In this document: piece after piece, positions 1 through 64,000 of the stretch
Layout of the letters: each line of letters begins with the position of its first letter
How positions within the stretch are numbered: position 1 is the stretch's first letter
Assembly (NCBI GenBank): GCA_025617745.1
Contig: CM046862.1
Coordinates: 54,427,597 to 54,491,596 of the forward strand
DNA length: 64,000 nucleotides
Reading direction: 5' to 3'
Origin: Heliocidaris erythrogramma
Taxonomy: Eukaryota; Echinodermata; Echinoidea; Camarodonta; Echinometridae
The notes under the pieces: generated by a model
Told to the model about the DNA's origin: nothing
Databases searched by the model: none
What the model saw: only the letters and a program-made list of their open reading frames with translations
Program-made: the position numbers and the translations under genes

Positions 1-1787
1 AGTTTTAACTTTTTTGTGTATCTAATGATAAGGCAGGATATTTTCAATTATTCTAGAATATGTATGCCTACTTATAAAAGAAGTCAATCAAACGAAAATG
101 TTATATTTGTGAGATGAAAAGTGTTTTTTCAATGCTAGTCAAAACTCGTTCTTTATTGCATAGGGATGTTGCACTTGTTCATCAAATATTAAGGTTAATT
201 ATGGGGTATTCTATCATTATATCAATATATTTCGGATTTTGTCATTTGAGTGGGAATTCATGCAGTATAAACACTTTGGATTACAGTGATTTGTGTTATT
301 TCAACGCATGTATAATTTATTGCATCATGAGTTGCCGTTGGGGGCGGTGTGATGTAAACATTGAGAAAAGATGGCGGCGCCAATGGAAGTGTACCATTCT
401 TGTTTCACTGAGGTGTTACAGAGTTGTAGTAACTTATATTGTCCTGTTTTATTGTAGATGTATTAGGTAGAGACTTGTAGAGAACTTCAGCATCTGAGCT
501 AGGGTTACTCATGTCATGAGTTGTTTGATGGTGGAACAATAACAATAGAGATGTTCTGGGGTAGTGGCTACCGAACCGATGCGATGGGTGACAAAGGCAG
601 TTAGTTGCTGGTTTGACGGAAACCTCGGGTAGGCAATGAATTGTTATACTAATAGGAATTTTCATTAATTCCATTTATTCTGTCAGTTTATCCTTGGTCA
701 AATATAATTCAAAATACATATACTGTAGCATACTGGTAAAAGAATAAAGTGCATATAAATGTTTGGTATTGTTTGTTTCCGGCCGAAGGTCAGTTTGATC
801 TTTGATACTGTACTGTACTTATACAGAGATTGTTGTTTATTAATAAGTAAATAATGTATTTCAACAAGTTCTCATGTACTTACAATGTTCCTTCTATACT
901 GGTTCTTTCTATGATCTGAACGATTTAACTTGACAGAATGGCATTGATTTAGAAGTGTAGTCCAGCACTTAAAGATATAAGAGAGCGAAGTTTATACATG
1001 TATTGTCAGTCGTAAACTTGGTGTATCTCAATTATATTGTGAGTCATATCTAGATGCATATTCATGTAAAAGAAAACAATAAGTTGTTACTACGTGTACA
1101 GAAGGAAAGCAATTACATGTATTTTCAATGTGATTGTCATGTTTTGCTTTATGACTCAAAGATGTTTATTATTCTGCCTGATTTGCAGGGTTTGTTTCAA
1201 CGCTATTGATCACAACCAAATAAACTTGGGCAAACCACCCACCTACAGACAACATTCTGTGACTACTTCTTTTCTGCGTAATGCGACAATAATAATAATA
1301 ATGTAGAGCTGTAGTGTGAACAGACCTGGTAATTTACATTTATAAATTGGTGCACATCACTATGCTTGATCATGATCTCTCAACTCTTTTCATTCCTCTG
1401 TTAGTCATCAAAATTCCCTCCTTTTCTTCCAGCAGCTTCTTTACATTCCTTTTAACATTCACTCCACCATCCATGTCTTTTGTTCCCTCATGCAGAGCTT
1501 ATTTATGGTTGTATGTATATTCATTAGTTTGCTTTATTCTGCTAGTTGAGTATTCATTATTTCCTTTTATTATACAAATTAATATGTAAATATCTACATG
1601 CAAAATAAACCCCTGAGGTTTAGAGTTGGAAAACCAAGGGCAGTTCTCCTCAGGCAATCATCGAGTGAGGTTGTAGTTACTTTGTGTCTCTGTAAGTTAG
1701 AACCACGCCCTTGCCACCCGCTCAGGCCATCCTACAATAATAATAATAATAACAACAATGATAATGAATAAGCTGGTTAACACTTAC
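1..1787. other. Intron 2 / flank of Death-domain gene A, no gene recognised
   Basis: This AT-rich stretch lies downstream (minus strand) of exon 2 of Death-domain gene A and is most simply its intron 2 running off the left edge. Short open frames occur on both strands, but none shows a recognisable domain or convincing splice borders. A short ATA trinucleotide run lies near 1736-1755. I looked for a counterpart of gene B exon 3 here and did not find one. Confidence 0.5.
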
Positions 1788-1851
1788 GATGCTGCGTTAG
1801 GTGATGTTACATCTGGCTCCAAGAATCTTTTCTGTTCATCTGACACAATAC
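1788..1851 (-). CDS. Gene A exon 2 (linker)
   Basis: This 64-nt exon lies between CTTTTAG and GTAAGTG and enters in phase 1 and leaves in phase 2. It is homologous to gene B exon 2 (67 nt) in both coding sequence and splice sites, which is the main evidence that it is a real exon. Confidence 0.75.
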
Positions 1852-2615
1852 CTAAAAGTTTGAAAGAAGAATTACATGTTTAGATCATTTCACAATTTGT
1901 TTTTGTTTTCTGTGTTACATAATATGGTTTGAAACATAGAAACTTTTAAATGGTGCAGTTTTATCTTGTTTTTTGTGTTATGTGTTTTGTTTTTGTTTTG
2001 TTTTGTTTTGTTTTTTGTTTTTGTTTTTTGTTTGTTTTGTTTTTTAGGGGGGCAAAAGTGTGCCAAAACATATGCTGCAAACTGCACTTTACGCTTTAAA
2101 AACGGAATCGTATAGACCTATTCTACTTTACTGAATAAATTGAAGATATCACTGATTAATGCTCTGCAATATACAGCGTCTCGGGACGGTACCATAGGGT
2201 CTGTCTCATGAATCTTGACTGTATCGTCAGACACACACATACACAATGGAGATTATTCTCATGTGTACTGGCATCGAGTGCAACGCTCAAAGAAAAGGAA
2301 ATATTCTGGTGTATTTGACCAAATTCTTAAATCATTATCACCATATTATATGAACCTACCTTGTTCAACAAGTTCAGCGACTACTCCCATTCCTGACAAC
2401 CGTAAAGCTTCCACAAGCTTTTCCTTGGTAGAACCATCCTTACCACACCACATCTTTAGCATATTTTTAGTTCCCTTGTTTTTCGTTAAATCCTCGCCAT
2501 TCTCCTCCTCAAATTCCTCCACTTGGGTCTGAGTGAACTTCAGTAATAGACCCAGTACAGATATATCAGATATCTGCTTAGCAATCAGAGCAACCTCAAG
2601 TGGAGAGAGGGACAT
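1788..2615 (-). CDS. Death-domain gene A, exons 1-2 (5' part only)
   Basis: This is the 5' part of a Death-domain adaptor-like gene on the minus strand. Exon 1 (2615-2360, 256 nt) starts at an ATG and encodes an 85-residue Death domain, with the typical signatures EEENGEDLT, ML.MW, GSTKEKLVEALR and a C-terminal helix. It ends at a GTAGGT donor in phase 1. Exon 2 (1851-1788, 64 nt) follows a CTTTTAG acceptor, encodes a short acidic linker and ends at GTAAGTG in phase 2. The remaining exons should lie left of the window. Exon sizes, phases and upstream DNA match gene B, so the two are tandem paralogues. Death domains are protein-protein interaction modules of apoptosis and innate immune signalling; the partner here is unknown. 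No ortholog name can be given. Confidence 0.8.
1955..2046. repeat. T/G-rich simple repeat
   Basis: Irregular TTTTG runs in intron 1 of gene A. The open frame on the opposite strand here is lysine/asparagine/threonine-rich low complexity and is not a gene. Confidence 0.8.
2360..2615 (-). CDS. Gene A exon 1 (Death domain 1)
   Basis: The ATG at 2615-2613 opens an 85-codon Death-domain frame ending at the donor GAACAAG|GTAGGT in phase 1. Its length (256 nt) is identical to the three first exons of gene B. The protein is clearly diverged from those three, which are nearly identical to each other, so this copy is the older split. Confidence 0.85.
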
Positions 2616-2738
2616 TTTTGCTATTTGTAACCACTGAAATAACGATATGCCTAACGCACTTTATAACTGCACTGCCGTTAATTTTATTATACACATGTAT
2701 ATTACGAGTGTACTATAGTATTACCATTGATCTAATCT

Positions 2739-2748
2739 GGGAATCCCC
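2739..2748 (-). promoter_or_regulatory. kappaB-type site upstream of gene A
   Basis: Read on the gene strand this is GGGGATTCCC, which fits the GGGRNNYYCC consensus for NF-kappaB/Rel dimers. It lies about 124 bp upstream of the gene A ATG and is flanked by sequence conserved with the three gene B promoters. Function is inferred. Confidence 0.6.
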
Positions 2749-2952
2749 GACTCTGTCACTACAAAGGTCATTCAGAGTGATATTCCTTTGTGAACGTTTC
2801 ATCTCTGCAAAACAATTGGCATTTCGGCATTATAATAACACGGTAACACTAAAGAGAGCAGACATGAAAAGCTATGTGGGACAAAACGGGGGAATGTCTC
2901 AGGCATATCGTGTTGATATGATTTCAACTCACACATGATATATACATGATGT

Positions 2953-3150
2953 ACAGGCCCGTAGCCAGGGTTTTTAAACGGATGGGTCGATTTTGGCAAA
3001 AGTGTACCTTTTTGTCATAATCAATACAACTGACAGCATGTGGGTAATTCTGGTAACAAAGATTAAAGGTGTGTGTGTTTTTTTTTTCATGAAAAGGCGG
3101 ACCTCAGCCCAAGAAGGGGGGGGGGGGGAGCCCCCTGGCTACGGGTACAT
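2953..3150. mobile_element. Short inverted-repeat element (CCCGTAGCCAGG termini)
   Basis: The ends CCCGTAGCCAGGG and CCCCTGGCTACGGG are inverted repeats about 170 bp apart. They enclose AT-rich DNA and a 13-base poly-G run (3116-3128). There is no coding capacity, which fits a MITE-like non-autonomous element. Confidence 0.6.
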
Positions 3151-3589
3151 TGTACAGTGCTGAACATGCATATACATGTAGGCAGGTCTATTGCAGACGT
3201 TAGTACAACCGACTGGTTTTCAGTGACAATTAGACTCTAATTTTGGGGCTTGAGCATAATAGAATTAATATTGCAGACTTCAAAAACATTTATTTCTTTT
3301 TCGGACAAGATCATGTGCACAAACATGTACAATCAATGTAACTGCCAAACAAGACTTTTTGCCTGTACATCTTCACCATGTCTAAACGAGGTGAACAAGG
3401 ATGGTTACGCAAGACGTCGAGAGGACGTCTTATTTTGACGTCATCTGTACACTGTAAAAACTGAAGTGCTGTATATAGCACTTTTTGAGGGCATGCATAG
3501 GGACTGCACTCAGGGTGCTATTGAATGCACACAGCGTGCTACTTCAGCACTTTCATGGGAGCTGGACCGGCTCCTTAGACTGCTAAACA

Positions 3590-3668
3590 TTCATAAAAAA
3601 ATGATTTGGGCGAGCTTCGAACCAGGGTCCGCTGATCGAGAATTGCTGGCATTACCGCTAGACTAACT
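3590..3668 (-). ncRNA. tRNA-like Pol III unit (left, truncated element copy)
   Basis: Read on the minus strand it has an A-box-like TAGTCTAGCGG, a B box GGTTCGAAGC about 41 nt downstream, and then a run of seven Ts usable as a Pol III terminator. It does not fold into a clean cloverleaf, so it is tRNA-derived rather than a tRNA gene. Confidence 0.5.
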
Positions 3669-3748
3669 ACATAGTGAATTTACGACACCACATAGTTCAT
3701 GTTATCTACTTGACTCCCATGACTAAACCGGATTGCAAGAAGCATTCG

Positions 3749-3830
3749 TTAGTCTATCGGTAACGTCAGCGCCTCTCAATCAGCGGAACCTGGTTCGAGG
3801 CTCGCCACGGTCACATTTTTTTTGCTGGTA
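3749..3830 (+). ncRNA. tRNA-like Pol III unit (right, truncated element copy)
   Basis: Plus-strand A-box-like TAGTCTATCGG, B box GGTTCGAGGC and a following run of eight Ts. It is divergent from the unit at 3590-3668, with the two 5' ends facing each other across about 80 bp. The D arm resembles tRNA-Asp/Glu, but the T stem is poorly paired. Confidence 0.5.
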
Positions 3831-4070
3831 AATTAGCACACTACAAGTGCTATAAACAGCATTTCAGGTGCAGTCACTATACATGCCCCTAAAAGTAGTA
3901 CTTTACTTTTTACAGTGTACAAGACGTACAGATGACGTCAAAATAAGACGTCCTCATGACGTCTTGCGTTGGTGCAAGTTGTCGTCTTATTGACGTAATT
4001 ACAGGACGTAAAAAAGACGTAAACGACGACGTAAATATCACGTCATTTCTTCCTCTTTCTGCTATCAGGG

Positions 4071-4620
4071 TATATGCTCCAAACTCTGTCAGAAGGAAGT
4101 TGTATGACTATAAACGACCAAGATTGGGGTAAAATCTTCCGCTTATTAAGGACCATGGACAATACTTAAGATTGTAATACATGTATATATATTTGATACG
4201 CATGGAATAAGCAAACTGTGAGTTATTTAGTTTTGAGTGTAAGAAAATGGTTTTCTCTACATCCAGAGCGTTTGGGGCAGCAGAGTTTGGTCAAGGGGCA
4301 CTTCGGTGTTTTATACAAGGGAGCTAGTGTAACACTCCCTTTCCGATGGAAATTTTTACGAAGTGTTTATATTTTTTAATGTACAGCCATACCTCTTCCT
4401 TCTGACATAATTTGGTCCATAAATTTACCCCGCTTTTTAGGGGTCGTCTGACAAGCCAATTATCCCGACGGAAAATTTGTACATATGTTAGGTGGGTTTA
4501 GATCGACCCGTCTTGGGGGCATTTTTTTGTGAATGACATGGATAGTCCAAGTAACTTTAAGGGGTCAAATCTGATAGGGAAAATGGTTTGACTATTTCGG
4601 GACAGGATTCTGGCCTATAC
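4071..4620. other. Non-coding, nothing recognised
   Basis: No domain-bearing frame, RNA gene or clear repeat was seen between the two inverted-repeat element copies here. Confidence 0.5.
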
Positions 4621-4649
4621 ATGTATCTACATTTCACATTCACCCAGCT

Positions 4650-4935
4650 CTCTCTCTCTCTCTCTCTCTCTCACTCATAAGAACTCCTATTCCTAGAAAA
4701 CCGCTATTCATTTAACACTCCCTATGCATAGCGGTCCTTATGAGTAGTTATGAATAGTGGTCCTTATGAATGGATATCCTTAATATGAATAGCGAGGAAA
4801 TTTGTCTATGGTTTGCTCGCTATTCAGAAGGACCGCTATTCGATCAAAACCGCTATTCATTTGGTCACGCGTTATGGATAGCGGTCCTTAATGAATAAGT
4901 GGTCCTTATGAATAGAGGTCCCTATGAATAGCAAA
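4650..4935. repeat. TC run and cluster of ATGAATAGCGG motifs in both orientations
   Basis: A TC dinucleotide run is followed by about ten copies, exact or one-off, of CCGCTATTCAT or its reverse complement within about 270 bp. Such a tract can form alternative hairpins. It has no coding potential. Confidence 0.7.
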
Positions 4936-5003
4936 GTTACCCCATCTCCTTCTCCTGAATAATTATACCTCCTTTATGAGGGGACACATGTTTCGACTGG
5001 AGT

Positions 5004-5038
5004 GGGGGGGGGGGGGGGGAGGGGGGGGGGGGGGGGGG
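5004..5038. repeat. Poly-G tract (16 + 18)
   Basis: Two G runs separated by one A. It is one of at least 14 poly-G/C runs of 12 or more bases in the window. It creates a glycine-run open frame that should not be annotated. Confidence 0.95.
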
Positions 5039-5769
5039 ACACGTGCTTGGTGTAGGCTACAGACGATTTTTGTTCGGCCGGAGGAGGCAAAGGGCCTACG
5101 TGCAACACGGCCGGACGTACAGAGTCTGCGGCTGCTGTCTCTCCCCTCTAAAATCTCCTCTCTCTACCTGGTAGCTTAGAATTTGCCTTTATATCTGGTA
5201 CCTCTTACAAAGAAAAAAATTAATAAGATCCATAAATCATTGGGAACATATTAGATTCATTTCCAGTTTTAAACATAATTACGATATCAGAAAACGGGAA
5301 AGAAATAATTATTTTGTACAGTGATTTATTTTGAAAAAGTATACAATTCTATATTCCAAATACCCTGATAGCAGAAAGTGTTAAAAAATGACGTGATATT
5401 TACGTCGTGGTTTTCGTCTTTTTTTCACGTCCTGTAATTACGTAAATAAGACGACAACTTGCACCAACGCAAGACGTCAAGAGAACGTCTTATTTTGACG
5501 TCATCTCTACGTCTTCATTCCTCTTCCCTGATAGCAGAGAGTGTTAAAAATGACGTGATATTTACGTCGCGGTTTTCGTCTTTTTTACGTCCTGTAATTA
5601 CGTCAATAAGACGACAACTTACACCAACGCAAGACGTCAAGAGGACGTCTTATTTTGACGTCATCTCTACGTCTTGTACACCGTAAAAACTAAAGTGCTA
5701 CTTTTAGGGCATGTATAGTGACTGCACCTGAAATGCTGTTTATAGCACTTGTAGTGTGCTAATTTACCA

Positions 5770-5853
5770 GCAAAAAAAAAAAATGTGACCGTGGCGAGCC
5801 TCGAACCAGGTTCCGCTGATTGGGAGGCGCTGACGTTACCGATGGACTAACAA
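5770..5853 (-). ncRNA. tRNA-like Pol III unit, minus strand
   Basis: On the minus strand: an A-box-like TAGTCCATCGG, B box GGTTCGAGGC, then a run of twelve Ts as a possible terminator. It resembles a tRNA-Asp/Glu D arm but lacks a well-paired T stem. It faces the unit at 5963-6038. Confidence 0.5.
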
Positions 5854-5962
5854 ATGCTTCTTGCAATCCAGTTTTGTCATGGGAGTCAAATAGATAACAT
5901 GAACTATGTGGTGTCGTAAATTCACTATGTAACAATATGATCTGCTCTAAATCGTACAATGT

Positions 5963-6038
5963 GAGTTAGTCTAGCGGTAATGCCAGCAATTCTCGATCAG
6001 CGGACCCTGGTTCGAAGCTCGCCCAAATCATTTTTTTT
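5963..6038 (+). ncRNA. tRNA-like Pol III unit, plus strand
   Basis: A-box-like TAGTCTAGCGG, B box GGTTCGAAGC and a following run of eight Ts. It is divergent from the minus-strand unit, with about 110 bp between the two 5' ends. Whether either unit is transcribed is unknown. Confidence 0.5.
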
Positions 6039-6322
6039 GTGAATGTTTAGCAGTTTAAGGAGCCTGTCCAGCTCCCGTGAAAGTGCTGAAATAGCACGCT
6101 GTGTGCATTCAATAGCACTCTGAGTGCAGTCCCTATGCATGCCCTCAAAAAGTGCTCAGCACTTCAGTTTTTGCAGTGTGCAGATGACGTCAAAATAAGA
6201 CGTCCTCTTGACGTCTTGCGTTGGTGCAAGTTGTCGTCTTATTGACGTAATTACAGGACGTAAAAAAGACGAAAACCACGACGTAAATATCACGTAATTT
6301 TTACCACTTTCTGCTATCAGGG

Positions 6323-7282
6323 TATGCGAACATGTGACACACCTGTGCATGAATTAGAATCACACACAAACAAATAATTATTGTGAAAAGTTGCCATAAT
6401 AATTTGAGCATCGAACTCCAAAAGCTAATCACAAGGGCGGCAGTAGAGGAAGTGTTTAAAAGCATGTAATACCGCGTCTTTCCACCACTTTGCTTGTTTC
6501 TTTTTCTACAGCCTTGCCGACAATCAAGAATTGGAATGTCTGACTACTTATTTTGTCCTTCCAAGGAAGCTTTAAAATTTCACGACATTTTTTTTCGAAT
6601 TCTCACTCTCCCTCCTGTTTTTTTTTAAACAATTGTCGACTGGCTTGCGCAGAATTTCTCCCCATGCCTCATCCCCATTTAAACTTGTATGGGGTTTTTT
6701 TTCCAGACCAAATGTGAAAAAAAATAGATCTCACATTTCATGTTAATTCATATCCAGAACTCCCTAATACTTGATGACGTATACGAAAATAAATGACTAA
6801 ATATCTTGGACCTGACCTTCGAATGAATCTCGTGTGACATGGCAATCTTACAAGAACTCACAATCTCGCCTTCCTCTTCTTCTTTTCTTAGTTTACATAA
6901 GATCATTCGGTATGCTATCTAGTCGAGTAAATAAAAACATTATCATTACGTCACACACACGATTATTTATACATGTATATTCAACAATTGGAGCATCGAA
7001 AAGTTGAATATAATCATATATTTCTAATGGAATTAAAAGACCAAGTCAAAGATCAAGGCGAAATCTCCAACTACCAATCATGGGTTTGAATGCCTTCACA
7101 GTTACCTGTTGATGTTAATATTATATAATAAGAAGATATTTGCGGTTTTATGTAGACATGGAAATAAATCTACGTCAAGGTTTACATGACAATAAATGCA
7201 ACTCTGAAAGAGTTATTAACCAAACGAGGATTAACTACGTTAGATAGAAAATCATTACACTTTATAATGTCATGTAATCATA
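6323..7282. other. Non-coding, nothing recognised
   Basis: AT-rich DNA downstream of gene B with no supported gene, RNA or clear repeat. Confidence 0.5.
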
Positions 7283-8392
7283 GGCCCGTATTTTCGAAAG
7301 GCGTCTAACTTAAGCCTCTGCCTGTTGTGTGTAGGTAGAGGTGTTTAGGCCACCGAATTATGGAGTGCCGATTGTTGCCCTCTTTTAATCCTACAAAATC
7401 ACCATAGTTCTGGAAATAAATACAAATACAAAAACCGACACGATAGAATTGATTTCTGATGCTCATTTCATGTCAGAAAATAATTTTATTTCTTTATTTT
7501 GATACATAAGTATAGTAATTTATACGGCACTTGGGGTTGACGAATGGCCTTCCATAAATCAGTGGCCTAAGTGAAGCCAGGCTTAAAGGGAGCGACAAGT
7601 CGCAATCTATGGACGGTTTGACAGTTGGCTGCTCCTTTCTCTGGATCAAAGTTCAAAGCGACTTCAATTTATCGCGCGCAACTAATAAAAGTTCGCACAT
7701 TGACCCAAATTTGTGTAAACAAGATCGCGCGTTCTTTATTCCAGTATTTGAATCTCATTGGTCCGTTACGTATGTAGGGATTTGAGTTAACGATCACGCG
7801 AGGAATTCGGCAATAACATTGCTTCGGTAGCGCACGATTGGACCTGATTGTATCCGAATTTCCCCGAGTCAGGCCAACTGGTCAGGCCCATGGATTACGA
7901 CTTGCCACTCCCTTTAAAGGGAAGGAAAACCCTGGCGAGTTAGTTAGCTGTTTAGTTGAAGGGCACATTGTTGATTATGTCGAATTTCGACACATTTGGG
8001 CCCCCGCCCCCTAACGCCGTCAACACTTAGGAAAGGAATGGAAACTCAAATTTCCTCCTTTTCCCGACCGATTGGAGCATCCGAACGCCTGGCAGTACAC
8101 CATTTTGAAACGCGTAATAATGGCGGCATCCGGGTACTTCTGGTCCGAGAGGTCCGACAAAACGTCACAGGGCGGGGCTTATCTGTTCAAAATGGCAACG
8201 CACACGATCGATATAGGACCTTCTAGCAGACGACAAAATGATATTTCTAACTACTTGTTGACGGCGTTAGGGGGGCCCTAATGTATTGAAATTCGACAAC
8301 GATCAACAATGTGCCCTTCAACTAAACAGCTAACTAAATCGCCAGGGTTTACCTTCCCTTTAACTTACGCCACATTCGAGAATACCGGCCCT
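7283..8392. mobile_element. Nested foldback elements (outer GGCCCGTATT-type, two inner TTAA-type)
   Basis: The outer ends read GGCCCGTATTTTCGAA and, inverted, TTCGAGAATACCGGCC. Inside are two adjoining foldback elements that share one TTAA. The first (7583-7917) has arms beginning TTAAAGGGAG.GACAAGTCG. The second (7914-8363) has arms of about 120 bp beginning TTAAAGGGAAGG. Open frames within the second element are by-products of its arms. The array ends about 20 bp from the stop codon of Death-domain gene B. Confidence 0.75.
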
Positions 8393-8411
8393 ATTCTTTG
8401 CAGCATTGTCT

Positions 8412-8670
8412 TCATTCTATATACTGCATCAAGGCTCCTCCTACTTCGGCACTGTAAAGTATCTCCTTCAGTTTAGCCGCGCTACCGCCAGTCCTGTTTT
8501 TCCAGATAGCCAGGCATTCTCTCATCGCTTTCATGTAGTCATTCCTGTGTTTCGTGAGAATGGCATTTGACTGGTTATATTCGATACCGAGCTTTTCGGA
8601 AAGATCGCTGTATTTCCCAGATGGGACGTGGGTTGCTAGAGTGTTCAATTTCCTATCTGGTACGGCGTCA
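8412..8670 (-). CDS. Gene B exon 5 (Death domain 3, stop)
   Basis: The acceptor ACAAGCAG precedes the exon, which enters in phase 2 and runs 259 nt to a TGA. It encodes a Death-domain-like helical bundle (KYSDLSEKLGI, ECLAIWKN, AKLKEIL) ending close to the stop. Only this joining with exon 4 restores a Ser codon across the junction. Confidence 0.75.
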
Positions 8671-11600
8671 CTGCTTGTATGACAGGGATAAAGCAAAGTA
8701 AAGCAGGATTTATTTGAAATGTATCTCAACTCATCTTGAATACTGAGGGTTAGGTACTTTAGACCACCCCCCCCCCCCCCCCCCCCCCCCCGTTTAGAAC
8801 TGATAACCGTCTTTTTTCCACTTGTCAGAGAATTTGAGAAAAAATGGACCAAAAAATCTATTAAGTTTTTTTTGTTTGTTGTTTTTTTTTGCTTGTCAGA
8901 AGATTTTCTGAGATTTTTGTGTACCCCCTCCCCTTTACAAAATCCTGGATCCCCCTCTAGAGGGAAATATAAAGTAATTATAACGTCAACCCTGATATCA
9001 AGCTGGTTTTACGACAGCAGAACCATATTACCAGTACCCAAAAATTGTCGTTAACCATTTTGATCTTTAAAGTTAGGTCGCTGAAATACTATCAAAGAAA
9101 AGGCCTATCTAACAATGACATCGAAGGAATCTTATTCTTTTTTTTTTTTTTTTTGCTGTCTATTCTATCATTGAAATATTAATACAAAATTTGCTATAGG
9201 GAAGTCTATCCAAATATTACTTGGTTTTTTAGACGCAGAAAATCAGACCTACAGATCAAAAGAAGTTTGACGAAAATCAAACTACTACTACTACTAATAA
9301 TAATAATAATAACTAATAAGAAGTTTATGAATTTAGTGGCATGAACAGCTATGGAAACAATGAAAATCTATAGATCAATTGGCAACTCAGTCATGGATTT
9401 GTGATGTCGTTTGGGGTGTTGCAAGAAAGTTGCAAATTGTAAAGCAAATTAGAACAACCATTCTCAATGGTTCAGGGTTTGCCCATTCAAGAAGATGCGC
9501 TTGCAACAATGATTTTGATTGGTCAGTACCGATCAGTTGCAACCTGCAATCAATCGCAACTTTCTTGCAACACCCCAGTTGTCACATAACTCACCAAGTA
9601 ATTCGTTTATATTCATAATACAATTCTCAATTTTTGCCCAAGAATATCTATAGTTTTATGTTTTTGGATGTATAAACCTCTTTTCAAAATATTATATTCC
9701 CATACAACTCATCTTATATGTATATTGTATAATAAATTCATATTTTCATGCTTTTACAGAAAATGATTTACTCTGTATATAGGTGTATACATGCAAAAAC
9801 ATATACTGTACTTCTAAAAAATAAGTTGGTTCAAGCCGTTAGGAAATCATATTCTTGGACAAATATTTTGAATTTGTATTATGAATATAAACAATAGTTA
9901 GGGAGTTGTATACCAATGACATCACAAACTCAAGACTGAGTTGCCAATTTGGCTAGTGATTTCCATTGTTTCCCCAGTTTTTCATGATGCTACTAAGAAA
10001 TCATAAGTTTCTTATAGTTGTCCGATTTTCCTCAAACTTTTTTTGATCTGCAAGTCGGATTTTTCTGCTCCTATTAATTAACCCATTGCTTACGGGAACA
10101 GGGTGATCTCTGTATTAACCCTATGTGAATATTGGAATTCAGTAGCCAACGGGTTAAGACTAATTATAATCTCATAATTGATAGGATTGAAGTAAATTGA
10201 ATATATCATAAAGAAAGTAAATGTGAGAAAATTACAATGCCCCGACCGGGATTCGAACCCGGGAACCCAGGATTACATGACCAGTGCTCTACCAACTGAG
10301 CTATCCGGGCTCCTGTCGAAGCAAAGTAACAATCTCACATATAGCCCCTCTCTTAAGACTAAGTAATTTTTGCACTGGACTTCCCCTTTAAGAAAGAATC
10401 TAACCTTGCTTCAGCAGCAGAAACTTCCCCGTCTGCCAATAATGCACATGGAATGCCACCGGATGCGGATGCCATGGATCCCGATGTTGTTTGACCTGCT
10501 CGTGAATTGTAACAAAGACATCGAAGTTGGAGATCGTTAAAAAAATGAGTCTTTGTATTCATGTTTCGCTTATATGTAGACCTATTGTTGCATTGCATAT
10601 AAAATTACAATGAACTTAAAATATTTTTCAAATATGTACATTTTATTATACCATTAATTCACTCTCCATTTTTTTAAATTTACCATGTTGTCAAATTGTC
10701 ATGTATTTTCATGAACATGTAGGATGATTTGGTAAACTGCAGGATGCCTTTTGGAAAGCAGTTTTTCATACCTGAACAGGTCAACCCTGCAGCATATAAT
10801 AAAGAAAACAAAATAAGTGAATAAATAAATATAACTTATGCATATCATCAAATCTTGTTACCTTAACACTTTAAAAAATATATAATGGCTATCATGTCAT
10901 TTTGGTTGGTTTGATTTTGTTTTAATCAAACAGTTGTACTCAGTGAATTTTATAAAATCCATACATTACAGCTTAATCATTCCACATATTATCGGGATTA
11001 GCTCTTTTGCTTTCATACTTTTCGTTTTGCTGTATTAGTTTTCCAACACGTGTAAAAGGTTAGGAAAACGAATGCCACTGGTTTTTCACATATGTGTTTT
11101 TTCCATCATGTATATGTATGCTTATAGCTAATAACATAGTAGTTGTACATGCATGGAATTCGAAAGAAACAGTGAGAGTATTTTATGCTCATGGCCAATT
11201 CTTTACTGATTGAGACCATGTAGTCTGCAGCAGTTTAATACCTTCTCCAAATATCTCATCGGCTAGGTGGATATTATCAGACGATTCTAGTGCTGTTTTC
11301 AGTGCCGAACGCTCTGTAGATTTGGTTTGTTTCTTTCGCCAATCTCGCAACATCTCCAGAGTCCCAGAGTAAGATATATTCTGATACCGGGAGTTTGTTG
11401 CAATGTAGCGTTCTCTGTCCGCTACTTCAAGTCCCAGTGCTCTGCCTAAGTCGTCGATTTCATTATTCTTGACGACATTCCTGGCGACTGTCTTGAGGAT
11501 GTCATCAAAACTGCTCTTCTCCACACCAGCCTGAGGGACTGTCCTAAAGTGTGTCGAAAATATAATTACATGTACTTGATTGAATTGATTTTAGTAGCTT

Positions 11601-14600
11601 CACAAAATGTGCTATATTATCGTGATTTCCTGGAAGACAATTCATACCTCATGCCTTATATATCATCATGTTGTTTCTGATAATACACAAAAAATAAATA
11701 AATCAGTAAGATAATTTAGACCTACAACATACGATCACATATTCTTTACTCTTGACGAAAATCTTTAAACCTTTGTCGACTAATTCAAATATGAAAATAT
11801 GTTTAGTATTACAGAATCGGAAAACGGCGTTGAAGAGAGACATACTGAAGTTTTTCGTCTTGCACTCAACAGAGTATACCGCAAGAATGAACAGAAAGCC
11901 GAAAACGACAGAAAGAGTTCGTGAGGACGCTCTGTTTAATATTTCGCGCGCTTTGTTCCTTTAGTTTCCAGTTATATTGTTAGATTTCGGCTTTCTGTTC
12001 ATTCTTGCGGTATACTCTGTTGAGTGCAAGACGAAAAGCTTCAGTATGTCTCTCTTCAACCGTTCAACGCCGTTTTCTAATTCAAATATCTGAATCTGTG
12101 TAAAGGTTTCTTTTCACGAAATTTGTTTGTGGGGGGGGGGGGGGGCTACCATTTGTGGGCAAAAATTGGTCCGAATTTAGTCATAATTCAAAAATCTTAT
12201 CACCATTAAAGAGGATTGAGGAAGGACAATAATGGTAGATTAACAATTTTTAACGTGCTCGTGCCAACAATGGAGGCAGCAGCAAGCTTGTTAACAGTGC
12301 TCATATACTTTAAAAAAGCTCTCATTTTCCAGTATTAGCGTGAGCAAAAATTACTGTGTTGGTGCCCTTCTGCACTTTCCTAAGTCGGGTTGACGAATAA
12401 ACTCTTTTATACTTACGATACTGTGATTTTAGGCGATTTTGCATCCAGCCCCAAGAATTTTTTATGTTCATCTGTCACAATACCTAGAAGTTTGGAAGAA
12501 GAAAATAATACATGTATGAATTATTTCACGATTTGTTTTTGTTTTTCTTCGTTACATAATATGCTGGAAGAGCTTTTAAATTGTGAAGTTGATCCACTAT
12601 TTTTTCAGCTTAAAACATTGAAGGTCACTGATTTAAATATTTTTCAAGTTGCAGTTTTTATGTTTAAATATAAAAATAACCACCTTCCTTCCTCATTTCA
12701 AAATTTGTTTAATCTAAACAGTACAATTCACACATATCCTACCCGTATTTCAGAAAATTTTCATCTGACAAACCCAAAATTATTAATAACGCATAAATCA
12801 ATAAGACACCATGGCCCTGACTTATGGAATAATCTACCACAACAGTTAAAAAGTGCTCCACAATTTACTCTTTTAAAGCGACTATGAAGAGTAATTTAAT
12901 ATCCATATACTCAAATCCACCACATTGACTATCTAGATATAAATTATAGTATTTTACTGATTATTGATCAACACAACTCGCGAATACATCTTAACCCTAT
13001 CGCTAATGCACTTGCACTGCACTGCACTTGCACTTGCTTTGGGCCTCCTCATGACCTCTTTTTCTTTTTCTCAATTTCTTTTTTTAAGTTCTATGTCGCT
13101 TTTTTACTTTGAGGCCGAAATCGACATCAAGCAAATCGCTCATGATGACGGTCTCCTGCGTTCACAAATCCTGTTAATTGTAAAATGTTAATTTTCCATA
13201 TTGTATACATATTTTATTTGTATTCAAGAAGTAAATTGTGAATGTCTGACAATATGTTGATATATATATATATTTTTAATCTGTAACACATGTATTACTA
13301 TATTTTGTATCATGCTATTGAACGCAGAAATAAAATCAAAATCAATCTGAAAAAAGTTTTATGTTTAGGGGATCGAAATTGTGGCAAGGCACTTTACGCT
13401 GTACAAACTGAATCGTGTATATTCTTTTCTAGTTTATGAAATAACTTTAAGATATCGCCTAAATTCGTTACATATAACTTATCTGTGCTTTATTTTAGAC
13501 AGCATTTGAAAAATGTGCATGCAATGCATATTGATAGTTGATTTAATAATATCACCTCTCCTGGTTCATTTCCCTAGAAATTTTATTAACAATGATGTTA
13601 GTATGAATTTATAATGCACACACATTAAATCACAAGAGCTTAGATCAAGGTGGGGGTCATCAAGTGTCTTAATTATCAGTGATTTTTACCGAAAAAAAAA
13701 TACAAGAAAATGTATGGTCTTCGAGGTTTATTTGCGCCCCAGTAAAGGACATAATGCATTTATAAGAAATTATGTTTTTATAGGGTTTGAAATGCGATTT
13801 TTTTTTTATAAAGCTCGGTCGCTTTGCTCCTTCGCATAATTATGTTCAGGATCTAGCTATTTCGCGCCCCCAATGGCGTTTTTAAACTTTGTTAACCAAC
13901 GACGCTAGCTGCTTTACCCCCTCCCCGCGCATAAGTACCTCTTTTGAGGTACTTTTCTTTTTTGGTATTTTCGAACGTAAAGACGTGATAGTAACCATTT
14001 ATAATTGCATTTGTACTTTATTTTTCTTTCCTCCCTCTGTATGATTACCTTTAAGTTACCTCTAACTTACCTTTGCATGTCTGTCGGTCGGTTGTTACTT
14101 TGAATACCTAGTACATTGAACCTGTTTTTGTTTTTTTGTTTTTTTTGTTTTTGTTTGTTTTGCAGAGGCGTCACCCTAATGTGCCCTGCACATATTTACC
14201 AGTGGATATTGTAATACATGTCATACCAACATAGATTGTGTCCATTTTATATGCATGTTTCTTGATGCCATGCCACAATATGTGTTTGTGTGAAGAAACA
14301 AGAGAATCAGTTCTAGAGTAGGCACCGAGGAATTGTTTGGGTTTAAAAAAAAAAAGGTTCGTAATTCCGAAGCTTCATAATTCCGAAGAAAAAATTTCCC
14401 ATAATTATAGGTTTCATTATTCCTATTGTTCGTAATTCCGAAAATGATACTTTTGCATCCATTACAAATGCGCCTTGGGAAAGAAACTCAAGGAGCTCAA
14501 TATTTCTTTGTTTATGAGCATATTCCTTGGTTTCTCTCATTATGTTACTTATTACTTTATTACTTATTACTTTTTTTTTCTTTCCTTTTTAGGCACTTTT

Positions 14601-17600
14601 CATTTTTGGTATTTTCGAACGTAAAGACGTGATAGTAACCAGTAAATATTTATATATTTTATTTGTACTTTATTTTCTTTCCTCCCTCTGCATGATTACC
14701 TTTAAGTTACCTTTAACTTTAAGTTAACCTTTAACCTTTGCATGTCTGTCGGTTGTTACTTTGAATACCTAGTACATTGAACCTGTTGTGTTTTTCTTTC
14801 TTTCTTTTTCTTTTGCTGTCACCCCGTAGCCAGGTGTTGAAATTGTGTGAAAAAAGTCTATATATATATTTTTTTTTTTCTTTTTCTTTTTTTTATCAAT
14901 TTAATTTCTTTATCGAGGTGCATTCCATTTTTTATTTATATCCTTGGAGCATCGCTGCGGATGCCTGTTCGTCTTAATGTTGTAATATTTTGCCTTTTGC
15001 ATATGAAACAAATTTTTAACATTATTGTATATATTGTATGTCGTTTATCATCTTTTATGTTTGTATTTTTTTGTGTTCGTCCTCCTGTGCTATCCTCTAC
15101 TCTCTGCTCTAATTGCTTCGTTCACTTCTATCCTCAGGGTCTGCACTCTCTTTGCTGCGGTCACGATCATGTTCGCTCCAAGGGCCATTCAATCCATAAG
15201 TACAATTATGCATATTTTATATTTTATGTCTAACTTAATTGATTTGCCTTTTAATACAATTAATAATGATGACGTTTTTGACACATTAATAAATATTCAT
15301 TCTTCCAGAGAAACACAGGGCGATGGAATAAACTCTTATGAGGATAGTGTTTCAGTTGAATATAATTTATCTGCCACTGAATATGATTCTAATTTTGACC
15401 CTGATGACCCATCCCACAACCCGTCATGTAAGTACGTGACTGTTAATCAGTTTAGTCGTCACATAAGCACAGTGACTAATGATAGTTTCTCATTCATTCA
15501 CATGAATATTAGAAGTATTAATAAAAATTTTGATAATTCGCAACTTCTTTTAGAGAGCGCCCTTGACAAATATCCTGTCATTGGGCTTACGGAAACGTGG
15601 CTGTCTGATGATAGGTCCCAACTGTATAACCTCCCAGGCTATGACCTTGTTGTTAACAATAGGCAGCACAAAATTGGGGGTGGCGTTGGAGTTTATATCC
15701 CGAAAACTTTTGATTATATCATTCATGAACAACTTTGTTGCAAGAATGATTCTGCCGAAACCATTTTTATTGAATTGAAAATTCCCCAAGACAAAAACAT
15801 TTTGATTGGTGTTCTTTTATAGACCCCCGAAATCTAGTTTAAATGATTTTATAACTTATATTAATGAATTGACTAGTAACCCTCTATTTAATACTAGAAA
15901 TACTTTCCTCGCTGGTGATTTTAACATTGATTTGTTGAAATGCAACTCTGATAACACAGCCCAAGAATTTATTGAAACTCTCATGTCCTGTTCTTTTTTA
16001 CCCCTTGTTTCGAAGCCAACTCGTGTTGCTGATCATTCTGCCTCCCTTATTGATAATATATTTTGTAATATTCTTCCCCTCCCTGAATCTGGCGTTATAC
16101 TCACTGATATTTCTGATCATTATCCCATATTTGTAAGCACGTCACTGAAACTAGTGGGTAAAAAGAACACGTTTTCCAAGAGACGTTTTTTTACTCCAGA
16201 AAGCTTGGAACGCCTACAAGAAGGTTTAACTAATGCTGATTGGTCCCCAGTATTTAATTCTTTGGATGTTGATGTATCATATAATAATTTTGTTGCCATT
16301 ATTGAATCAAATTTAGACACTTTCATTCCAATGCGAAACATAAAAAGTAATTACAAAAAAATACCAATATTGCCCTGGATATCAAAGTCAATTTTAAGAT
16401 CAATTAATAGGAAAAATAATTTGTTCTATAAATATGAAACCAAACCTACTGAAAAAAATAAATCCAAATATGTTGCTTATAAGAATACTCTTACAAAAAT
16501 TTTGCGAATACAAAAGCGTAACTATTATACCAAACAATTAATTATTTTTTAAAATGATATGAAAAATACGTGGAAAATAATTAAAAATGCTCTGAATACC
16601 TCAAAAAGAGAAAGTATAATTTCAAAAATCAAGCTGGGCAATCTTTTGTATGAGGATCCCTTGGACATACCTCAAGTATTTAATAATTATTTTTCTTCGC
16701 TGGGGACTAATCTTGCCCGGGAAATACCCCCCTCTGATAAACACTTTACTGAGTTTTCAGGATTGCCCAATCAACACTTCATATTCTTTATCCCTGTCCA
16801 TAATGACGAAGTAAGAGATATTGTTGGAGGTCTGAGTAACAATAAGAGTCCTGGTTTTGATGGGATTGGAAATTTCCTTTCAAAAAAGATAACAAACTGC
16901 ATTTTGGATCCTTTTACTTATATATTAAACTTGTCACTATCGTCCGGCATTGTGCCATCTAGTATGAAAATTGCAAAAGTGGTCCCAATATTTAAAAAAG
17001 GAGACAAAATTGATGTAACTAATTATAGACCCATTTCATTGTTGACTAGCTTCTCCAAAATACTCGAAAAAATAATATATTCTCGGACAATAAATTTTTT
17101 GCAACGTTTTAATATTATAGTTGACTCTCAGTTTGGGTTTCGTAAAAAGCATAACACCACACACGCCTTGCTTTCATTTGTAGAAAAGGTAATAAACTCT
17201 TTGGACAATTTTTGTCATACATTGGGTGTCTTCCTGGACTTCTCCAAGGCCTTTGATACAGTCAACCATGACATTTTACTTAATAAGTTATATCACTATG
17301 GTATCCGCGGAAAGGCCTTGGAGTGGTTCAGGAGTTACCTATCTGACAGACAACAGTTTGTCTCTGTCAACAATCATGCTTCCGCTATGCGCGACATTTC
17401 TTGTGGTGTTCCCCAAGGCAGCATTCTAGGGCCACTATTATTTATTATTTATATTCATGACTTTTATAGATCTTCTGAGAAATTATCTTTCATATTATTT
17501 GCTGACGATTCAAATTTATTTTATTCTCATTCTGATTCCGATATTCTTTTACGTACAATGAATGATGAACTAAAAAGTGTGACCCAATGGATAAGAGCAA

Positions 17601-20600
17601 ACAAACTGTCTATTAATTTGCCAAAAATTAATGTCACGCTATTTAGTAACTCCTTAGATTCTTTGCCTGACAAAGCAATAATTGATGACACCCCTTTAAA
17701 AGAAGTCACTTGTATTAAATTTCTTGGAGTACATGTGGATAACAAATTATCATGGAAATACCATATTAATAATTGTTGTCAAACCATTTCTCGTAATATC
17801 GGCATCATCAATAAGATGAAATTATGTTTTCCTCAATCTACTCTGCTTACTTTATACCATAGTTTGATATTACCGTATTTAAACTATGATATTCTAATAT
17901 GGGGAAATACACACCAATATTTGCTTGATAAATTGTTATTCTTACAGAAAAAATCATTGAGAATAATATTTAATTTACAATTTGGTGCTCATACTGATGA
18001 ATTATTTTTCAATAATAATATACTTAAAGTCAAAGATTTATACCTTCATCAGCTAGGTCAATTAATGTTTAATTTTAAGAATAACGAACTACCTAAAATA
18101 TTCAATAATATCTTTCTTAGAAATGATCATGTCCATAATTACCCTACTCGCCGGACCAATGAATATCATTTACCATTATTACGAATAATACAAGCTCAAA
18201 ATACTTTTCTTTATACTGGCCCAAGGTTTTGGAACCAACTGGATGAAAATATTAAAAATGCCCCAAGTATTTTAACATTTAAAACAAAGCTAAAGAAATA
18301 TTTAATTCAACATTATATCTCCCACCAAGCCTTCATGTTTTTCACACGAGACTGATATTTTACATTATTTTTTTTTCTTTTAAGCATCGTCCACCGGCTA
18401 ATGACGTCTTTGACCGTAAGCATCGATCGCGCTGTAGACATCTGCTCCTCTTCCTATCTATTCTCCTCCTTCCCTCTTCTCCCTCTCTACTATCTACTGT
18501 TCTGTTCCGACGCTGCCTGTCTTGTTCTCTTATGCATCCTATATGTGTTTTGTTTTACTGTTGCGTGTCGCGTCCCTTTCTTTTATCATTTTTTTCTTTT
18601 CTTTTCTTTTTTTCCCTCCCGTAGTCCGTCACACATGATATTTATTTATTTGAGTGACCCACAAACTACAAGCTTGTCTTTTTAGTGGGTCTCTCTTTTC
18701 CTTTATATGTTATTTTCCATTGTATTTGAACATTCTAAACGAAATTTGTTGTACTTTTTGTGTACTTTGTAATTGATATAATGAATGTTCTGTATTATTT
18801 GTAAGTGTTGTTGTTGGAAATAAAATGATTTTGAATTGAATTGAAGGCAAGAGATTGGATATAAGTGCACAAAAAGCACTTGTAAAGTAAAGAACATTTG
18901 AAAGAATCATAAATTTGCCAAGCATTTTCCATGCTAAATTCCTCAGATATATTTCTTCAGGGTTTTCATTCATTTTGCGCCCCCCCCCCCCCCAATCAGA
19001 ATGTTAACAATTATTTTTTTTAATCTATTGCTAGGTCGCTGTATTCCCTTGGATTTTTTCCTAAGGGTAAAAAACATAAGAAATTTCAATTTCTCACACT
19101 GACCCTCTGTTTTTTGTCTTAAGTCCCTCAAGGTCAATGATATTAATTTCCTGCAAAAAGTTCTATTCATGTTTAAGTATAACTCCAACCTTTTACCCCC
19201 AGTATTTGCAACATTATTTCAATAGAACACACAAATTCACGCATATCCCACCAGACAATCAAAATTGTGCATTTATTTAACCCCAGGACTACTCTTGCAC
19301 ATAATTCTATTGGGCAGTCTGGCCCTCATGTATGGAATTCCCTTCCTCCCGAAATAAAAAAAAACATGACTTTAATGTACTCTTTCAAGCGAGCAGCAAA
19401 AAAATCACCTAATTAAGCGATATTCCCCACAATAATGATTTTGTAGTACACCCATAATACCTTGTATAATTATGTAAATAGGACCCATGACTGGGCACAT
19501 TTTCACCTCTTTGGGAGGCAGATATGACACGTAGGGCGATAGCATCGATGCTATCTAGGTTTCGAGACTATTTTGGTCATGACCAGATAGTTTTAAGACC
19601 AAACGCTGTCTGAACGCAGATAGTCACGAGATAGAAGCGAGTTGGAGTTAGGTTTCGAAACTATTCTGGCAGCGAGTAGAGCGATAGCATCGATGCTATT
19701 TAGGTTTCGAGACTATTTTGGTCATGACCAGATAGTTTTAAGACCAAACGCTGTCTGAACGCAGATAGTCACGAGATAGAAGCGAGTTGGAGCTAGGTTT
19801 CGAAACTATTCTGGCAGCGAGTAAATCTCAGGATCCAGCGAAAAGCATCGATGCTTTGCGGTAGACCACTCACCGCGCTTGTGACTATTTCTAATGTAAA
19901 CGCAATCGCTGCTTCACTCGTTGCTATCTTCACTTGCAACTTCGCATGATATGACCCCTGTGCACAAACTTCAATACCAATTAAACTCGGGGCACCTTGT
20001 GTGGCGCAGTAATTATTGTTTTGGCAGCGAGTGAGCGATGGATAGTCACGAGTGGGTGATAGAAGCAAGTCGATCATAGCCTGTCTGAACGTACTGGAAT
20101 AGTTTCGAGACTCACATTGCATCGATGCTATGTACTAGTACGTATAAACATAACTTGTGTAATTAACACATGAATAGTACATTTCAGCCTGGCAGGCACA
20201 TTCCACCGCGCTTGTGACTATTTGTAATGTGAGCGCAATCGCTGCTTCACTCGCTGCTATCTTCACTCGCAACTATTATAATTCTGTCTGTTTCATGTGG
20301 TGCTATAATATAATGTAATGTATGTATTCATGTGATGTACCCTCTTCCCTACTTTTTTCTATTATCATTCTGTCTGTTTCATCTGGTAATGTAATGTATG
20401 TATTCATGTGATGCAGGAGTAAGTAGGCTACTGTGTGGTAAGGGAGGGGTTTTTTGTTTTTGTTTTTGTTTTCCTTCTTTTTATCTTTTTCTTTTTATAT
20501 ATATGATATGGTCTTTAGATATTGATTTACATGTGCTTACCAGATGATAGTGTGCATGTGTTTTATTTTGGTATAAGATTGGAGTTTAGTCAATTTTGAC

Positions 20601-23600
20601 ATGTACAAGGTTTATTTAAAATTAATTATTTCAACACATGTATTTGCTAGTTGATTGTATTATCGATATATTACAAATGAATGGTTATTGTGTTATGTTG
20701 TTATGTTGATTTATGAAGACAAATAATATATTATTCAAAACAAAAGCTTCCTCTGATATGACCCCTGTGCACAAACTTCCGCGCGTTTTGACCATGCATA
20801 TATACCAATTACACTCGGGTCACCGTGTGTGGCGCAGTAATTATTGTTTTGGCAGCGAGTGAGCGATGAACAGTCACGAGTGGGTGATAGAAGCAAGTCG
20901 ATCATGGCCTGTCTGAACGTACTGGAAATAGTTTCGAGACTTACATAGCATCGATGCTAACATAGCATCGATGCTATGTACTACGTATGAACATAACTAT
21001 TAGTTTACAAAATGAGTTTACCACTTGCTATTATGTTAATATCATGTCTGCCTCTCAAACCGGATGATTAACTCTCTATTGTTAGTACAGTTGTTATTTA
21101 AAATATTTGGAAAGGTACAATTGCCTCACTTTATCCTCCTCTCTCTTCATCCCTATTTCTCTCTGTATCCTCTTCCCTTTCTCTCTCTCATTATTTAAGG
21201 TCTTTCATGCTGTCAAGCCTCGACTTATTATGAAAACTCTCTTGTTTGATTTCTCTTTCTATAATCCTACTGTTAGCCTTGCAGTTTAAGATACATTAAT
21301 GTCATGATGCTCCATTGTATTGTATATCGCATAATTTGTATAACGTATGCATTGAATTGAATTGAGAAATCAAGCAGAAATAAATAAATCAAATAAATCA
21401 ATCAATTTGAGGGCTGAATTTTTTATTTTTTTAATCTGCCGCTCGGTCGCATAGCTCCCTTGCTTATACAATAATTCATTAAATTTGGGCTAACAACCCC
21501 GGGTTATGTGCATCGAAACTCATTTTAACGTAGTACCATCTGTTAAAAATATATTTAAAAAAAGAACATTCATTAATCTGAGTTTGGGCATGGGGGGGGG
21601 GTGCAGATCTGCTAGTTGCCCCGCCCATATGTACGTAGCCATGATACGTCACCGCTTTGGTAAGACCAGTCTCGGCGCCTCGGGTGATAAAGAACGATCT
21701 TACCTAGTCAGTGAAATCATCTCGGAAGGCTTTACACGATACCCACAGTACACGAGACAGACAGCCTGCGAGATCGACAGCCCGCAAGAGAGCGAAACCG
21801 AGGAGATCGACAGCCCACGAGATCTGCTAGAAACTTTGAGGTTCGATCACCAGACCGATATTGTCGGTCTCGTGGTTCGGTCTCGTGGTCTGTTGTCATT
21901 GTTCTCGTGCGTTCTTTTGGGCTGTCGATCTGTCGGTCTCGTGATCTGTCGCTCTCTTGGTGTAGTCTCTTGGACTGTTGGTCTCTTGAGGATGTCCCGT
22001 CTCAGAAAGATACTTAATTACGGTCTGTCCCATTGATCTTGACAGTAGTCAGACATACATGAATGAATGAATGAATGAATGAATTTATTATCCAATGCAA
22101 TAATCATCATTGTACATGTTCACAGTGATATCTCGTTACATAAGAGTGCAAAGATAATAGGAACCAGAAAATAGCATGAATGCTAGTCGAGTCTGGTCCC
22201 TTGTATTTAGACAGTTACAAAGAATATTTCCTATATAATGTGTTACTGTTCAGTAATATATTACTGTTGGCAGTTATCAGTTATTATAATACTTGCTTTA
22301 AAATATTATTAAATGAACAATCTGTAATGTAATGAATCTACTGATGAGTACATGTATATCATAAAAAATGTATACATACAACACAAACTAAAAAGTATTT
22401 ACATTAATGAGATAAATACAGTGTATTTTAAGAATAATTTCAAAGTACATTAATTTTCTAGCATATATTGGACAAGAGCTTTACGAAAACTTGACCTTGA
22501 TGACTTTTTCCTAATTGTGACTGGAAGGTCATTCCAAAAAATTGTACCTAGGTAAGATAAACACTCTTTTCCTAGGCTCTTCTTAACTTTTGGTATACAG
22601 AGATTCTCATCTTCTTTTTTCCTTGTACTATACCCGTGTTGAATTAGTGAGCAATATCGTGACAATGAATGGGGCAAATTCCATTAATTAAGTCGTACAT
22701 AAAACTACATCATTAATCAGATTGATCAAGGAGAGCTTTGTACTATGTTTTTTCCTAAAACCATATTGATGTTTATACAATATCTCATTCTTTTCTAAGA
22801 AATTCAATCATCTGTCGTTTACCATTTTTTCTAAAACTTTTGCAAATAATGGAAGGACGGATAGGCTTTTCCTTATCTCCTTTTTTATAGATAGGTGTTA
22901 CTTTGGCCACCTTCAACGAATTTGGAACTTTTCCTGTAAGAAGTGAGAGATTAAAAATATAGGACAGTGGCCTGGCAATAAAATATGCTGCATCTCTTAT
23001 CAGCCTGGCTGGGATAGTATCATGACCACAAGCCTTATTTACATTCAAAGACAATAATTGAAATTGGACTTCATTTTCCGTAATTGGTTTAAAATTTAGT
23101 GTATCTTTGCCCTGATCACAAAGATAATCCCTAAAGGTACTACCATTAGTATTTTCCTGTATGTTACTTGCCAAATTTGGACCCACATTTACAAAAAAAT
23201 CATTAAAAACTTTCCCAATCTCGTCTGCAGAAAAATCTGGAGTCTTCCTTCCATTACTATCAACACACAACTTCTCAACCTGGGTGACCTTTGATTTACT
23301 GTTGCCACTATAAAGGAGATCATTTATCACTTTCCAAGTCTGGCCAGTATCATTTTTATGAGTAATATATAACTACTATAATAGTCCTTCTTCGCTTTTC
23401 TTAAAACATTTGTCAATATTTGTCAACATTTGAAGATTATTCTCATGTATACTAGAATCCAGTGCAATTCCTGAAGGATGGGACTTATTCTGGTGAACTC
23501 GAGCCAATTCCTAAATCATATAGTCACCATCGATGAACCTACCTTTTTTAACATTTTCAGCAAGTTCTCCCATTCCTGACAACCGTAAAGCTTCCACAAG

Positions 23601-26600
23601 CTTTTCCTTGGTAGAGCCATCCTTTTGATACCACATGTTTAGCATGGTTTGGGTTCCCATCTTTATCGTTAAATCCTTCCTATTTTCCTCATGAAATGCA
23701 TCGATTTGGCTCTGTTCGAACTGCAGTAATATACCAAGTACAGATATATCCGATATCTGCTTAGCAATCAGAACAGCTTCAGGGGAAGGTAGAGACATTT
23801 TTGTGTTTGTCACCACTGAAATTATACAATAGGATTAACGCAATATTACTGCACAGCCGTGAATGTACTAATATCAATCCCTACACACACGTTGATATAT
23901 TACGCGCGTACTATAGTAATGCATATTAACGTGATAAAATATTGACACTATGAACTGGGAATCCCCGACTTTCTCTAGTAGGTACGAAGGTCAATGTTAG
24001 TGTGTTGTTGGTGTCCAATTGAAAACGGTTCATCATAGCACAGGCTGCTTCGGCATATAGGGCCGACTAATAATACGGAAACACTAAAAGGAGCTGGCAA
24101 GAAAAGCTATATGGTTCAACATAGGGAATAATTATAGGCATTGTAGGGTATTCGATTACGGATATAAAACCATATATGGTTACATGTCGTTTTTCCGAAG
24201 ATTCATTGAACGTTCCTAATTCCGAAGGTTCCTTTTACAGAAGCTTCGTTACTCCAACGGTTAAAGGGGGTACTCCGGCCTGAAATTAATATGAATTGAA
24301 AACATAGAGTAAAATTAAACAAACAAATCACTTAAAATTTCATCGAAATCGGATGAAAAATAATGAAGTTATGGAATTTTGAAGTTTTGCATTATTTTGG
24401 TAAAACAGTGATATGCACGTCATCATGAATACTAGAATCCAGTGCAATTCATGAAGGACGGGACTTATTCTGGTGAACTCGAGCCAATTCCTTAATCATA
24501 ACAGTCACCATCGATGAACCTACCTTTTTTAACTTTTTCAGCAAGTTCTCCCATTCCTGACAACCGTAAAGCTTCCACAAGCTTTTCCTTGGTAGAGCCA
24601 TCCTTTTGATACCACATGTTTAGCATGGTTTGAGTTCCCTTCTTTATCGTTAAATCCTTCCTATTTTCCTCATGAAATGCATCGATTTGGCTCTGTTCGA
24701 ACTGCAGTAATATACCAAGTACAGATATATCCGATATCTGCTTAGCAATCAGAACAGCTTCAGGGGAAGGTAGAGACATTTTTGTGTTTGTCACCACTGA
24801 AATTATACAATAGGATTAACGCAATATTACTGCACAGCCGTGAATGTACTAATATCCATCCCTACACACACGTTGATATTATTACGCGCGTACTATAGTA
24901 ATGCATATTAACGTAATCAAATATTGACACTATATGACCTGGGAATCCCCGACTTTCTCTAGTAGGTACGAAGGTCTATGTTAGTGTGTTGTTGGTGTCC
25001 AATTGAAAACGGTTCATCATAGCACAGGCTGCTTCGGCATATAGGGCCGACTAATAATACGGAAACACTAAAAGGAGCTGGCAAGAAAAGCTTTATGGTT
25101 CAACATAGGGAATAATTATAGGCATTGTAGGGTATTCGATTACGGATATAAAACCATATATGGTTACATGTCGTTTTTCCGAAGGTTCATTGAACGTTCA
25201 TAATTCCGAAGGTTCGTTTTACAGAAGCTTCGTTACTCCAACGGTTAAAGGGGTACTCCGGCCTGAAATTAATATGAATTGAATAAATAGAGTAAAATTA
25301 AACAAACAAATCACTTAAAATTTCATCGAAATCGGATGAAAAATAATGAAGTTATGGAATTTTTAGCTCACCTGAGTCTAAGGCTCGAGTGAGCTATTGC
25401 GATGGAAATTTGTCCGTCGTCCGTCCGTCGTGCGTCGTGCGTTAACTTTTTACATTTTCATCATCTTCTCCAAAACCCATGATCGGAATTCAACCAAACT
25501 TGGTAGGAATCATCCTTAGGGGTAGGGGACCCAAAGTTGCTAAAACGGTACATGTGGCCCCCAGGGGGCCCAGGGGGAGGGCCCCCAATTGTAAAAGCTA
25601 TGTAAATTTCAAACATCTTCTTCTCCAGAACCAGGCATAGCTCAGACTTGGTATTGTGTATGGAGATACCTCTATAGATAAAGAATGAATGTTGTTCATG
25701 AAATTTCTCTGAGTGGCCCTATAGGGGCCCTGTTGGGGTAACATACGGGAGGGGGGGGCTGCCATGCAAAATGTACATTCTGATCTTCTTCTCCAAAACA
25801 CATGATCGGAATTCAACCAAACTTGGTTGGAATCATCCTTAGGGGTAGGGGACCCAAAGTTGCCAAAATGGTAAATGTGGTCCCCAGGGGGGCCCAGGGA
25901 GAGGGCCCCCAATTGTAAAAGCTATGTAAATTTCAAACATGTTCTTCTCCAGAACCAGGCATAGCTCAGATTTGGTATTGTGTCTGGAGATACCTTTATA
26001 GATGAAGAATGAATGTTGTTCATGAAATTTCTCTGAGTGGCCCTATAGGGGGCCTGTGGGGGTAACATACTGGAGGGGGTGGGCGCTGCCAGGCAAAATG
26101 TACATTCTGATCTTCTCCAAAACACATGATCGGAATTTAACCAAACTTGGTAGGAATCATCCTTTGGGGTAGGGGACCCAAAGTTGCTGAAATGGGACAT
26201 GTGGCCCCCAGGGGGCCCAGGGGAGGGCCCCAATTGTAAAAGCTATGTAAATTTCAAACATCTTCTTCTCCAGAACCAGGCGGGGGGGGGGGGGGGGGGG
26301 GGAGAACTATGTTAATTTCTAACATCATCTCATGTACATCCTCCTAGTTGTTTCAATTTCTAACATCTCCTGGTGGTGCTAGGGAGAACATGCACCAGAT
26401 GTGAATTGATCCACCTCAGATGAGCGTCGTGCCGCCTGGGGCTCTTGTTTTATATTATTTTGGTAAAACAGTGATATGCACGTCATCATGAATACTACAA
26501 TCCAGTGCAATTCCTGAAGGACGGGACTTATTCTGGTGAACTCGAGCCAATTCCTTGATCATAATAGTCACCATCGATGAACCTACCTTTTTTAACTTTT

Positions 26601-26842
26601 TCAGCAAGTTCTCCCATTCCTGACAACCGTAAAGCTTCCACAAGCTTTTCCTTGGTAGAGCCATCCTTTTGATACCACATGTTTAGCATGGTTTGAGTTC
26701 CCTTCTTTATCGTTAAATCCTTCCTATTTTCCTCATGAAATGCATCGATTTGGCTCTGTTCGAACTGCAGTAATATACCAAGTACAGATATATCCGATAT
26801 CTGCTGAGCAATCAGAACAGCTTCAAGGGAAGGTAGAGACAT
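8412..26842 (-). CDS. Death-domain gene B: three-Death-domain protein
   Basis: Five minus-strand exons join in frame with compatible phases: exon 1 (26842-26587, or alternatives 24779-24524 and 23798-23543), exon 2 (12483-12417), exon 3 (11543-11242), exon 4 (10495-10405) and exon 5 (8670-8412). The total is 975 nt, giving 324 residues plus stop. Death domain 1 is about residues 1-85, domain 2 about 115-205 and domain 3 about 245-324, with short Ser/Gly/Ala-rich or acidic linkers. No kinase, caspase, NACHT, ankyrin or membrane segment is visible, so it is a pure multi-Death-domain scaffold. By family knowledge such modules nucleate apoptosis or innate immune assemblies; the partner is unknown. 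Intron 1 is at least 11 kb because of LINE and other insertions. Exon 3 also has a read-through stop (TGA at 11189) if its weak GTATTA donor is not used, giving a shorter two-domain form. No ortholog symbol is justified. Confidence 0.72.
8671..9234. other. Gene B intron 4, part; poly-C tract
   Basis: Contains a 25-base poly-C run at 8767-8791 and a T run near 9140. No gene is seen; the open frame extending exon 5 upstream through the poly-C is intronic. Confidence 0.6.
9235..10067. mobile_element. Foldback element with nested inner palindrome
   Basis: The arms run inwards from GCAGAAAATCAGAC at the left to TCGGATTTTTCTG at the right. Matching inverted segments include CATGGATTTGTGATGTC opposite GACATCACAAACTC. 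Inside, 9413-9577 is a second palindrome opening GGGGTGTTGCAAGAAAG. It has no coding capacity and lies in intron 4 of gene B. Confidence 0.65.
10238..10310 (-). tRNA. tRNA-Thr(TGT)-like gene, probably pseudogene or SINE head
   Basis: On the minus strand, 73 nt fit a tRNA frame. The acceptor stem begins GCCCGGA with one mismatch, the D arm is GCTCAGTTGGTAGAGC, and the T arm is perfect (CCGGG TTCGAAT CCCGG). The anticodon loop reads CATGTAA, giving TGT at 34-36, but position 33 is A instead of the nearly invariant T, and two pairs of the anticodon stem are broken. No T-run terminator follows closely. This suggests a tRNA pseudogene or tRNA-derived SINE head rather than a working tRNA. Confidence 0.6.
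10405..10495 (-). CDS. Gene B exon 4 (linker)
   Basis: This 91-nt exon lies between acceptor ACGAGCAG and donor AAG|GTTAGA, entering in phase 1 and leaving in phase 2. It encodes a Ser/Gly/Ala-rich linker (TTSGSMASASGG). It is supported mainly by perfect phase fit with exons 3 and 5. Confidence 0.65.
10496..11241. other. Gene B intron 3
   Basis: AT-rich intron with no repeat or RNA recognised. Confidence 0.6.
11242..11543 (-). CDS. Gene B exon 3 (Death domain 2)
   Basis: The acceptor CACTTTAG precedes this 302-nt exon, which enters in phase 2. It encodes a Death domain (NNEIDDLGRALGLE, TLEMLRDWRKK, SALKTAL) and ends at GAAG|GTATTA in phase 1. A later possible donor, CAATCA|GTAAAG, is in the wrong phase for exon 4. 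If neither donor is used, the frame stops at 11189. Confidence 0.75.
11797..12091. mobile_element. Foldback element in gene B intron 2
   Basis: Inverted arms (about 11830-11922 and 11984-12080) share long identical stretches such as TTCATTCTTGCGG and GTATACTCTGTTGAGTGCAAG in halves, around a spacer of about 60 bp. No coding content. A 15-base poly-G run follows at 12131-12145. Confidence 0.75.
12417..12483 (-). CDS. Gene B exon 2 (linker)
   Basis: This 67-nt exon lies between CTTCTAG and GTAAGTA, entering in phase 1 and leaving in phase 2. It is homologous to gene A exon 2 with one extra codon. Conservation with splice sites in two paralogues supports it strongly. Confidence 0.8.
12556..13352 (+). 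mobile_element. 5'-truncated CR1/L2-like LINE fragment
   Basis: The open frame here matches the C-terminal tail of CR1/L2-type LINE ORF2: LKVTDLNIFQ, MFKYKNNHLPSSF, YPTR, GPDLWNNLP. It is followed by a 3' UTR ending in AATAAAATCAAAATC. The flanks on both sides match intron 1 of gene A (1905-1920 and 2060-2170), which has no insertion, so the element is defined by an empty-site comparison. Confidence 0.8.
13353..14589. other. Gene B intron 1: homologous segment, then unassigned DNA
   Basis: The first 120 bp match intron 1 of gene A. The stretch 13951-14126 is a direct repeat of 14590-14785 (sharing TTTTCGAACGTAAAGACGTG and more), so it may be a duplicated LINE 5' region. The remainder is unrecognised. 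Confidence 0.5.
15025..16552 (+). pseudogene. LINE endonuclease region, frameshifted
   Basis: Two frames (15025-15822 and 15806-16552) together make one endonuclease domain. The junction falls inside the conserved GV.YRPP segment and needs a one-base correction. Part one holds HMNIRSINKN and GLTETWLSD; part two holds GDFNIDLL and SDHYPIF. A plausible start is the ATG near 15228. Confidence 0.8.
16559..18355 (+). CDS. LINE reverse transcriptase, uninterrupted 598-codon frame
   Basis: A complete reverse-transcriptase domain with fingers and palm motifs. NYRPISLL lies near residue 157, FSKAFDTVNHD near 228, GVPQGSILGPL near 284, and the catalytic FADD near 316. A LINE C-terminal domain with conserved YPTR follows. 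It normally copies the element RNA at a nicked target. It is separated from the upstream endonuclease by a frameshift at about 16550, so as it stands it would have to be made alone. Confidence 0.85.
   Translation: MKNTWKIIKNALNTSKRESIISKIKLGNLLYEDPLDIPQVFNNYFSSLGTNLAREIPPSDKHFTEFSGLPNQHFIFFIPVHNDEVRDIVGGLSNNKSPGFDGIGNFLSKKITNCILDPFTYILNLSLSSGIVPSSMKIAKVVPIFKKGDKIDVTNYRPISLLTSFSKILEKIIYSRTINFLQRFNIIVDSQFGFRKKHNTTHALLSFVEKVINSLDNFCHTLGVFLDFSKAFDTVNHDILLNKLYHYGIRGKALEWFRSYLSDRQQFVSVNNHASAMRDISCGVPQGSILGPLLFIIYIHDFYRSSEKLSFILFADDSNLFYSHSDSDILLRTMNDELKSVTQWIRANKLSINLPKINVTLFSNSLDSLPDKAIIDDTPLKEVTCIKFLGVHVDNKLSWKYHINNCCQTISRNIGIINKMKLCFPQSTLLTLYHSLILPYLNYDILIWGNTHQYLLDKLLFLQKKSLRIIFNLQFGAHTDELFFNNNILKVKDLYLHQLGQLMFNFKNNELPKIFNNIFLRNDHVHNYPTRRTNEYHLPLLRIIQAQNTFLYTGPRFWNQLDENIKNAPSILTFKTKLKKYLIQHYISHQAFMFFTRD
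18847..19110. other. Unassigned DNA with poly-C
   Basis: Contains a 14-base poly-C run at 18980-18993. No gene is seen. Confidence 0.5.
19110..19420 (+). mobile_element. LINE ORF2 C-terminal fragment, decayed
   Basis: Translation shows LKVNDINFLQKVLFMFKYN, then AYPTRQSK and a decayed LWN-type segment, the same order as in the other LINE tails in this window. In-frame stops and shifts make it a relic. Confidence 0.7.
19533..20130. repeat. ATCGAT-palindrome repeat, two 145-bp tandem units plus flank
   Basis: Units at 19536-19680 and 19681-19825 are near-identical and each starts with the perfect 16-bp palindrome ATAGCATCGATGCTAT. The flank to 20130 continues the same family (GGCAGCGAGTGAGCGATG, then another ATCGATGC palindrome). 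Confidence 0.8.
20131..20739. other. Non-coding; short duplication
   Basis: A segment with TTCTGTCTGTTTCAT and TAATGTAATGTATGTATTC occurs twice (about 20284-20340 and 20368-20416). Otherwise nothing is recognised. Confidence 0.5.
20740..20995. repeat. Second copy of the ATCGAT-palindrome family
   Basis: It matches 19950-20130 closely (ATGACCCCTGTGCACAAACTT, then GGCAGCGAGTGAGCGATG) and ends in two adjoining copies of CATAGCATCGATGCTA. It is probably a dispersed non-autonomous element. Confidence 0.7.
20996..21750. other. Unassigned; possible LINE 3' UTR remnant
   Basis: At about 21107-21410 a pyrimidine-rich stretch ends in TTGAATTGAATTGA, as at the 3' end of the LINE at 18846, so it may be a detached LINE tail. 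The rest is unrecognised. Confidence 0.35.
21755..21995. repeat. Degenerate GTCGGTCTCGTG repeat tract
   Basis: The left part is rich in GAGATCGACAGCC and the right part in GGTCTCGTG, making an imperfect palindrome of degenerate units. A related tract occurs near 45100-45215. The open frame here is not gene-like. Confidence 0.5.
22059..23430 (-). mobile_element. LINE insertion, 5'-truncated and internally deleted
   Basis: Minus-strand frames show a reverse-transcriptase start (FNDFFVNVGPNLA, GHDTIPARLI, SLKVAKVTPIYKKGD), then a jump to the C-terminal tail (YLGTIFWNDLP). The 3' end is a TTCA-type tetranucleotide tail at 22059-22087. The flanks on both sides match intron 1 of gene A (about 2215-2240), which lacks the insertion. 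Confidence 0.8.
23543..23798 (-). CDS. Gene B alternative first exon 1c (Death domain 1)
   Basis: An 85-codon Death domain starting at ATG and ending at AAAAAAG|GTAGGT in phase 1. It differs from copies 1b and 1a by a few residues (for example K to M before GTQT). The upstream DNA is conserved to about 24410. Confidence 0.75.
23957..23966 (-). promoter_or_regulatory. kappaB-type site upstream of exon 1c
   Basis: GGGGATTCCC on the gene strand, about 159 bp upstream of the ATG, at the same relative place as in the other copies. Confidence 0.6.
24524..24779 (-). CDS. Gene B alternative first exon 1b (Death domain 1)
   Basis: 256 nt, same start, donor and phase as 1c and 1a. The protein reads KKGTQTMLNMW and AEKVKK at the variable places. 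Confidence 0.75.
24941..24950 (-). promoter_or_regulatory. kappaB-type site upstream of exon 1b
   Basis: GGGGATTCCC on the gene strand, about 162 bp upstream of the ATG. Confidence 0.6.
25363..26448. mobile_element. AGCTCACCTGAG-type element with internal 310-bp repeats
   Basis: Starts AGCTCACCTGAGTC with its own small foldback (CTCGAGTGAGCT) and ends near GGGGCTCTTG. The interior has about three tandem units of 310 bp carrying CTTCTTCTCCAGAACCAGGC, and ends in a 21-base poly-G run (26282-26302). It interrupts a sequence that is continuous in tandem unit 1. The open frames inside are repeat shadows. Confidence 0.7.
26587..26842 (-). CDS. Gene B alternative first exon 1a (Death domain 1)
   Basis: 256 nt from ATG to AAAAAAG|GTAGGT, phase 1. 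Variable residues include LEAVLIAQQ where copies 1b and 1c have PEAVLIAKQ. It is the most upstream of the three. Confidence 0.75.
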
Positions 26843-27000
26843 TTTTGTTTTTGTCACCACTGAAATTATACAATAGGATTAACGCAGTATTACTGCACAG
26901 CCGTGAATGTACTAATATCCATCCCTACACACACGTTGATATATTACGCGCGTACTATAGTAATGCATATTAACGTGATAAAATATTGACACTATGAACT

Positions 27001-27010
27001 GGGAATCCCC
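27001..27010 (-). promoter_or_regulatory. kappaB-type site upstream of exon 1a
   Basis: GGGGATTCCC on the gene strand, about 159 bp upstream of the ATG. Confidence 0.6.
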
Positions 27011-27330
27011 GACTTTATCTAGTAGGTACGAAGGTCAATGTTAGTGTGCTGTTGGTGTCCAATTGAAAACGTTTCATCATAGCACAGGCTGCTTCGGCAG
27101 ATAGGGCCGACCCCCCCCCCCCCCCCCCCCCACTAATAATACGGAAACACTTAAAGGAGCTGGCAAGAAAAGCTATACGGTTCAACATAGGGAATAATTA
27201 TAGGCATTGTAGGAAATTATGTTGTAGGATATTCGATTACGGATATAAAACCATATATGGTTACATGTCGTTTTTCCTAAGGTTCATTGAACGTTCATAA
27301 TTCCGAAGGTTAGTAATTGCGAAGGTTGAT

Positions 27331-28228
27331 AATTCAGAAAAGGAAAAAGGTTTAGTAAAACATTTCCTGGTTTACAGAATAGGGACTTTAAAATATCAGA
27401 ATTGATTTAGAGTGCATCGTAGATATATGATATCGGTGGTGGGTTTTTTTTTTAACGGAGCAGGTTGAATGGGAGTGTGTGTTCACTGTTTGTTTTGCTA
27501 TCCTTTTTTTTCCTTTTTTTTTTGGTTTGCTTTAAGGTCTGAAACCGGACATAGTTATTTAATCAAGATTTTATTCCAAAAGATCTTGTAATTACATAAA
27601 ATTACCAGGACCATGGTCCCATTTTAGACTCCTGGCCGGTCATACGATTACAGCACGGTACAATATACAAGAATTCACTTGCAACACAATAATTCACATT
27701 TATGTAATATACTTCGAAGTTATGGACTATCCATGATATAATTATAATATACTGGGTCGTATGCTAATCTTCCACATCTTAAATAGATAAGTAGGTCTAT
27801 GGGATGTAAGTAATATTCCATTTAGGCATTTCGGTAAGCATGATGTAGGTGGGTAGATATATTGCTGAAAGGAAGAAGGTACTGTTGCAGAGGAACGTGA
27901 CTATTGCATTAGTTAGCCTAAGTAAATAAACACGAGAAGATGGTAAAACTCATGCATTGCCAGGGGAATCATCAGTTGTTCTTCCACCAGTCATGGGAGT
28001 TTCGAACAATATGAACAATACTCCCCTTGGTGGTGGGCCAGCAGTGCAACGCACCACCTTCCCACTGGTAACAAAAAGAATTTAAAAAAAATAATAATAT
28101 TAATAGTGAAGATCGAAAGACAAGTAAAAAATAAATGGTGCTCTACAGTCTTGTTTCACTGGTATCTAGTTTAATTACACTGCGACCCTAGATGCAAAGG
28201 TGTTTCACCTCACCCCACATCTGTTCTT
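27331..28228. other. Non-coding, nothing recognised
   Basis: Lies upstream of Death-domain gene B. T-rich runs occur near 27440-27530. No gene or clear repeat is seen. Confidence 0.5.
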
Positions 28229-28686
28229 TATACTAGGTGTTGAAAACTTTTCCCACTTTTGATCCTTAATAGTTCGAAAACTATATATCAGATATCACTG
28301 TCATTGATATGAGTAATAGCTGAATAGTGTACAATTTAGTTGGAGGTGATTTGAATATGAAAGCATAAATAAGTTTCATTAAGTCCATGATTAATTTTAA
28401 AGTTAGGTTCCAGATTTTGGTCAAATTTTAACCCTCTGTACAAAAATTGAACTTTACACAGGAACCAATGAGGTTTATGTGAGTGTGTGCTTACAATGAC
28501 CCTGAACAATGAACATGAATACCACCTTTTCAGAGCTCTGCTGACCAGGCTTCTGGTCTCTTGCTCCAAGGCACATGAATGCTTTATTAATAATTCATGA
28601 TGGATTGCCCTGGGCACTGCTAGTCTGAATTCATGGTAAAGGGTAAAATGCATGAAAAAGTAAGCACATGTTTCCATGTGCTTGCA

Positions 28687-28918
28687 ACATCATCATCATT
28701 ATCATCATCACTGTCACTATCATGGTCATCATTATTAGTAGCAGCAGCATTATCATCACCATCATAATCATCATCATCCTCATCATTGTTATCATTATCA
28801 TCATAATCTTCACTATCATTGTCATCATTATCACTATCATTGTCATCATCATTATCATCATCACTATCATCTTCGTCGTCATCATCATCATCATCATCAT
28901 CTTCATCAAGGACAACAT
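28687..28918. repeat. TCA/ATC trinucleotide microsatellite
   Basis: Imperfect TCA repeat with interruptions. It makes methionine-rich and isoleucine-rich frames on the two strands that are not genes. Confidence 0.95.
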
Positions 28919-28981
28919 CAATATTCCTATCCTTTCAATAACTTAAATCACTTCGCATTACTTTGATTGCTTCAAAATCCA

Positions 28982-29889
28982 TTAAAGGAGAATTACGCTC
29001 AAAAATAAAGACGATAGTGTTCAAAGGTGTTATTTATTCCTACTTGTTAGACTATATGGCTTCGCGTCAAAATATACGAGATCGATACGAATCAAATTTT
29101 TCTGAGCAAAATTTACCATCTGCTAGCAATATGTATCGTCTGCTAGCAGCACATGGGGGCTGCCATTTTGTTTATGTGTACAAGAAGATTTTCTTAATCC
29201 AAATGCTCAATTGCCTTTTTCAAAATTAAAAACCCATTTGAGATTAAAAATATAGAATAGATATGTCAATTTATTTTTAAACTGAAGATTTCCCTATATA
29301 TTTCTGTTGAAAATCGATATTCGCTTAATAGAAATCTGTTTTCTCGATACTGGACGTATGGGACGGAGCAAATTAATTCAAATTTTATGGATGCTTCTTC
29401 CCTGAGCATCTATAGCGGCAAACTATGCATTCACCTGCTTTCGGATAATGGACTTGAAAAGTCAGAATGCATGCTGCATATATTATGTTCTGCTCTGTTT
29501 GGCAAACCCAAGAAAATAGATTTTTGTTAAGCAAAACCAGACAATTTAAAAGTATCATAAAGATTTAATTTTTATAATACATGTAAACACCCACTTTATA
29601 TTTCCCGTCACATATTTGGATTTTAGGTAATGAAGAAAATCAATTTAGGATTTGGATTCAAAATTTCTTCCTGACTGGAACATTTCTTAATGGTTCATGT
29701 ACAACTCCAAATCAGCAAGAAAATGGCAGCCCCCATGTAAATGAGTAGGAGACGATACCGGGTGTTGGAATATCTTTATGTATACCTTTTTCTGATATCT
29801 TATTAGAAAATGATTTAGGCCAATAAGTAGGAATATATTACACCTTCCAATATAAGTAAATTGGTAATCAGGGCTTAATTCTCCTTTAA
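28982..29889. mobile_element. Nested TTAA-type foldback element
   Basis: Ends TTAAAGGAGAATTACGC and GGGCTTAATTCTCCTTTAA; TTAA on both sides suggests the target duplication. It lies inside the 2.07-kb element. No coding capacity. Confidence 0.7.
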
Positions 29890-30296
29890 AATGACATCTG
29901 AGTGAAATGACTTTACAAAGTTAATACCAGAGGATGAATAAAGACTAGCTATGATAGTGGAATTCCTCATGAATAAATAATAAAGCATTCAAACCCTGGC
30001 CATTGTCCAGGACCATTGTCTGGGTGTTAACCACACACTCCCATACACACCAATTGACCCCTGTGCAAAGTTAAAGTTTTGTACAGAGGGTCGAAAATAG
30101 AGCAAAATATGAACCCTAACTTAAAAATTAATCTTGAATTTAATGAAACTGGTTTATGCTTTCATTTTTAAATTACCTCCAGCAAAATTGTACACTGTTC
30201 AGCTATTGCTCATATCAATGTCAGTGTTATCTGATATATAGTTTTTGAACTATTAAGGATCAAAAGTGGGAAATGTTTTTTGTAACACCTAGTATA

Positions 30297-32711
30297 ATAT
30301 ATAGGCTATATATAATAGCAAAAGCAGCACGTGGACATCCACGGGCGCTAGCTGTGTTTATGATTAATCATCGCACCGTATATTTGTCACAATAATCGAG
30401 TGAATAAAAAGAAAAGTCGGGTAAAGTGGGGGGTTTTTTACCAAGAAGTATTTACAACATATTAATATGTGTTATTTATTCAAATCTTAGATGAGTTCTG
30501 AAGAAAACACATTTTCATCTTGATGAAGACGAAATGACGATTGTTTTACTTTATGAATGACTTAATAATGATTTTATTTTATGTTACGCCCGGATGTTAC
30601 GTCGGCCCTGGACGTGGCCTGTGGGCGACACACGATTTCATTTACACCAAGGCGGGATTCTCGCACATAAAGCATGGATAGATTTATAGTAGTATATCCA
30701 TAGTATATCCACAGGCGTAGCCACGATTTTTAAATAGAGGGGGGGGCAGTCACCAGGGGGTGGGTGCAGGGAGGGGGGGAGTTTTCCCGCGCGAAGCGCG
30801 AAAGCTCTGACGTTTTCTAGAAAATTTGGCTCGTAGCACATTTTTTTTTAGGAGGAAAGTTATTTCAACGTCAGGGACTGCTGTTTAGTTATGCTTTTTT
30901 TAGTTGCTGAATAGAAGGGCCCATGGGCCCCCTGTGCCCCTATCTACTTCAGTGAATACATCCATGCACAGAGCTAGAAGGAGTAATTTGATCTTGTCAT
31001 GTTTCTGTGGTTTAATACTCAAGAGAAATTAAGGCCATGAAAACATAACATGCATAATTAGCGGTACGTCCCGTGTGAACTAGGATACAAAATTGAGAAA
31101 AATGAATTTATTGCCATTTTCTTTTTCAGGGGGATTATTGCCCTCCTTATATGGGTCTTGGGAGGACCGACGGATTGATTTTTCCCTACTACCCACCCCC
31201 CCCCCCCCCCCCTTTCTATCGACCTCCCGTCACCCCCAGCGCTAGGGGAGACGGGAGTAATATCCTATACGTATTCATATCATTGTGGAAATATTTTCGA
31301 AGAAAATTTTGGTGGGGGGGGGGGGGGGGGGGAGTCTCCTTCTTTACACCGTGGCAACCGATATTCCTCAGTGACGTGATCTGCTACACCTCCCCTCCCC
31401 GAAAGATGTCTACAGAACAGTTTAGTCTGTCATAAGGGAATGAATAATATATTTGAGGCGATATACAATAACATGTTTCCAACGGTATGAGGGTCATTTT
31501 CCCTTTCATGCGTCAAGTTAGTTTTTGATAATAGTAATGACTTATACAACAGCCGTCCAAATGTGCGGTTATGTAAACCATTAACCCTAACCCTAAACCC
31601 TAAACCCTAACCCCACCCCTAACCCTATACATTGTTTTCATGTTGGGTGGCTGTCGCAAAAGGAAGTTTACCCTAGTATATGCTTCCATAATTATAAGTA
31701 AAAAGTAGAAATAAATTTAATCGATTTTAAAGAGTCTTAAATATGAAGTGGCCGAAACCCGCTCCCATTTTTTTTACATCTAATAGTTATATAAATGAAT
31801 AAATAAATAAATAAAAATAAATAGATAAAAATAAAATTTAAAAAAAAAGCCTGTTGAGAGTTCAATTTAGAAAGTAGTGGAATTCTTACATAAATCAAAC
31901 TTCTAAAGGAGCTGAATTTTCACAAATAATAGGCAGAATAGTTTACGGGACCACCAACGCCGCCCCCCACCCCCCCCCCCCCCCTGTTTCATTGAGACCT
32001 GTACATCATCCGCGTAAATCACTTGCTGAATTGAAAAGCAGATTGAAGTAGGGGCAGACCTGTCTATCTCTGATTTTCATACAATTAACGGCGCTTTTAT
32101 ATCTTGCTTGGTATTTTACATCCTATAGGCCTAGGCTACATCATCACCATCGACTTCTTTTTAGCCAAAAAGGAACCGTAAAAGAAATATAACCTAACTT
32201 GGAACACGTACATTACCGAACTACAACCTAAGAACCATTCCCTGCCCGGGTACCCAAAGGTGGGGACCGAAAGGGCCAGGGGAGGCGCCTATTCGAACCA
32301 AAAAAAAAAGGCCCCAAATCCTTAGCGTATATATATCTGGCCCTTTGGGGAAATCATACCCCGAAGGTATATGAGGACCTGGCTACGCCAATCTGTACGA
32401 TAATTTTCTCTAAAAAACGATGATTTTGAGCCTCGGATACGATAATTTACCATTTTGAACCTCAAATCTCAATCCCCTCCTTCAGGCAATTCTGGATCCC
32501 CCTGCTAATAATATCGATCTAAATAAAGATTGAAAGGTATTAATTAATCAAAACATGATGATATCCCCCACCCCCCCCCCCCCCCCCCCCCCTTTAAGTG
32601 CCACTGACTAGGCAAATAAAAACATCTCCGACAAGATTATGTTCCTCCGACGGATGTGAAACTGAAATTTCATGTCTGGAAAGAAAGACCAAGGAAGGCG
32701 CGAAATCCAAT
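30297..32711. other. Upstream region of NUP160; repeats and poly-C/G
   Basis: Contains a CGTAGCC-type repeat fragment near 30712, poly-C/G runs at 31196-31212, 31314-31332, 31970-31984 and 32571-32592, and a telomere-like CCCTAA tract at 31577-31630. No gene is seen. The NUP160 promoter should lie in the last few hundred bases, but no clear TATA box was found. Confidence 0.5.
31577..31630. repeat. Interstitial telomere-like CCCTAA/CCCTAAA tract
   Basis: About seven CCCTAA-type units with mixed spacing. It resembles the TTAGGG telomere repeat of most animals but is short and internal. Confidence 0.7.
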
Positions 32712-32793
32712 ATGGCGCTCTCCACGTCCCTTCACGAGGTGCTCATTTTGAGAGGGGAAACCCATCGCTGGAAAGATCTTACCATTAATTCAG
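32712..32793 (+). CDS. NUP160: NUP160 exon 1
   Basis: ATG in context CCAATATGG; 27 codons plus one base, donor CAG|GTATTT, phase 1. The segment HRWKDLTINS aligns with RHFREFTVCS of the vertebrate protein just before the conserved SAGGF, which fixes this as the true first exon although it lies 8.1 kb from exon 2. Confidence 0.8.
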
Positions 32794-35700
32794 GTATTTT
32801 AAGAAACTCCTCACTATTTACCTTATCTTATGGAAGAAAATGAGCTGTGAAAGTGCGTGAAGTTTCTACGAATTTTGTATTTTCCACTGGACGTTGAACA
32901 ATACCAGTGCCACCAGTTAGAATCTACACGCTAACTCCATTGCATTGTCCCACGTATAGAGATTGGTGTTTTATAAAAAGTTAGTAAATTGCAGATCTGA
33001 ATCTTTCAAAGAATGTGTTCCACACATCGATTTCTACCTTTCAAATTCAGTTCTTAAAAATTATCGTGGTTGAGGAAACCAGTTTTTTTTCCCCCGGACA
33101 CTTTTTCAAGCAAAGACATGTCCGAGATCATGTCCCGTCCGTAGCCAGGATTAGCCACTCAACGCTACATTACTGCAAAATAGTTGGTATTTTCCACTCA
33201 ACGCTACATTACTGCAAAATAGTTGGTATTTTCTGTCGCATGTACTAAAGGTATGGGGGGAAAAATAAGATAAATATTTTAAATACTTACTTTCAAGTTC
33301 AGCCCTTAAAAATCTCACTCCTACCTCAAATGGCCGTTAGGAAGAACTTTTCATATTTTCAGCAAAATCCAAAGTCAAAATCTTGTCCAAAACCGGAAAA
33401 ATCCCCGCCGATTTGTTTCGCGATCGCGTGTTGTTTACATACTGCCGATGTCTTAGACTAAAATCGGCCAATAAAATTTTTGTCCACGAAAAACTCGGGA
33501 TCGCAAGCGCACATCGATCTTTACGATCGCGCACACAGAAAATCGGGACTTTTCCGCGTACGCCATATAGGGACCGAATTTTTAAGGACAAAACTCTTTT
33601 GGGGAGATGTCAGCGCCCGCGGCGTCAAGGAAATGTACACAATGACTCCGATAGCTCGTTTCGCGAGAATCGACAGTAAATTACGGATTTCATTTTTGGA
33701 AATATCTTTTCCAACATCGGTGAGTTGAATTTATTGTATTTCTTGAATATCTTGGGGTCGGTTTTTGCAAATTAAATGCCGATTTTGAGTGAATGTTGGT
33801 GACTTTTGTGCAGTGGTGTTTTAAAAAGTTGAGGTGTATGACTGCCTACATTATACACACGAAGTATAGGAATGTAGCTATGAGTGGGATTAGCCAGGAT
33901 TAGCTTCGTGAATGTAGAAAAAAAAAAATGGCTATACGCCTTCTACACACGAAGCTAGGCGTTATTACCCAGCAATCAGATTCCGCACGGGGTAGTACGA
34001 CATGAAAAATGCCCTGAAATCACACTTTTCTGATAGTTTCCGCGACCCACAGACCCTTCCCCACAGCGTTTCCTCCTAGGGAAACGTTTGTAATGACAAT
34101 TTTTTTTTGATTGACTCTAATTTTGGAAATATATCCATAAAAAGATGATAAAAATTTCAGAAAACTCACCAGCGTTTGCGTATCCATGCCTCCGAGGTCA
34201 TGCAGATCAAAATGGCGGCACGATCGCCGTAATCGAAATCATGAAAACTATTAGGCGCCGTTTGTAAATTTATTATTTAGCTCAATTATTTACATATAAT
34301 TCACTATTTAGCTCTTTTCTACGATTATTATACAATAAAATGACATAAAGGATACAATGTTTTATAAATAATGAATTTTGCAATTTCCATTTTTTTAAAA
34401 TAATGATTTTACAATATTCATCATATATAAATAATGAATTTTGAAGTTTCCATTATTTATAAATAATGATTTCACAAATTCATTATATATCAAATATTAT
34501 GGAAATTGCAAAATTCATTATTTATAAAACATTGTATCCTTTATGTCATTTTATCGTATAATAATCGTAGAAAAGAGCTAAATAGTGAATTATATGTAAA
34601 TAATTGAGCTAAATAATAAATTTACAAACGGCGCCTAATAGTTTTCATGATTTCGATTACGGCGATCGTGCCGCCATTTTGATCTGCATGACCTCGGAGG
34701 CATGGATACGCAAACGCTGGTGAGTTTTCTGAAATTTTTATCATCTTTTTATGGATATATTTCCAAAATTAGAGTCAATCAAAAAAAAATTGTCATTACA
34801 AACGTTTCCCTAGGAGGAAACGCTGTGGGGAAGGGTCTATGGGTCGCGGAAACTATCAGAAAAGTGTGATTTCAGGGCATTTTTCATGTCGTACTACCCC
34901 GTGCGGAATCTGATTGCTGGGTAATAACGCCTAGCTTCGTGTGTAGAAGGCGTATAGCAATTTTTTTTTTTTTCTACATTCACGAAGCTAATCCTGGCTA
35001 GCCAGGATCACTCATAGGTACACGCCATTGCCGACTGTGTAGTAACGCAGCCAACACACATCCCATACCTAAACTGCATCACTGTGCATTTTTGGCTATA
35101 TTTAATTGAATCTCATATATTGCAGTTTACTTACATCCAAAGAATTATATTGAATAATAGATGATTAAAACTTACCAGGTTGTTTTGTGACCTTTGAAGA
35201 GGGTTTCCTGAAATTTTGGGTCCTTTTTGTCGATAACTGCTATCGAGACTGTCCCGTCAGCATCCAGTTTGTATTTTTCACGATTATGATGAAGGGAGCC
35301 CTCAGCGCTCGTAGTAGTACCGGCGCGATGGGTTCGTCGATCTCCTACGAAGACCTGGAAGGGCCAAACTGACGACGTAAAAAAATAAAAAATATTACGT
35401 ACGTACGTAATAATTACTACGTACGTACGTAATATTTTTTATTTTTTTACGTCGTCAGTTTGGCCCTTCCAGGTTTTCGTAGAATAGCTTGTGTGCGTAA
35501 CATTCTGCGTACGTATCTACGGTGCGTAACCATGTAGAGCGGCCTCACTAGTGCGCAACATTATTGAGAGCAGTCGTCATCCGTATGGAGGTGTGGGTAA
35601 CAAGTACCAAAAAGAGGGCTGTAAATGTAAGTTTTTATAACTTTCTACATTTTGTATCTTAACGAACTGATAACTTAAAATCTAAAGAATGATACTTAAG

Positions 35701-38700
35701 TATCAGTTTGCCCACAAAAACATCAATTTCAAACAAAATTACATCTGTATCCCCAATACCCAGTATACACACATGTATATGATTCTAATGGTCAATATGA
35801 CCATTGCTTGCTGATGTGGCCAGGATTGGCTTCGTGAATGTAAAAAAAAAAAAAATTGGCTATACGCCACTCACGGGTACATTACTGTAAAATAGTTGGT
35901 ATTTTCTGTCGCATGTACTAAAGGTATGGGGGGGAAAATAAGATAAATATTTTAAATACTTGCTTTCAAATTCAGCCCTTAAAAATCTCACTCCTACCTC
36001 AAATGGCCGTTAGGAAGAACTTTTGATATTTACAGCAAAATCCAAAGTCAAAATCTTGTCCAAAACCGGAGAAATCCCCGCCGATTTGTTTCGCGATCGC
36101 GTGTTGTTTACAAACTGCCGATGTCTTAGACTAAAATCGGCCAATATAATTTTTGTCCACGAAGAAACTCGGGATCGCAAGGGCACATCGATCTTTACGA
36201 TCGCGCACACAGAAAATCGGAACTTTTCCGTGTACGCCATAGGGACCAAATTTTTGAGGACAAAACTCTTTTGGGGAGATGTCAGCGCCCGCGGCGACCA
36301 GGAAATGTACACAATGACTCTGATAGCTCGTTTCGCGAGAATCAACAGTAAATTGCGGATTTCATTTTTGTAAATATCTTTTCCAACATTGGTGAGTTGA
36401 ATTTATTGTATTTCTTGGATATTTTGTGGTCGGTTTTTGAAAATTAAATGCCGATTTTGAGTGAATATTGGTGACTTTTGTGCAGTGGTGTTTTAAAAAG
36501 ATGAGGTGTATGACTGCCTACATTATACACACGAAGTATAGGAATGTAGCTATGAGTGCTATACGCCTTCTACATCACTCATAGCTACATTCCTATACTT
36601 CGTGTGTATAATGTAGGCAGTCATACACCTCAACTTTTTAAAACACCACTGCACAAAAGTCACAAACATTCACTCAAAATCGGCATTTAATTTACAAAAA
36701 CCGACCACAAAATATCAAAGCAATACAATAAATTCAACTCACCGATGTTGGAAAAGATATTTCCAAAAATCAAATCCGTAATTTACTGTTGACTCTCGCG
36801 AAACGAGCTATCGGAGTCATTGTGTACATTTCCTGGTCGCCGCGGGCGCTGACATCTCCCCAAAAGAGTTTTGTCCTTAAAAATTCGGTCCCTGTGGCAT
36901 ACACGGAAAAGTCCCGATTTTCTGTGTGCGCGATCGTAAAGATCGATGTGTGCTTGCGATCCCGAGTTTCTTCGTGGACAAAAAATTTATTGGCCGATTT
37001 TAGTCTAAGACATCGGCAGCATGTAAACAACACGCGATCGCGAAACAAATCGGCGGGGATTTCTCCGGTTTTGGACAAGATTTTGACTTTGGATTTTGCT
37101 GAAAATATCAAAAGTTCTTCCTAACGGCCATTTGAGGTAGGAGTGAGATTTTTAAGGGCTGAATTTGAAAGCAAGTATTTAAAATATTTATCTTATTTTC
37201 CCCCATACCTTTACTACACGCGACAGAAAATACCAACTATTTTTGCATGTTGTATTCATAGTGGTCAATATGACCACTATTCGTGGTGTGTTCTACATCA
37301 CGAAGCCAGGCGTTCTTACCCAGCAATCTAACTGCGCACGGGTTAGCAGGACTGGAAAATGCCCTGAAATATCACTTTTCTGATAACTCCCGCGACCGAC
37401 AGCTCCTTCACCACAGCGTATCCTCCTAGGAAAACGTTTAGAATTAGAATGTCTTTTTGATCGTACGTATTTTTACCAAAAAATCCAAAAAAGATCGTAA
37501 GAAATTTCCGAAAACTCACCAGTGTTTGTGTGTATCCATGCCTCCTCTTGTCATGCAGATAAGGCATGACAATGGATACACACAAACACTGGTGAGTTTT
37601 CGGAAATTTCTTACGATCTTTTTTGGATTTTTTGGTAAAAATACGTACGATCAAAAAGACATTCTAATTCTAAACGTTTTCCTAGGAGGATACGCTGTGG
37701 TGAAGGAGCTGTCGGTCGCGAGAGTTATCAGAAAAGTGATATTTCAGGGCATTTTCCAGTCCTGCTAACCCGTGCGCAGTTAGATTGCTGGGTAAGAATG
37801 CCTGGGTAAGAAGGCGTATAGCCATTTTTTTTTTTTTTTTACATTCACGAAGCCAATCCTGGCTACCCGTCCGCGCGTCCTCCTTTCTCTTCTGCACTAC
37901 TAGTCATGCTAGTAGTGCCTACTCCACTAGTGACATCGCCCTCTCTCAATTGGATCGATCGCACAACTATGATTTGGACAGTTTAGTACTGATTGTGAAA
38001 AAACTAGTCTAGCATGGTCTAACTCTAAGTTAATTACTAGATGTAGGCCTATAACTAGTAACAAGAATTCAAGCCTGAATAATAAAATGAATTGCTTTAT
38101 TTAGTCGGGATCTCTTCTTCATCTCTTCTATCTCAATGAGCATGAGAGTGTTGGCTCGTGATCTTAGTTGGAGGTTGCAACTGTCTTAATATAGTCGTGG
38201 TTGAGGAAACCAGCATGTACAAGCCTATGGAGACTGGTTCATAGGTTTGTGCACGCTGGTTTCCTCAACCACGACTATATTATAGAGAGTTGACAAGTGA
38301 TTTTAGAGTTTTCAACTGTCTTAATAATACTTATAGAGATATAGAGTTGACTAGTCGTGGTTGAGGAAACCAGCGTGTACAACAAGCCAAGCATGCTCCA
38401 TAGGCTTATACACGCTGGTTTCCTCAACCACGACTATACTGTCTTATTGTACTTATAGAGAGTTGGCTAGTGATTTTGGAAGTTTTAGTAATCTCGATCA
38501 TTTGTAGCTACATTGTATCTGAAAGTGGCAGAGTTGTCTTGAAGAGGAGCAAAATGCAGGGTAGATGGAATATACATGTTAATTACGTATATATTTTGTT
38601 CGAGAATATGGTGGCCTGTAATCCAGCTACCAGTCATGCCAGTGGAAGTTATAAACTGATTCATCGGACCCAGGTTCAAGACTGAGTCACGTCTTTCGGA

Positions 38701-41050
38701 TGGTGACGTTAAAGGTCGGTCCCAGACGTAAATAATCATATCGGGTTGATAAACGTCTGTAAAAACCCAATTACACACACACATACACACACGGTGGCTT
38801 ATTACACGACTAATATAGAGAGTTTCTTATGAATTTCCATGGTTTTCTTTGCTTTTCAAGGTTTTGTAACTGTCTGAAAGTGGCAGAGTGGTGTTGAGTA
38901 GGAGGGAAATGAGGGGTAGATGAAATATACAGGTTAATTTTGATTGATTCTTTGCCGACAAACGGATTCTTTCACGACTATAAAGACAAAATCAAGAAAA
39001 TAACTGACAAAATAAACCTAACATGAGGGAAAAGTGAGGGAGATGAATGTGCTTTATTCCGTCGGGATAACTTAAAAAAAAAAAAACTGAAGTGAGGAAA
39101 AGTTTGTAGGAGTGTTCGTGAGACGAAATAAACCTATATCTCTTTAATTATGAACTTGAGCGATGATGGGTTAAGGTAGTGTGTTGCATGTCATCTGAAA
39201 AAGTGTCCCCTGCTGAGAATCTTGTATCAATGGAAATCTGCGTGATGGAAATAGGATACCAAGTTGTGTCCACTGTGCGGAAGGTTTCGCATCGAGAACG
39301 AAGCGTTTCGCATCAAATCTTTTGAAAATCGTTGAAGCGAGAATTTCTTTAGAAATTGAGCAGAAAGAAGGTACCAGTTCGTTTAGGTGTCCGGTAGCCT
39401 CGAGCACGATATATCCAAAATCTCACCCTTACCTTTAATGGCCATTACACTGCCAACCGTTTGTTACAAAAAAATTGTAGAGTAAATTAGACAGTAAAGG
39501 CCACTCACGCTCACTCATTCTACTTCATGTGCAGATTAGGCAGTCATACACCTCAACTTTTTCAAACACCAGTGCTGCACAAAAGTCACCAACATTCACT
39601 CAAAATCAGCATTTAATTTACAAAAACCGACCTTAACATATCCATGAAATACAATAAATTCAACTCACCGATGTTGGAAAAGATGATTCCAAAAATGAAA
39701 TCCGTAATTTACCGTCAGCGTCGAAACGGGGTATCGGAGTCATTGTGTGTACATTTCCTGATCGCCGCGAGCGCTGACATCTCCCCCAAAGAATTTTGTC
39801 GTTGAAAGTTTGGTCCCTATCGCGTACACGGAAAAGTCCAGATTTTTTTTTGTGCACGATCGTAGAGTCCAAAGTGCGCACGCGATACCAAGTTTCTTTG
39901 GGGACAAAATTTTATTGGCCGATTTTAGTCTCAGACATCGTCATGTCACCGGGCCTAGTGTAAACAACGAAGCCATTTTCGGTCAAGGGGCACGTACCGT
40001 GAAGCGTTCCGTTATGACGGTGCACACAGGAAGAAAATCACGATTTTGGGGAAATTTTTTTGTTCCCTTAAACGAGAATCGGGACGAGGTAAGGGAAATT
40101 CTTCCCTAACCAATCAATTTTTTTTTTGAGCAGTAGTGTATATCTATATCTACATATTATTATTGAATTGGTTAGGCCTAGGCTCTACTATTTAAGGAAT
40201 CGGTTCAACTTGCCAATTTGAAGGAATAGTCCGTTTTAAGCTCCATTTTCAGGTAATTCAGGGTCCAAGGTATTCTCTGTTTGAAACTCTTGCAGCCATA
40301 TTCAAACTGTTATTAGTGTGTAAGTCAATGTGTATTTGATTTGCACAGCAGAGTGATAGGACCGTTTCTGTCTCTAAGTGAAGAGCTAACAAACGAGAGA
40401 CAGAATTTACGGTCTACTTCATGAGCAATTGCCTCCCATAGCAAGTGTGTGATATCTTGCCCTATGTGTGCTGGAGAGGAGCAAGATCACCGACCAAAAA
40501 CAGCCTGAAAATTTCACTTGATCAAGATGATCAAGATCCTATTAAAGAATCTGGCATGAAATTAGATATTCTATCATCCTAAAATGTACTAGAGGGAAGT
40601 AATTTCTCAAAATTTTGCAGATAATATTGGTGTTTTTACCTCTTCAACTAAGAGGACGTGAATTAAATTAACACAGCCAATTTTTCAGCTTGTCCAGTAC
40701 GGAAAAGCTTGGCCAGAGATTGGCAGCTCTGTAGGAAGAACTTGTGATATTTCCAGGACTTTGGTTTACGTAGGAAAACGGCCTTGGAGCAAGTGTTCCC
40801 AGAGCGTACATGTACATGTAATACCACCCTCACATCAAAGAAATTTCTGCTGAATTTCCGTTGTTAGCCCATTACTATGTTTCTTTGTTTCATGCAGGTG
40901 GCACCCAAGGTGTCCTTCAAGATGTCAATGTCGCTGACAGTGCAGGGGGTTTCGCTTTCAAGGACAGTCACAAGGTCAGCAGTGTGACTGCTAACAGGTT
41001 CATATACTGGTAAGATTGCCAAGGTGTATCTTTCATTTTTGAATGAGAGA

Positions 41051-41083
<33 letters not shown>

Positions 41084-44000
41084 CAGGAGGGAGGGGGAGA
41101 GACAGACAAAAAGACAGTGCACATGACTGCTTACAGATTTATATTCTAATCAGATTTGTAGATTTACATGTATCTTTGTTTGGTAAGGAGAGAAAGACAT
41201 GAAGACAGAACGTGTGACTGCCAGTAGGTTTATATACTGGTAAGATTTAAAGCAGAGAGACACACACATACATACAGAGAAACAGAGTGGCAAATGAAAG
41301 GAGTGGGAGATAGTGATAGTACATAGAGAGAGAGAGAGAGACGGGGAGAGACATACCGAGAAATGGAGAGGTGAGAAAAGGAGCGCTTAGAGACATCGCT
41401 GATATATCAGGCGCTATATAAATGCGGAATATGAATATTATTATTATTAGATAAAGCTCTTCTGTCAAGTCGGGCCAAAATGTTTCGAAAGAGATGGACA
41501 TACCAGTTACAGATTGAGAAAGAGACAGACAAACAGAAAAAGATGTGGATAATACAAGGTAATTTGGTGGAGGTGGGGGAGAAAGAGAAAAAGGGCAACA
41601 CCCGTTCATGCTCATGGACTAGAAAAATTCATTGCTCTCTTTCTCCTTCCATTAGGCGCACATCTCAGAATCGTGTAGAACTTGTGGAGAGCTCCCTCAA
41701 CCATAATCTCCACGGCAACGCGTTACGTCTCAACTTCCAGGGCTCCCCCATCATCCCCAGGGTGTCCATCCATGAGACCCATTCACATGTGGTGGTTCTA
41801 ATCGCTACGTTCACAACGGTTCATCGTCTTCCATTCCCACACCCCAACAAACTGAACAGACAGGTAAGCCCAGCAAATGTAGGTGAACTTCTCTAAAAAT
41901 GCACCTGGGGGTGTTTCATGAAGCTGTTCGTAAAGTTACGAATGACTTTACGAACGACTGGAACATGTTCTTGGGTGTTATACTAATCAGATTCTCAATC
42001 ATTTAGCACAAGAACTGATCACCAGTCATGCGTAAAGTTGTGCGTAACTTACAAACAGCTTTATGAAACACCCCCCTGGATCAGCATTAATGAATACATT
42101 AAGCAGACTTGTAGAGAGAGTTGTACATACAAGACTAAAATACTTTCCGTTTTGACCCCCCCCCCCCCCCAATAACATTCACATTTACTGTTTGACTCCC
42201 TCCCCCCTTAAGTTTCAGTCTTCAACCCCTCATAACTTTCATGTTTGGGCCCTAACCCCCCTTCTCCTTCCCCAAGCCATTTGAAAATATCAAACCCTAC
42301 CCTCCTATATTGATATATGAAAATATGTGAATGCAATTTTTATCTATGGTCTACAAAGTATCCACAGGGAGAGACTAACTTCCACAGGGAGAGACTAACT
42401 GATCCTGTACACTCCATACCCCTTCAAAATTTGAAAATATGGACTAGGTAGGACCTTATGCACGCAGACCACCAATATTTTGCACAATACCCATACAGTT
42501 TAGTTAGGAGCACTTGAGTATCGGCCCCACTAGGTGCGAGAATATGAACCTGATCACCATTTTGTTTTTCCATTTCTCTATCAGGATTCCACCAACCAGT
42601 ACGCCAGCACCGATCTAGCCTCCATCTTTGCCGACGCATCCGTGACGAACTTCCGTGATGCGTCAAACGTCCACGAGATCGTGCAGAGCGGGTCACAGAC
42701 CTACGAGTTCCAGGCGTGCGGGTCGTGGATGACGGGAGACGGGGAGGCGTGGTTTGCTCTCTCTGTACGCAGCGGTAGTCTGGTCTTAGTCAAGATGGCC
42801 CCTCTAGGGTTGAGAGGTAAGATCTTTTTATCGGATTTTGCTCAGACTTTCACTAATTTGTCTCTCTCAATTTTCTTCTCTTATTCAAATCATATTACTA
42901 TGAGGGTCAACTTTCCCTTTAAATTATATACAAACTTATGCCTTACAAATACTAATTGATAAAGTTTTGATTAAGTGAGTGTTAAATTGTAATCTTCAGA
43001 AAATAGTTCTTAGCTGCTTGTACTAATATTTTTTTTTTTATGTGCAGGTATTACAACACAGAATGAAGTCAAGGAATCATCCATCATGGAAAGACTGTGG
43101 ACTGGTCTGGTCCCAAGTGCTATAAGGTTGGTTTATTTTTCTCCTTTGCATTAATTGTATTATGGTGATGAGGACACACAGAAATGAGTTTGTGGGACTG
43201 CAAACCGTTACTATAGAGGTGTCATAATTGAGTGGTTTAACGCTTAAAGATAAAGCTCATTCACAGGTCAAGATGCGATGACATTGTGAAAGAAACTATC
43301 TCAAAGCAATTGGGAAAGACTGATCATGACAGTCTACAAAAGAAATTGGTGTATACTGTGAGGTTTTAGAATCATCAAAATGATAAGAAATTGACCCAAC
43401 ACCATAAGCTCTGCACACAGAAATGGGTATCATACACAATGTGGCGTAAATGTTCGGCCCGAAGGTTTCATATATTTCTTGTGATATTTCAAATGTGAGG
43501 GAATTTGAAGAGCAATCCTTTTCAGGGGACATTTCTGCTATGATGTACTACCAAACCGACATAAACAGAATGAGAAAGCTCACAAATTGTCTTTCACCTT
43601 TCCCAGAACTCAACCTTCCCTTTAACTAGAGAAATGAAGGTCACAGTTTGGAGCCCCAGTACAACGCCAATATCCTTCGGCAATACATTAATCTCTATTT
43701 GCCACTATCGATCCAGGGCCCCTTTTCATAAAACTTGTTATAAGCTACTGAAATCCTTGAATTTGATTGGCTAATAGCAAATTTGTCATAGAAATGGGGC
43801 AGTTGTTATTGATAAAAAGTTTTATGAAGCAGCACCCAGGTGTAGTAAGTGGGTATATAGGTAGAATTAATTTGGTTAATGCACTGTGTGATAACCGTTG
43901 CCAGATCACTTGTTGTCGTAATAATTTACAAAGCTCTTTGATATGATATGAGCTATGCATACATGAATAGGAAATTGTTATTACATGTATTTCATGCTAA

Positions 44001-47000
44001 CTGCATTGCGTCTAGATTGTTTCAGATTTATCGCCTGTGTATGCAGTGCAGTGCGCTGGTAATGGTTGCTGAACCTTATGCTGTTGTAATACTTTACAAA
44101 GCTCTTTGGAAACGCATCTTAGAGATATTGTATTATATTAAATATGATATGAGCTATATATAAGAATGGAATATTGTTACTATTTTATGCTAATTATGTC
44201 ACTTCTAGATTATTTCTAGATTGATAGCCTATGTATGTAAGTTTAATAAAGACTAAGTTTCCCTGTCTCATTTTCTTTTATCATTTCTGTTTATAGGAGA
44301 GGCCAAGATGCTGTGTACCTGGCCCAGAGTGTGGCTGTGCGACCCTTAGGCCAAGACATGATGGCCTTCTGTGTGTGCAGAGACCACAAGCTAAGGATCT
44401 GGTCCTGCAAGGTAATGCTTATTCGTGACATCCCTGGTCCTTTAATAATTGTTTGGGTTGGTTGGCCGGGCCTGGCTAGAATATTAAAGTTAATTTGGAA
44501 AATAAAAACATGCAAATTTCAAGCCACTCAAAATGCTCGAGAATTTCCACACCGCGAAATATTCCACGTTTACAGTATGCAATCACCGTGATGATTATGG
44601 CGAGAGTACTACATATTTCCCAAATCAATTTCACATAATAACTTTTGTCCGTATCTCTTCAGACCTTGAATTGCCTGATCACCAGTGACCTGACCAGCTT
44701 CCTGCCAGAGGGCATGATGGGAATGGACGACCAGCCGATCCTCCGGCATGAGATACGTGTGATTCAGGGTTCAACGCCCTCTAGCCTTACCCTGGGTGTC
44801 TACCTAACTATCTCACAGCTTTCGCTGGTAAGTGAATAAGTCTTTAGCCATCTACCATCATATGTTTAGTTGGGTTTCCAGGTTGTTTGAAGGTACCCCA
44901 ACATATGCTCCATCAACAGTTGCTCTGGGCTTTGCTTCATCAAAGATACAGGTTTAGGGTTAGGGTTAGGTCAAGTGTTTGATCCAGGGATGAAGTTTAG
45001 AATGTGGTCAGTGTATGATATTGACGCAGAGCAATTGTCGCCGGAACATCTGTCGTACAACCTGTTTGAATGGATAACTTGTCTAGCAATTGCTTTCTAC
45101 ATCATAGTCGACCGACAGCTCACGAGACTGTCGGCCTATGAGACTGATCAAGTTTGGTCTCTTGAATCCGCCCGTCTGGTAACTTTTCAGAAGGACTGTC
45201 TTGTGAGCTGTAGCCCTTCCACAGGGTCAATTTAACTATGCTGGTCACAAGGTTCTTTACCTCCATTTCTATGCTTATAAGTTGCATCTGCTATTTCACA
45301 AACTTATCATTTAAATCTAAATAATGAGATTTTTATTGGTTGTTCCGTTATGGGGGAAAGAATCATAGTAATTCATTCAAGATATTTGTAACAAAACTTA
45401 TGCATTGCCCCTTTCATAAACTTCTAAAATAGGGAAATGCTGTTATCCCATTATTGAAGTCTCTTACCTCTGTAGTGAAATATTGTCTTTTGCAAATATT
45501 GTAACATTGTATAAACATTGAGGATGTTGAAGTTTCTGAGTATATAGACCTATTTACATGTATATCCTCTCCTCTCCTTTTTACGCTGCAGTTTCTGATC
45601 CTAGAGCAGCAGTGGCAAGACGGACAGTGCCGTCTGTATCATGTGACCACCCTGGACGATGTCAAGGGTCAAACGCTGGTTGACTTCACAATGACAGGTT
45701 CACATGTTGTCGCTATGTGGGGCTTACCTGATGGCGGCACAGTCGTCAAGACTACATGCTATTCAAAGTGAGTAAACAACATGGGATTACACTTAATGTT
45801 GAGTTCCTGTTTTGAAACGGAATTTCATTTCAAGACAAATTAGCTCAAAGTATATCTGAACTGTTTATCGTGCAGTGGGGTTGTTTACGCCCGCTAAATA
45901 TGATGAATCTAATAAAATTTTCTGGAGATCACATTACATGAAAATCATGGACCAGCATATCTCCCATGCAGAATAGGATACCATGTGTTCTATAGCATAA
46001 GAAACCATTATTATTATTATGATTATTATGTGTGCTATTACGACTAGCTTGATTTCTAATCTCTTTTTGTGCATTACTCAACTTGTGTATATTGACTACC
46101 AAAATCATTTGGCAGACTTCATTAACCAGTATTTTTATTTTCGAGAATCCTGCAGACATTTCTTCTGAAAGATATGAGATTTTAATTCTTGATTTGTATA
46201 TCCTATAGGCAAGGTGAAGAGGGATGGCAACCAGTCTACCTAGAAACTGACCAGCTGACCAACGTCCAGGTTCCAGTTTTCCTTGACCCAAGGGTAAGCT
46301 TAGAATATCCGTGTTGTAGGACTCATTCTCCGGCGATTTTGCTCTGCAATCAATTTCCTATTCTGATTAATGATAAAGTTGAGTTCTGGTCATGATATTT
46401 AATTGTGAAAGAAACTCAAAGCAATTGGAAAAGGTTGATTGTATAGCACATAAGAAATGGTGTATGCTGTATGGTTTTGGAATCACCATGATAAGAAATT
46501 GACTCAATCCTGCTGAGAGTCACATGCACTGCACACAGAAATGTGTATATGGGACTACACACAAATGTTCTGCCCAAACATTTCAGCTGTTGCTTGTCAT
46601 ATTTTTAATGTGACTGCATTTGAAGAGCAATCCTTTTCAGGGGACATTTCTACTATGTTAATCTTCCAAACTAACATAAAAGAAATGAGAAAGCTCACAA
46701 ATGATTTTTTACCTTTCCCAGAACTCAAGATTCCCTTTAAAATCTAAGCTTTAACTCTGGACCAAAGACAATACTCTACCCTAACCCCCTTTTTTTCAAT
46801 GAGATTTCAATGAAGTTTGGATATTGATTTTCTGTTGGAAAACATTAGTTTTAAATTTGTCAAGGTGTTGCCAATTTTGATCTGTAAATGTTCCATTTTA
46901 ACATTCTTTATTTAACTGCATTTAGTAATGACATTATCGGGAGAAGTACAAATGCTTGTTTTCTGCTCATGTACATGGTATTTTTTCCGGGACCATCAAA

Positions 47001-50000
47001 ATCAAGATTTGATCTCATTCTCACTCTCCCTCTGTCTTGCTGTCCCTCTTCCCCTTCCTTTCTGTCTTTCTCCCCTGTAACTCTCTATCACCCCCCCCCC
47101 TCTCCTCTCTCCCTTTCCCTGTCTCTCTTACTTTCCTCTCTTACTCTGTTCCCCTCTCTTCTCTCTCTTTCATCAACTTTACCTCTCACTCACTCCCCTC
47201 CCCATCCTCTCTTCCCAACCCATCTTGCTCTTGCTCTCCCTCTCTCCCTCTCCCTCTCTCTATCTCTCCCTCTCTCTATCTCTCCCTCTCTCTATCTCTC
47301 CCTCTATCTATCTCTCCCTCTCCCTATCTCTCCCTATCTCTCCCTATCTCTCCTTCTCCCTCCCTATCTCTCTCTCTCCCTCCATCTCTCTCTCTCCCTC
47401 CATCTCTCTCTCCCTCCATCTCTCTCCCTCCATCTCTCTCCCTCCCTCCATCTCTCTCCCTCCATCTCTCTCTCTCCCTCCATCTCTCTCTCTCCCTCCA
47501 TCTCTTTCTCTTTCTCCAATAACAGGAATCCTATCTAGACCATATCTTCAAGCCGGGCAGATTCTCATTTCAAACCATCCTCAAAGCTCTTCATGTGAGT
47601 ACAATCCTTCCCCTCGTCAAACTTCTAATACATGAACCATATTTCCTAGGAATGAATAAAAGCTTAAAGGCCAAGTCCACCTCAATATCAAGTTGATTTG
47701 AATAAACAGAGTAAAATTAAACAAGCATAACAGTAAAAATTTCACTGAAATCGGATGTAAAATAAGAAAGTTATGGCATTTTGAAGTTTTCCATTATTTC
47801 ATGAAACAGTGATATGCATAGCATGGGCGGTATGCAAATGAGTGAACCGATGATGTCATGCACTCACTTTTCCTTATGTATTTTATTATATGAAATTTCA
47901 AATATTTCAATTTTTATGGATGTGATAAAGAATCCCTTCCTTGTATGAAAATAAGTTACAATAATGATGATTTTACATGTTCCATATGGAGTCAAACCAT
48001 GTTTTACATTATTGAAGCAAAAAAATGAAATATATGATATTTCATATAATAAAATACATAAGGAAAAGTGAGCGCATGACATCATCGGTTCACCCATTTG
48101 CTTACCGCCCATGTTATGCTTATCACTGTTTCATGAAATAATGGAAAACTTCAAAATGCCATAACTTTCTTATTTTACATCCGATTTCAGTGAAATTTTT
48201 ACTGTTATGCTTGTTTAATTTTACTCTGTTTATTCAAATCAATTTGATATTGAGGTGGACTTGGCCTTTAAGTAAATAGGGTAAATAATCAGTACATTTT
48301 TTCTCTTCTTTTTTTCAGCTGATTCAATGATTTTTATGGTTCATTAGTTTGACATGAGTGAGGATATTACAATTTTATGGAGGGAAAAGGAGGATCATGA
48401 CATTCAAATGTAAAATAGTAAAAGGTTTGGAATTGCCCGCTCCCTAAAAAATTAAATTTTAGCATAAGTACTGTAATTGCAGAAATATTCGCGTTAGATT
48501 AATTTTTGCGGATTTCGTGCTATTTTCGGCGGGCGTGAATTCTAGAACATGCGAAAATATTAGCACGATTTCTTATGCTTTTTTTTAAATGGACGCTGCA
48601 TTGCACGCTTCATCTGAATAATACATGTTTGAATCCAATTCATTTTAGAGTGCGTGTGTGTAGTTGAGTCTGTAGCCTGTAGCATGCATTTGAATCGAGT
48701 GAGTAATTGTGCAGCACGAATTCAAGAACCCGCGAATATGTGGTAGCTCAGCGCGAAAATTTAATCACGCGAAAATAACAGCGTTTACAGTATACAGAAG
48801 TGCATCTAATACCTTGATATCTACAGACATACAGTCGCTCTACCGGGTCTGACCTCGGAAGTCTGATGGATGTTGATCTTCCCGATCCTTCCATCCTCCG
48901 ACAAGACGCCTCCATCGTCGTGGAAACGGAGATACAGCAAAGGGTTGGAGGAGGGGAGGTCTCCCAGGGGGAGTACAGGCAGCTGGTGGAACAGAGCATG
49001 AGCAAGTTCCTGGCCTGCTGCGTGGAATATCACCAAGTGAGTTGCTGTTCCATCTACTTAACTAACTCCTGTTTGGAAACATAACTATTGAGATATCATG
49101 AGGAACATGATGTTTGAACTTATAACAAAAGAAGGAAATTGTTACCAATGCTGTACTTAAATTTGAAGAAATGTCAATGAATTATTGACTCATTCAATAA
49201 CACCATTGACAAATCGGATACTTGATAATCATGTGTTATACATGTATATCAAAACCGTCAACAGAGGATGTCAGTAAAACTCCAATTACTTTTCAATGAA
49301 CAGTGATTTTCATACTGGATTTTTCTCTTTTTCTTTTGACCTTCTCACATTCCGTTTTCTTGTGAAGTTTTATTTTGTTATGAATAAACCTTTAATACCC
49401 TGTTCTCTTCCTTTAGACATGTTCATTCTTGTTTTTAAACGTCTTCTTTTCAGGTTGCTAACAAGCCCTTGGGCCTGTTCTTGGATTGTAACACCCATAT
49501 GCCATGCCTCATCAAAAGAGTAAGTACATGTTTTCATATTTTTGTGTTTTTTATTGATATTTGATGCAAGCAAGTTCACAATTTTCACCTTCCTCGAAAA
49601 AAATCATTCAAGAATTATAAAGGCCTTTCCTCAGACATTGATACTAATGTGTGGTTGAGATTCTAATTCTGCCCATATAGTCAATGACATGTGTATTAAA
49701 GACCAAGACACCTCTACCTAATGGTTTGGTTTCATCGTTTATTTTACCTGACTGCCAAGAAAGCATGTGTATGCTTGTAAGTAAGCAACCAGGGGACTGA
49801 CAGCTTTAAGTCCTCTCTGAAGGACTTGGTAATGAGGATTAATGCCTTACCAAAGGGCACTAGCGCATCCACTTGGTTTCGAACCCGGGTCCTCAAGTTA
49901 CGAAACCACTGAGCCATCATGCCTCCATCCTGATTCTAATGATTCTAAACAGCTTTCTTTTTTAGCACCTTAATGAATTGTTTTTTACAGGTTTACACTC

Positions 50001-53000
50001 TCTAACAAATTATGCATTGTATTGAATTCTAAACTCCTCTTCTCTATCATGCTTTTAGAACTTGTTGTCAGTGCTTCAACCGGTTGGCTTACTGGAGGAT
50101 CTACACATGGGGGTCAAACGCACTTTCAGTATGGAAGACCTAGGAGGAGAGTTATCTGATGAAGGTATTGTGTATCAAGTTTTATATCTGTGTATTTTAA
50201 CCTTTTAGTCACTAAAGAAAAGGAACCGGGACTGGCCTTCTTATTACTCACTAAACTGCCTGGGACTGCTCGTGGACTTGACCCGTGACACACTACAGCA
50301 AATGTATTGTAAGGGATATCGGGCGCTGAAGCTTTGTGTGTGCTATCTTTACACGTAAGCCATTTAGAATCTGCTTTGAAGCGATGCGTTACTGTGGAAA
50401 GATTTTGCGTACAGCAGAGAGTCTATGCCGCAAGATGGTTTACTGAGACTGAGTTCAGTGGGTAAATGACTACAATATGCGTCATCCTCAGTGACTAAGA
50501 GGTTAAATATTCATGTAGTTATTGCATACTATAATGTTCATCATCAGGATATAAAAGTCAGAGACGATAAATTGATACAAACTTGAAGAGCACTGACTTC
50601 ACATTGTTGTACATTCACATCACATGCTTCAACAACAGCCGATTGACAGTCAATTTCTTGCAGCATTTAACCCATAGTCTGGGGGAACTGGGTGGATCCT
50701 GTATTAAGGCTATGAGAGTTAAAGAATTCAGTAGTCAACGGGTTACATGCCCAACTCTGGAGCAAACACTATACCTACATATAACTTTAGCTCTAGCCCT
50801 AATTGTAACCTGCAATCCACCTGCAACCTTATACATGCCCCTATATCTTTAAAGCCCACCACACACTATAATATCGTTCCGCGGTCCGATTTCGGAAGGA
50901 AAGGACATTTAAACACATATGTTTGATTGAGGTTCTGAATAGTCAAAGCAAAGTTGAATTACTGCCTATTGCGAGCTTTCTAGTCGGAGGAAAGGCCTTA
51001 TCGCTGTGAGTCGTAGTGACGTCTGGGCAGTCCTACGATTGTCTACGATTTGAAACTGATGTGGCCCTTATTCCGGGTATAAGGCTGACAGCCCACCCAA
51101 ACCCTATTTATAGTATTCATATCATTGTTCACAACCTGAATCAGGTAGGTTTTATTTGTTAAAATGCGCATATTTATAGCTATCGCGATTTATTTCGAAA
51201 ATTGGATCGCAGTTGATCGTGTAGTGGAGCAAGTGTCGCCGAAGCTAATGTCGGGGGCGTTTCATCAAGTGTTTTGTCAGTGATTTTTACCGACAAATTT
51301 GCTCTCCGCCAATCAGATGCAAGGATTTCAGTATTGCAACATGTCATTGGTGACAAGTTTTATGAAACGGGGCCAGATCACTTCCTTACCCTTCCCTCCC
51401 GTCACAGATCCGACCATTCTTCAAGACATCCAGTCACTCCAAGAATGCATCCATCTCCTGTCATCCTCCTCCGTTGCCATGGAGATGCAGAGCTTCACAG
51501 ACTCCCTGATGCAGCTGCAGAGGCCGGTGGACGTGGCCCAGAAGCTGGCGAAGAACAGCAAACTCCTCATGCAGGATGGGTAAGCAGAGGGGTTACACTT
51601 TACTTTTTGGATGATATATATATATATCATACCTGCCAACTCTTACGATTTGGGCGTAATTATTACGATTTTTTATTGTATATTACTCCTTACGACTTTG
51701 TATCACAAAATTACGATTTTCTGAATAATGTATGGTTGTGCGAACTTATACTACGTAGATACCCTACAACTACCTTATCTTGTCTATGTGCACTGTTCAT
51801 GCTTACATGTACAATGTATACGAAGCAACGGTGTGAGAACAAACAGTGTACATTGCCAAGATAACATACTGTGCAGTGAGTCCATGTTATGCATGATGGC
51901 AGTGCACGATTGTGCTATCGCGAGATAGGGAAATCACAGCCCCTAATAACCGTCATTTGTCCTCTGAGAACTGATTATAAATTTCACAAATGAGTCCAAA
52001 TGGAATATCATCGCTATTTTTCATGATTCAGGTGAGAGAGAATGTCTAACTTGTTCGCTAATGTGTTGAAATATTCTGTTGAAAAATCCCTGCTGGAATT
52101 CACTTTCCAGCAGGAATGGGAGACATTCTTCGCCATCACCAGCGGCCTAGATTATTGGTAGTGTGGTGGGTATATTGCTTTCTACTCTTTAGTTACTTTA
52201 TCTTGGGGTGTTTGAATTTAGCTGTGGTTGACTACATGCGATCAGGGAATTCCTGGAATGTTATAGAATTGAGATAAAGTAATTTTCCCTACCATTCTAG
52301 CTTTTTCATATCTAACCAAAAAAAAAGAACAATTATTTTTGTAATATTAGGGTTCAAAAACATGGTAAATGGTTTCAAAATAAGGCTGTGATTGCATTTG
52401 GGAGCATCTAGAACTCCAGAGCTTCCCGGGCCCTAAGGCGGGCCCTGGACCCCGTCCAGAAGGGACTTCGCGCTCGTCATGTGCGCTTTGCGCACATTAT
52501 GTCCCCCCTCCCCCCACAAATAAATATTACTCTTTTTGGTCCTCAAAGGTTGGCAGGTATGATATATACGTTATATATTTTGATACGATTGATATGCTTT
52601 AAAGACCCATTTCACAGAATTAACCTATTACTCTTGCTTTAAATGACTGAAGTGATATTGTCTTATATTTCTCTTTTCTTTTTTTTTTTGTTAATGACTT
52701 GTAGGTCTCAAAGCCAGGCCATGAGGGAGCAGGTTACACAAGCCCTAGGTAGAATTATGGATCCCATGGGTGTCTTCAGAACTGTTCTCCATGTCCTTGA
52801 TGTAGCAGAGGGTGAACCAGAGAGCCTACTTGCTGAATTGAGTAAGTAGAAGAGAGAGAGCCTACTTGCTGAATTGAGTAAGTAGAAGAGAGAGAGAGAG
52901 AGAGAGCCTACTTGCTGAATTGAGTAAGTAGAAAAGAGAGAGAGCCTACTTGCTGAATTGAGTAAGTAGAAGAGAGAGAGCCTACTTGCTGAATTGAGTA

Positions 53001-53528
53001 AGTAGAAGAGAGAGAGCCTACTTGCTGAATTGAGTAAGTAGAAGAGAGAGAGCCTACTTGCTGAATTGAGTAAGTAGAAGAGAGAGAGCCTACTTGCTGA
53101 ATTGAGTAAGTAGAAGAGAGAGAGAGCCTACTTGCTGAATTGAGTAAGTAGAAGAGAGAGAGCCTACTTGCTGAATTGAGTAAGTAGAAGAGAGAGAGCC
53201 TACTTGCTGAATTGAGTAAGTAGAAGAGAGAGAGCCTACTTGCTGAATTGAGTAAGTAGAAGAGAGAGAGCCTACTTGCTGAATTGAGTAAGTAGAAAAG
53301 AGAGAGAGCCTACTTGCTGAATTGAGTAAGTAGAAGAGAGAGAGCCTACTTGCTGAATTGAGTAAGTAGAAGAGAGAGAGCCTACTTGCTGAATTGAGTA
53401 AGTAGAAGAGAGAGAGCCTACTTGCTGAATTGAGTAAGTAGAAGAGAGAGAGCCTACTTGCTGAATTGAGTAAGTAGAAAAGAGAGAGAGAGAGAGAGAG
53501 AGAGAAAGCCTACTTGCTGAATTGAGTA

Positions 53529-53564
<36 letters not shown>

Positions 53565-56500
53565 GGGGAAGAAAATAAATGAAGAGGTTAAATGGAGAGA
53601 CAGATATACGTTGGTATCTGAGAGAGAGAGAGAAAGAGTGAGAGGAAAGGAGAGACACATTTTAGGGGGGGGGGGGTAGGAAATTGAGTAAAAAGAAAGT
53701 GAAGCATAGAGCATGCAACTTTTGGGGTAATTGTAAATTCATCACAATATGGCTTTGCTGTATTCATGTTTGTTTGTTCACTGTATTTCCTTTCTCTGTC
53801 AAAGAACCATTAATCTATCTTTGCCCCAAAACATTCCCGGTTAAGATGAATAGTATTGTTTAATGTGGTTTACTTTTCAGATCATCTTGGACCAGATGTG
53901 TTCCATAGTCCCACACACCATACTCTGAGTAGTGATCTTTCAGTGGTGTGTCTGGCTGCAAGCTTTGCCAGATTCTCTCAGACGAGGCTGGAATTCATGC
54001 AGATTCTTCTGGTTCTGGAGTGTCTGATCCTGAGACTAGAATCACAGGTCAGTATCTGACAGAGTTGAAGACTAATACCTGCATGAAGGTTTGGATCTAG
54101 GATCTGTGAAGGTACCTTTTTTTTGTTGAAATTTTGAAAAGGCATGGGGAGGGGTGGGGACACATTTTTGAGGTTGTGTACTTCAGATAATCGAAATGGG
54201 TTTTAAGTTTTAAGGGGGAGGGGGGTGATTCATTTGTCTCTCCACCCCCTCCCACCCCCCCCCCCCCCAAAAAAAAAAAGAAAAGCTGCCAGTGCCTTCG
54301 TGTGGATAAATGTTTTATGATATTTCGTGCGAGTATGCAAAAATTGTTTGCATGCACAGGGTACTTGTAAGTGCGTATAACCCCTAGTGCTAATACCAAG
54401 TGTCAAAGACTTCAGGAACAAATAATACCAAAGGTAAATTCTCTTATTTGATCGTATTTGAGTTGCCAGGCTTATCCCATCTCTATCTTCTATGGACTAT
54501 TGAGTGTACAAAAAAGTTAACATGTCATGTGATAATGTACCTTTCTTATTTATTTCATCACTCTCATCCCATCTCTAGCTTCCATAGACTACTGAATCAC
54601 CAAGAAGTTGACCTGTTAAATGATACTAGTCTTACTCACTCATACCACTCTCATCCCATCTCTAGCTTCCATAGACTACCGAATCACCAAGAAGTTGACC
54701 TGTTAAATGATACTAGTCTTACTCACTCATACCACTCTCATCCCATCTCTAGCTTCCATAGACTACCGAATCACCAAGAAGTTGACCTGTTAAATGATAC
54801 TAGTCTTACTCACTCATACCACTCTCATCCCATCTCTAGCTTCCATAGACTACCGAATCACCAAGAAGTTGACCTGTTAAATGATACTAGTCTTACTCAC
54901 TCATACCACTCTCATCCCATCTCTAGCTTCCATAGACTACCGAATCACCAAGAAGTTGACCTGTTATATGATACTAGTCTTACTCACTCATACCACTCTC
55001 ATCCCATCTCTAGCTTCCCAGGACAGCTGAATGTACTAAGGAATTAATCTGTGATGTGATACCATTCTTATTTATTTCACCACTCTTAATCCCATCTCTA
55101 GCTTCCCTGGACAGCTGAATGCACTAAGAAGTTAACCTGTGATGTGATACCATTCTTATTTATTTCACCACTCTTATCCCATCTCTAGCTTCCCTGGACT
55201 GCTGAATGCACTAAGAAGTTATCCTGTGATGTGATACCATTCTTCTTTATTTCACCACTCTTAATCCCATCTCCAGCTTCCCTGGACTGCTCGTTGCACG
55301 AAGAAGTTATCCTGTGATGTGATACCATTCTTCTTTATTTCACCACTCTTAATCCCATCTCTAGCTTCCATGGACAGCTGAATGCACTAAGAAGTTAACC
55401 TGTGATGTGATACCATTCTTATTTATTTCACCACTCTTATCCCATCTCTAGCTTCCCTGGACAGCTGAATGCACTAAGAAGTTAACCTGTGATGTGATAC
55501 CAATCTTCTTTATTTCACCACTCTTATCCTATCTCTAACTTCCATGGACTCTGAATGTACTAAGAAGTTAACCTGTGATCTGATACCATTCTTATTTATT
55601 TCACCACTCTTATCCCATCTCTAGCTTCCATGAATGCACTAAGAAGTTATCCTGTGATGTGATACCATTCTTCTTTATTTCACCACTCTTATCCCATCTC
55701 TAGCTTCCCTGGACTGCTGAATGCACTAAGAAGTTAACCTGTGATGTGATACCATTCTTATTTATTTCACCACTCTTAATCCCATCTCTAGCTTCCCTGG
55801 ACTGCTGAATGCACTAAGAAGTTAACCTGTGATCTGATACCATTCTTATTTATTTCACCACTCTTATCCCATCTCTAGCTTCCCTGGACTGCTGAATGCA
55901 CTAAGAAGTTATCCTGTGATGTGATACCATTCTTATTTATTTCACCACTCTTATCCCATCTCTAGCTTCCCTGGACTGCTGAATGCACTAAGAAGTTATC
56001 CTGTGATGTGATACCAGAGACATGCACCATTCTCCATGCCTACCATTCCCTAGTGTGGGTCTCTACCTGTGTGTCTAGCCCCATCCAGACAAAGACTGTG
56101 TAAGTATCAAATATGAAATATGTAGAATTATTGACCCTCAAATGTTTTCCACCACAATTTATTAAAGATAATGATTAGTTCTAGCGTTGAAAAGGAAATT
56201 TGAATGAAATTTGTTGAATACGTTACAAATTATATGCCCCATTCCTTCACACATAGAAGTTACGTCTAAGCCAACCACAGAATTTATTTAACATTTCACT
56301 TAAAGATACAGTTGAGTTCTGGTCATGCAATTACATTGTGAAAGAAACTTGGAAAAGATTGACCATGTTTACTGAAGAGTTGGTGTATATTGTGAGGTTT
56401 TTGAATCATCAAAGATATTGACCCAATCTCGCTGAAAAGCAAATGTACTGCACACAGAAATGGGTATATGGGACTACACACACAAGTGGCATGAATGTTC

Positions 56501-59500
56501 GGCCCAAAATTTCAGCTATTTCTAGTCCTATTTTGAATATGAGGGCATTTGAAGAGCAATACTTTTCAGAGGATTTTTCTACTATGATGTTATTCCAAAC
56601 TGACATAACAGGAATGAGAAAGCTCACAAATTATTTTTCACCTTTTTCCAGAACTCAACCTTCCCTTTAAGAAACAGAGAAAACTTATCACCAATTATTT
56701 TCTTTCTCTAGGGAATTTCATCTCAGACAGATGGCTGTACTTGAAATCTCCCAAAATAGTCCCTCCAAGCTTACAGGTCAAACCTCCCTATCTTCAACAT
56801 TGACCAGTCCACCTTCACCAACCCTTGTAGAGCTGTTTCTGCAGGGGAGTGGAGGGAGCTACGTCCGTTCCATTCTGGCCAAGAGGGCAAACAGGAGAGC
56901 GGAGGGACTGCAGGACTGGGGGAAATTGTACCCAGCTGCAATGAAGGCAGTTGCACAGCTTATGTATCCTTTGTGTTATAGACTCAGGGTTCACGCGGTT
57001 ATAGAAAAATAATTTTAAAAAATCTACCAAAGACATGGAAAGTCATTGAAAAAGAAAAAAAGAAAGAAATTGAACGTGGGTGTGACATAATATATATTAC
57101 TGCTTGCTATTCGTACGCCACTTGGATGCCGCGACCCATACCAAAATGGTACTTACGTAGTCACGGAAAGTCACAGAATTTGGTTCTCAAATATCTCTGT
57201 GAACTCTATGGCCCGTATTCTGAACTACGGTTTAACTTAAACCATGGTCTAAATGTGTGGTTTAACTATGGGCAGCCAAATGTGACACAAATCTCTAACA
57301 GTAGATATCCAATTTATCAGCATTTTTCGTACTTAAACTATTAAAAACTGTCTGGGAATGGTAAGTACAATATTTTTCATGACCGTTAAAGCATGAGACC
57401 AGAATCCAGTAAAAATAAGGAACATACAATATAAGCAAAGTTTAGACATTTTTGGCTACCCATAGTTAAACCACACATTTAGACCATGGTTTAAGTTAAA
57501 CCGTGGTTCAGAATACGGGCCTATGACTGCTACTGTGGGGAAAGGCTTCCTTGATATCAAGAGGATTTCAATGACGGCAGAAAAATGAGAAAATTAAAAT
57601 CTTGAGTTTTGAAGATTCTTGTACAGACAGGGACCTCTGTGATAACTCTTGCAAACTACTCTGTAATATGTGTATTTGCTTGACCTTTTGACCCTGAACA
57701 GATGGCCAATCAGTGCTAACTTCCTGTTTGCAGAATACCTGATGACCAAATGCCAATACACCCAACTGCAGGTAAGGCAACTTTTATGGACCTTAACACC
57801 AAAATTCTACTGAAGATATGTCTGCCTCTCTTTTCCAGGGATGGCAGCATCGTCCAGTTCTACAATTTAAATAAATCTTGATATTGAAGGATGTTTTGAG
57901 CCCTGCAATCGGGGAAAATGCCCGATTCCTTTTAAAATTTGTTGAAAGGTTTGCGATAGCGTTTACCCCAACAAATTGTTTTTAGAACTGACACTCCCAT
58001 ACTATTCTTCTTCTTCTTACTCAGGGTTACATTCGTCTTCTATCACCATGGTGCGAATGGAACGCTGCTTCCCGTCAGTTCCTCCTGGCCCATTGCTACC
58101 TGAACGCTGGAGAACCTATCAAAGCCTTGGGGTGCTTCCAGGAGGCTAGTCAGAGGATCGGGGCTGAGGATTTTCTACTGAACAGACTTCTCAGGACTAC
58201 AGAACTCCAGGGAAAGAAACTAGAGACGCTCTATCATCTGAAGGTAAGTGGAATGATAAAAAAAGATAACGAGAGAGAAAGAATGTGTAAAGATACCGAG
58301 AGAGAAAGAATGTGTAAAGATACCGAGAGAGAAAGAATGTGTAAAGATACCGAGAGAGAAAGAATGCGTAAAGATACTGAAAGAAAAAGAATGTGTAAAG
58401 ATACCGAGAGAGAAAGAATGTGTAAAGATACAGAGAGAGAAAGAATGTGTAAAGATACCGAAAGAGAAAGAATGTGTAAAGGTACCAAGAGAAAGAATGT
58501 GCAAAGATACCGAGAGAGAAAGAATGTGTAAAGATACCGAGAGAGAAAGAATGTGTGAAGATACCGAGAGAGAAAATGTGTAAAGATACCGAGAGAGAAA
58601 GAATGTGTAAAGATACCGAGAGAGAAAGAATGTGTAAAGATACCGAGAGAGAAAGAATGTGTAAAGATACCGAGAGAGAAAGAATGTGTAAAGGTACCGA
58701 GAGAGAAAGAATGTGTAAAGGTACCGAGAGAGAAAGAATGTGTAAAGGTACCGAGAGAGAAAGAATGTGTAAAGATACCGAGAGAGAAAGAATGTGTAAA
58801 GATACCGAGAGAGAAAGAATGTGTAAAGATACCGAGAGAGAAAGAATGTGTAAAGATACCGAGAGAGAAAGAATGTGTAAAGATACCGAGAGAGAAAGAA
58901 TGTATAAAGGTACCGAGAGAGAAAGAATGTGTAAAGATACCGAGAGAGAAAGAATGTGTAAAGATACCGAGAGAGAAAGAATGTGTAAAGATACCGAGAG
59001 AGAAAGAATGTGTAAAGGTACCGAGAGAGAAAGAATGTGTAAAGATACCGAGAGAGAAAGAATGTGTAAAGATACCAAGAGAGAAAGAATGTGTAAAGAT
59101 ACCGAGAGAGAAAGAATGTGTAAAGGTACCGAGAGAGAAAGAATGTGTAAAGGTACCGAGAGGAAAAGAATGTGTAAAGGTACCGAGAGAGAAAGAATGT
59201 GTAAAGGTACCGAGAGAGAAAGAATGTGTAAAGATACCGAGAGAGAAAGAATGTGTAAAGATACCGAGAGAGAAAGAATGTGTAAAGATACCGAGAGAGA
59301 AAGAATGTGTAAAGATACCAAGAGAGAAAGAATGTGTAAAGGTACCGAGAGAGAAAGAATGTGTAAAGATATACAGGTTGAGTGGAGGATAGGAGAGATT
59401 TTGAGAGAGACAGACAGAGAAAGAAGGGCCTAGGGTACTTTCAAGAAGCTTGTCAAAGAATAGGTGCTGGGGACATTTTGTTGAACAGATTTTGTAGACC

Positions 59501-62500
59501 ACAGAACTCTGGAGAAAGAAATTGGAGCCGGTGTACCATCTAAAGGCAAGTGTAAGGGTGGAAAATGTACAGAATATGAAACAGAATCGGTTAAGATTTT
59601 GAGAGAATGATTAAACAGACATTTCAGACATTTCCTCCTACAGGATAGAGAAGATCAAGATCGAAAGAAAGAGAGAGAGAGTGAGGGATGAAAAGAAAGC
59701 AGGTATTTTTGCTAAGGACAGGGTGACTTGACATTAGCTCCGGCAAGAACTGTTGTGTGCATTAATTTGTCAAGATATATAGGGTTAGGTTTGCGGTTTG
59801 GTTTTAGGCTGAGTTTGGTCCAGGGGAGCGTTTCATCAAGCATTTTGTCAGTGATTTTTACTGACAAACTTGCTCTCAGCCAATCAGATGCAAGGATTTC
59901 AGTAGCTTATAACAGTTATTGCAACTTGTCATTGATGATAAGTTTTATGAAACAGGGCCCTGGGGGGCTTTTCATCAAGTATCTTGTCAGTGATTTTTAC
60001 TGACATATTTGCTCTCGGCCAATCAGATGCAAGGATTTCAGTAGCTTATAACAGTTGTCGGTAAAAATCACTGACAAAACACTTGATGAAACACTCTGCA
60101 GGTTTGAGGTTGGGTATTTGATTAGTGTATGAAATTGACTGCTATAAGCATGTGTCGCACAATCTAGGAATCGGCTCTGAAGGACCTGTAAAAGTGGAAA
60201 TTTTCATGCGAATAATTTTTAGTGCTCAGCCGAGTAAAGTGAATCTCGCGTGTTTTTACTTTCACCGATGCACTAGTCTCACTGGCACAAAGTTGCATAA
60301 ACATTATTCACTCGATTTTATTTCAAAATACGCAAAAATTTCCAAACCGCCGATTATTCCACATATACAGTATTAAGAATGCCCCATCAAGAAGTTAGAG
60401 AGATTGCGGGATCGATGGGAATTTCAGATGAGACAGTTTTAATGTTTTAATTCCCCTCTCTTTTTTCCAGGTGATTGGTCTATTAGAGCAGTTTGAGTTG
60501 AGTGAGCTAGTGATCTCTCTTGCTAAAACAGCACTCAGTGCTGCTGATATAGATGACCCAAACCTGGTAAGTATATTCTTAATTTTCTTTCATTCTTTTG
60601 TATTTATTTCCTTTTCTCTCTTTTTGCCACTGTATCTTCTTCTTTCTTTTTGCCACTGTATCTTCTTCTTTCTATCATCACTTTTATTTGTTGTCCATTT
60701 TTCCGTTGCTTTTTGGTGTGTCCTTTATTTTTTTCTGTTCTTTTATCTCTATCTTTATTTACTTTCGGAGGCATCTTTTTCCATATACTTACATTTTATG
60801 TTTCTGTTAGTATTATCCATTGAATTTTGCTTTGGATTATTATTTTCCTCTTAATGTTTTCCTTTATCAGATGTAGATATGGTGTTGAGAATTAAATCGT
60901 GTTATAAAACAGGTTCAAGACTGTAGCCATCCTGATTGGTCAAATAACACCACGTGACCGTGCAAAAAAAAGCAGTAACGCACAGCAAAAAGGCTCTAAA
61001 GCACGCCTGAGCTGCGCGTACTGTGCAAACTTAAAACGCAATGAAATTGCGTAGTTTAATTGTCATTTTAGCGCAGGGATTACATGCGCGCACTGAAACG
61101 CGCATGACTTTTGTTGGCTGCGCTTATGTGATGTCATCCAGGAAAGTAAATGATAGCCTCCATGACTGTGTGACTATTGGTGTTTCTATGGGGTTCGTAA
61201 CCATTTTTATAGACTTCATAATCATATTGCCGACCCATTTTATAAAACTATTAATAGATGGTTGTGAGTTTGTGCGATCTGGCAACACGCAGGTTTTTAT
61301 TGGGTGTCCAACACACTCGGCTTGCGGCTCTTGCGTAATAGTACACCACGATAAAAACCTTTGTGTTGCCAGATCGCACCAACGCACTCCCAACCATGTA
61401 TTAACAGTATATTAATATCTTAAATTCATTATTACGTGATTTATATGAATAATCTATACTATTATTGACAATATATTTGCTAACTCCTAAATTTGATGAT
61501 TAAGTCAATTATTTTGCTAAGAACAAACCAGTTTTGACCAAAATACAATCCGATATATTTTCTATAACATGTTTTAAAGTGTTAATTTGGCATTTTTTTT
61601 TTCTGCCTCGCATCGTACCCTTGGGTGAAGATCTTTTTTGAAATTTTATTATTTTCTTCCTTATGTTTACAGCCCACACTCTGGGTCAAGATCTTCAAGT
61701 ACCACCTAGAGCTGGGACACAATGATGAAGCCTACTCAGCTATGACCTCCAACCCTGACCCTGAAAGGTAAGAGGTCATAGGTTAAACCATAAATTTGAT
61801 GAAAATTACTCCTGATATTGAAATATCTTGACAAATCTTGTGACTTGCTTGTCTAGCAAGTGCATTTGTCAGCCCAAATGTGTCAGCAAAAATGTTGGCA
61901 GCAGAAGTCATGACTGGGTTTGACGTGAGAGTTTGAATTTCCAAGAAGAGGTGCCGTGCATTTGAGCATCATTACTTTGACCGTGAGAAAGAAATAATGG
62001 CTCATGCATTTCACCTTACCCAACATTAGGTAGGGAAATTAATAAATAGATATAGTAGAATATTTTGTCAACAAATCAATACAACTTCAATATTTTTTTC
62101 TGTCTCCATGAATGTTGACAAAAAGCCTGTAGAAAACTAATGCTAATATATATTTACATATTTTAGGAAAATCCTATTTTTTTTCTGCTTAAACAGTTAT
62201 AGTATAGTAAACAGGTTTGATATAATTGGTGTCCATTTGTCTTCTATTTCATGTGCATTGTTCTCGGTGATGGGAGATGCTTTATGACTTCTTGTGTTGT
62301 TTGTTACAGGCGGAGAGATTGTTTGCGTCAGTTTGTGGTGGTCTTGTGTGAGCAGAAACAGATGAAGCAACTCTGTCAGTATCCCTACATCGATCTACAT
62401 GATGAGGTAAAATCATATGCATCTTGGTTATGAAATGGGTCCTACAGATGGAGTTTTTATCTTTTGGTTTGATGGTTATCCTGATATTATTATTAATATC

Positions 62501-63029
62501 AAATAAAAGCTTACAAATAGCTTAGATTAAAGATATACAGAACCTTCTTGTTTTGCGCTCACCGGAGTAAAATGCAAGCATGAATAGGCTTGCATTTCCT
62601 GTGATGAGTACAAGATGAAAAGCTCGTATCTCTTTGATGAAACCTCTTCTTCGATCGTGCACTACAAGAAAGTGTAGAAATGTACAATGGGAAGACAAAA
62701 TGTGAATTTATTTACAAACGAACAGACTCAAATTAGTTTTCTCTTCTTCCCACCTCCTTCATGTTGAAATTAATTTATCCCACATGTGGTTTTTGTTTAA
62801 GTAAGATCATTCCATTATTGGAAATGTGGATGATGCGAACTTCTTGACCATCCTATTTTTAAATTTTGTAGAATTTTTCTACTTCTTTATATGTTCTTTC
62901 TATTTTTGTTTTGCTTTGTATAGATTGTGAGCATCATAGAGTCCAGAGCTAGGTCTGTGGATCTTCTTACGATCAACTACTATGATCTGCTCTTTGCATT
63001 CCATACCATTAGGGGGAACTACAGACAAG
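32712..63029 (+). CDS. NUP160: NUP160, nuclear pore Y-complex scaffold (exons 1-24, 3' end outside)
   Basis: Twenty-four exons join in one frame (3,250 nt, about 1,083 codons), and every donor/acceptor pair matches in phase. The protein follows vertebrate NUP160 in order. The N-terminal beta-propeller covers about residues 1-450 (DSAGGF, NRFIYW, VHRL.FPHP, DHKLR.WS) and is followed by the helical stack (GYIRLLSPWCEWN, LNAGEPIKALGCFQEAS, IESRARSVDLLTINYYDLL). By family knowledge NUP160 is a large Y-complex subunit joining NUP85/SEH1 and NUP96/SEC13 arms in the nuclear pore rings, needed for pore assembly and mRNA export. Vertebrate proteins are about 1,430 residues, so roughly a quarter lies beyond the right edge. 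Intron 1 is 8.1 kb and full of palindromes; several exon borders carry tandem arrays. Confidence 0.95.
33160..33870 (+). repeat. Single copy of the arm sequence of the 35.9-37.2 kb palindrome
   Basis: Matches the left arm 35885-36558 closely. Both strands are open over about 100 codons, as in the other copies. Preceded by TAGCCAGGATTAG. Confidence 0.75.
33891..35000. mobile_element. 1.1-kb palindrome, TAGCCAGGATTAGC termini
   Basis: The arms 33891-34391 and 34498-35000 are near-perfect inverted repeats around a spacer of about 106 bp. The termini read TAGCCAGGATTAGC, followed by TTCGTGAATGTAG and an A run. Foldback element. Confidence 0.85.
35345..35482. repeat. 138-bp near-perfect palindrome with ACGT core
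   Basis: The left half reads CTACGAAGACCTGGAAGGGC and onward; the right half is its complement, centred at about 35413 on repeated TACGTACG. A short open frame ends within it but shows no domain. Confidence 0.9.
35818..37868. mobile_element. Composite element with two internal palindromes, CCAGGATTGGC termini
   Basis: Bounded by CCAGGATTGGCTTCGTGAATG and its complement near 37868. It holds a palindrome at 35885-37243 (arms 674 and 668 bp, 17-bp spacer) and another at 37308-37803 (arms 232 bp, 32-bp spacer). The second is a diverged relative of the 33891-35000 arms. Confidence 0.75.
38189..38280. repeat. 92-nt near-perfect hairpin 1
   Basis: Inverted arms of about 40 bp starting ATATAGTCGTGGTTGAGG, with a loop of about 10 nt. 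The size resembles a microRNA precursor, but it is also the size of a tiny foldback repeat. The arm motif recurs at 33064. Confidence 0.85.
38352..38436. repeat. 85-nt near-perfect hairpin 2
   Basis: Same arm sequence as hairpin 1 (TAGTCGTGGTTGAGGAAACC) with a different loop. Confidence 0.85.
39427..39965 (-). repeat. Degenerate fourth copy of the palindrome arm
   Basis: Reverse-orientation match to the right arm 36576-37150 with many changes. It shares the stretch ATTGGCCGATTTTAGTCT and ends near TGTAAACAAC. Confidence 0.65.
40898..41009 (+). CDS. NUP160: NUP160 exon 2
   Basis: Acceptor TTTCATGCAG, donor TG|GTAAGA, phases 1 to 2. Encodes the conserved DSAGGF...NRFIYW stretch at the start of the propeller. 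Confidence 0.92.
41010..41655 (+). other. NUP160 intron 2 with GA microsatellites
   Basis: GA dinucleotide runs at 41041-41104 and 41325-41342. The serine/leucine-rich frames on the opposite strand are low complexity. Confidence 0.8.
41656..41863 (+). CDS. NUP160: NUP160 exon 3
   Basis: Acceptor CCATTAG, donor CAG|GTAAGC, phases 2 to 0. Encodes VELVESSLNHNL and VHRLPFPHP, propeller blades well conserved with vertebrates. Confidence 0.95.
41905..42080. mobile_element. Foldback element, GGTGTTTCATGAAGC termini
   Basis: The ends GGGTGTTTCATGAAGCTGTT and AACAGCTTTATGAAACACCC are inverted repeats about 130 bp apart. Lies in NUP160 intron 3. Confidence 0.75.
42361..42400. repeat. Exact 20-bp tandem duplication
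   Basis: TCCACAGGGAGAGACTAACT occurs twice in direct succession in intron 3. Confidence 0.95.
42585..42816 (+). CDS. NUP160: NUP160 exon 4
   Basis: Acceptor CTATCAG, donor AGAG|GTAAGA, phases 0 to 1. Encodes ASTDLASIFAD and GDGEAWFALSV, matching the SSDGEALFALP blade of vertebrate NUP160. Confidence 0.95.
43048..43126 (+). CDS. NUP160: NUP160 exon 5
   Basis: Acceptor TGTGCAG, donor AAG|GTTGGT, phases 1 to 2. Encodes ESSIMERLWTGLVPSAIR, matching the vertebrate SSVMQRLLTGWMPTAIR. Confidence 0.95.
43244..43625. mobile_element. TTAA-type non-autonomous element, copy 1
   Basis: About 380 bp in NUP160 intron 5; ends TTAAAGATAAAG and CAACCTTCCCTTTAA. Related copies at 46367-46740 and 56300-56670. 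Confidence 0.7.
43715..43848. mobile_element. TTTCATAAAACTTG-type foldback element
   Basis: Inverted ends around CCAATCAGATGC-like core sequence in variant form (GATTGGCTAATAGC). Same family as 51250-51375 and 59825-60105. Confidence 0.6.
44297..44411 (+). CDS. NUP160: NUP160 exon 6
   Basis: Acceptor GTTTATAG, donor AAG|GTAATG, phases 2 to 0. Encodes CRDHKLRIWSCK, the DHKLR.WS blade signature. Confidence 0.95.
44663..44827 (+). CDS. NUP160: NUP160 exon 7
   Basis: Acceptor CTCTTCAG, donor CTG|GTAAGT, phase 0 to 0. Encodes a propeller segment (HEIRVIQGSTPSSLTLGVYL). Confidence 0.93.
44828..45591 (+). other. NUP160 intron 7
   Basis: Holds a short GGGTTAGGGTTAGG tract at about 44950 and a degenerate repeat at 45100-45215 related to that at 21755. 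Otherwise nothing is recognised. Confidence 0.6.
45592..45767 (+). CDS. NUP160: NUP160 exon 8
   Basis: Acceptor ACGCTGCAG, donor AAA|GTGAGT, phases 0 to 2. Encodes LYHVTTLDDVKGQTLVDFTM and a following VVAMWG strand. Confidence 0.93.
46209..46293 (+). CDS. NUP160: NUP160 exon 9
   Basis: Acceptor TCCTATAG, donor AGG|GTAAGC, phases 2 to 0. Encodes GWQPVYLE and ends in FLDPR, like the vertebrate DQDPR. Confidence 0.93.
46367..46740. mobile_element. TTAA-type non-autonomous element, copy 2
   Basis: Inverted subterminal AAAGTTGAGTTCTGG and CCAGAACTCAAGATT. Lies in NUP160 intron 9, in the same orientation as the other two copies. Confidence 0.75.
47020..47520. repeat. TCTCTCCC polypyrimidine tract
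   Basis: About 500 bp of TC/CTCC simple repeat directly upstream of exon 10, merging with its acceptor. It opens long serine/leucine/proline frames in all three forward frames, none of them a gene. Confidence 0.95.
47526..47594 (+). CDS. NUP160: NUP160 exon 10
   Basis: Acceptor AATAACAG, donor CAT|GTGAGT, phase 0 to 0. Encodes ESYLDHIFKPGRFSFQTIL, matching the vertebrate YLQSLFTPGQF. Confidence 0.93.
47664..48271. mobile_element. TTAA-type foldback element, 608 bp
   Basis: Perfect ends TTAAAGGCCAAGTCCACC and GGTGGACTTGGCCTTTAA. Arms of more than 220 bp are almost exact complements. A related but different element is partly present in the gene B tandem units. Confidence 0.9.
48272..48826 (+). 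other. NUP160 intron 10, right part
   Basis: A palindrome-like GCGAAAATAT...GCGAAAATAACAGCG segment lies at about 48480-48790. No gene is seen. Confidence 0.45.
48827..49036 (+). CDS. NUP160: NUP160 exon 11
   Basis: Acceptor ATCTACAG, donor CAA|GTGAGT, phase 0 to 0. Encodes the start of the helical region, including EYRQLVEQSMSKFLACC (vertebrate EFWCKFYACCLQYQ). Confidence 0.94.
49454..49519 (+). CDS. NUP160: NUP160 exon 12
   Basis: Acceptor CTTTTCAG, donor AGA|GTAAGT, phase 0 to 0. Encodes PLGLFLDCNTHMPCLIKR, matching PLALHLNPHTNMVCLLKK. Confidence 0.94.
49720..49926 (-). mobile_element. tRNA-derived SINE
   Basis: On the minus strand a tRNA-like head (GATGGCTCAGTGGT, then CCCGGGTTCGAAACC) is followed by a body with GTGGATGCGCTAGTGCCC and TTTGGTAAGGCATTAATCC. 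This fits a tRNA-head SINE; the family name is not assigned. Lies in NUP160 intron 12. Confidence 0.75.
50059..50164 (+). CDS. NUP160: NUP160 exon 13
   Basis: Acceptor GCTTTTAG, donor GAAG|GTATTG, phases 0 to 1. Encodes LQPVGLLEDLHMG and ends in an acidic GELSDE stretch. Confidence 0.92.
50165..51250 (+). other. NUP160 intron 13
   Basis: No RNA gene or clear mobile element was recognised in this intron before the element at its right end. Confidence 0.5.
51250..51375. mobile_element. GGGGCGTTTCATCAAG-type foldback element next to exon 14
   Basis: Inverted ends GGCGTTTCATCAAGTG and AGTTTTATGAAACGGGGCC. The core includes CCAATCAGATGCAAGGATTT. It ends about 33 bp before exon 14. Confidence 0.75.
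51408..51579 (+). CDS. NUP160: NUP160 exon 14
   Basis: Acceptor CCGTCACAG, donor GG|GTAAGC, phases 1 to 2. Encodes helices DIQSLQECIHLLSSSS and VDVAQKLAKNSKLLMQD. Confidence 0.94.
51623..52566. mobile_element. TIR element, CATACCTGCCAAC termini
   Basis: 18-bp perfect inverted ends TATATCATACCTGCCAAC and its complement, 944 bp apart, in NUP160 intron 14. No transposase frame is seen. Confidence 0.8.
52705..52841 (+). CDS. NUP160: NUP160 exon 15
   Basis: Acceptor GACTTGTAG, donor TTGA|GTAAGT, phases 2 to 1. Encodes GRIMDPMGVFRTVLHVL. Its last 25 bases and donor are the founder of the array that follows. Confidence 0.93.
52842..53530 (+). repeat. 5' splice-site minisatellite, 18 further copies
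   Basis: A unit of about 36 bp containing GCCTACTTGCTGAATTGA|GTAAGTAG repeats 18 times after the exon's own copy. All retain GTAAG; the last lacks the TAGAA. GA runs follow to about 53570. Confidence 0.95.
53881..54047 (+). CDS. NUP160: NUP160 exon 16
   Basis: Acceptor ACTTTTCAG, donor CAG|GTCAGT, phases 1 to 0. Encodes VVCLAASFARFSQTRLEFM and LLVLECLILRL helices. Confidence 0.94.
54494..55965 (+). repeat. 3' splice-site minisatellite, about 17 copies before exon 17
   Basis: 87-bp units, each with a pyrimidine tract, ATCTCTAG|CTTCC acceptor and about 50 bases matching the start of exon 17. Five nearly identical left units (54579-55013) form one subfamily; eleven right units are closer to the real exon. 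Because 87 is divisible by three, the left subfamily makes a long open frame with a 29-residue repeat. Confidence 0.95.
55966..56099 (+). CDS. NUP160: NUP160 exon 17
   Basis: Acceptor ATCTCTAG, donor TGT|GTAAGT, phases 0 to 2. Encodes LPWTAECTKKLSCDV and ILHAYHSLVWVSTCV. Only this last unit of the array continues into unique coding sequence. Confidence 0.92.
56300..56670. mobile_element. TTAA-type non-autonomous element, copy 3
   Basis: Ends TTAAAGATACAGTTGAGTTC and GAACTCAACCTTCCCTTTAA; about 40 bp before exon 18. Confidence 0.8.
56712..56963 (+). CDS. NUP160: NUP160 exon 18
   Basis: Acceptor TTTCTCTAG, donor AT|GTATCC, phases 2 to 2. Encodes SPPSPTLVELFLQ and DWGKLYPAAMKAVAQL, matching SSPQTIVELFF and the LNWPEMITAI region of vertebrate NUP160. 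The donor is the weakest of the gene, but only it restores the conserved Trp-Pro across the junction. Confidence 0.92.
57210..57521. mobile_element. GGCCCGTATTCTGAA-type foldback element
   Basis: Perfect ends GGCCCGTATTCTGAAC and complement with arms of about 75 bp containing GGTTTAACTTAAACC-type internal palindromes. NUP160 intron 18. Confidence 0.88.
57702..57771 (+). CDS. NUP160: NUP160 exon 19
   Basis: Acceptor CCTGAACAG, donor CAG|GTAAGG, phases 2 to 0. Encodes WPISANFLFAEYLMTKCQY, matching WPSNPGCLFLECLMGNCQY. Confidence 0.95.
58025..58243 (+). CDS. NUP160: NUP160 exon 20
   Basis: Acceptor TTACTCAG, donor AAG|GTAAGT, phase 0 to 0. Encodes GYIRLLSPWCEWN and LNAGEPIKALGCFQEASQRI, among the best conserved parts of the helical domain. 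Confidence 0.96.
58262..59375. repeat. 27-bp minisatellite, about 41 copies
   Basis: Unit ATACCGAGAGAGAAAGAATG plus TGTAAAG, with AGATACC and AGGTACC variants. Since 27 is a multiple of three, frames on both strands stay open for hundreds of codons; these are not genes. NUP160 intron 20. Confidence 0.97.
59432..59545 (+). pseudogene. Decayed partial copy of NUP160 exon 20
   Basis: Aligns along its length with the 3' half of exon 20: GYFQEACQRIGAGDILLNRF against GCFQEASQRIGAEDFLLNRL, followed by a frameshift. The donor has become AAAG|GCAAGTG. It sits just beyond the 27-bp minisatellite, so exon and minisatellite seed were duplicated together. Confidence 0.85.
59825..60105. mobile_element. 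Two adjoining GTTTCATCAAG-type foldback copies
   Basis: Repeated GTCAGTGATTTTTACTGAC, CCAATCAGATGCAAGGATTT and GGCTTTTCATCAAG segments in tandem and inverted form. Same family as 51250-51375. Confidence 0.8.
60471..60566 (+). CDS. NUP160: NUP160 exon 21
   Basis: Acceptor TTTTTCCAG, donor CTG|GTAAGT, phase 0 to 0. Encodes VIGLLEQFELSELVISLAKT, matching the vertebrate VIGLPELVIQLATS. Confidence 0.95.
60567..61672 (+). other. NUP160 intron 21; partial palindrome
   Basis: A T-rich stretch lies at 60580-60850. An inverted repeat at about 61263-61382 is formed by GTGCGATCTGGCAACAC and its complement. No gene is seen. Confidence 0.6.
61673..61767 (+). CDS. NUP160: NUP160 exon 22
   Basis: Acceptor GTTTACAG, donor AAG|GTAAGA, phases 0 to 2. 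Encodes WVKIFKYHLELGHNDEAYSA, matching IFKHHLDLGHNSQAYEA. Confidence 0.95.
62310..62406 (+). CDS. NUP160: NUP160 exon 23
   Basis: Acceptor TTGTTACAG, donor GAG|GTAAAA, phases 2 to 0. Encodes CLRQFVVVLCEQKQMKQL and YPYIDLHDE, matching CLRQLVVVLCERSQLQDL. Confidence 0.96.
62924..63029 (+). CDS. NUP160: NUP160 exon 24 (last in window)
   Basis: Acceptor TTTGTATAG, donor CAAG|GTTAGT, phase 0 to 1. Encodes IESRARSVDLLTINYYDLL and ends near NYRQ, matching IIESRARAVDLMTHNYYELL. The next exon lies beyond the window. Confidence 0.95.
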
Positions 63030-63790
63030 GTTAGTTGTCCTTTTCTTTGTCTGTGTGTATGTCTGTCACGATGTCCGTCTGTCCCAATCTCTATCTCATC
63101 TCTCTCTCTCTCTCTTGATCATTCTCTCTCTTCTCACCATCAACTACTATGATCTGCTCTTTGCATTCCATCCCATTAGGGGAAACTACAGACAAGGTTA
63201 GTTGTCCTTTTCTTTGTCTGTGTGTATGTCTGTCACCATGTCCGTCTGTCCCAATCTCTCTTTATCTCTCTCTTTATCATTCTCTCTCTTCTTACCATCA
63301 ACTACTATGATCTACTCTTTGCATTCCATCCCATTAGGGGAAACTACAGACAAGGTTAGTTATCCTTTTCTTTGTCTGTGTGTATGTCTGTCACCATGTC
63401 CGTCTGTCCCAATCTCTCTTTATCTCTCTCTTTATCATTCTCTCTCTTCTTACCATCAACTACTATGATCTACTCTTTGCATTCCATACCATTAGGGGGA
63501 ACTACAGACAAGGTTAGTTGTCCTTTTCTTTGTCTGTGTGTATGTCTGTCACGATGTCCGTCTGTCCCAATCTCTATCTCATCTCTCTCTCTCTCTCTTT
63601 ATCATTCTCTCTCTTCTCACCATCAACTACTATGATCTGCTCTTTGCATTCCATCCCATTAGGGGAAACTACAGACAAGGTTAGTTGTCCTTTTCTTTGT
63701 CTGTGTGTATGTCTGTCACAATCTCTGTCTATCTCTCTCTCGACCATTCTCTCTCTTATTCTCTCTCTTCTTATTTATTCAATGAAATCA
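63030..63790 (+). repeat. Exon-24 3' end plus donor in tandem, 4 further copies
   Basis: Units of 158-167 bp carry the last 60 or so bases of exon 24, the GTTAGT donor and a TC-rich stretch. Donor GT positions are 63030 (real), 63197, 63355, 63513 and 63680. The copies lack the exon's 5' half and an acceptor AG. Confidence 0.95.
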
Positions 63791-64000
63791 AAGACAAATC
63801 TTTTTTATAATTTTGTATGCAGATTATGGTACCCTTATTAGAGAAGCTTGGTCTAATATTTTTTTCCAGGGCGGTATATTGTAAATTGAACCAGTTTATT
63901 TTCAGTCTTTGACATTTTATTTCTCATATGTTTGCTAATTAATGCTTTATATAACACTGAGAAAATATCCAATACAAGACCTTCAATTTTTATTTTAAAA

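Follow-up and report, generated by a model that had tools for sequence, protein, structure and literature searches.

A 36-bp minisatellite repeats the 5' splice site of a NUP160 exon in the sea urchin Heliocidaris erythrogramma

NUP160 and its arrayed exon

We analysed a stretch of 64,000 nucleotides from the H. erythrogramma assembly GCA_025617745.1 (contig CM046862.1, positions 54,427,597 to 54,491,596 of the forward strand), referred to here as the window. The gene in it is NUP160, as the first-pass annotation had proposed. The PF11715 profile (Nup120/160 propeller) exceeded its cut-off at four places in the genome, two in each of two gene copies, while weaker matches elsewhere stayed below it. 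Once joined, the peptides of the exons matched the Nup160 chains in the PDB with E-values down to 5.6e-111. Our exon model holds 26 anchored exons and starts behind the N-terminal ones; exon numbers are ranks among the anchored exons, by which the exon numbered 15 in the first-pass annotation comes tenth. The following exons (window positions) are discussed below:

52705..52841, + strand: arrayed NUP160 exon, tenth of the 26 anchored, 137 nt, last bases AATTGA before the first GTAAGT (open frame, phase, flanked by recognised NUP160 exons)
53881..54047, + strand: next NUP160 exon (exon model)
62924..63029, + strand: NUP160 exon further downstream, likewise with an arrayed 3' end (exon model, comparison of exons with the gene region)

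The peptide of exon 52705-52841 was unrecognised by itself: a search together with its neighbour gave no match, and domain 4 of the structure-chain search scored 1.5 bits. We assigned the exon to NUP160 because of its position, its phase and its conservation in the other gene copy; its acceptor and donor are in phase with the modelled exons on both sides. The model has weak points elsewhere. The 11th and 12th anchored exons do not match in phase, and the donors modelled for exons 4 and 12 are doubtful. Exon 9 probably begins elsewhere than modelled, since the start given in the model lies in a dispersed repeat (91% match over 43 bases, 8 kb off). The idea of a pseudogene was unsupported, with the coding anchors open. 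A further exon, ending near 56963 (window 56941-57720), is readable as CTTAT|GTATCCTTT, with CTGAACAG as the acceptor that follows and ends at 57701. Both gene copies share this donor stretch, which presumably resembles a U12-type donor.

A 36-bp array of exon end, donor and intron start

The core CCTACTTGCTGAATTGA is present 19 times from 52825 to 53509 (exact-core count), with successive spacings of 36, 46, 38, 36, 36, 36, 36, 38, 36, 36, 36, 36, 38, 36, 36, 36, 36 and 56 bases. Tandem Repeats Finder (TRF) placed the repeat at 52819-53488 with a period of 36, 18.2 copies, 94% matches and a score of 1189, which rules out a chance origin. It also reported a higher-order period of 182 bp, equal to five units, which suggests growth by exchange of larger blocks. 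The array comprises:

52819..53488, + strand: 36-bp minisatellite, copies 1-18, made of exon 3' end, donor and intron start (TRF score 1189; 18 cores with GTAAGTAG)
53489..53540, + strand: GA tract and degenerate 19th copy with GTAAGAAA (sequence)

As in the boundary-spanning minisatellites known as mirages, the unit straddles the exon-intron boundary and the splice signals are kept: GTAAGTAG directly follows the core in 18/19 copies, the last core is followed by GTAAGAAA, and GTAAG is present in 19/19. Thirteen of the 18 unit-to-unit segments are identical, and the other five vary in the GA-rich stretch behind the donor. The motif AGAGAG occurs twice at a distance of one unit length, in the exon (CCAGAGAGCC) and again right after the donor in the intron (GAAGAGAGAG).

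Reading on in frame from donor 1 gives TTG AGT AAG TAG, so that any later donor leads to the same stop, and the open frame ends with LLAELSK. The repeated 5' splice sites behind the exon, their retention in nearly all copies and the premature stop that follows from a downstream donor, all put forward in the first-pass annotation, were thus confirmed.

The arrayed donor and its predicted hairpin

The copies had also been described as strong donors, which holds for one side of the site. The intron side is ideal (GTAAGTA) and the exon side (TGA) is not, and the arrayed donor ranked fourth lowest of the 25 modelled donors in an ad hoc score. Two of the three donors scoring lower, those of exons 4 and 12, belong to doubtful models.

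Folding predicted that the donor is buried in a hairpin:

52826..52849, + strand: predicted RNA hairpin, exon arm CUACUUGCU paired with donor arm AGUAAGUAG, 9 pairs, one of them G-U (folding; recurs in every GTAAGTAG copy)

The predicted minimum free energy is -11.8 kcal/mol for 40 nt around the donor. The mean predicted probability of being unpaired over donor positions +1 to +6 is 0.00, the lowest of the 25 donors, with 0.01 for the next. When the 61-nt stretch around the donor was shuffled, 4 of 200 shuffles were as stable (z -2.40), which is suggestive but falls short of proving selection on this predicted structure. The other NUP160 copy predicts the same hairpin, and neighbouring array units are predicted to pair with each other. 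We rejected the hairpin as the selector of donor 1: it is alike in all intact units and therefore leaves the choice of the first donor unexplained.

Other arrays in the same gene

Each of the 26 modelled exons was compared with the gene region. For 3/26 the exon 3' end is repeated in the next intron, in each case up to the last base of the exon. In the same comparison, none of the exon 5' ends lay in a tandem array. Exons 5 and 26 gave weak, distant matches. Besides the 36-bp array, the features concerned are:

62962..63773, + strand: 158-bp array of five units (the exon's own included), made of 68 nt of exon 3' end, donor GTTAGT and intron (TRF, exon comparison)
58262..59371, + strand: 27-bp array of 41 units directly behind the donor of another NUP160 exon (TRF; 60 units in the other copy)
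59433..59545, + strand: decayed copy of the 3' half of exon 58025-58243, 73% over 114 columns, donor now GCAAGT (comparison; behind the 27-bp array)

GTTAGT is kept in all five units of the 158-bp array, and the other NUP160 copy has a single unit. The matching motif here is shorter (TCTTCT), which counts against an origin by slippage between such motifs. The 27-bp array, adjoining a decayed exon end and common to both copies, is older; the exon-end remnant is shorter in the other copy. An 87-bp array of 17.8 units (window 54471-56016) lies in the intron after exon 53881-54047, in both copies.

A second NUP160 copy with a single donor

A whole-genome search with the array unit returned one further site, at 54849548-54849597 of the same contig. 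The site belongs to a further copy of NUP160, oriented like the first and offset by about 367-375 kb. Here the unit stands once at the exon end, ahead of a GA/G tract; one donor is present and the array is missing, so the two assembled copies differ in donor-unit number by 19 vs 1 between alignable flanks. The exonic motif of the other copy is AGAGAA, one base off AGAGAG, which counts against a birth of the array by slippage.

The copies were compared over 25/26 anchors (two of them shortened), the one left out being the seventh anchored exon, which falls inside a stretch of 2500 N in the other copy, possibly a gap or withheld sequence. Over 1025 codons we found 12 amino-acid differences (dN 0.006, dS 0.056, dN/dS 0.11) and, in the arrayed copy, nothing that would disable the coding anchors compared. 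The window copy is thus unbroken over these anchors, which supports a tolerated array, and judged by its sequence the second copy is apparently intact too.

Divergence between the copies is strongly mosaic: across 48 bins it varies between 0 and 85 substitutions per aligned kb, with a dispersion index of 20. This fits retained alleles or haplotypes as well as a duplication with exchange. Five 160-base samples taken between the two blocks gave only self matches in three cases and repeats in two, and the profile PF04121, which we take to be NUP107, had four matches, all on one stretch. We lean towards two haplotypes that were both retained in the assembly. On its left flank, the window copy carries a 0.7-kb insert (L012:5292-5999) that is 98-100% identical to many places in the genome and absent from the other copy; by its sequence it is probably a young mobile element.

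Donor arrays elsewhere in the genome

We searched the genome for three AGGTRAGT at short spacing and used the reversed octamer as a control. Since matches inside one array overlap, triple matches are not independent events. AGGTRAGT has 51,596 sites and 98 triple matches (0.19%), the control 93,418 sites and 241 triple matches (0.26%). Donors as preferred birthplaces of arrays were therefore unsupported: control triples are at least as frequent per site, and the donor arrays speak for tolerance but for no donor preference. Having no AGGT, the array in NUP160 lies outside this pattern. A looser pattern, GTAAGT three times, gave 789 matches, with many simple repeats among the matches listed.

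By hand count the 98 triple matches make up 12 arrays, and the 5' flanks were read for 11 of them. In four of these 11 (C1, C2, C11, C12) the exon end is copied into the array together with the donor; the best alignment scores were 27, 41, 24 and 21, each above all 200 shuffles. The host genes are a C2-domain gene (PF00168), a glycogen synthase (PF05693), a Rap1 Myb gene (PF08914) and a gene with a membrane-helix exon. The first three passed the Pfam cut-off, and the membrane-helix exon had no family above it. At C10 and C18 the array begins at an apparent exon donor, with scores of 9 and 6 vs shuffles up to 11 and 12. At C4 an exon (AIG1-like, PF04750) has its donor about 40 bp ahead of the array (score 8, shuffles up to 13). 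No exon was recognised by eye in the 5' flanks of C3, C9, C16 and C20.

The 48-bp donor unit of the C2-domain gene (C11:36809500-36810000) stays in frame over 16 codons, and later donors would lengthen the protein without a stop. At C16:42860280-42860780 a 45-bp tandem unit of TTCTTACAG, 17 bases and GTAAGT is repeated many times and reads as if a 17-nt microexon had been repeated with both of its splice sites. Near-twin donor arrays lie at C10:19213514 and C10:19411924, 198 kb apart, and are perhaps another block duplicated side by side.

Discussion

The sequence points, with a probability of about 0.66, to a young mirage that was born by slippage between AGAGAG motifs, whose first donor is mostly used and which has no function of its own. 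The first duplication would have come from slippage or unequal exchange between the exonic and the intronic AGAGAG, possibly helped by the hairpin-forming unit, and exchange of larger blocks would then have lengthened and homogenised the array. In splicing, the 137-nt exon would mostly be defined with donor 1 while donors 2-19 are removed with the intron; leakage to donors 2-19 would yield messages ending in LLAELSK and a stop, open to decay. Exon definition and a growing exon length should favour the first donor, and here the exon would grow from 137 to 821 nt from the first donor to the last. First-donor use is not assured, because the donors do not differ from one another, they are separated by purine tracts and, according to PMC5585400, an enhancer that lies between two competing donors promotes use of the downstream one. 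Published mirages are reported to splice regularly, which in our analysis tips the balance towards use of the first donor.

The same enhancer effect would serve a reading in which the downstream donors are substantially used and most messages of the arrayed copy carry the AGTAAGTAG extension. The arrayed NUP160 would then be a hypomorph, tolerated since the protein comes from the copy or allele with one donor. An apparently intact second copy exists, as this reading needs, two donor arrays sit in one gene copy, and among the identical donors the 30 nt upstream hold one GA hexamer for donor 1 and 5-8 for donors 2-19. Yet the compared coding anchors carry no disabling change at a dN/dS of 0.11, splicing at the late donors implies exon lengths of up to 821 nt, and the published mirages are described without splicing disturbance in PMC3087553 and PMC3902484. 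We regard a hypomorph as rather unlikely.

It is very improbable that the array is an assembly artefact, a collapsed or expanded repeat. Near-identical units and higher-order blocks do assemble poorly, and the amphioxus globin paper reports a mirage mis-assembled in a draft; however, the GA lengths vary between the units in an ordered pattern, the last copy is degenerate and the same class of array occurs at several other loci. Even less credible, if by little, is a functional poison switch in which donor number sets the share of NUP160 message that is destroyed. Every extra donor does lead to the same stop, and the arrayed donor is predicted to be the most buried of the 25 modelled. Against such a switch, the array is absent from the other NUP160 copy, similar arrays sit at unrelated genes, and the 48-bp unit of the C2-domain gene reads in frame, so that stops are not common to such arrays.

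The first-pass annotation regarded many equal donors beside an exon of an essential gene as unusual. Its account of the gene, the repeat, the retained donors and the premature stop stands, but the inference of an essential gene uniquely burdened is weakened. A second, apparently intact copy has one donor, and the same layout recurs at another NUP160 exon and in four other genes. The unique burden is further weakened by the amphioxus repeat class, reported without splicing disturbance.

The presence of this layout in at least five genes speaks for tolerance, and the arrays may supply raw material for new introns or longer exons. With many identical donors in one transcript and a one-donor copy within the assembly as control, NUP160 lends itself to a clean natural experiment on how a 5' splice site is chosen. 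As a tentative and rather doubtful generalisation, donor arrays would be recurrent and tolerated outside cephalochordates, and the 1- and 19-donor NUP160 copies, possibly alleles, would form a natural dose series; it would show an animal spliceosome choosing the first among many identical donors buried in hairpins, contrary to the expected preference for the intron-proximal one.

Comparison with known systems

Among the papers searched, none dealt with NUP160 together with a minisatellite, and the mirage papers found (PMC3087553, PMC3902484) concern amphioxus.

Intron gain by tandem duplication of AGGT (the Rogers model; potato RdRp, PMC4974935) is alike in that a splice-signal sequence is tandemly duplicated inside a gene. 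We rejected it as an account of the NUP160 array: the unit has GAGT (it carries GAGTAAGT) and extends into an existing intron, and no new intron was seen. Human segmental-duplication genes have variable internal tandem repeats whose units average about 30 bp and which in some cases lie at exon-intron boundaries (PMC2812944). These too are minisatellites that vary between near-identical gene copies, but there they reportedly give rise to new introns or altered transcripts.

The closest likeness is to the amphioxus mirages, described in PMC3087553 and PMC3902484 for Adh3, the globins BflGb6 and BflGb9 and troponin C, with similar repeats in PGBD5. Mirages are minisatellites spanning exon-intron boundaries, with units of 10-160 bp and haplotypes of 6 and 3 units (PMC3087553). 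For Adh3 and the globins, RT-PCR was taken as regular splicing, with cryptic-site use held possible (PMC3087553), and the Adh and troponin C mirages are stated to produce no aberrant mRNAs (PMC3902484). Unlike them, the array described here lies in NUP160, repeats a 36-bp unit 19 times, involves an exon 3' end and has its donor in a predicted hairpin. Boundary-spanning tandem units with their splice signals kept are common to both. The copy number varies between haplotypes there and between two assembled gene copies, alleles or paralogues, here (19 vs 1). Amphioxus has many GFP genes and a genome about half the size of this one (1.06 Gb); a GFP-family search of the present genome had no match, and neither had its controls. 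On this comparison the NUP160 array probably belongs to the mirage class, and a host outside cephalochordates may be new.
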